Shown: piece after piece, positions 1-34,155 of the stretch | Layout: every line of letters starts with the position of its first letter | How positions within the stretch are numbered: the first letter of the stretch is position 1 | Virus record (IMG/VR): IMGVR_UViG_3300043543_000123 | Coordinates: 1 to 34,155 of that record | From: a virus | Length of the DNA stretch: 34,155 nt | Direction: 5' to 3' (one strand) | Translations under genes and position numbers: made by a program | The notes under the pieces: model-generated | The model's database searches: none | The model's input: the letters and a program-made list of their open reading frames with translations, nothing else | What the model was told of the DNA's origin: nothing

Positions 1-130
1 TGGTATATAATAGTACATAATAAGTTATGTGGTCAACAATGAAAATTGTGTATACGAAAATGGTATAACAAATATAGTTAATAATATACTCAATATAAAT
101 CAATTACATTGTATCGTAATTCATGATCAT

Positions 131-140
131 TATAAGTATA
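131..140 (+). promoter_or_regulatory. TATAAGTATA promoter-like motif upstream of the polymerase gene
   Basis: Exact TATAAGTATA lies 51 bases before the polymerase start codon. The same decamer or a one- or two-base variant recurs in other intergenic gaps (12359, 12410, 15623, 18940, 29865, 30094). It resembles the T4 late promoter core TATAAATA. Its role as a promoter is inference from position and recurrence. Confidence 0.35.
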
Positions 141-191
141 AGTAATCATAAATGGTACTTTGATAATTGAAAAATATGAACAGGAATATCT

Positions 192-3100
192 ATGTCTATA
201 GAATTTGTTAATTTACATAATCATACACATTTTTCTATTTTAGATTCTTTAATTTCTCCTAAAGATTTATTTGAACGTGTCAAAGAGTTAAGACAAACTG
301 CAGTAGCCATAACAGATCATGGCACTTTATCTGGTATCTGGGATGCCTATAAAGAATATAAAAATACCGGTGTTAAATTAATTGTTGGTTGTGAATTTTA
401 TTTCGTAGATTCTGTTCTTAATAAAGAAGAAAAGTTTCGTCATGTAGTGTTACTAGCCAAAAATGCAGTTGGATATAAAAATATTTTAACTCTAAATAGA
501 CGTGGTTTTGATAATTATACTTTGCATGGCAACAGAGTTTATTCTTTAATTGATTGGGAATTATTAGAAAAATATTCTGATGGAATTATTTGTTTAACAT
601 CTTGTGGTAACGGCATTATAGGACAACTTTTAACAAATTCAAGATTTGAAGAAGCAGAGTCTGCTGTACTTAGATTGAAATCTATCTTTAATGAAGATCT
701 TGGTTTAGAAATACAAGCAAATAATATGTCTAGAGCATCTAGTATTTATAATGATAAAGTTGAACAAAATTTTATTAATCGACGTTTAATTAAGTTAGGT
801 CAAAAACATAATATAAAAATTGTTCCTACAACAAATTCTCATTATTTAAAGAAAGAAGATGCAGATATTCATGATGTACTTCTATCTATTGGTGCACAGC
901 AATCAATTTATTCTAATTTTAGATTAAAATATCCTGTAAAAGATTTTTATGTTAAAAGTGGTCAAGAAGTATTTGATTTCTTTGCTAGGATTTTTGATGA
1001 ATCTAAAGCAGCAGAATGGTGTGCAAATACTATTTATTTTGCTAATAAATGTGAGAACCCAGATTGGGTAGATCCAAAATATTCTAATCCTTCTGGTAAG
1101 GAATTACCAGAATTTCCAGTTAAATTAGAAGATGATTACCAAGATTTCTTAAATTGGCTTAATTTACAGGGTAATGATATTAAATCTCTTGAAGAGGACA
1201 AACAATATTTACGATATAAATGTTTCAAGGTTTTTGGTAAAAAAGTACCAATAGATAAAATAGATATTTATAAAGCCAGATTGAATGAGGAATTAGATGT
1301 AATTGAGTATCACGGTTTTTCTAGTTATATGTTAATTGTTGCAGATTATATAAATTGGGCGCGTAAAAATAATATTTCTGTTGGCGAAGGTCGCGGTTCT
1401 GTTGGAGGCTCATTAATTGCATATTTATTAGATATTCACAGGGCTGATCCTATAAAATATAATTTGATTTTTGCCAGGTTCCATAATAAAGAGAAATCTT
1501 CTTTTCCAGATATTGACACTGATTTTGCTCCTTCCGGAAGAGAAAAAGTTCAAAACTATATTAGAAATAAATATGGCGAAGATCATGTGGCTCATGTATC
1601 AAATTTTAATACAATTACTCCAAAAGTATATGTTAGAGATATTTGCAGATCATGTGAATTGGGTGGAAATAAAGAAACTGCAATTAAATTAGGTAATGAT
1701 ATTGCAGATTGCATTCCAGCTAAAGATATTAATTCTATACATGATGCTTTAGAAAAGGTTCCATTGTTTTCAGAATATGCTAACAAATATCCTGAATTAA
1801 AAAAATATGCAGAAATAAATGGAAAATATCGTGCATGGTCTACCCATGCTGGAGGTATTATTATTTCTAAAAGACCATTAACTGGATTAGTTCCACTTAG
1901 AAAAGATAAAGATGGAATAATTGCAATAGAATATGACAAAGAACGTGCTGAAGAAAATGGTCTTATTAAGATGGATACTTTAGGCTTATCAACACTCGAT
2001 ATTATAGATACAACATATAAATTAATAAAATCGGCTGGAAAAGAATTACCACCAGATCCATTAAATTATGATGAATATGACAAAAAAACATACGATTTAA
2101 TTTCTAAAGGTGATACATTTTGTGTATTTCAATTAGGAAATAGTGCAGGTACTATTGAATTGTGTAAGCAATTAAAACCAAAATCTATTGAGGATATTAG
2201 CCATATTAATTCATTGGCTCGTCCATCCGCTAAGGATATTAGAAATTTATTTATTCAAACTAAAAATGGTAAAAGGTCGTATTCTTTATTACATCCATCG
2301 TTAAATAGAGCTTTTGGAAGTACTTTTGGTTTTGGTTTGTATGAAGAATCTCTTATGTATTTAGCACAAGATGTAGCTGGTTGGAGTCTTAATGATGCAG
2401 ATCGTTTAAGAAAATTAACCAAGGAAAAAGGTAAAAATGCAAAAAAAGTGAAACAATGGCGTGAAGAATTTATTTCTGATGCAGTCACCAAGAATAATAT
2501 TGATGAAGAAATAGCTAAAAAAATTTGGGATGATGTAATAGATAAGTTCCAAGGTTATGGATTTAATATGAGTCACTCTATTCTTTATTCTATGTTATCA
2601 TATAAAACAGCTTATTTGAAAGCACATTATCCTATTGAATTTTTATTAGCAAATTTAATGTCTGAACTAAATTCTAATAGCCCAGATGCTTCTAAAAATA
2701 TTTCTAAAATTAAACAAGAATTGCGTAATAGAAATGTTAAAATTATTCCGCCTGATATCAATAAATCACAGCTAACGTATTCATTAATTGAAAATAATGT
2801 ATTAATTACTGGATTAGATGCTCTCAAATTTGTAAGTAAAGATGCAATTGAGGATATTATTTCTAAGAGACCATTTACAAGTTTTTATGATTTTATGAAA
2901 AGGGTTGATTCTAGTAAAGTTAGATCAAATACAATACAAGCACTAATTTCTAGTGGATGCTTGGATTCGTTTAACATTCCTAGAAAATTAATGTTTCTAT
3001 ATTGTTCTGATTATAGAAAGAAACTTACTAGTTGGCTTAAAAAGCATGATCCTGAACGAGAACAATTTGTATATCCATGGCCTAATGAAGATGAATGGAC

Positions 3101-3722
3101 AAAGTCAGAATTATATGCTTTAGAAAAATTCTATATTGGTGAATCTTTTAGTTGTTCAATTAGAGAAGCTTATGGTGATTTTTTCAATTATGGAAACAAT
3201 AAATATGAACTTATTTCAAATATTAAAAAAATGCAAGATAAAGATAAAATTAAGCAATGTAAAGCAATAATTAAAAGTTTTTTTGAATTTAAAATTAAAA
3301 AAGTAGACAGTAAATATTATGGTCAATCTATGATTAAAGCTGAAATAGAAGATATATGTGGTGATAGGTGTACTTTAACTATCTTCCCAGATCGTTGGGA
3401 AAAAGAAGTTTTGCCTACGCTTAAAAGAAAATTTGGTAAATCATTTGCTTTTGATGAAGGGATTGGATTATTTTTCTCTGGAACTGTAAATATTTATGAA
3501 GGAGATGTTGGTATAATTTTAGATAGTTTATACGACTGTGTTTCAGCTCCAAAATTACCTTCTGACTTGAAGGCAAGAAAAGTCTTATTAAAAGATATTA
3601 AATATAAAATAGATACACCTATTACATCTATCAATATAACTTCAGATGAGATATTTGAAGACATTGAAGATTCATTATTTGATGCTGGTCTTATTGATCT
3701 AGATAGAATTGGTGATTGTTGA
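192..3722 (+). CDS. dnaE: DNA polymerase III alpha subunit-like (C-family) replicative polymerase
   Basis: C-family DNA polymerase expected to copy the phage genome at the fork. The 1176 residues match bacterial DnaE length. The N-terminal PHP domain shows H9-x-H11, T41-D42-H43-G44 and E68. The palm carries GRGSVGGS and the PDIDTDF motif with D440 and D442; the third catalytic acid is probably D595 in IKMDTLGL. A THAGGI motif follows the palm. A helix-hairpin-helix-like stretch (about residues 890-930) and an OB-like segment (about 1035-1110) come later. In the PHP domain the usual N-D-x-H-Y motif reads T-N215-S-H217-Y, so an Asp expected to bind metal is Asn; any proofreading activity is doubtful. 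An AGGAA site at 182-186, five bases from the ATG, supports this start. It stands alone, ending with TGA before a non-coding gap. The family call is secure. Confidence 0.96.
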   Translation: MSIEFVNLHNHTHFSILDSLISPKDLFERVKELRQTAVAITDHGTLSGIWDAYKEYKNTGVKLIVGCEFYFVDSVLNKEEKFRHVVLLAKNAVGYKNILTLNRRGFDNYTLHGNRVYSLIDWELLEKYSDGIICLTSCGNGIIGQLLTNSRFEEAESAVLRLKSIFNEDLGLEIQANNMSRASSIYNDKVEQNFINRRLIKLGQKHNIKIVPTTNSHYLKKEDADIHDVLLSIGAQQSIYSNFRLKYPVKDFYVKSGQEVFDFFARIFDESKAAEWCANTIYFANKCENPDWVDPKYSNPSGKELPEFPVKLEDDYQDFLNWLNLQGNDIKSLEEDKQYLRYKCFKVFGKKVPIDKIDIYKARLNEELDVIEYHGFSSYMLIVADYINWARKNNISVGEGRGSVGGSLIAYLLDIHRADPIKYNLIFARFHNKEKSSFPDIDTDFAPSGREKVQNYIRNKYGEDHVAHVSNFNTITPKVYVRDICRSCELGGNKETAIKLGNDIADCIPAKDINSIHDALEKVPLFSEYANKYPELKKYAEINGKYRAWSTHAGGIIISKRPLTGLVPLRKDKDGIIAIEYDKERAEENGLIKMDTLGLSTLDIIDTTYKLIKSAGKELPPDPLNYDEYDKKTYDLISKGDTFCVFQLGNSAGTIELCKQLKPKSIEDISHINSLARPSAKDIRNLFIQTKNGKRSYSLLHPSLNRAFGSTFGFGLYEESLMYLAQDVAGWSLNDADRLRKLTKEKGKNAKKVKQWREEFISDAVTKNNIDEEIAKKIWDDVIDKFQGYGFNMSHSILYSMLSYKTAYLKAHYPIEFLLANLMSELNSNSPDASKNISKIKQELRNRNVKIIPPDINKSQLTYSLIENNVLITGLDALKFVSKDAIEDIISKRPFTSFYDFMKRVDSSKVRSNTIQALISSGCLDSFNIPRKLMFLYCSDYRKKLTSWLKKHDPEREQFVYPWPNEDEWTKSELYALEKFYIGESFSCSIREAYGDFFNYGNNKYELISNIKKMQDKDKIKQCKAIIKSFFEFKIKKVDSKYYGQSMIKAEIEDICGDRCTLTIFPDRWEKEVLPTLKRKFGKSFAFDEGIGLFFSGTVNIYEGDVGIILDSLYDCVSAPKLPSDLKARKVLLKDIKYKIDTPITSINITSDEIFEDIEDSLFDAGLIDLDRIGDC

Positions 3723-3782
3723 TCTTAAATATATTTTTTAATCATTTATTATGCTTTATGTAGTATTATATTATTATATAAT

Positions 3783-4079
3783 ATGTTTTTCACAGTAATA
3801 TATGTTTTGATATATAACAATTCAAAGTTGAAAATGCTTAGAACGATAAGCTTAACAGTTGATTTAATATCGGCATTTGCATATTATTTTGCAATCTATA
3901 TTACGATCTTTAATAACTATATATTATGTTGTTTGTATACCTGTACTAACGTTAATAAAGAATTGTATAACGTATTAAGTATTAAATACTTAAATATGCT
4001 TTCTTATATTATTCAGTCTATTATAGATGTATCTTTAAATAGTGTTAAAGCCTTGAAGTTAAAATTTCGAATTGTTTAA
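3783..4079 (+). CDS. Doubtful 98-residue hydrophobic frame
   Basis: An open frame of 98 codons with one or two possible membrane segments (around residues 22-50, rich in I, F, Y, A). Against it: no ribosome-binding site precedes the ATG, codons starting with G are scarce compared with the neighbouring genes, and C-ending codons are more common than elsewhere. For it: a stop-free run this long is not very likely by chance in such AT-rich DNA. It may be a small membrane protein or simply non-coding sequence. No family is recognised. Confidence 0.2.
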   Translation: MFFTVIYVLIYNNSKLKMLRTISLTVDLISAFAYYFAIYITIFNNYILCCLYTCTNVNKELYNVLSIKYLNMLSYIIQSIIDVSLNSVKALKLKFRIV

Positions 4080-4087
4080 TATGAAAA

Positions 4088-4111
4088 TCTTATCTCTTCG
4101 TTATGATAAGA
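4088..4111 (+). terminator. Stem-loop before the 4156 gene
   Basis: TCTTATC pairs with GATAAGA across a 10-base loop, and a T-rich run follows at about 4117-4124. It could end leader transcription or act in the 5' leader of the next gene. The stem is short and AT-rich, so confidence is low. Confidence 0.25.
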
Positions 4112-4155
4112 GAACAATTATTTTGATAGATGAATTAAAATAAAAGGAAATTAAT

Positions 4156-4911
4156 ATGAAATGTATGTCATGCCAATCAGATGTAAATCCTAAGTGGAAA
4201 TACGCTATAGATACCAATTTGTGTCCATGTTGTGGAAAAATTATTATGCAGGAAGAAATTAAGAAATTATTAACTACATTGTCAGATAGTATAGAGGGAT
4301 TATTAAAATATCCAGAATATTTGGATGATTGGTTATTTTTAAGATTTAATTTTGTTCCTGCATCTAAAATACAAATTCTTGAAAAACAAATAGAAGAATT
4401 GAAATTAAAATTATCTGCAAATAGAATATCTGACAAAGATTGTATAGAATCAGTAAATAAAATAAATAATGAAGTTAATGAAGTTAGTGAAGATTCTACA
4501 GATTCTGTAGATAAAAAGCAAGTAAATGAATCAACTTTAATTTCGGTGCAAAATGAACAAATAACAAATGAATTCTTTAAACGTTCAAATGCTGATAAAA
4601 TAGTTAAAAATTCTAAAAATATAAAAGATTTAGTATCTCGAATTAAAAATTCAAGTATCCAAGATACTATGGAAAATTCTTCAAATATTACAGAATATAT
4701 TGAGCCTGAAATTACTTCATCTTTGGATACACCAGATGATTTAGATCATATACCGGATTCAGTATTAGCATTTGCAAATGATACAAAAGATTTTGTATCA
4801 AGCGGATACAACAAAAAAGATTTAGATAAGTTGCGAGAATTGCAAGAAAAATCTAGAGGCGCACGTCAAAGAATGTTGTCAGGTGCAAATAAAGGAGGAT
4901 TTTGGAGGTAA
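4156..4911 (+). CDS. Zinc-ribbon protein of unknown function
   Basis: This 251-residue protein opens with a four-cysteine zinc-ribbon pattern: C3-x2-C6, then C23 and C26 in the stretch LCPCCGK. A likely coiled coil follows (ILEKQIEELKLKL, about residues 75-90). The middle is low in complexity and rich in N, S, E and D. The C-terminus is charged and helical, ending in a Gly/Arg-rich tail. An AAGGAA site sits just upstream of the ATG. The stop overlaps the ribosome site of the next gene, so the pair is probably translationally linked. It lies upstream of the recombinase genes, which hints at DNA or RNA metabolism, but no specific family is recognised. Confidence 0.8.
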   Translation: MKCMSCQSDVNPKWKYAIDTNLCPCCGKIIMQEEIKKLLTTLSDSIEGLLKYPEYLDDWLFLRFNFVPASKIQILEKQIEELKLKLSANRISDKDCIESVNKINNEVNEVSEDSTDSVDKKQVNESTLISVQNEQITNEFFKRSNADKIVKNSKNIKDLVSRIKNSSIQDTMENSSNITEYIEPEITSSLDTPDDLDHIPDSVLAFANDTKDFVSSGYNKKDLDKLRELQEKSRGARQRMLSGANKGGFWR

Positions 4912-4913
4912 AT

Positions 4914-5213
4914 ATGGTATTTAGAATTATTGATAATAAAAAAGTTGAAATGACTAATGATGAATGGATAATGTATGAGAATATTTGTAGATCATATGAT
5001 GATGTTAATTTTAAAGGATCTGAATTATTTACTGGTTTATTTGAAGTAGATGATAATGGAATTATAGTGTTTTTGAGACCGCCATCTACTAGAAAAACTA
5101 GTTTTGAAGTATTTTTGTTTCTTATGGCTTTGATGCAGAATCAACATTTAAGATTGATGCATAAACAGGTTGATGAATTATGTGCTGAAATTAGAAATAA
5201 AATTAAGGAATAG
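4914..5213 (+). CDS. Hypothetical protein (99 aa)
   Basis: Small, mostly helical protein with an aromatic middle and the stretch RPPSTRKTSFE around residues 57-67. No motif identifies it. An upstream TTG at 4902 is in frame, but the ATG at 4914 is better placed: GGAGG at 4904-4908 precedes it by five bases and overlaps the stop of the upstream gene. It sits two bases before the UvsY-like candidate, in an apparent operon that leads into the recombinase. Function unknown. Confidence 0.75.
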   Translation: MVFRIIDNKKVEMTNDEWIMYENICRSYDDVNFKGSELFTGLFEVDDNGIIVFLRPPSTRKTSFEVFLFLMALMQNQHLRLMHKQVDELCAEIRNKIKE

Positions 5214-5215
5214 TT

Positions 5216-5638
5216 ATGATTGATTATTCAGATATTGAAGATCTTATTGGCGAATGCTTTGAACAGATGCTCTCTGCTAGTAGAGAAAAATATGATTCTG
5301 AAAAGGCTGACAAAACAGCTGCATTATTCTTAATGGCAGAATTAAAGGTATCTCTATTAATTGAAGATATAGAGATGAAATCACGTGGAGCTAAAAACGA
5401 AATATCAAGAATTGAAGGTGAAAAATATTTTGAATATAAGACAAAAAATACGGATAAAAAAATAACTGAAAATATGATGTCTAGTTACTTGTCAAAAGAC
5501 GCTGATATAATATCAGCTAAAGCCGAATACGCAAAACATGAATCTAATCTTAAAAAATGGAATTATATTTTGGACGTCTTAAAAGATGGTCATATCTATT
5601 TTAGAAATATAGGAAAGAACAAAGTTTGGTCAGAATAA
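5216..5638 (+). CDS. Candidate UvsY-like recombination mediator
   Basis: A 140-residue helical, charged protein directly upstream of the RecA/UvsX-like gene. Its size matches T4 UvsY (137 aa), the mediator that loads UvsX onto ssDNA covered by gp32. The arrangement also fits: a central basic helix (SRIEGEKYFEYK) and a C-terminal helix ending LKKWNYILDVLKDGHIYFRN, which lines up with the UvsY region whose core reads LQYWGILLDF, also preceded by an LS-x-D-x-D stretch. These are eye alignments and primary similarity is weak. All three partners (this protein, the recombinase and the gp32-like SSB) lie within about 3 kb. It could instead be an unrelated small helical phage protein. Confidence 0.5.
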   Translation: MIDYSDIEDLIGECFEQMLSASREKYDSEKADKTAALFLMAELKVSLLIEDIEMKSRGAKNEISRIEGEKYFEYKTKNTDKKITENMMSSYLSKDADIISAKAEYAKHESNLKKWNYILDVLKDGHIYFRNIGKNKVWSE

Positions 5639-5650
5639 AATAGAGGAAAT

Positions 5651-6646
5651 ATGACAACAGAAATTCAAAAAACAGATAAACATTCAAAACATATGGTTGC
5701 AGGTATCGATATCAATAAATTAGTTAAAAAAGCTCAAGAATCTTATAGTAAAAAAGAATCAGGTTTAGCCAAACAGTTGGTTACAGGAAAAACTATAGTT
5801 AGACCTAGTGATGATAAAGATTATATTGTGTGGACTCATGGTAGTCATTGGTTTGAATTAACTCATTTGAAAGGATTACCATTTGGACGAATTATTCAAA
5901 TTTCAGGTAAGCCTGATAGTGGTAAAAGTACGCATGCTATGGCGTTTATGAAATTTGCTCAAGATCAGGGAGTATTAGTAATTCTTTGGGATAGTGAAAA
6001 AAAATTCTCTGCCAAGAGGTTTGATAATAAAATTGGCGGATGTTCAGATAATCTATTAATTGTAGATACTAATAACATTCTTAATGGCGCAAAAGCAGTT
6101 GCTCATTATGTCAATGCAGCAAAGGAAATGAACCCTGATGTTAAAATACTTATTGTATGGGATTCTGTTGGCGCCAGTTTAAATTCAACTGAAGATCAGG
6201 ATGACAGTGAAGATTATTCAAAACAACCTGGGGTAACAGCAAAAGAAAATGCTTATGCTATTAGAAAGTTTAACAAACTTGCCAATAAATATATGAATAG
6301 ACAAACAGGTGAAGAAACTATTGCTACATTGATTATTAATCAAACATATGCTAACCTGGGTTCAGTTGGTCAAACTGAGAAGGGTGGAGGAGAAATTTAT
6401 TATCTTTCAAGTGTAATTATTCAATTATCAAGAAAACAAGACTTAGTGCGTACCAAAAATGGTGAAAAATATAAGTATGGTATTGTAACAAGAGCAAAAG
6501 TAAAAAAGAATCATTTGTTTGATGGTGACGAATGTATTTCTGAAATGGATTTAGTAGTTTCTGCAGAAGGTATTTTCTTAGCAAAAGATATCAAAAATTT
6601 TGATGATATTAAAGGTTGGAATGGCGAAGAAGATTTAGAAGAATAG
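5651..6646 (+). CDS. uvsX: RecA/UvsX-like recombinase
   Basis: ATP-dependent strand-exchange protein that would form filaments on ssDNA for recombination-dependent replication and repair. The 331 residues show Walker A GKPDSGKST (86-94), an acidic WDSEKKF segment with E116 where RecA has its catalytic Glu, Walker B ILIVWDS (166-172), and the INQ motif (N230-Q231) followed by a Gly-rich segment (NLGSVG, EKGGGE) at the DNA-binding L2 loop. The C-terminus is acidic (GEEDLEE). An AGAGGAA site precedes the ATG. It follows the UvsY-like candidate by 12 bases, and the next gene starts 11 bases after its stop. The RecA-superfamily call is firm; the UvsX name is chosen for the phage setting. Confidence 0.93.
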   Translation: MTTEIQKTDKHSKHMVAGIDINKLVKKAQESYSKKESGLAKQLVTGKTIVRPSDDKDYIVWTHGSHWFELTHLKGLPFGRIIQISGKPDSGKSTHAMAFMKFAQDQGVLVILWDSEKKFSAKRFDNKIGGCSDNLLIVDTNNILNGAKAVAHYVNAAKEMNPDVKILIVWDSVGASLNSTEDQDDSEDYSKQPGVTAKENAYAIRKFNKLANKYMNRQTGEETIATLIINQTYANLGSVGQTEKGGGEIYYLSSVIIQLSRKQDLVRTKNGEKYKYGIVTRAKVKKNHLFDGDECISEMDLVVSAEGIFLAKDIKNFDDIKGWNGEEDLEE

Positions 6647-6657
6647 TTGGAGATGTT

Positions 6658-6960
6658 ATGTCAGATATTATTATACAACCAATAAATAAATTAACTATTA
6701 ACGCTACTATTAATAGTAAACCAATATATGCTATTTTATTTAACGGAAAGTCAAAGAAAATATTTCTAACAGTAGATAAACCAGATTTACAAATGTCTTA
6801 CGTTTCTGCCAGAGGTATTTTTATAGAAAAAACAGAGGAAGAAATATTAAATAATTTTACAGAAATCTTGACAAACATTTCAAAAGATGATATAGTAGAA
6901 ATGATGTTTCCTTGGACAAAAATTTGTTCAATTAGAAACTTGGTTTTTAAATCCAAGTAA
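6658..6960 (+). CDS. Hypothetical protein (100 aa)
   Basis: Small alpha/beta-looking protein of unknown function directly behind the recombinase. The frame stays open back to 6616 inside the recombinase gene. The ATG at 6658 is chosen because a TTGGAGA site lies a few bases upstream and the two proteins then do not overlap. The N-terminal half is strand-like (ITNATI, PIYAILFNG, KIFLTVDK); the C-terminal half is helical and acidic, then basic. No motif recognised. Confidence 0.7.
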   Translation: MSDIIIQPINKLTINATINSKPIYAILFNGKSKKIFLTVDKPDLQMSYVSARGIFIEKTEEEILNNFTEILTNISKDDIVEMMFPWTKICSIRNLVFKSK

Positions 6961-7019
6961 TTAATTTAAATAATATTTATAGTAAAATAAAATACAATAA
7001 TAAAGAAAGAGGTGCTAAA

Positions 7020-7310
7020 ATGGTTAATAATAGTAAAGCAAGTGATAATAAAAATAATGTTTTAGATTTAATATTTAAAGGAGTATTAACAATCTTGAAA
7101 AGAAAGAATACATGGGTTGGCACTATGACACAGTTAAATGACTCTCTTGTAAGAGTTTTGGGCAAAAGGGCTTCTACAAGTTTACCAAAATCTCCTAGCG
7201 CTTTACGAGTGTCATTAAACAAAACATTAAATCGTCTAAGAAATAGAAGTATTAGTGTTAAATTTGGTCGCACAAATAGTGCACGTTATGTTAAGTTTGT
7301 TACTCGATAA
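7020..7310 (+). CDS. Small basic protein, possible stand-alone winged-helix domain
   Basis: A 96-residue basic protein preceded by AGAGGTG. From about residue 31 on, the pattern W-x-GT-x-TQL, LPKSPSALR, LNRLRNRSISV and a final ARYVKFV resembles the winged-helix domain often found at the C-terminus of phage D5-type primase/helicase proteins, here with no enzyme attached. It lies between the recombinase and the SSB, which fits DNA binding. The similarity is judged by eye, so the function remains tentative. Confidence 0.65.
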   Translation: MVNNSKASDNKNNVLDLIFKGVLTILKRKNTWVGTMTQLNDSLVRVLGKRASTSLPKSPSALRVSLNKTLNRLRNRSISVKFGRTNSARYVKFVTR

Positions 7311-7358
7311 TCATATAGAGATAAGATAATAAAAAGTTTTGTAAACTGGAGAAAAAAA

Positions 7359-8066
7359 ATGACTGTAATATATGGTGAAGTAGATTGGTCAGATGATAGT
7401 TTAGATTTTGGTGTAGATAAAAATTCTTTAAATAAAGATTTGTTTATGAGATTAAGTGATGGTGATAATGAAATTAGATTAATAACATCTCCATTTCAGT
7501 ATTTGGTACATAAATATAAGAAAGATCCAAACAATCCAAAAGATTATGGTAAGAAGATTATGTGTTCTTATCCAGAAGGTAGGTGTCCATTATGTGAATT
7601 AGGTGATAAACGAAAACAAAGATGGTTTTTTGGAGTTATTGATAGAAAAACCAACACAACAAAAATTTTAGATGTTGGTCCAGGTGTTATGCAACATCTT
7701 AAGAAATTAGCTAGAAATCCAAAATTTGGAGATCCAACAAAATACGACATTAATATTGTCGTTGATGAAAAGGGTGGACCTGCCAATTACTATACTGTTC
7801 AAGCTTATCCTAAAGAACCTTTATCAGCTGAAGATCAACAAAAGAGAGATATGTTTAATGTTGATGATTTAAAGCGCAGAGTTACCCCACCATCTTATGA
7901 AAAAGTTAAAGAAATGCTTGATAAGATCAATGCTGATTCTAATGTTGCCACTGTTCCACAAGCACGTGAATTTCGTGCTAAATCACAAACATTAGCTTCT
8001 AGTGTAACTAATGATGATGATGATGATTTAGATGAAGCTTTTCCAGCTTATAATGGAAACGCTTAA
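7359..8066 (+). CDS. gp32-like single-stranded DNA-binding protein
   Basis: Coats ssDNA at the fork and during recombination, partnering the UvsX-like recombinase. This 235-residue protein has the T4 gp32 plan: a short N-terminal arm, an OB-type core with a zinc site (C69, C76 and C79 in CSYPEGRCPLC, with H51 a likely fourth ligand), aromatic strands (QRWFFGVID) and an acidic C-terminal tail (DDDDDLDEAF) of the kind that contacts other replication proteins. A GGAG site precedes the ATG. A GC-containing hairpin with T-rich tail follows at 8097-8137, as expected for a highly expressed gene. Confidence 0.88.
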   Translation: MTVIYGEVDWSDDSLDFGVDKNSLNKDLFMRLSDGDNEIRLITSPFQYLVHKYKKDPNNPKDYGKKIMCSYPEGRCPLCELGDKRKQRWFFGVIDRKTNTTKILDVGPGVMQHLKKLARNPKFGDPTKYDINIVVDEKGGPANYYTVQAYPKEPLSAEDQQKRDMFNVDDLKRRVTPPSYEKVKEMLDKINADSNVATVPQAREFRAKSQTLASSVTNDDDDDLDEAFPAYNGNA

Positions 8067-8096
8067 TAATAGTATATTTACTTTTACTTCCTTGTT

Positions 8097-8137
8097 AAGG
8101 ATCAGAACAACGTAATTCTGGTCCTTTTGTTATTTTA
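8097..8137 (+). terminator. Rho-independent terminator after the SSB gene
   Basis: An 11-bp stem (AAGGATCAGAA at 8097-8107 with TTCTGGTCCTT at 8116-8126, one G-T wobble) closes an 8-base loop and runs into TTTTGTTATTTT. It is the strongest intrinsic terminator in the window. Confidence 0.8.
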
Positions 8138-8150
8138 CAAATACGTAAAC

Positions 8151-8166
8151 ATTAACTATAGTTAAT
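8151..8166. promoter_or_regulatory. Palindrome upstream of the resolvase gene
   Basis: ATTAACTATAGTTAAT is a perfect 16-base palindrome, 25 bases before the RuvC-like start and just after the SSB terminator. The location suits an operator or promoter. Palindromes of this length occur a few times by chance in a sequence of this composition. Confidence 0.3.
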
Positions 8167-8191
8167 AAATTCACTTTGATATATATCCAAT

Positions 8192-8755
8192 ATGATAAAA
8201 AGAATATTGGGTTTCGATGTATCAAGTACAACTATAGGATACTGTACATTGGAATTAGATGAAAAAACAAATAATATTATATTTGTAAATTGTAATTTCA
8301 TTAAACCAATTAAAAAAGGTTCAATAATTGAACGAATAGTAGATACTAGGAATAAATTACAGAAAATTATTGAATCAATAGAACCTGATTATATTGTAAT
8401 TGAAGATATTATAAAATTCATGAAAGGTAATAGTACTGCTCAAACTATTATAACACTAACTACGTTTAATAGAATGATTTGTCTGTTATCTTATGATTAT
8501 CTAGGTAAATCTCCAAAATTATTTAATGTTATGTCTATTAGACATGGTATAAAAATAGATAAAATTTTGCCAAAAAAAGAACAAATACCAGAACTTGTAT
8601 CTTATCATTTAGGAATTACATTTCCGTTTAAATATAATAAATTTGGTAAAATTAAAAATGAAAGCTATGATATGGCTGACGCAATTGCTGTTGCCCTTTA
8701 TTATGCTTTTATTTTATCTAAAAAAATAAAGGTGAAAAGAAATGAATTTATCTGA
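8192..8755 (+). CDS. ruvC: RuvC-like Holliday junction resolvase
   Basis: RNase H-fold endonuclease expected to resolve branched DNA before packaging. The 187 residues show the RuvC acid set: D9 in LGFDVSSTTIGY, E71 in YIVIEDII, and D160 with D163 in YDMADAIAVAL. The length is close to bacterial RuvC. The reading frame overlaps the DnaJ start by 14 bases, so the two are co-translated. Transcription probably starts in the gap after the SSB terminator. The fold and catalytic residues are clear; junction resolution is inferred from family and context. Confidence 0.88.
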   Translation: MIKRILGFDVSSTTIGYCTLELDEKTNNIIFVNCNFIKPIKKGSIIERIVDTRNKLQKIIESIEPDYIVIEDIIKFMKGNSTAQTIITLTTFNRMICLLSYDYLGKSPKLFNVMSIRHGIKIDKILPKKEQIPELVSYHLGITFPFKYNKFGKIKNESYDMADAIAVALYYAFILSKKIKVKRNEFI

Positions 8756-9728
8756 TGCTTATAAAACTCTTGGATTATCTAAAGATGCTTCCCCAGAAGA
8801 AGCAAAAAAAAGATATAGAGAATTGACTAAAAAATATCATCCAGATGTAAATAAAGAACCTGATGCTGAAGAAAAATTTAAAAAAATAAATGAAGCTTAT
8901 GAAATAATTAAATCTGGAAAAGATGATACTGTTATTGATCAACATGGTCAATGGGCATATCAAGATTTTATTAATATTTCAGATATTTTTAATATAAACA
9001 ATATAAGAAGAAAACAATCAAAAGGTGTTAGATATGAAACAGACATATCATTACATACTACAATATCATTTAAGGAATCTGTTTTAGGTTGTAAAAAGAA
9101 TTTTACTTATAAAAGAAAACTAAAGTGTGATTTATGTGGAGGTGATGGTTCAGCACCAATCCATAATGGATGTACACAATGTAATGGTACCGGATTTATT
9201 ACATCTAGACATGGTAATATGATTAGCCAATCAACATGTAATAAATGTATGGGAAGACAACAAACCGAGGATTGTAAAAAGTGTAATACTACAGGTTTTT
9301 TGGAAGTTGATACATCTATTTCTATTTCTATTCCTGCTGGTATTTTGGATGGTCAAATATTAAGATTACAACATATGGGAAATTACGCAGGTTATATAAA
9401 TAATATGTTTAATGAAACAGACATATATACAAATGCAAATTTGTTAGTTAATGTTGAAAAAATACCAGGACTTCGTCTTGAAAATCAAGACGTAGTATCA
9501 ATGATTAACATTTCTCTATTAGAAGCATTAGAAGGATGCACAAAATCAATTGAAACTATAGATGGCAATGTTGATATATCCATTCCACAAAAAACTAAAA
9601 ATAAAGATGAAGTTATATTACCAAATTTAGGAGTAAATAGGAAAGGAAATCATCGCGTTATAATAAATATAGAGTATCCTTCAAATATAGATAATTTAAT
9701 TAGTTACTTAAAAGGTGAAACTGTATAA
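8742..9728 (+). CDS. dnaJ: DnaJ (Hsp40) co-chaperone
   Basis: J-domain protein that would stimulate the ATPase of a DnaK-type Hsp70, here probably the host's since none is present in the window. Residues 1-60 are a J-domain with the essential HPD at 33-35. Four C-x2-C zinc repeats follow (129-132, 144-147, 166-169, 178-181); the third has lost the usual G-x-G (reads CNKCMGRQ). The C-terminal substrate-binding part extends to residue 328. The Gly/Phe-rich linker of classical DnaJ is replaced by an Ile/Asn-rich stretch (about 65-95). It overlaps the resolvase gene upstream, and its stop overlaps the next start (TAATG). Its place among replication genes suggests complex assembly or disassembly at the fork, as lambda uses host DnaJ. 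Confidence 0.93.
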   Translation: MNLSDAYKTLGLSKDASPEEAKKRYRELTKKYHPDVNKEPDAEEKFKKINEAYEIIKSGKDDTVIDQHGQWAYQDFINISDIFNINNIRRKQSKGVRYETDISLHTTISFKESVLGCKKNFTYKRKLKCDLCGGDGSAPIHNGCTQCNGTGFITSRHGNMISQSTCNKCMGRQQTEDCKKCNTTGFLEVDTSISISIPAGILDGQILRLQHMGNYAGYINNMFNETDIYTNANLLVNVEKIPGLRLENQDVVSMINISLLEALEGCTKSIETIDGNVDISIPQKTKNKDEVILPNLGVNRKGNHRVIINIEYPSNIDNLISYLKGETV

Positions 9729-10054
9729 TGGGTATAATAATCAATTGTCTTACTTGTAAGAAAAGTACAGATCCAATATTGGATAAAATTACTAATAAAG
9801 TATATTGTTCTGTTTGTGATACTGAAATATCAGTCAGTCACTTTGTTAAAGTTCAACTTAAGGATTTAAAACAATATAGAAATAAAAAAAGATCGTTTGC
9901 CGTTAAATGTGTGAACTGTAATAATGAAATAACACCTGTACAAATAGACAATGATATTGTATGCGGGGCTTGCAATAAACCGTTATCAAATATTACTGCT
10001 ATTTTTAAAAAAATGTTAATTGAAAATTTAAATAAATTAAAAGAAGATATGTAA
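9728..10054 (+). CDS. Double zinc-ribbon protein, possible detached primase zinc module
   Basis: A 108-residue protein made of two C4 zinc ribbons: C7-x2-C10 with C27-x2-C30, and C61-x2-C64 with C79-x2-C82, joined by a basic linker. It overlaps dnaJ (TAATG) and is directly followed, with no gap, by a primase that lacks a zinc domain. Bacterial DnaG needs an N-terminal zinc module for template recognition, so this protein may supply that module in trans. That role is inference; other nucleic-acid-binding roles are possible. Confidence 0.75.
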   Translation: MGIIINCLTCKKSTDPILDKITNKVYCSVCDTEISVSHFVKVQLKDLKQYRNKKRSFAVKCVNCNNEITPVQIDNDIVCGACNKPLSNITAIFKKMLIENLNKLKEDM

Positions 10055-10813
10055 ATGAATACATTTGACTCAATAGTTGAAAAATGTTCTTATTTATTAA
10101 ATAATTGTGAAGTAGCATCAGAATATCTAAATTATTTAGATACAAGATTATCTAAGGAAAGTCAAGCAAAATTTAATTTTGGATATTTTCCAGATTCAGC
10201 AAATTTGAATGTTTTGCTATCCTTGGTTAGCAAAGAACAATTACAAGATTTATCTTTATTATATCTAAAAGAGATAAATGATACTCAATCATTTAGAAGC
10301 GTATTAGTATCCTACTTCGAACATCATCAGTTAATTCTTCCTTATAGAGATGTTTATGGAAACATTATTGCTTTAGTTGGTAGAACATTATTAGATGATG
10401 ATAGTAGAAAAGCATTAAATATAGCAAAATATAAAAATACGATATTTAAAAAATCGTATCATTTGTTTGGTCTGTATGAATCTAAGGAAAGTATTTTAAA
10501 GAACAATCATGTATATGTAGTTGAAGGACAGTTTGATGTAATTAAAGCGCATGAAAAGGGTTTGACCAATGTTGTTGCACTTGGAAGCTCAAATATGTCA
10601 GCATATCAATTTTCTCTTATATTAAGATATACTAACAATATTATTTTATTATTAGATAATGATGAAGCGGGGTTGAATGGTAGAAAGAAAATTGTAGAAA
10701 AATTTGGAAAGTTTGCATCTATTAGACAGTTTTATGTACCGAGTCAATTTAAAGATATAGATGAATATTGTAGTGATCCTAATTTTTCCAATTTTTCTTT
10801 TGATTTAAAATAA
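10055..10813 (+). CDS. DnaG-type TOPRIM primase core without zinc domain
   Basis: Would synthesise RNA primers for the polymerase. Its 252 residues keep the DnaG catalytic core: an N-terminal part with LILPYRDVYGNIIALVGR (about 93-110), the segment KYKNTIFKKSYHLFGL (125-140), and the TOPRIM motifs VVEGQFD (E157) and LLLDNDEAGLNG (D201, D203). The N-terminal zinc-binding domain and the C-terminal helicase-interaction domain of DnaG are both missing, making it less than half of bacterial length. The zinc-ribbon protein ending one base upstream may complete it. Its stop codon falls in the left arm of a long inverted repeat. Confidence 0.85.
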   Translation: MNTFDSIVEKCSYLLNNCEVASEYLNYLDTRLSKESQAKFNFGYFPDSANLNVLLSLVSKEQLQDLSLLYLKEINDTQSFRSVLVSYFEHHQLILPYRDVYGNIIALVGRTLLDDDSRKALNIAKYKNTIFKKSYHLFGLYESKESILKNNHVYVVEGQFDVIKAHEKGLTNVVALGSSNMSAYQFSLILRYTNNIILLLDNDEAGLNGRKKIVEKFGKFASIRQFYVPSQFKDIDEYCSDPNFSNFSFDLK

Positions 10814-10847
10814 TATTATATATCATATTCTAATGATATATAATATT
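10812..10847. promoter_or_regulatory. 15-bp perfect inverted repeat at the start of the sigma-like gene
   Basis: The arms at 10812-10826 and 10833-10847 are perfect complements (both containing ATTATATATCAT or its complement) around the 6-base loop ATTCTA. The half-site ATATATGAT recurs at 10851-10859, and the palindrome ATGATATCAT lies at 10858-10867. The set covers the start region of the HTH gene and could be an operator, a terminator for the primase operon or a translation-blocking hairpin. Confidence 0.55.
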
Positions 10848-11330
10848 CTGATATATGATGATATCATGAAGATTATAAGAAATTGTTACATGGAAAAACG
10901 TAAAAATAGATCTGATAGTTATCAATACTTGTTATTAGAAACTGTTTGTTCAAATGATATGATGGAATCTTTTTGTAATGCAGATAGCATATCTGCAAGA
11001 CTTAATCCGTTTCAATATAATGAAGATTTGATTGATTTGGAAGAACAGCTTAAGAAAGAATTCTGGAAAATAGTAGATAACTTATTGACTCCTCGTCAAA
11101 GAGAAGTAATTAGGTTGTATGCTGATGGCTATACTCAGATGGAAATAGCTAAAATTTTAAATATTAATCAATCATCAATAACAAAATCATTAAACGGTAA
11201 CGTTGATTACAAAAATGGTAAAAAAATATATGGGGGTGCCAGGAAAAAGATAAGGAAAATCATAGAGAATCATGAAAAGATTAAATCTATACTTAAGCAG
11301 ATGGCTGAAGTTCGTGAAGAAAAATGGTAA
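10833..11330 (+). CDS. Sigma-70 region-4-like HTH protein
   Basis: Likely transcription regulator or phage sigma-type factor. Residues 85-120 (LTPRQREVIRLYADGYTQ, then MEIAKILNINQSSITKSL) form the helix-turn-helix of sigma region 4/LuxR-like proteins. A basic C-terminal helix follows (GGARKKIRKII). There is no clear sigma region 2, so it is either a divergent sigma or a stand-alone region-4 protein. The start is uncertain: the longest frame begins at 10833 inside the right arm of an inverted repeat, with in-frame ATGs at 10866 and 10890 and no strong ribosome site at any. The hairpin suggests control of its own expression. It lies at the end of the replication module, a fitting place for a switch to late genes. 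Confidence 0.8.
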   Translation: MIYNILIYDDIMKIIRNCYMEKRKNRSDSYQYLLLETVCSNDMMESFCNADSISARLNPFQYNEDLIDLEEQLKKEFWKIVDNLLTPRQREVIRLYADGYTQMEIAKILNINQSSITKSLNGNVDYKNGKKIYGGARKKIRKIIENHEKIKSILKQMAEVREEKW

Positions 11331-11342
11331 ATTAAATAATAT

Positions 11343-11374
11343 GTAATCAATTGGACCATTTTAATCTTGATTAC
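11343..11374 (+). terminator. Inverted repeat after the sigma-like gene
   Basis: GTAATCAA (11343-11350) and TTGATTAC (11367-11374) form an 8-bp stem with a 16-base loop just after the stop, followed by an AT-rich stretch (CATTTATATATTT). It is a plausible weak terminator before the endonuclease gene. Confidence 0.35.
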
Positions 11375-11418
11375 CATTTATATATTTAGTGTAGCAGGTT
11401 GTTTAAATAGGAATACTG

Positions 11419-12297
11419 GTGACCAAAAGACTAGATAAATGTACTATTTATTTGCTTACTAATGAAGTTAATGGCAAAATATATATTGGACAAAGTTGGT
11501 ACCCATTAAATATACGTATGGGTAAATATGGTGAGAATTATAAACATTCTATTTATTTGTATAATGCTATTAAAAAATATGGAGCTGATAAGTTTAAGTA
11601 TGATATCTTAGATGTTTGTTATGATCAAGAGACAGCTGATTTTTTAGAAAATTTTTATATTGAAAAATATAATAGTAGGGATCATAATATTGGTTATAAT
11701 ATAAAAACAGGCGGTAATGCAGGATGTCATTCTGAAAAGACTAAGGCAAAGATATCTGCCACATTAAAATCCAAAGCGTCTTTATGGACAGAAGAAGAAT
11801 TAGCCAGAAGATCGAAATATATTGCTGGTTGGTGGACAGGTAAAAAGAGGGGTCCACATACAGAAAAACGTAAAGAAGAAAATTCAACGAGAATGAAAGA
11901 GTGGCACGCCAATCATGTTCATCCAATGTTTGGTAAACATCATTCAGAAGAAGCTAAACTTAATATAAGTAAGAAAAATACTGGCAGAAAATTTGATCCT
12001 GAAGTTATTAACAAAAGAAGATTAAAGCTAATGATGAATTTTCACAGAGAACAAAAGATTGTTCACGCTTACAAAAATGGTAAAACTATTTCTGATATAG
12101 AAGAAGAATTTAATACATGTAGATCTAGTATCTATAGAATTATTAAACGAAATAATATACCTTGTAATAGTAAGCGTAATACTTGGGCTGGTAGAAAGCA
12201 CTCTGAAGAAACTAAAAAGAAAATGTCGATAGCTAGAAAAAACTATTGGAAATATAAAAAGGGTGATTTAAATCAATCGCCAGCAGGTCAAGCCTGA
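11419..12297 (+). CDS. GIY-YIG homing endonuclease (SegA-like)
   Basis: Selfish DNA endonuclease that cuts cognate sites lacking it, so that it is copied in. The 292 residues carry a GIY-YIG domain (IYLLTN at 10-15, IYIGQS at 21-26, R33, E77, GYNIKTGG at 92-99). NUMOD3-type repeats follow (GCHSEKTKAKIS, HHSEEAKLNIS, GRKHSEETKKKMS), with an HTH region between the last two (KTISDIEEEFNTCRSSIYR). It starts with GTG, with AGGAA at 11409-11413 five bases away. Both neighbouring genes appear intact, so it is free-standing rather than inside an obvious intron. It sits exactly between the replication and virion modules. Confidence 0.93.
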   Translation: MTKRLDKCTIYLLTNEVNGKIYIGQSWYPLNIRMGKYGENYKHSIYLYNAIKKYGADKFKYDILDVCYDQETADFLENFYIEKYNSRDHNIGYNIKTGGNAGCHSEKTKAKISATLKSKASLWTEEELARRSKYIAGWWTGKKRGPHTEKRKEENSTRMKEWHANHVHPMFGKHHSEEAKLNISKKNTGRKFDPEVINKRRLKLMMNFHREQKIVHAYKNGKTISDIEEEFNTCRSSIYRIIKRNNIPCNSKRNTWAGRKHSEETKKKMSIARKNYWKYKKGDLNQSPAGQA

Positions 12298-12338
12298 TAA
12301 TTTGTAATTATCATAACTTACGATACTATTGGTTGATT

Positions 12339-12356
12339 TATATACTATAGTATATA
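12339..12356. promoter_or_regulatory. 18-base palindrome
   Basis: TATATACTATAGTATATA is a perfect palindrome abutting the first TATAAGTATA copy. It shares the core ACTATAGT with the palindrome at 8151-8166. About one palindrome of this length is expected by chance here. Confidence 0.25.
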
Positions 12357-12358
12357 TA

Positions 12359-12368
12359 TATAAGTATA
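12359..12368 (+). promoter_or_regulatory. TATAAGTATA promoter-like motif, copy 1 in the module gap
   Basis: Exact match to the recurring motif, 260 bases before the first virion-side gene and directly downstream of the 18-base palindrome. Confidence 0.35.
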
Positions 12369-12409
12369 ATTTTGAATATTATTTTAATTGTATATTAATT
12401 TGAGATATA

Positions 12410-12419
12410 TATAAGTATA
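12410..12419 (+). promoter_or_regulatory. TATAAGTATA promoter-like motif, copy 2 in the module gap
   Basis: Second exact copy, 51 bases after the first. The pairing in the gap that precedes the virion genes supports a late-promoter role, which remains inference. Confidence 0.35.
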
Positions 12420-12628
12420 TTTGTTGATCTTAAATAATAGATGAGGTAGTCAATATTTGTTATTGTTAATAAACAAATCGTAACAATTATAAGATAAAGG
12501 TCGTATGTATAGTGCTAATTTACTGGTAATAAAATGGAATGTATGTATACTAAAATTATAAATAAAGTTAATATTAGTATCAATATTACTTTATCTAATA
12601 TAGGGTATTTTCCATTTATGGAGATATA

Positions 12629-13099
12629 ATGTCAAAATTTTCTGTTGATTATAAATCAGTTGAGGATAAATTATATAAAAAAGTTTATAGGTTATCAGAA
12701 GTTAATGATAAAATAGAAAAGGTGGCCTTTGATATAGTTAGATTTCGTGATGATGATAATGCTAGTAGGCTTTGGCAAATTCATAGTGCTGATGATGGCG
12801 ATTATATAATTGCATTATATGATACAGAAGAAGATGTCGTTAAAACGTCAAGCGAAAAATCTAAATGGTCTGTAAGTATTAATAAAATATCAAAGGATTT
12901 AAATGTTTATTATAATGGAGATCCTATTGTTAGGATATCTTCAGATTCTTTAGGTATTCCAGAATCAGAAATTCATTTAACAGCGCGTTATTTGCCGTCT
13001 AGATTATCAGAAAATAAGAAATTGGTACGCGCTTTATTAAATAATTTGGATGAATTAACTAAAAAAGATGTATTAAGTAAATATCCAGAGTTGTTTTAA
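12629..13099 (+). CDS. Hypothetical protein (156 aa), first gene of the virion half
   Basis: A soluble alpha/beta protein with a GGAG ribosome site. The middle looks like beta strands (SRLWQIHSADDGDYIIALYD, WSVSINKISKDLNVYYNGD) and the C-terminus is helical (ENKKLVRALLNNLDELTKKD). No known motif. It is 20 bases before the next gene and shares the gap promoter candidates with it. A virion or assembly role is suggested only by position. Confidence 0.75.
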   Translation: MSKFSVDYKSVEDKLYKKVYRLSEVNDKIEKVAFDIVRFRDDDNASRLWQIHSADDGDYIIALYDTEEDVVKTSSEKSKWSVSINKISKDLNVYYNGDPIVRISSDSLGIPESEIHLTARYLPSRLSENKKLVRALLNNLDELTKKDVLSKYPELF

Positions 13100-13119
13100 G
13101 TTTTTGAAATAGGTGTGCA

Positions 13120-14736
13120 ATGGACATTGATAAAATCAGTAAATTAACTGTTTCGCTGTCAAAGACCATCGAAGATAATCACAAATTGGCTTTACCTATT
13201 CTTTCAGCAAAATTAAATAAATTAGCAAAATCATATCCAAACGATCAAACAATTTTAGCAATATCTAATATTGTTGATAAATTATCAGATAAACAGTTTT
13301 TTATTACAAGAGCAGAATTAAAAAAGTTATACAATACACTCCATTCTAGAAATACAAAATTTGCAGAATTTTTTGCTGATGAATTAGGTAAAATAGATAA
13401 CGTACCTGCATCACCTACATTATATAAACGTGATTCTAGCTCTAATAATGAGCTAAATATATCTAAATTTGGAGATGCTGTTTTAGCATCTGCATTAGAA
13501 AGTGTTTTTGATAAAACTATACCACTTAAAAATTATTCTAAAGATGCAGCTACAAAGGCAATAAAATCTGTTACATCTATTTTAGATTCTTGGAATTTAA
13601 AAGCTGCACATATTGATGTTGCAAATGGAAATGAAAAATTTTTAGTTGTTAGAGCAGAATATCATACACCTAAAGGTTCTACCAGCTTTTATATACCAGT
13701 AGAGGTTAACAATAATGATATATCTGAACCATATATATTCATGGGTAATACTGGACCTAAAACGTTAAATTATACAAATATTAAAGAATATTTAACACAA
13801 TTTGCTGGAGATAAGTTAAAGATCAAAGCTGATGAAATATTAGATGTTTTAGTCTCTGTTGCATCTAGTAATAGAAGGATTTCGGATGCTGAAATAGCAC
13901 TTATTAAATTAAATGCTAACAAAAAATCTAGTTTGGGAGAATTTGGTAATCAAATAATTGGACAACGTTTAGAAGAAAAACCTGTACCTGATATTAAAAC
14001 TGATAGATCTGAAGAATCATTCTGTTTTGAGAAAAAATTTAATTCTCCGTTTGGTATTGCATCTATTACTTTTGGACAAGATAAAGTTAAATTAGGCAGT
14101 GATTTGGTATCAAGACATTTGAAATCATTTGGTTACGATAATCATCGTATTACTGTAAATAGTTCTGACTCCAATACTATTTTTTATGGTGTATCACTGG
14201 ATTATGGAAGAGTTGCATTTACTGTTCCGGTTAAAGTTACCTCTAATAAGGTTTTTGAACCAACTGTATTATTGTGTGAAGGTTCAATTTCTCCATTTTC
14301 ATCTAAAACAATTAATAAATTATATATGGAAAATATTACTGATTCTAGGGTGGCAGCAACCGCTTCTGCACAATATGGTCTAAAACCAAGTGAACTTATT
14401 GATAATATAAGAAATGCTGTTAAAAATAATAATTTTGCTTGCGCAGAGGATTCTTTAAATGTGTTGAGAAATTATGGAGACGAAAAAGCTTATGCTATTG
14501 GGTTTAAAATTTATTCAAGTGCATTAGCTGGAAATATTCCATCTGGACCAGAAGAATCAGGATGTTCGCATACAGTTAAATCTCCTAACAATCAGGTTCC
14601 AGTTTGTGTACATACAGGATTACCAATAAATAAAGTGTATCAAGATAAGTATGGAAATTGTCGTCCACTTTATCGTAAAGGTATGGATGAATCTTACGAA
14701 GGCGCTTACTTTATGAATCATAAGATTTTTGGATAA
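13120..14736 (+). CDS. Unknown protein with internal domain duplication and a C-terminal Cys/His cluster
   Basis: A 538-residue protein that matches no family I recognise. An N-terminal helical part (1-95) is followed by two related units: residues about 146-225 and 327-402 share a helix, then a beta pattern (FYIPVEVNNNDISEP against FTVPVKVTSNKVFEP), then a Gly-containing loop and a helix beginning TNIKEYL or KTINKLY. The end holds C482-H484, C496-H498 and C514, a possible zinc site. An AGG-type ribosome site lies upstream. It is probably a virion or assembly protein by position, but function is unknown. Confidence 0.8.
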   Translation: MDIDKISKLTVSLSKTIEDNHKLALPILSAKLNKLAKSYPNDQTILAISNIVDKLSDKQFFITRAELKKLYNTLHSRNTKFAEFFADELGKIDNVPASPTLYKRDSSSNNELNISKFGDAVLASALESVFDKTIPLKNYSKDAATKAIKSVTSILDSWNLKAAHIDVANGNEKFLVVRAEYHTPKGSTSFYIPVEVNNNDISEPYIFMGNTGPKTLNYTNIKEYLTQFAGDKLKIKADEILDVLVSVASSNRRISDAEIALIKLNANKKSSLGEFGNQIIGQRLEEKPVPDIKTDRSEESFCFEKKFNSPFGIASITFGQDKVKLGSDLVSRHLKSFGYDNHRITVNSSDSNTIFYGVSLDYGRVAFTVPVKVTSNKVFEPTVLLCEGSISPFSSKTINKLYMENITDSRVAATASAQYGLKPSELIDNIRNAVKNNNFACAEDSLNVLRNYGDEKAYAIGFKIYSSALAGNIPSGPEESGCSHTVKSPNNQVPVCVHTGLPINKVYQDKYGNCRPLYRKGMDESYEGAYFMNHKIFG

Positions 14737-14739
14737 AAT

Positions 14740-15504
14740 ATGAAAATAATTGTATTAGGAAGATTTTTTGAAAACAAATATTTTAGATCAAACGCATCTT
14801 CTATAAGAGAAGTTATTAATGATATTAAAAAAGATCTAATTAATGCATATAAAAATTATGTATCTGGCAGCTCAGCAAAAGAACCTATATTACAAATGTT
14901 AGCAGATGCTGGTGAGCCATTTAGTGTTTCATTTATTCATGAAATGGATAAAATGATTGCCAATATTGATACATTGGCAGAAACTCCATATCTATTATTT
15001 AGACATTTAAATAAAATGTTGGAAATGATTACAAAAGTTAAAGAGGATAATTCTGTAAGAGAATTTATACATAATGCAGTTCGTGTTACTAAACAATCCG
15101 AAAAAAATTATAGAGAGCATGTAAAATCTAAATTTGAGATGGTTTTAAGTAGACTATCTTCTATATTAGAAAATAAAGCTAAAATTTTAAGATCTTTTTT
15201 GTCAGAATCGGAGCCATTAAAGGGAGGTAGAACTTTACCGAAAAGAAAAGAATTAAGTCGTGATAAATTATTAATGTTTTCTTACACTCCTGCTGCAGAA
15301 AAATATGGACTAGATTCATTAGATGTTTTATCTAAATTATTAGAATATCCAGAAACTAAAGAAGCTTTGACAACTCTAATTAATGCTATAGATAGAGGAC
15401 ACATTCCACGTGATGGAACTAAAATTATGGAAGAAACGAAAGCTATTAGAGAAATGTTTGATATACTTAGTTCTAATAATGAAGATTTTTTTGAAAAATC
15501 GTAA
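14740..15504 (+). CDS. Hypothetical helical protein (254 aa)
   Basis: It begins three bases after the previous stop, so it is cotranscribed. It is almost entirely helical, with coiled-coil potential around residues 90-165 (LNKMLEMITKVKEDN, REHVKSKFEMVLSRLSSILE) and a basic linker (GGRTLPKRKELSRDK). No signal peptide or enzyme motif is seen. A structural or chaperone-like role is possible but not shown by the sequence. A 143-base gap with a promoter-like motif follows. Confidence 0.75.
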   Translation: MKIIVLGRFFENKYFRSNASSIREVINDIKKDLINAYKNYVSGSSAKEPILQMLADAGEPFSVSFIHEMDKMIANIDTLAETPYLLFRHLNKMLEMITKVKEDNSVREFIHNAVRVTKQSEKNYREHVKSKFEMVLSRLSSILENKAKILRSFLSESEPLKGGRTLPKRKELSRDKLLMFSYTPAAEKYGLDSLDVLSKLLEYPETKEALTTLINAIDRGHIPRDGTKIMEETKAIREMFDILSSNNEDFFEKS

Positions 15505-15622
15505 TTTTACTATAAAAAACAACTAAATAAATTATAACAAGATATTAAATACGTTTTGAAAAATATATGAAGAGGTAAACAATAATATATTGTAATATTT
15601 GTATGCAGTTCATTATATAATA

Positions 15623-15632
15623 TATAAGTATT
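15623..15632 (+). promoter_or_regulatory. TATAAGTATT promoter-like motif
   Basis: One-base variant of the recurring TATAAGTATA, 15 bases before the ATG of the next gene and just upstream of its AGAGG ribosome site. Confidence 0.35.
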
Positions 15633-15647
15633 ACTAAAGAGGTATTT

Positions 15648-16361
15648 ATGAGAATTTCTGAAATGTTATATACAATTGCTTCTTGGTTAGAAAGTCCAAA
15701 TAATGAAGCTATATTACTTTCTGAATATGATGATAATTGTTTAAGAATTGTTGCCTCTTCTTGTGTTGAAGCTGCAGCTTGCTTACGTAAAGCAGCTCTA
15801 GAAGTAGATAATATAGAGCCGGTTGAATCAACTAATTTAACTTCTGAATCATTAGATAGATTGGCTGATATAGCTACTGCTTTTGATGAATCTGGAGATC
15901 CAGAATTACAGAAGCAAGCATCTGCAATTGATGAATTATTATTTACAATTGCTTCACCTCCTAACTTAATGGAAAATAAAAAAAGAGCAGAAGATAATCG
16001 TTTAGAAGAATTGAAAAAAAAATATCATGATTCAGTAGAAGAATTAAAAAAAATTAATGATATAAATGAGTCTGAAAAAAAAATTAAAGAGAGTGGATTG
16101 ACTAAAGATTATAATATTTTAGAAGCTCCTTTGAGTTCACGTAGTTGTCCAGATCATCCAGGCGTTCAAATGGCTAGGGTTGGTGATGATATGTGGCAAT
16201 GTTCTTTAGATAAGAAGATATATAATTATAGTACAGGGTATACATTACAGAATGGATCAAAGGTTCCTGGTGGAAGTGTAGCAAATCAAACACAAACTTT
16301 GCAAAATTATCATGCAATTTTTGATACTAGAGAATCTCGTTTAGGTGGATTTAAACCTTAA
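15648..16361 (+). CDS. Hypothetical protein (237 aa) with C-terminal Cys/His motif
   Basis: Starts after an AGAGG site. The N-terminal 110 residues are helical and Ala/Glu-rich, with a repeated feature (MLYTIASWLESP near the start and ELLFTIASPPN at 96-106). A charged coiled-coil stretch follows (111-150). The C-terminal domain has C167-x2-H170 and C185 in SCPDHPGVQM and DMWQCSLDKK, a partial zinc-ribbon look, then GYTLQNGSKVPGGSV. It is probably a phage structural or assembly protein given its place upstream of the terminase and portal, but I do not recognise the family. Confidence 0.75.
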   Translation: MRISEMLYTIASWLESPNNEAILLSEYDDNCLRIVASSCVEAAACLRKAALEVDNIEPVESTNLTSESLDRLADIATAFDESGDPELQKQASAIDELLFTIASPPNLMENKKRAEDNRLEELKKKYHDSVEELKKINDINESEKKIKESGLTKDYNILEAPLSSRSCPDHPGVQMARVGDDMWQCSLDKKIYNYSTGYTLQNGSKVPGGSVANQTQTLQNYHAIFDTRESRLGGFKP

Positions 16362-16390
16362 TTTTAAATGTTTAGTAAAAATGAACCTTA

Positions 16391-17149
16391 ATGAACAAAA
16401 CATCTTTAGAAAAAATATTAAAACATCCAGATAAAGATGAAATTATTTCTAAACTTATTATAGGCATTTCGCCTAAAACTATTACCGAATGGCTTAAAGG
16501 AAAGTATACAAATGTCGATGAGTCAAAATTTGTTATTTCAGAAAAAACAATAAAATCTTTTAAAGATAATTATTTAGATATTTATAAAATATTAAAAGAA
16601 GATTTTGATAAAACTAAAAATGCATTAGCTGTTAATACTGAAGATCAGTTAATGCTTTCTGTTCAAAATAATCCCACTTATAAAAATAAAATGATTGAGT
16701 TGGCAAGCCAAGAAATAGATATTAAAAAAATGTTGGCTAATATGATTATTGCTATAGAAACAAGGGCTGCGCAAATATTTGATTCTATTCAAGAAGATCC
16801 AAGAAATATAAATTCTAGAAATGATAGAGTATTGCGAGAATGGTTTGATACTTTGGGAGCTAATTTAGAAAGATTTCATAAATTAGTAAATGGTGTCCCT
16901 GATCAAATTATTCAACATAATATTACATTACAAGCCGTAGATCAGCATATTGCTGTATTTCATGATGTTATTAGAGACGTTTTATCTAAAATGGATTTAG
17001 AAAGTTCAATGTATTTTATGGAATTATTTAATGAAAGAATGTCTAAACTAAAGCAACCTGATACAAATAACATGTCTACTGAAGAACGGTTAGTTGAAGC
17101 AAAAATATTAAATGAAACAATTACTAAAAAAATAAATGAAACAGGATAA
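16391..17149 (+). CDS. Possible terminase small subunit or other HTH protein
   Basis: A 252-residue helical protein. The N-terminus has an HTH-like segment (EIISKLIIGISPKTITEWLK, about 17-36). Long helices with conserved-looking polar faces follow (KKMLANMIIAIETRAAQIFD, NITLQAVDQHIAVFHDVIRD). A DNA-binding head plus helical oligomerisation region, lying upstream of the large terminase, is the plan of a small terminase, which selects DNA for packaging. No sequence signature proves this. No ribosome site is evident before the ATG. Its end overlaps the next start by 14 bases. Confidence 0.75.
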   Translation: MNKTSLEKILKHPDKDEIISKLIIGISPKTITEWLKGKYTNVDESKFVISEKTIKSFKDNYLDIYKILKEDFDKTKNALAVNTEDQLMLSVQNNPTYKNKMIELASQEIDIKKMLANMIIAIETRAAQIFDSIQEDPRNINSRNDRVLREWFDTLGANLERFHKLVNGVPDQIIQHNITLQAVDQHIAVFHDVIRDVLSKMDLESSMYFMELFNERMSKLKQPDTNNMSTEERLVEAKILNETITKKINETG

Positions 17150-18824
17150 TAAATATTTATTAGATCAACAATCTGAAATTGATTTTAATGACCCTTATGT
17201 CCAAAAACGGATTAAGAGTATTAAAAAATTTTTTGAACAATATGATATTGATGTTGATGAAAAATTCGAGATTCCTAACTTGGAACTAAAATCTAAGGCA
17301 TATCCAAATTTTGAAAGTTATTTTCCAGTTTCATCTCCTAGAAATTTACAAAAATGGTTAAAAGCGATACAAGATATCTATAATCTAGAAAATTCTGGTA
17401 TTGGTAGACATCAAGCATTATTTCGCATAATTGGTAGGTGGGATGACATGGAAAAATTAGATTTTATGCACTGGCTTAGATTTTATGAAGAAGGTAATCA
17501 TTTAAAATATAAAACTGCATCTAATTGGTATGAAGGTATTGCGCCAGGCTATATTTTGCCACTTGGAAATTCTAATACAGTAACAGATTATCACAAATCA
17601 CAAGACTCAGAAAATAGTGAATCTCTAGATAAGAGACAAATAATAGAGAAGCAACGTTCTAAAATTATTGGAAGGTTAGATTCTACTGAAAAATTACTTA
17701 GATCACAAGAAGGACAATTATTTGCAGGTAAAGAATTTGAAACATTATTGGAGATAATTTATCAATTGAAAAAGAAAATTCAAATGATAAATAAAAAAAG
17801 TGCTTCTACAAAGCTATATGAAGATCTAATTATTAGAGAAGCTAATGTTTTGAAACGTGATGGCTTTATTAAAGCTGCTCATTTTCTTTATACTGTTGCA
17901 CAAATGCCATCAGATATTAGCACAATTCCTGCTCCGATGCCTCCAGCATCGCCTACTGATGTATCTGGTTCACCAACTACTGTTCCTGTGGCTGCTATTG
18001 GTAATACACCACCGGATAATAATCCGCCTGATATTTTTAATAAAAAAGATGAACAAATTAATGAAGGAATTAGTGAATTTTTAAGTGGACTTAAAGGTGG
18101 AAATATCTCTGGTGAGATTGATAAAGCTGATGATGCGCTTGAAATAAATGATTCAAATGATGAATTAGTTGTGGAAGCTCAAGTGGTCTCTAAAGATACA
18201 GCCACCGTTTCATCGCCAGCTTCTACAACACAACCAGTAAAAGCAGATGAAAAGACTAATATTAAATTAGAAGATAATAGTAAAACTTTTGATAATTTAA
18301 TTGATGCAGCATTTGCTAACATTAAAGTAGATGATGTAATTAATAAATTAGAGGAGTTGTCTAAAATATTTAAGATTAGAGAGGTTCCTCGTCAACTGGC
18401 AATAGTAGATATGATGTTAGATACTTTAGGTCTATCGTCATTTTTCCCATCTTTAGCAGAGGCAACAAATAAATCATTAGAATCAAATCAATATATTCTT
18501 ACACGTATAGAAGACGTTTTATCAAAATTGCGTGGAAGCCTCGAATCAATTAATAAAATTGATATTTCTCCGGAAGATACAGAAAGATCTGATGTGAAAG
18601 AATTAAAGAAACAGTTACAGCACAACATAGATAAAGAAAAAGCCAGAAAACTAATTAGAAAAGAGCTAGAAGATCAAGCACTTGAACAACAAGTTAAAGA
18701 AACACCTTCAATAAAAATTGAAGAGGATTTAGCAACACCAACTACAATTTCTACATCAGAAGCAGTTCCAACGTCTAAACCGGCAACTTCTGTTCAAACA
18801 CCTTCCCAAACACAAACTAAATAA
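17136..18824 (+). CDS. Large multidomain protein of unknown function, probable structural/assembly factor
   Basis: A 562-residue protein overlapping the previous gene by 14 bases. Residues 1-150 form an aromatic, folded-looking domain (LQKWLKAIQDIYNLENSG, IGRWDDMEKLDFMHWLRFYE). A coiled-coil stretch follows (about 165-235). A Pro/Thr/Ser-rich linker (about 265-305) leads to a helical domain (about 375-470) with charged coiled coil (to 520) and ends in a Thr/Ser/Pro/Gln tail. The alternation of small helical domains and flexible linkers resembles phage scaffolding or internal virion proteins, but no family is recognised. Confidence 0.8.
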   Translation: MKQDNKYLLDQQSEIDFNDPYVQKRIKSIKKFFEQYDIDVDEKFEIPNLELKSKAYPNFESYFPVSSPRNLQKWLKAIQDIYNLENSGIGRHQALFRIIGRWDDMEKLDFMHWLRFYEEGNHLKYKTASNWYEGIAPGYILPLGNSNTVTDYHKSQDSENSESLDKRQIIEKQRSKIIGRLDSTEKLLRSQEGQLFAGKEFETLLEIIYQLKKKIQMINKKSASTKLYEDLIIREANVLKRDGFIKAAHFLYTVAQMPSDISTIPAPMPPASPTDVSGSPTTVPVAAIGNTPPDNNPPDIFNKKDEQINEGISEFLSGLKGGNISGEIDKADDALEINDSNDELVVEAQVVSKDTATVSSPASTTQPVKADEKTNIKLEDNSKTFDNLIDAAFANIKVDDVINKLEELSKIFKIREVPRQLAIVDMMLDTLGLSSFFPSLAEATNKSLESNQYILTRIEDVLSKLRGSLESINKIDISPEDTERSDVKELKKQLQHNIDKEKARKLIRKELEDQALEQQVKETPSIKIEEDLATPTTISTSEAVPTSKPATSVQTPSQTQTK

Positions 18825-18939
18825 TACATAGGTATGAATAAAATATAATATGTTTATGATTTGAAAGTAGTGTTCTTGTATTAATTGTAATTAACAAATA
18901 TAAGAATAAACAATATTTGTAAAATAAAATTAATTAAAT

Positions 18940-18949
18940 ATTAAGTATA
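18940..18949 (+). promoter_or_regulatory. ATTAAGTATA promoter-like motif
   Basis: A variant of the recurring TATAAGTATA, 15 bases before the nucleotidyltransferase start, inside a 140-base AT-rich gap. Confidence 0.25.
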
Positions 18950-18964
18950 TGATGGACATATTAA

Positions 18965-19723
18965 ATGAGATTAAAAGATTTATTAAATATAATGCAAAAT
19001 ATTGCAAAAGAAAAATTAATATCACCACCAATGATATGTGGTGGAACTCCACGAGATAAATTATTAGGTCGTTTAGATATAGTTTCTGATTTGGATATTA
19101 CAACTGGCGATAAAACTGTTAGTTATTTAGCAAAAGAATTATCTATAATTTTATCAAAAAAATATAATATTATAACTAAGACAATGGATGATGGACATTC
19201 ATCTATTTTTATAGGAAATCTAAAACTTGATTTTTCTTCTAATTTTAATATTCCAAATATAGATAAAATATTGTATAATATCGGAATTAAAGATCCAACA
19301 AGTATGCAGAAAGAATTATATAGTAGAGATTTTACATGTAACGCATTATTAATGTCTTTAGATTTAAAGAATATTTATGATATACTTGGTCGTGGAATAG
19401 AGGATATTAAAAATAAAAAAATATCTACATGTTTAGATCCTTCTATTACTCTTACAGTTAATAAAAATAGAGTTATAAGATCTATTTATCTATCAGCAAA
19501 GTTAGATTTTGATATTGATTTAAATATTGTTAATTGGGTTTCTAAAAATCCAGAATCTATAAGATTTGCTTCGGAAAAATCTATGTCAGAAAAATTAAAT
19601 AGGGCTATGGAATATAATCCAGAAAGAACATTATATTGGTTAAATAAAATGAATGTGTGGAATTATATTCCTATTACTGAATCTTTATACCCATATTATA
19701 TTAAACATGTTAAAGGTAAATAA
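18965..19723 (+). CDS. tRNA CCA-adding enzyme/poly(A) polymerase-like nucleotidyltransferase
   Basis: Class II nucleotidyltransferase of the DNA polymerase beta superfamily. Such enzymes add CCA, or part of it, to tRNA 3' ends, or add poly(A). Motifs run in family order: G26-G27-x2-R30-D31-x-LLG with D42-x-D44 (metal-binding), a third acid at D89 (LKLDF), RDFTCNA (121-127), LGRGIEDIKNKKIST (141-155), and NRVIRSIYLSAKL (168-180). At 252 residues it is much shorter than the usual 350-450, lacking most of the tail domain. It may maintain phage or host tRNA ends or have a changed substrate. It sits, oddly, among virion genes. The next ATG overlaps its stop (TAATG). Confidence 0.88.
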   Translation: MRLKDLLNIMQNIAKEKLISPPMICGGTPRDKLLGRLDIVSDLDITTGDKTVSYLAKELSIILSKKYNIITKTMDDGHSSIFIGNLKLDFSSNFNIPNIDKILYNIGIKDPTSMQKELYSRDFTCNALLMSLDLKNIYDILGRGIEDIKNKKISTCLDPSITLTVNKNRVIRSIYLSAKLDFDIDLNIVNWVSKNPESIRFASEKSMSEKLNRAMEYNPERTLYWLNKMNVWNYIPITESLYPYYIKHVKGK

Positions 19724-20235
19724 TGTCAAACGTTAATGATTTAGGTCATATAAATTCTAGAAAATTATTCTTTAAGAATTATGATTTATATGATACTGAT
19801 GGAACTGATAATTCTGACAAGAATGATCCAGGTACTGGATTGTATCAAAATATGTTTAAATATAAAAGTGTTTATGATTTTTTAAAACAAAAAAGAAAAA
19901 AAAGAATGAAAAATAGAAAAAATGCATTATTAAAATTTTTGTTTGCATCGTATGATATCAATAGTATTGATTTTCCTTTGGATGAAAGTTCTAATACAAT
20001 TATGTATGACAATACAAAATTATCAAATATTGGTTTACTTGATGGTATTAATCCAGAACAAATTGATGATGAAGGGCACACTGTGGGAAAGTTATATTAT
20101 GGTACTAAAGATTCCTCTACTCCAATTTCATATAATCCTTTAGGAATTCAAGATGGTAATATAAGAACCATTGATGAAGAGCCAGAAGAAATTAAGAATA
20201 TTTATTATGGCATAAATAGAATGGGGCACCCCTAA
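19723..20235 (+). CDS. Hypothetical protein (170 aa)
   Basis: Overlaps the nucleotidyltransferase stop (TAATG), so it is translationally coupled. The N-terminus is Asp/Asn-rich, the middle strongly basic (KQKRKKRMKNRKNALLKF, about 54-71) and the C-terminus acidic with Tyr/Gly motifs (GKLYYGTKD, NIYYGINRMG). It looks partly disordered. The basic patch suggests nucleic-acid contact. Function unknown. Confidence 0.72.
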   Translation: MSNVNDLGHINSRKLFFKNYDLYDTDGTDNSDKNDPGTGLYQNMFKYKSVYDFLKQKRKKRMKNRKNALLKFLFASYDINSIDFPLDESSNTIMYDNTKLSNIGLLDGINPEQIDDEGHTVGKLYYGTKDSSTPISYNPLGIQDGNIRTIDEEPEEIKNIYYGINRMGHP

Positions 20236-20289
20236 TATTTTATCATTATTAATGTATATATAATAAAATGATATAATTTTGAGGTATTT

Positions 20290-21255
20290 ATGTCTTTGCA
20301 AACAATAGCACAAGAGCTAGAAGTAGTAGAAGAGACGCCATCTGAATATGCAGTTTTACAGCCTGTATCTACTCAAATACAACCATCTATGCTAACTGTA
20401 CATACAACGTCTGAACCAACAATATCTGAAGAATATGTTGAAAGTGTAAAGCCTGTTGAGTGTTTAGAACTTGTTGAATGTGTAGAACCTACAGATGAAA
20501 TTGTTGTTGAAGATTTGGGAGAAATACCAGGATTAAATGGTAAATTGGATCCAGTTAAAGAAAAGGCTCTTGAAGTATCAGAATCTGATTCTAATGAAGA
20601 AGATAAGTTAGATGTTAATGATAATATTAAATCTAAAAAAGATGATCGTTGGGACTGGGAGTCTAAAGGTCCAGTAGGATTTGTAGCTTGGGTATATGAT
20701 AGATTTGCATCTGTACCAAAACATTCTGGATATGATTCTGCTGGAATAGAACGAGCAATTGCATTTTTAGAAAAATTAGATAATGAAATTTCTAAGGCTA
20801 TGCGATTGGACCTAGATGGTGAATTAGATTTTAATCAAATAGAAGATATTCGTTCCAAAATAGAAGATGGAATTGAAAGACTATATAATAGATTAGATAA
20901 AATTAAAAGCAAATCAAAAAAGAAACGTAAAAAAGCTGATGAATCGTATGAGCTAATCAAAGAAGCTCAAAAAATTCCTGGTGTCGCTGGAATATATGTA
21001 ACTGTTCCTTTATTAATTTCTAGAATTGCTAGAGTTTGTATAAATGGTATGGTATCTGCAGGGCATGATATTGAAGATCTATTTAATCGGCAAGTTAAAA
21101 AATATAAACTTAATGATCGTGAAAAAGCAGAAACAATGCAATTATTATCAGATATGGGATATCCATTAAGACAAGATCGTGGATTTTTATTAGATGAAGA
21201 TGTAGACACTCGTTCCTCTGATAATTTTGATTGGAATGCAAACTATAAGGGATAA
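20290..21255 (+). CDS. Hypothetical protein with disordered acidic head and helical body (321 aa)
   Basis: A GAGG site precedes the ATG. Residues 1-115 are acidic and Val/Glu/Pro/Ser-rich with a loose V-E-C repeat (PVECLELVECVEP), probably disordered. Residues 118-321 contain a Trp-rich start (DDRWDWESKGPVGFVAWVYD), helices, a Lys-rich stretch (IKSKSKKKRKKA, about 201-212) and a hydrophobic helix (GIYVTVPLLISRIARVCI). No known motif. It lies three genes upstream of the portal and is probably part of head assembly. Confidence 0.72.
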   Translation: MSLQTIAQELEVVEETPSEYAVLQPVSTQIQPSMLTVHTTSEPTISEEYVESVKPVECLELVECVEPTDEIVVEDLGEIPGLNGKLDPVKEKALEVSESDSNEEDKLDVNDNIKSKKDDRWDWESKGPVGFVAWVYDRFASVPKHSGYDSAGIERAIAFLEKLDNEISKAMRLDLDGELDFNQIEDIRSKIEDGIERLYNRLDKIKSKSKKKRKKADESYELIKEAQKIPGVAGIYVTVPLLISRIARVCINGMVSAGHDIEDLFNRQVKKYKLNDREKAETMQLLSDMGYPLRQDRGFLLDEDVDTRSSDNFDWNANYKG

Positions 21256-21256
21256 T

Positions 21257-21871
21257 ATGTCAAGAAATAGATATCAAAATATAATTTCTAGAGAATCTGA
21301 TGCTTCAATTGTTGATGACTATTGGTTTAAACAATATCAAAAAATGTTAGATAAAAATGCCGTACAACCATTATCTAAGACAAAATCTATTTATGATCAA
21401 ATATCTGAAATCATAAATAAAAAATCTAAATTTCCTTCAGTAGAAGCCGCAGTTAAAGATATGCAAGAACGAAGTGGAATTATTGCTTATTGGGAAAAAT
21501 TATCTAAAAAATCAAATGTTAATTTAAAAAAAGCTGATGTAGATGTAGAGACTACAGAGCCTGAAATATTAAAAAAATTTCCCAATATTAAAAAAACTTT
21601 AGAAAATTATATTCGTGATACAAAAGGTAATTTAGATTTGCCTGCTATAATAGAGAAAGTTAAAACCATACATAAATTTGATGGTCCACAATCCAAAGAT
21701 TGGGAAGATGAGAATTTCATTAGGTTTGTGTATAAAATGAATTTTGATGAGAAATCAAAATATGATCAAAATTCTTCTGATTTTGCAAATTTAGGAAAAT
21801 TAGATCGCGATAATGATATTGATCCTGCAAATACTGATGCATTTTTTGGATTGATGCCATATAAAATATAA
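21257..21871 (+). CDS. Hypothetical protein (204 aa) upstream of the terminase
   Basis: The frame is open from 21227 but the ATG at 21257 is preferred: AAGGG at 21248-21252 precedes it, and it follows the previous stop directly. The protein is charged and helical with Lys-rich stretches and an acidic C-terminus (KLDRDNDIDPANTD). No recognisable motif. Being directly before the large terminase gene, it could be a packaging partner, but nothing in the sequence proves it. Confidence 0.7.
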   Translation: MSRNRYQNIISRESDASIVDDYWFKQYQKMLDKNAVQPLSKTKSIYDQISEIINKKSKFPSVEAAVKDMQERSGIIAYWEKLSKKSNVNLKKADVDVETTEPEILKKFPNIKKTLENYIRDTKGNLDLPAIIEKVKTIHKFDGPQSKDWEDENFIRFVYKMNFDEKSKYDQNSSDFANLGKLDRDNDIDPANTDAFFGLMPYKI

Positions 21872-21899
21872 TATATGTCAATATATTGTAATAGTTTGT

Positions 21900-23762
21900 A
21901 TGACAAGTAGCTCTAAAGAACTATTTGATAAATTAAGAATATCTTTACTAAATATTGATCCTGTAGCGTTTGTTGAATCCTATTTAACATTGGACGGACA
22001 CCCATTTTCATTAACTAATAATGGATATAAACCTTTTGCAGATATTTATAGATATGTTGGCATTAAAGCATTAGAACCAGATTCTAAACCTGTTATTTTA
22101 GTAAAAGGTCGTCAGGTAGGCGGTACAACAATGGCAACCGCTTTGGAAATGTATTTTATGGGCAGCGGATTATTTGGTACAGGAAATAAGCCTCCAATTA
22201 GAATCATACACGCCTTTCCTCAATTGGAAGTTGCTGCAGCATATTCTAAAACTAAATTAAATCCAATGATTTCTGCGTCAGTTCGTAGAGACTCACATTC
22301 AAAAAAATCTGGAGAAAAAAACAAATCTTATTTGCAATCATTATTAGATACTACAACAGATACAAATAATTCTTTACATTTTAAACAGTTTGTTGGTGGT
22401 AATCATATTTGGATTGAATCTACAGGTTTAGATGCTGACCGTCTTCGTGGTCGGACCGCCGATGTTATTTTTTTTGATGAATGTCAAGATATTCCAGATG
22501 TTGCAATTAACAATGCAACTAAAATGCTTTCACAGGCAAAATATGGTGCTATTGGATCTGGTGTTCAAGTGTATTTTGGTACTCCTAAGAAAAAAGGATC
22601 TGGATATCACAAAATGTGGTTGGCATCCAACCAACAATATTATTATCTTGGTTGTGAAAAATGTAAAAAACATTTTCCTTTATATACACCAGAATCAGAT
22701 GATTGGGAGAAAATTTGGTTGTATGAATACATTGTAAGATGTACTCACTGTAATCATGAACAAGATAAAAGACAGGCTGCTGAGAGAGGTAAATGGGTAG
22801 CATCTACTAATACAGAAGACGCTATTTATATAGGGTTTCATATTAATCAATTATATATGCCTTTATTGAAAAAGGAGCATATTTTATCTCAAAAACCTGG
22901 AGTACATCCAACTGCAACTGAAAGATCTTATCGTAATGAAGTTTTAGGGGAATTTTTTCAAGGAGATGCAAGTCCTATTACTCCAGAAGAAATTAGAATT
23001 AATTGTGGTGATATTGAAAGGAAATTTAGAGCCAGAATACAACCAAATGAAGAAAAAATGGTTGTATTAGGAATTGATTATGGTGCTAGATCTGATTTAG
23101 AGCAATTAGCAAATCCAAATACATCTAAGATTCAGGGTCAATCATATAGTACTGCAGTTGTTTTATCAGTTAAAGGTCCCAGCCTATTATCTATAGAATT
23201 CGCTACAAAATTTAAAAGAAATGATATGGATAGTAAAAAGGGAATTATTGATCAAATAATGAGACAATATAGTGTAAATTTAGCAATTGGAGATATAGGA
23301 TATTCAAATGATTTTTCTACTATGCTTCATAACAGTTATGGTGACAGATATATCGTATCTAGGGCTCATAATAAAGTAAATAATCACATAAAGTATAATA
23401 AGGATTCATATCCTAAAGAATTAGTTTTTGAGCGAGATTTTTATATTAGCGAATTATTTGAAATTATGAAAAAAGGACAAATAAGGTTTCCATTAGGAGA
23501 TTTTGAAAAAGTAGGATGGTTAATAAATCATTGTTCTAGTATGGAAATTAAATCGTCTATATCTAGATCTGGAGATCCAACTGTTCATTATGTTAAAGGT
23601 AGTACACCTAATGATGGATTTATGGCATTGCTAAATGCTTATTTAGCATATAAGTTTTTATTAACTGACGGGTTTACAAATTTTAACCCATTATTACAAA
23701 AACAAGAATTAAAAAATAATAAGCCTTTGGCTGTAATTGGATTTATTCCTCGTAGATTTTAA
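21900..23762 (+). CDS. terL: Terminase large subunit (GpA-like)
   Basis: Motor and nuclease that packages DNA into the prohead through the portal. The ATPase shows the Walker A-like GRQVGGTT (70-77) and Walker B VIFFDE (189-194). A C4 zinc insert (C252-x2-C255, C281-x2-C284) is of the kind seen in the lambda GpA group. The RNase H-fold nuclease has D393 in LGIDYGA, D465 in AIGDIGY and D572 in PNDGFMALLNAY. The 620 residues match the family. No ribosome site is visible before the ATG, and no better in-frame start lies upstream. A hairpin follows the stop. The call is firm. Confidence 0.94.
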   Translation: MTSSSKELFDKLRISLLNIDPVAFVESYLTLDGHPFSLTNNGYKPFADIYRYVGIKALEPDSKPVILVKGRQVGGTTMATALEMYFMGSGLFGTGNKPPIRIIHAFPQLEVAAAYSKTKLNPMISASVRRDSHSKKSGEKNKSYLQSLLDTTTDTNNSLHFKQFVGGNHIWIESTGLDADRLRGRTADVIFFDECQDIPDVAINNATKMLSQAKYGAIGSGVQVYFGTPKKKGSGYHKMWLASNQQYYYLGCEKCKKHFPLYTPESDDWEKIWLYEYIVRCTHCNHEQDKRQAAERGKWVASTNTEDAIYIGFHINQLYMPLLKKEHILSQKPGVHPTATERSYRNEVLGEFFQGDASPITPEEIRINCGDIERKFRARIQPNEEKMVVLGIDYGARSDLEQLANPNTSKIQGQSYSTAVVLSVKGPSLLSIEFATKFKRNDMDSKKGIIDQIMRQYSVNLAIGDIGYSNDFSTMLHNSYGDRYIVSRAHNKVNNHIKYNKDSYPKELVFERDFYISELFEIMKKGQIRFPLGDFEKVGWLINHCSSMEIKSSISRSGDPTVHYVKGSTPNDGFMALLNAYLAYKFLLTDGFTNFNPLLQKQELKNNKPLAVIGFIPRRF

Positions 23763-24070
23763 ATATTTATTGTTTTATGCAAATAAAACAATCAGATTCG
23801 TTATAATGGTCATTTACATATAATTTAATGTATTGTTATATATTTTCACAATAGTATATGGTTTAATTATAACCAACTATTATACTGATATATATCAATA
23901 TAGAATAGACATTGAAAATAAAGAAATAACTTCATATATATATTTCTATGAAAACACAAAAAGTATAGACGTCAGAACATCAATAAGTCTATTATTTAGT
24001 ATAAATAATGATAGTTACAAGATATCTCCCTTATATTGTTAATAATTGACAGTATACTATAAAAGGAAAT
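23763..24070. other. 308-base gap between terminase and portal genes
   Basis: It holds the hairpin at 23769-23792. A 69-codon frame starting with TTG (23833-24042) has no ribosome site and a codon pattern unlike the genes; I do not count it as a gene. The stretch around 23844-23874 loosely resembles 3786-3818. An AAGGA ribosome site precedes the portal ATG. Confidence 0.5.
23769..23792. terminator. Perfect 10-bp hairpin with GCAA loop after terL
   Basis: ATTGTTTTAT pairs fully with ATAAAACAAT around the tetraloop GCAA (a GNRA loop), seven bases after the terminase stop. It lacks a following T run, so it may be an mRNA 3'-end stabiliser or processing site rather than a classical terminator. 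Confidence 0.4.
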
Positions 24071-25825
24071 ATGTCTTTTATTAAATCAAAATCAGAAAAG
24101 TTCTTAGAGCGTAGAGGAAATATTCCTCAAATTAGTGCTATAATGGCACAATCAGTATCAGAATATAGACGTGATATGTTAGCAAACGAAGTTGCTAATG
24201 GATTATTTTCAGATGGATCATATAGAAATATAAAAAATGAATTAACCGATGCTGGAAATGTTACATCATCAGTTGGCATTATTAAAAATGCACAGGTTAC
24301 TACAACTAATTATCGTGGTAACAATGATACAGTAAAACAAACACCTGAAATTTATTCTCCTTTATGGTTAAATTCAAATCTTAATTTACCAAGAGATCGT
24401 GCAACTATTAATGCGTGGTGTCGTAGTTTTTATGCATTAAATCCATTTGTTCATAATGCTATAAATCTTCATAGTACATATCCTATTAGCAAATTAAATA
24501 TAAAATGTGCTAACAAGGAAGTTGAAAATTTTTTTAATGATATGATTGAAGAAATTGATTTGATGAATATTTGTGTGCAAATAGCACAAGAATTTTGGTT
24601 ATTAGGAGAGGCTTTTGTTTATGCCGAATTAGATATTTCTAAGGGAAAATGGAGTAGATTATTTATTCAAAATCCTGACTACATGATAGTTAAACGTACA
24701 GCAATAGCATCAGATCCTATAATAATGTTAAGACCTGATGAAAATTTGAAACGAATAGTATTTTCTAATAAGCCGTCAGATATTGAGCAAAGAAAACAAT
24801 TAAATAGTTATATTATTGATTGTGTTAAGCGTGGAGAAAATATTCCTTTAGATGGATTCAATGTTTCTCATTTATCAAGAAAAATTAGCCCATACGAAAT
24901 TCGTGGAACCGGTTTACCCGTATGTATTTTTCGTCAGTTAATGCTTTTTGATAAACTTCGTGAAAGCAAATATGCTCAAGCCGATAATATGATTAATCCG
25001 CTAACATTAGTTAAAATTGGTGGCGGTGATGGTGGATATAAGCCTACTTTTGCTGATCTTGAAAATTGGAGATCGATTTTTGAAGAAGCTCAATATGATA
25101 AAGATTTTAAAATATTTACTCATGAAGGTGTTACTATAGAGCGTATTGGTGCAGGTAGTGGCATATATGATATTTCTTCTGATATTACTCAATTAGTTAA
25201 AGAAATTTATACAGGTTTGCAAGTCCCATCAGTATTAATGGATGGCGGATCTGATACCACTTATGCAAACGGAGGGGTCGCTTTAGATGTATTAAGACAA
25301 CGCTATATGCAGTTTAGAAATATGTTAGCAACATGGCTAAAAAGAAAAATATTTGCTCCAATTTCTAAATTACAAGGATTTTATGAATATAAGGGTAATG
25401 GTAATAAATCTGAAAAGCAATTAATCGTGCCAGAAGTAGAATGGAATCATATGTCATTATTTGATGCTGGCGATTATATTCAAAATTTAATTAATTTAAC
25501 TCAGGGAGAAGGTGAAGCAAAACGTGTATCATTGACTACATTATATAAGTCGCTCGGACTAGAATGGGAAGATGAAATGCGTAAAATGCGTAAAGAGGCT
25601 ATTTGTGCTGCTATTGCTAAAAAAGAAAAAGCAGCATTGGAGGCAATGGATTTGACAACATTGAGATCTTTAAGTGATGATGATGAGATTATGGAGCCAT
25701 CATCTACAAGTGAATCTGCTGTTCCTGGTGAATCGTCTGCAGAAAAATCTGATTTAGGTACGTTACCAGGAATGGAATTACCAAATGCATCTCCATCTAT
25801 ACCTCCTGTAACTCCACCTACATAA
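24071..25825 (+). CDS. Portal protein
   Basis: Forms the dodecameric ring at one head vertex through which DNA is packed. The 584 residues have a typical portal layout: an N-terminal disordered region, a clip/stem core with INAWCRSFYALNPFVHNAIN, then FWLLGEAFVYAELD, then PDYMIVKR. The late helix reads EIYTGLQVPSVLMDGG followed by TYANGGVALDVLRQRYMQF, characteristic of phage portals. The C-terminus is a Pro/Ser-rich tail (from about residue 545). An AAGGA site sits a few bases before the ATG. It follows the terminase, as is usual. Confidence 0.9.
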   Translation: MSFIKSKSEKFLERRGNIPQISAIMAQSVSEYRRDMLANEVANGLFSDGSYRNIKNELTDAGNVTSSVGIIKNAQVTTTNYRGNNDTVKQTPEIYSPLWLNSNLNLPRDRATINAWCRSFYALNPFVHNAINLHSTYPISKLNIKCANKEVENFFNDMIEEIDLMNICVQIAQEFWLLGEAFVYAELDISKGKWSRLFIQNPDYMIVKRTAIASDPIIMLRPDENLKRIVFSNKPSDIEQRKQLNSYIIDCVKRGENIPLDGFNVSHLSRKISPYEIRGTGLPVCIFRQLMLFDKLRESKYAQADNMINPLTLVKIGGGDGGYKPTFADLENWRSIFEEAQYDKDFKIFTHEGVTIERIGAGSGIYDISSDITQLVKEIYTGLQVPSVLMDGGSDTTYANGGVALDVLRQRYMQFRNMLATWLKRKIFAPISKLQGFYEYKGNGNKSEKQLIVPEVEWNHMSLFDAGDYIQNLINLTQGEGEAKRVSLTTLYKSLGLEWEDEMRKMRKEAICAAIAKKEKAALEAMDLTTLRSLSDDDEIMEPSSTSESAVPGESSAEKSDLGTLPGMELPNASPSIPPVTPPT

Positions 25826-25857
25826 TATCGCTTATAAGCGGCACATAATCATTAGTC

Positions 25858-25884
25858 TATTATTATTATTATTATTATTATTAT
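25858..25884. repeat. (TAT)9 microsatellite
   Basis: Nine uninterrupted TAT units, followed by TTT, in the gap after the portal. Flanking arms AGTCTATTAT and ATAATAGACT can fold it into a hairpin loop. The copy number may vary between phages. Confidence 0.9.
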
Positions 25885-26014
25885 TTTGATGTTATAATAG
25901 ACTTATTAACATACCCAATTTTATTTTATAATTGTCTTAATAATTACATATTGAGCAATATGAGATATGTATCATAAGACTATACAAAGAAATCTTATAA
26001 TCATACTATTTTGG

Positions 26015-26035
26015 TAGTCTGAATATATCAGACTA
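26015..26035. terminator. 8-bp stem-loop TAGTCTGA/TCAGACTA
   Basis: A perfect stem with loop ATATA, 59 bases before the next gene. It is possibly part of a terminator or processing signal for portal mRNA. No T run of note follows, so the class is uncertain. Confidence 0.3.
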
Positions 26036-26093
26036 TGTATATTTAGGTATCAATTATGTTAAATATACTAGTTACATTAATCTTGGAGTATTT

Positions 26094-27293
26094 ATGAATA
26101 AAATAGCTCAGAGAAGAAGTCTGCTCAGTAAATTGCGTGAAAAATTAGATATTGGTGGTCATGCTGCTGAAATGTTTAGTCCTACATTTGCTAAAATTAT
26201 GGAAGATCTAAATAATATTGATGATTCTATTAGAGAAATATTATTAGAATCTGATTTAAAAGGGTTACTTGCAGATGCCCGTTCTAATTTTAATCGTCGA
26301 GAATATATGTTATCAGTTTCAAAATTAAAAGATTTTCATACAATATTAGATAAAATTTATAAGATTCTTAGTAATTTTAAAGCAGATGTTTCTAGTGTTC
26401 ATGAAGAATTTTTATTTAAAGATTTAGATGAAGAAACAAAACAAAGTTTGCTTGGATTAAAATCAAAATTTGATACAACTGCATCTGTATCTAATATCTT
26501 GTTTAAAGAAGCAGGAATTTTAGATTGGTGGTATACTATTACTACTGATCGTGGTAAAGCTATGAGGGCTTGGGAAAAAAGATATCCTGATAAAATGAGA
26601 AAATTAAAATCTCAAACAGATTTATTAATTTCTAGGTCTGAGCAGCTTTTTGATCTACTATTAAAAGAATTAAAAGATATGTCTTGGGCCCGCGCCAAAA
26701 GAAAAGTTGAAGACTATTTAAAATCATCTGAAAAATTTATTAAAAAATATGAAGAATATAATAAACAATTTAAACAATATTATGTAGATAATATTAAAAA
26801 TTTTGTTGAAAAATTACAACTAGAAACATCTAAAAAAGTTGTAACTGATGACGATGAAGGTAAACAATTAATTTCTTTGCCTAAGACAGAACCTACTAAG
26901 CCAAAGATAACTACCGAACAGGCTAAACAAGAAGCTTTGAGTAAGTTAGACACTATTTATGGTCCTGATACAGAAACTGCTAAAAAAAGGCGCCAGAAAG
27001 CTGAATTAAGAAAAGAATTAGAGTATGCCGAACAACAGAAAAAAAAGCAACTTGCAGAGGAAAGTGCAAAAAATACAGCAGATAAAGATAAAGAAAAAGA
27101 TAAAGATAACGATAAAAATGTAAAATCATCAAAATCTTCTCATCAGAGATTTCTAAATACTTTAGAGATATTAGCAAATGAACATCCTATAATTTTAGCT
27201 AAAGAAATATATAAATACGCTAAATATATAGAAAATACAGACAAACAAACTAGTTTAAAACTTTTTAAAATTGTTGATGGTATTATAAAGTAA
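26094..27293 (+). CDS. Large helical protein of unknown function (399 aa)
   Basis: Preceded by GGAG. It is almost wholly helical. Residues 1-135 include a short aromatic turn later marked by ILDWWYTITTDRGKAMRAWE (about 143-162). Long coiled-coil stretches follow (165-250), then a Pro/Lys/Thr linker, a very charged low-complexity region (KDKEKDKDNDKN, about 335-346) and a compact C-terminal helix pair (from about 352). It could be a scaffold, internal head or tape-like protein; no family is recognised. The next gene's ATG overlaps its stop (TAATG). Confidence 0.78.
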   Translation: MNKIAQRRSLLSKLREKLDIGGHAAEMFSPTFAKIMEDLNNIDDSIREILLESDLKGLLADARSNFNRREYMLSVSKLKDFHTILDKIYKILSNFKADVSSVHEEFLFKDLDEETKQSLLGLKSKFDTTASVSNILFKEAGILDWWYTITTDRGKAMRAWEKRYPDKMRKLKSQTDLLISRSEQLFDLLLKELKDMSWARAKRKVEDYLKSSEKFIKKYEEYNKQFKQYYVDNIKNFVEKLQLETSKKVVTDDDEGKQLISLPKTEPTKPKITTEQAKQEALSKLDTIYGPDTETAKKRRQKAELRKELEYAEQQKKKQLAEESAKNTADKDKEKDKDNDKNVKSSKSSHQRFLNTLEILANEHPIILAKEIYKYAKYIENTDKQTSLKLFKIVDGIIK

Positions 27294-28063
27294 TGGGTCA
27301 AAGAGTTCCACGTATTAGAACAGAAGTCTCTGAATCAGAACTGGTGAAAGCATTAATTAGTGCTTGGCAGAAACTTTTTGGTTCTATGCCAACTAAAGAA
27401 CAAATAGCTATGCTATTGGCGCAAAATGCTTTGGAAACTGGGCATAGAAAAAGTATGTGGAACTACAATATTGGTAATGTAACTACTGATGGCAAAGGAA
27501 AATACAATTATTTTGATGATCTTACAACAAATGAACAAATTTCTCCAGGTAAATGGAAGAAAATGAATTTGAAGTATCGTGCTTTTAATACTTTAGATGA
27601 GGGTGCGTTAGATTATATTAAATTTTTGAAAAATAATTATGCCACTGCGTGGCAGCATATAATAAATCCAAATCCAGAAGAATATTCTAAAGCATTAAAA
27701 AAGGCCGGATATTATACTGCAGATGAAATTCCATATACAAAAAATATGGTTAGTTTATTTTCACATTTTAGTAAGTCGCCTGAATATGATAAAGCAAAAT
27801 CTGGAATTACAGAAGAATCAAACGTGATGGGAAATAAAGATTCTATATCTAATAAATCTAATTTTATTATGAAAATAAATGACTTGTTAGATAAGTTAAT
27901 GGTATCATTATCATCGTTAGAAAAATATAATATTGTTAAGAAACAAAAATTAAATATTAATACTTTATCATATATAGGTAGGGCGTATAAAAATAAAAAA
28001 ATTGCTAGGAAAAATTTTATTAAAATAATGGATAAAATATGGTATCCGAACAAGAATGTTTAG
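27293..28063 (+). CDS. Glucosaminidase-type cell-wall hydrolase
   Basis: Likely peptidoglycan hydrolase (endolysin or virion-associated lysin) of the FlgJ/LytD glucosaminidase family. The core AMLLAQNALETGHRKSMWNY then NIGNV places the catalytic Glu at E48. The matching late motif is KAGYYTADEIPYTKNM (about 137-152). Residues about 165-256 form a Lys/Asn-rich, mostly helical extension. No signal peptide is visible, so export would need a holin or virion delivery; no holin was recognised in the window. The start overlaps the previous stop (TAATG), and the end overlaps the start of an interrupted gene by 25 bases. Confidence 0.85.
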   Translation: MGQRVPRIRTEVSESELVKALISAWQKLFGSMPTKEQIAMLLAQNALETGHRKSMWNYNIGNVTTDGKGKYNYFDDLTTNEQISPGKWKKMNLKYRAFNTLDEGALDYIKFLKNNYATAWQHIINPNPEEYSKALKKAGYYTADEIPYTKNMVSLFSHFSKSPEYDKAKSGITEESNVMGNKDSISNKSNFIMKINDLLDKLMVSLSSLEKYNIVKKQKLNINTLSYIGRAYKNKKIARKNFIKIMDKIWYPNKNV

Positions 28064-28401
28064 ATTTGGCGTCATAATTAAGTGGTAAAGAACATACTTT
28101 TGCAGAATCCATTGCCAAATTATTTACAGTAAAATTAATTGAATTATATGTTGGTGATTCATATGAGAATATTACTTTAGATCGGCGTTCTTCACAATAT
28201 CCTACAGTGTTTTGTGGTAAAGTAGTTGGAGCATATTAAGAATGTTTAATTATAAATTCTGTTTATGTTAAAGAAAAACAAATTACATTTGGTAAAATAA
28301 TATTCATTAATGAAAGATCTATTAAAGCTTTAAGTGAAGTTGATGTAAAAGGTAAATTACAAGAATTATTTTTTTGGGTAGTTCCGATACAGTTAGGGTA
28401 A
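28039..28401 (+). pseudogene. Gene interrupted by two in-frame TAA codons
   Basis: One reading frame runs from ATG 28039 to TAA 28399-28401 (120 codons), broken only by TAA at 28075-28077 and at 28237-28239. The pieces between keep protein-like composition and codon use: LSGKEHTFAESIAKLF, ELYVGDSYENITLD, VFCGKVVGAY, then ECLIINSVYVKEKQITFG and SIKALSEVDVKGKLQELF. The frame is unbroken otherwise, so damage would be two point changes (for example from CAA, AAA or GAA), not indels. It may be a young pseudogene, a read-through gene or contain sequence errors. No family is recognised. It fills most of the 361-base gap after the lysin gene. Confidence 0.65.
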
Positions 28402-28424
28402 TAAAAAAAATTGGTTGGTAAATA

Positions 28425-29108
28425 ATGAATGAAAATTATATTTATAAAATCGCTTATATTAAAAAATTGCCAGGCAATAAATGGAGAGTTATTTCAGAAA
28501 AAGGAAAAAATTTAGGAACATATGATTCAAAAGAAGAGGCAGAAAAGCGATTAAAACAAATTGAAATGTTTAAACATATGAAAAAAAAGAAGGCCTCTGT
28601 TATTGATTTAACAGATGTAGATAATTTTAGTCTATCTGCAATTATGAGAAAAATGAGAAAAGAATGTTCTAATGAACAGATATTAGATTTTCTTAAAATT
28701 TATAAAAATTATTTTGATGATGCTATTAAAAGGGGATTGGAAAATCCAGAAAAATTATCTTTATCAAAATCATTGATAGATTTTAATAAAAGTAATCCAA
28801 TAAAAATAAATAAAAATGTAATTAAAACTGCAGCTATTACAGAGCTTGGAAATCCTGCTCAAGTAGGTCAATATTTAGCTAATATTATTAAATTTATATT
28901 AAGAAGGATATCTGAAAAAAATCGTGGGAAATCAATTTTAAATCTTAAAAGTAAATTATATAATTTAAATGTTAATGAAATTGCTTCCAAGCAAATGCCA
29001 GCATCATCGGCACTTGGACAATCTATTACTTTAGTTAAACATATTTTATTTAATCATGATCCTAAATATGTTAAAGAAGTTATTGATAACATAATAATAA
29101 ACTTATAA
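28425..29108 (+). CDS. Hypothetical protein with N-terminal GKNLGTY-type motif (227 aa)
   Basis: Residues 10-50 (KKLPGNKWRVISEKGKNLGT, then YDSKEEAEKRLKQIEMFKH) match a short module common in phage and bacterial proteins of unknown role, recognised by W-R-V-x-S-x-K-G-K-x-LG followed by T-x-EEA-x-KRL-x-QIE. The rest is helical, with an Ala/Pro-containing segment (ASKQMPASSALGQS). Its stop overlaps the phosphatase start (TAATG). The start ATG has only a weak upstream site (TTGGTTGG). Function unknown. Confidence 0.8.
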   Translation: MNENYIYKIAYIKKLPGNKWRVISEKGKNLGTYDSKEEAEKRLKQIEMFKHMKKKKASVIDLTDVDNFSLSAIMRKMRKECSNEQILDFLKIYKNYFDDAIKRGLENPEKLSLSKSLIDFNKSNPIKINKNVIKTAAITELGNPAQVGQYLANIIKFILRRISEKNRGKSILNLKSKLYNLNVNEIASKQMPASSALGQSITLVKHILFNHDPKYVKEVIDNIIINL

Positions 29109-29842
29109 TGATAAAACGATTTAGAAAAGTAACAAATAATTTGTATAGAGGCGGTGCTCCATCAGTAAAAGATGTAGTTAAGCTTAATAAATTATTTGGT
29201 ATACAAAAAATTGTAAGTTTAGATGCTTCTGCAGGTGAAAAAATACATAATATATGCAAAATGTTAAACATAGAACATATTATTATTCCTTTAGATGGAT
29301 CTAGAAAAAGTTTATTTAATTTATTTTCTTATGATTTAAAAGAATTATTGGATAATGGTGTTCCTACATTTGTACATTGTCAAGAAGGCAAAGATAGAAC
29401 TGGTTTTGTTATAGCATTATTTAAATGTAAATATCTAAATGTAGATCCTTCATATGCTATTCAAGAGGCGGAAGATTTAGGATTTGGTAAAGGAGTATCT
29501 CCAACTGTTATTAATTTATATAAAAAAATAATTAATTCAAATGCAGACAGAAATAATTCTGATATTGTATCAAATAAAAGAGAGTATATACAAGATGAAA
29601 AATCATCTGCTTTAGATAGAGCAGATAGGGGTTCTTTTGCTCCTTATCTAGATAAGACTAGGCAATATCCATACGATTCGGTATATCAATATCAAAATAG
29701 ACAGGGAGATACTAGAGATAGTTGCAATGAAAAATATTATGTAAAAACTACACATATTCCGTTAGTTGGATTGTATGATAATACTTCTGGGATAAGAGGG
29801 GTTGGACCAGTAGAAATTGGTGGCGGTTTTGTTGGAATGTAA
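29108..29842 (+). CDS. Protein tyrosine/dual-specificity phosphatase-like protein
   Basis: Cysteine phosphatase expected to remove phosphate from Tyr (or Ser/Thr, or a non-protein substrate). The signature VHCQEGKDRTG gives the catalytic C91 and R97 (C-x5-R). The upstream region (NNLYRGGAPS, then IQKIVSLDAS) matches the N-terminal part of such phosphatases, and D63 in PLDGS could be near the general acid position. The fold ends about residue 145. A 100-residue C-terminal extension follows, rich in Tyr, Asp and Arg (DKTRQYPYDSVYQYQNRQGD) and ending with a Gly-rich tail (GPVEIGGGFVGM); it may be a virion-binding or substrate tail. It follows the previous gene with a TAATG overlap. Confidence 0.88.
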   Translation: MIKRFRKVTNNLYRGGAPSVKDVVKLNKLFGIQKIVSLDASAGEKIHNICKMLNIEHIIIPLDGSRKSLFNLFSYDLKELLDNGVPTFVHCQEGKDRTGFVIALFKCKYLNVDPSYAIQEAEDLGFGKGVSPTVINLYKKIINSNADRNNSDIVSNKREYIQDEKSSALDRADRGSFAPYLDKTRQYPYDSVYQYQNRQGDTRDSCNEKYYVKTTHIPLVGLYDNTSGIRGVGPVEIGGGFVGM

Positions 29843-29864
29843 TCATATTTGAATTTATTTTGAT

Positions 29865-29874
29865 ATTAAGTATA
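29865..29874 (+). promoter_or_regulatory. ATTAAGTATA promoter-like motif
   Basis: A variant of the recurring motif in the 299-base gap after the phosphatase gene, far (267 bases) from the next ATG. It is weaker than the copy at 30094. Confidence 0.2.
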
Positions 29875-29910
29875 TAGAAAATATTGATGAGTCTATTGCT
29901 AATAGATAAA

Positions 29911-29935
29911 AAGCTTACACTTATACAGTAAGCTT
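29911..29935. terminator. Stem-loop AAGCTTAC/GTAAGCTT
   Basis: A perfect 8-bp stem with a 9-base loop, 69 bases after the phosphatase stop, flanked by A runs on both sides on this strand. It is probably a terminator-like or processing hairpin; the U run reads only on the opposite strand, so function is uncertain. Confidence 0.35.
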
Positions 29936-30093
29936 AAAATTAATATTTCAAAAATAATGATTAAAAATAGTTTGTTATTTAACAGGAATTAATAATGGAG
30001 ATAATTCATGTATCATTTTTATATATAGTTTTACTATTATCATAATCAAGATATCAAATTTTTTGTATAATACTGTAAATATAATACTTGTAT

Positions 30094-30103
30094 TATAAGT
30101 ACA
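30094..30103 (+). promoter_or_regulatory. TATAAGTACA promoter-like motif
   Basis: A variant of the recurring motif, 38 bases before the ATG of the next gene, in a gap with no gene. The placement is promoter-like. Confidence 0.3.
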
Positions 30104-30141
30104 ATCTTAATATTAAAATTCAATAGAGGTTGGAAAAATAA

Positions 30142-30759
30142 ATGAAAAAATCAGGAATCTCCATAGAAATGTCATATGATATAACTGATTCTGAAAAACA
30201 ACAGGCAGAAAAAGCTGTTTCTGCATTTAAACAATGTCTAAAAGTTTTAAAACAAGCTAAAGATCATTTGAATATTATGCTTACTCCATTTAAAAATCAT
30301 CCAGATATATCAGAAGATCAAATATTTAAATTTAGAGCAGCATTAAGGCGTTATCGTGATGAATCTATAGAAAATTTTAATAATTTTAAAATTATGGCAT
30401 TCAAATGTATTACATTAATGCAAATGTTTTCTTTTGATACTCAAATTTATAAATTAATGAAATCATTTATTGCTTCGATTGAAAAATTAGAAATAGAGGT
30501 AAATAAATTTGCAGAATTGTTTTCAAATTTAAAATCAAAAGAATTTGTATCAGATATTGTAAAAAGTATTGAGTCTATTCAGAAAGAATGCGATATTATA
30601 TATAATATTGTTTATTCTCGTCTTATAAGTCATATTAGTACTAATATATTAGCTACTAATTGGGTAGATGAAATTGGTAAAAAAATTAATAAATCAATAG
30701 AGTATAAAGCTCCATTGATTATTGATTTGTTTAATAAACACAATAATGAAAATAGTTAG
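30142..30759 (+). CDS. Hypothetical helical protein (205 aa)
   Basis: An AGAGG site lies upstream of the ATG. The protein is all helical with several amphipathic segments (EKAVSAFKQCLKVLKQAKDH, YKLMKSFIASIEKLEIEVNK, FVSDIVKSIESIQKECDII). It has no signal peptide, enzyme motif or membrane segment. It lies between the phosphatase and the protease-scaffold region. Function unknown. Confidence 0.75.
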   Translation: MKKSGISIEMSYDITDSEKQQAEKAVSAFKQCLKVLKQAKDHLNIMLTPFKNHPDISEDQIFKFRAALRRYRDESIENFNNFKIMAFKCITLMQMFSFDTQIYKLMKSFIASIEKLEIEVNKFAELFSNLKSKEFVSDIVKSIESIQKECDIIYNIVYSRLISHISTNILATNWVDEIGKKINKSIEYKAPLIIDLFNKHNNENS

Positions 30760-30882
30760 TAATAGTGTTAAAAATAATTCTATGAATATTATAATATAGG
30801 TGTTGTATAACTATTTTAGTTGCTTTTGGTAATAATTAGTTATAATTGTGTGATTATTAAATAATCTTTATAAGGATATATA

Positions 30883-31044
30883 ATGTTTATTAAACATGGT
30901 GATGGTAAAATAATTTCAGTTTTTAAAGAAGAAGATATTGACGAACAACAAAAAACAGCAATTAATGAAGCCGAAAGTGAAATAAAAAAAGAATCATATA
31001 TAGATCATAAAGATCTTAAAAGTAAAGAACAGAGGTCTAATTAA
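30883..31044 (+). CDS. Small protein (53 aa) coupled to the prohead protease
   Basis: An ATG at 30883 with AAGGA at 30872-30876 (six bases away) opens a 53-codon frame ending TAATG, which overlaps the protease start. The protein begins MFIKHGDGKIISVFKEEDID and continues charged and helical (AESEIKKESYIDHKD). Codon use matches the neighbours. It is likely a real small gene: the spacing and coupling are strong. No function is known; a role in head assembly is only suggested by position. Confidence 0.7.
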   Translation: MFIKHGDGKIISVFKEEDIDEQQKTAINEAESEIKKESYIDHKDLKSKEQRSN

Positions 31045-34000
31045 TGCAATATGGATTTATTAAATTAGGTGAATGGCTAGAAGCTAGCAGAGTTGAAGAT
31101 TTTTCCTCAGTAGCCCCAATTATTGATGATCTTGTTATTCAAGAACATTTTAAGAAGATAGCCGCAGGTTTGAAAACAATAGCTCCAAAAGCAGAGGATT
31201 TTTTATATTTTTCTGCTGTAATGATGCATGCTGCCGAAGCTAGCGCACTTAATCCAGATGGAACACCAAAATTAACAGCCACTGGTGAGCCAGTTAAAGT
31301 TGGTTGGATTAAAGATAAAGGATCTTGGCGTTGGACTACAAATGATAACTCTATTAGACCATATAAAAATTCTAATGGAGACATTTTTCCAGAAGAAGAA
31401 TTAATAAAAGCACATAGAAAATGGGTTGGTAAACCTCTTTGTGTCGATCATAAATCTGATTCTGTAGATCATGTAAGAGGTTTTATAGTTGATACTTATT
31501 ATGATCGTAATTTAAAGCGTGTAGTTGCTTTATGTGCACTTGATAAACATAATTATCCTGAATTAGCTAGAAAAGTAGCAACAGGTTATTCAACATGTGT
31601 TTCTATGGGTACTGCAGTAGGTCAAGCTATTTGTTCTGATTGTGGTCAAGTAGCTAGAACTGAAAAAGATTTTTGTAATCATATGCGCAATAAAACATGT
31701 TATGGTGAAATTAATATTGATTTAAGTCCAATTGAATTATCAATTGTTGTTAATGGGGCAGATCCTCAGGCCAAAATTAAACACATTATTGCTGCAGCTA
31801 ATAATTTAAATAATTATCTTTCTTTAAAAGAAAAAGAATTAAACAAACTATCAGTTAATAATAATGCATTTGAATTAATTAATATTAGAAAAGATTTAGA
31901 TGACACTATAACAAAGTTGGCTAAATTGGAAGAAATTATATTAGAAGAAAAATTACAAAAAGATACTAATGATTTAGCATTAAATCAAACGGCTAGTACA
32001 GCAACGATGCAAGAAACTGATGTATCTAGCACAGATTTTAATATAGCTCCGCCAGCTCAAAGATTAGCATCTAAAGAAAAAGATGCTTTAATTAAAGAAT
32101 TTCAAGCCATTGCAACCTCATTAGAGGCAAAGGTTGCTGACATGAAAAAAAATTTGGATAAGTTATCAAATAATAATATTTTAAATAAAGAGGAACATAT
32201 GTCTGAATCAAAGGATAATTTAAATAAACAAGCATTTTATCAAGGAACAGAAGAGCCTACTCCAGGTCAAGCTAAATATACTAAAGATCCATTAAATGAA
32301 AAACTTCGTACTGATGGAGATAAACACATGAATCTTAATCCTAAAGATATTGGAGAAGTTGATGAAATTTTCCCTGGAGATCTAGAAAAGAAAAAAATGC
32401 TGGCTAGGGCTCAGGCTGAAGAACGCGCAATGCGTAGGCAATATGCCATATCTAAAGCAAAAGAAGCTTTGGAAAAAAAGTCTTGGTTTCAAGGTGGCGG
32501 TGGCGTTAATGAACCAACTCCTGGTAAAACAAAATATACACCTGATAAAATGAATGAAGATTTGCGTGAAAAATCTGATAAGCAAATGGTTGGCAAAAAA
32601 CCTTTCCCAGGTGTTGGAGATGTAGATGATATGTATCCGAATGATAGAAAAGTTAAAGAACCACTTAAGAGAGCTTCATTAAGGGCACGATTCGTTAAGG
32701 CTGCTAATAAAGATGGCACCCAAAATCTTGGTGATAGTGCGTGGGAAGTTTATTTGGGTGACGAATTATTACTTACTGCTTCTGTATCTGATCTTTCAGG
32801 TCAACGTGTCGAATTACTATATGATACTATTGCCACAAAAGATTTTGGTAGCAAATTAATTGAAAAGATAAAAGTGTTTGGTGCTGATAAAGTTGCTAAA
32901 ATGTACAAAATTGCACAAGATGTGGCTCCAGGTACTGCAGCACAAAACGCAGCTCCAGCACAAAACGCAGTTCCAGCACAAGTCACACCTCCAAATCCCA
33001 ATGTAGTTCCAGCCCCAGATGCTGTTCAGACACCTGATGCAACTCAAACATCAAGTACTGATGCAACTACAGATGCAGGTTCAGCAAAAGGTGATCTAAA
33101 AGAAACAGTTAAAGATTTAATGAATAAGACAGTAGATGTAGTATCTGATCTTAAAGAATCAGTTGATGCATTAATTGGTGAGCAATCTGAAATGGGTGAT
33201 TTTGGAGAGTTGGGCAAATCTGCTTCAGATACCAATACTGCTTTAAATAAGATGAGAGTTGAACTTAATGGCGCTCTTATTGATGCTATGAAAGAAACAA
33301 TTGCAGAATTAGAAGATCATCATGAAGAATTAAAGATGATTTATGCAATGTATGATAAAGGCACAATTAGTTCGTCAAATGATGAATTTGTTAAATCTAT
33401 TGTTGAAGACGCTATAACTGACGCAAAAACTTCACTTGCTGACGCTTTTAAATTAATGAGTGCGTTTGTTAAATATGCCCGTGGTACTGAAGCTATTGTA
33501 AAGCGTGCCTCATTAGAGGCAGATTTAAATAAATTAGCAGAATCAAATATGGAATTAGAAGAATCAGATTTAGATGATTTAGAGCGTGATAATAATGGGG
33601 AATTAATGGATATGATAGAGTCTACAGATACAGATCTATCTGATCTCAAAAAAGAAATTGATTATGTAGACGATTCATCATCTGTTGATTCATCTTCTTA
33701 TGATTCATCATCTGTTGATTCATCTTCTTATGATTCATCATCTGTTGATTCATCTTCTTATGATTCATCATCCGTTGATGATTCTTGTGATGAACAATCT
33801 GCAGATATGGTAGCTGTAGAAACACCATCTGGTAAAAAAGTAACAGTTCCACAAGGTTCTAAGGTTTCTGAAGCTTCATTTGATTTACAAACAAAAGAAG
33901 GCAGGGCATTATATAGAGCTAAATTAGCATCTGAAATGTTAGAAACCAGCATTCATTTAAATGAAGCTCATCCAAAAGGTGGGTGTACTACTGAGTTAGA

Positions 34001-34155
34001 TGTTAAGCCAAGTGGTGATTTAGCTAAAGTTGAAGATCTTAATGAACAACATGATGCTATGATGTATGTTGCAACTGCTCCTCCAAAAGTACGTAAAGAA
34101 GCAGAAGCAATTCAACAATTAATTGTTGAAGGTAAGCTTGATCCAAATGAAGTAG
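31044..34155 (+). CDS. Prohead protease fused to a long scaffold-like region (partial)
   Basis: One frame stays open for 1037 codons to the window end, so the C-terminus is missing. The start overlaps the 53-aa gene (TAATG), with AGAGG at 31031-31035. Residues about 1-110 form an N-terminal domain. Residues about 115-245 look like a T4 gp21/HK97-type prohead serine protease: WVGKPLCVDHKSD with H136, then GYSTCVSMGTAV with S187. A zinc-finger-like insert follows (C197-x2-C200, C211-x-H213), as in some large-phage proteases. From about 250 it is Glu/Lys/Ala-rich coiled coil and linkers like a scaffold core. This region holds two copies of a 50-residue module (398-446, 482-534), an Ala/Pro linker (about 635-680) and a Ser/Asp decapeptide repeat (877-912). 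The protease would cut the scaffold, perhaps including its own tail, during head maturation. Confidence 0.82.
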   Translation, partial: MQYGFIKLGEWLEASRVEDFSSVAPIIDDLVIQEHFKKIAAGLKTIAPKAEDFLYFSAVMMHAAEASALNPDGTPKLTATGEPVKVGWIKDKGSWRWTTNDNSIRPYKNSNGDIFPEEELIKAHRKWVGKPLCVDHKSDSVDHVRGFIVDTYYDRNLKRVVALCALDKHNYPELARKVATGYSTCVSMGTAVGQAICSDCGQVARTEKDFCNHMRNKTCYGEINIDLSPIELSIVVNGADPQAKIKHIIAAANNLNNYLSLKEKELNKLSVNNNAFELINIRKDLDDTITKLAKLEEIILEEKLQKDTNDLALNQTASTATMQETDVSSTDFNIAPPAQRLASKEKDALIKEFQAIATSLEAKVADMKKNLDKLSNNNILNKEEHMSESKDNLNKQAFYQGTEEPTPGQAKYTKDPLNEKLRTDGDKHMNLNPKDIGEVDEIFPGDLEKKKMLARAQAEERAMRRQYAISKAKEALEKKSWFQGGGGVNEPTPGKTKYTPDKMNEDLREKSDKQMVGKKPFPGVGDVDDMYPNDRKVKEPLKRASLRARFVKAANKDGTQNLGDSAWEVYLGDELLLTASVSDLSGQRVELLYDTIATKDFGSKLIEKIKVFGADKVAKMYKIAQDVAPGTAAQNAAPAQNAVPAQVTPPNPNVVPAPDAVQTPDATQTSSTDATTDAGSAKGDLKETVKDLMNKTVDVVSDLKESVDALIGEQSEMGDFGELGKSASDTNTALNKMRVELNGALIDAMKETIAELEDHHEELKMIYAMYDKGTISSSNDEFVKSIVEDAITDAKTSLADAFKLMSAFVKYARGTEAIVKRASLEADLNKLAESNMELEESDLDDLERDNNGELMDMIESTDTDLSDLKKEIDYVDDSSSVDSSSYDSSSVDSSSYDSSSVDSSSYDSSSVDDSCDEQSADMVAVETPSGKKVTVPQGSKVSEASFDLQTKEGRALYRAKLASEMLETSIHLNEAHPKGGCTTELDVKPSGDLAKVEDLNEQHDAMMYVATAPPKVRKEAEAIQQLIVEGKLDPNEV
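32235..32645 (+). repeat. Duplicated ~50-residue module in the scaffold region
   Basis: Copies at 32235-32381 and 32487-32645 encode the shared pattern FxQG, EPTPG, KYT-x-D, NE-x-LR, DK-x-M, G-x-VD and P-x-D. The DNA has diverged but the protein pattern is clear. This may be a cleavage- or interaction-module repeat. Confidence 0.75.
33672..33778 (+). repeat. 30-base tandem repeat, three copies plus a part, coding DSSSVDSSSY
   Basis: Three near-identical 30-base units (33672, 33702, 33732) and a partial fourth (from 33762, with one TCT to TCC change) encode a Ser/Asp decapeptide in frame. The near-perfect DNA identity implies recent expansion. The product would be a flexible acidic linker. 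Confidence 0.92.

Follow-up and report, generated by a model that had tools for sequence, protein, structure and literature searches.

The window, by which we mean the whole stretch of DNA analysed here, is a 34-kb virus record that consists of a single contig. As noted in the sequence-only reading, an interrupted protein-like frame starts within the 3' end of the lysin gene, at ATG 28039. The resemblance to a gene is far beyond chance. Searched against proteins, the read-through translation has a single close match, 88% identical (E 5e-63), in a related phage, the 112.6-kb IMG/VR phage IMGVR_UViG_3300035183_000460 (hereafter G001). This viral contig of 112,562 bases aligns colinearly with almost all of the window, at about 97% identity. 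The same translation also matches 64 distinct outgroup proteins. The corresponding locus of G001 holds an intact 127-aa open reading frame (ORF) with Glu and Lys at the positions of the two TAA codons of the window. The features at the locus are as follows.

27293–28063, plus strand: lysin gene (glucosaminidase domain), upstream, overlapping and intact; PF01832 (E 1.1e-7), phrog_3513 endolysin (E 2.1e-13), open frame kept in G001.
28039–28425, plus strand: probable pseudogene of a conserved 127-aa phage protein (116–142 aa in relatives); intact orthologue L002:5001-5384 in G001, 77 full-length homologous loci, nonsynonymous rate at the neutral level.
28075–28077, plus strand: premature TAA at codon 13; Glu in the relative, the stop being absent from all homologues.
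28237–28239, plus strand: premature TAA at codon 67; Lys in the relative, K or R in 59/64 distinct outgroup homologues.
28369–28370 (approximate), plus strand: two-base insertion in a T run, causing a frameshift; from pairwise alignment with G001.
28399–28404, plus strand: TAATAA within the shifted stretch, where a single extra base in an A run (at about 28403) restores the register; from alignment and translation.
28425–29108, plus strand: p227, intact downstream gene of unassigned function and conserved neighbour; at 76/77 family loci, intact in both phages.
29108–29842, plus strand: dual-specificity/tyrosine phosphatase-like gene, downstream and intact; PF03162 (E 3.6e-9), at 70/77 family loci.

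As for the lesions themselves, the two in-frame TAA codons at 28075 and 28237 are present just as first described. The accompanying claim that they are the only interruptions, with no indel, does not hold, since the window carries a +2 insertion at about 28369 and a +1 insertion at about 28403 relative to G001. The last 10 or so codons of the frame as originally drawn, which lie between these insertions, are thus out of register, and its presumed end at 28399–28401 is a TAA of the shifted stretch, immediately adjoined by another (28402–28404). Because the two insertions together restore the register, the original stop is 28423–28425 rather than 28399–28401. This ancestral stop overlaps the ATG of the next gene at 28425, in the same way as in G001. 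Between the two premature stops, the frame has no ATG or TTG and offers a GTG at codon 57 as its sole potential start, and scanning the frame beyond the second stop for ATG, TTG and GTG revealed none. Re-initiation would therefore yield nothing useful.

The frame belongs to a conserved family with a characteristic genomic setting. A search with an alignment of homologues brought the family to 77 loci (G001 included), all of which are open over the matched stretch as ORFs of 116–142 aa with no internal stop. Since some of these contigs are near-duplicates, no single locus among the 77 is an independent proof. The full-length homologues that the sequence-only reading had proposed to look for are thus found: all 77 loci span both stop positions and none ends at the first. 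Homologues have E, Q, K and other residues at codon 13, and K or R at codon 67 in 59/64 distinct outgroup sequences. The absence of internal stops in full-length homologues implies that the joined translation corresponds to one conserved gene, broken only in the window. Distant homologues in other phage contigs are sited between a lysin and the p227-phosphatase pair, a lysin similar to that of the window being detected upstream at 31/77 loci. Neither the frame nor its intact orthologue has a match in Pfam, PHROGs, NCBIfam or among annotated phages. When genome contigs were searched, the single orthologue gave no match and the family alignment gave one, in a metagenome-assembled genome contig labelled Thioploca sp., which is counted among the 77. 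A further relative is A0A6J5RSB7, an uncharacterised protein from an uncultured Caudovirales phage in BFVD, which shares 46% identity with the intact orthologue and is predicted to adopt the same fold along its whole length (Foldseek E 4.5e-16), but carries no assigned function. Neither the window nor G001 contains a second copy of the broken gene, although the missing part of the window's own genome may hold one.

We measured coding constraint over codons 10–110 (about 300 sites), which lie outside the overlap with the lysin gene, by comparing the window with G001. There are 11 nonsynonymous changes in this interval (stops counted) and no synonymous one. The resulting pN of 0.046 is the highest of all genes compared, against 0.012 in 31 other genes of the window (P 2e-4). 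When the synonymous rate of these 31 genes (0.061) is used as a neutral proxy, the pN of the frame is not different from it (P 0.42). Over the whole gene, one synonymous change stands against 15 others, whereas synonymous changes are in the majority elsewhere (Fisher P 1e-4). Taken alone, the 16 substitutions fit the neutral expectation (P 0.11 for synonymous and P 0.24 for nonsense changes), and the lack of any departure agrees with neutral decay. Changes that could be polarised with outgroups fall mostly on the branch of the window (six, versus two on the other), and those of the window lineage include near-invariant residues at codons 49 (61/64 identical), 56 (62/64) and 103 (54/64). In total, 4/51 conserved sites are altered in the broken frame, as opposed to 0/44, 1/92 and 1/103 in three neighbouring genes. 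The neighbouring genes are still open in both phages, and no other aligned gene of the window is broken while its counterpart in G001 is intact. At the sequence level, the frame has the pattern of a gene freed from selection within an otherwise maintained genome.

Could the frame nonetheless be functional, its two TAA codons being read through thanks to a suppressor tRNA or a local recoding context, as the sequence-only reading had suggested among its options? A single protein is readable on both sides of each stop, and in-frame stops with conserved dN/dS are reported in bacterial genes (PMC7918605). However, a suppressed gene should stay constrained, and constraint is not maintained across these stops: the nonsynonymous rate is at the neutral level and near-invariant residues have been lost. 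Moreover, the two TAA stand in place of different residues, a frameshift that brings two further TAA affects the 3' end as well, and no homologue has a stop. The window is a fragment from which most of the phage genome is missing, so that a tRNA gene elsewhere is formally possible, but ARAGORN and Rfam searches found no tRNA gene in the window or in the whole 112.6 kb of G001. Read-through is accordingly very unlikely. Reassignment of TAA in an alternative code was also considered and is rejected, in line with the earlier exclusion of genome-wide recoding: TAA, TAG and TGA all terminate other genes of the window, TAA is the normal and commonest stop, ending most of them, and the two TAA of the frame correspond to Glu and Lys in G001.

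An intact gene disfigured by sequencing or assembly errors, which would reduce the two stops to artefacts, has in its favour that the lesions are known from one assembled contig and that both insertions fall within homopolymer runs, where errors are common. Errors might account for these insertions considered by themselves, but would leave the stops and the drift in place. About a dozen nonsynonymous changes exist beyond the stops and insertions, several at near-invariant sites and accumulated at the rate of neutral drift, while adjacent genes of that contig remain under constraint and lack this excess. Since errors would spread beyond one gene, an excess limited to a single gene makes this explanation improbable, and the same goes for the earlier option of just two erroneous bases. 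The idea that two or three distinct short genes make up the stretch, or that it is open by chance, is hardly credible: nothing speaks for it except the stops themselves, whereas all homologues cross both positions as one ORF and no useful start codon exists past the first stop.

Together, these findings strongly support the recent pseudogene that was among the options of the sequence-only reading, through the intact homologues, the lost constraint and the small frameshifts. We consider it highly probable (roughly 0.93) that 28039–28425 is a recently inactivated gene, i.e. a unitary pseudogene, in neutral decay in the genome of an uncultivated tailed phage that is large and rich in AT. The ancestral gene encoded a protein of about 127 aa; its ATG overlapped the lysin gene at the end of the latter, and the gene order was lysin, this gene, p227 and phosphatase. 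Function was lost in the lineage of the window once it had diverged from G001 (synonymous divergence about 6%), two sense codons becoming TAA and the 3' end gaining small insertions in homopolymer runs. Translation is now expected to end after 12 codons, with no useful start downstream, and we infer that no functional product is made from the broken frame. Other unitary phage pseudogenes, which are formerly conserved genes inactivated by point mutation, share its early stop codons, its small frameshifts, its substitution rate at the neutral level and the presence elsewhere of intact orthologues with conserved gene order, and no categorical difference sets it apart from them. It is an ordinary recent phage pseudogene, and this is its first description from this genome. 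What might have been a recoding signal is thus resolved as ordinary gene decay, and one close relative together with the substitution rate suffices to tell one from the other. The broken and intact versions, in near-identical phages, amount to a natural knock-out pair.

A by-product of this analysis, which is its more interesting part, albeit moderately so, is a conserved and unnamed phage family with a predicted Sm/Hfq-like fold. A first AlphaFold2 model of the intact protein used 10 sequences and was of low quality (pLDDT 69); it was superseded by a confident model made with 59 family sequences (pLDDT 86.8, pTM 0.77). The latter consists of two N-terminal helices, five strands (residues 33–47, 50–66, 69–78, 81–91 and 95–100) forming a small barrel, and a C-terminal helix. 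Both Foldseek and VIA-align 2 retrieve chiefly Sm, LSm and Hfq proteins, and Sm and Hfq chains occupy most of the top 50 structural matches. For example, 2qtx, an archaeal Hfq-like protein, has a Z of 7.3 and an RMSD of 1.6 Å over 58 residues; a Z of about 7 is middling, and in Foldseek comparisons with the PDB the E-values exceed 0.001. As in the Sm/LSm/Hfq fold, an N-terminal helix is followed by a five-stranded barrel. In contrast to these proteins, the first hairpin of the model is extended, and the model has two further helices, an extra one at the N-terminus and one at the C-terminus. Sequence searches returned no Sm/Hfq match in Pfam or NCBIfam and no Sm or Hfq chain among the PDB sequence matches, Sm families often being too divergent for such detection; a penicillinase repressor among the latter (E 0.14–0.18) was judged a chance match. 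Agreement among the top matches, together with the strand order, makes a Sm-like barrel likely for the intact family. Judging from the model, the most plausible role of the protein would be that of an RNA-binding ring protein, to which we give about an even chance. The odds are balanced on whether the broken gene belongs to a so far undescribed group of phage RNA-binding proteins of the Sm/Hfq type, encoded beside lysin and phosphatase genes in many large uncultivated phages and recently dispensed with in the lineage of the window. If true, this would raise the question of why this lineage could do without a gene that almost all its relatives retain.

The comparison of the two phages also brought several minor observations. 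G001 encodes a transfer-messenger RNA at L040:1893-2245 (G001 1893–2245, outside the window), which was detected with RF00023 (90.4 bits) and missed by ARAGORN. Its tag frame is good, reading ANDNGISQLALAA followed by a stop, and G001 is otherwise without detected tRNA genes. G001 may hold a broken small gene of its own, since the counterpart (L037 12095-12429) of an open 108-aa ORF of the window (9728–10054) is frameshifted by one base in an A run. Downstream of the phosphatase gene, in the gap before the gene that follows it, some 190 bases of the window (29889–30074) lack a counterpart in G001. Past the DNA polymerase gene, 3761–3925 does not align with G001, and the 98-aa ORF 3783–4079 covering this segment, which is not open in G001, is probably not a gene. 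Within the window, a 30-base tandem repeat (33672–33779; 3.6 copies, 98% match) lies inside the long ORF 31044–34154. Finally, the window contains a phage gene with a DnaJ co-chaperone architecture (8742–9728) and another with a poly(A) polymerase/CCA-adding head domain (18965–19723).
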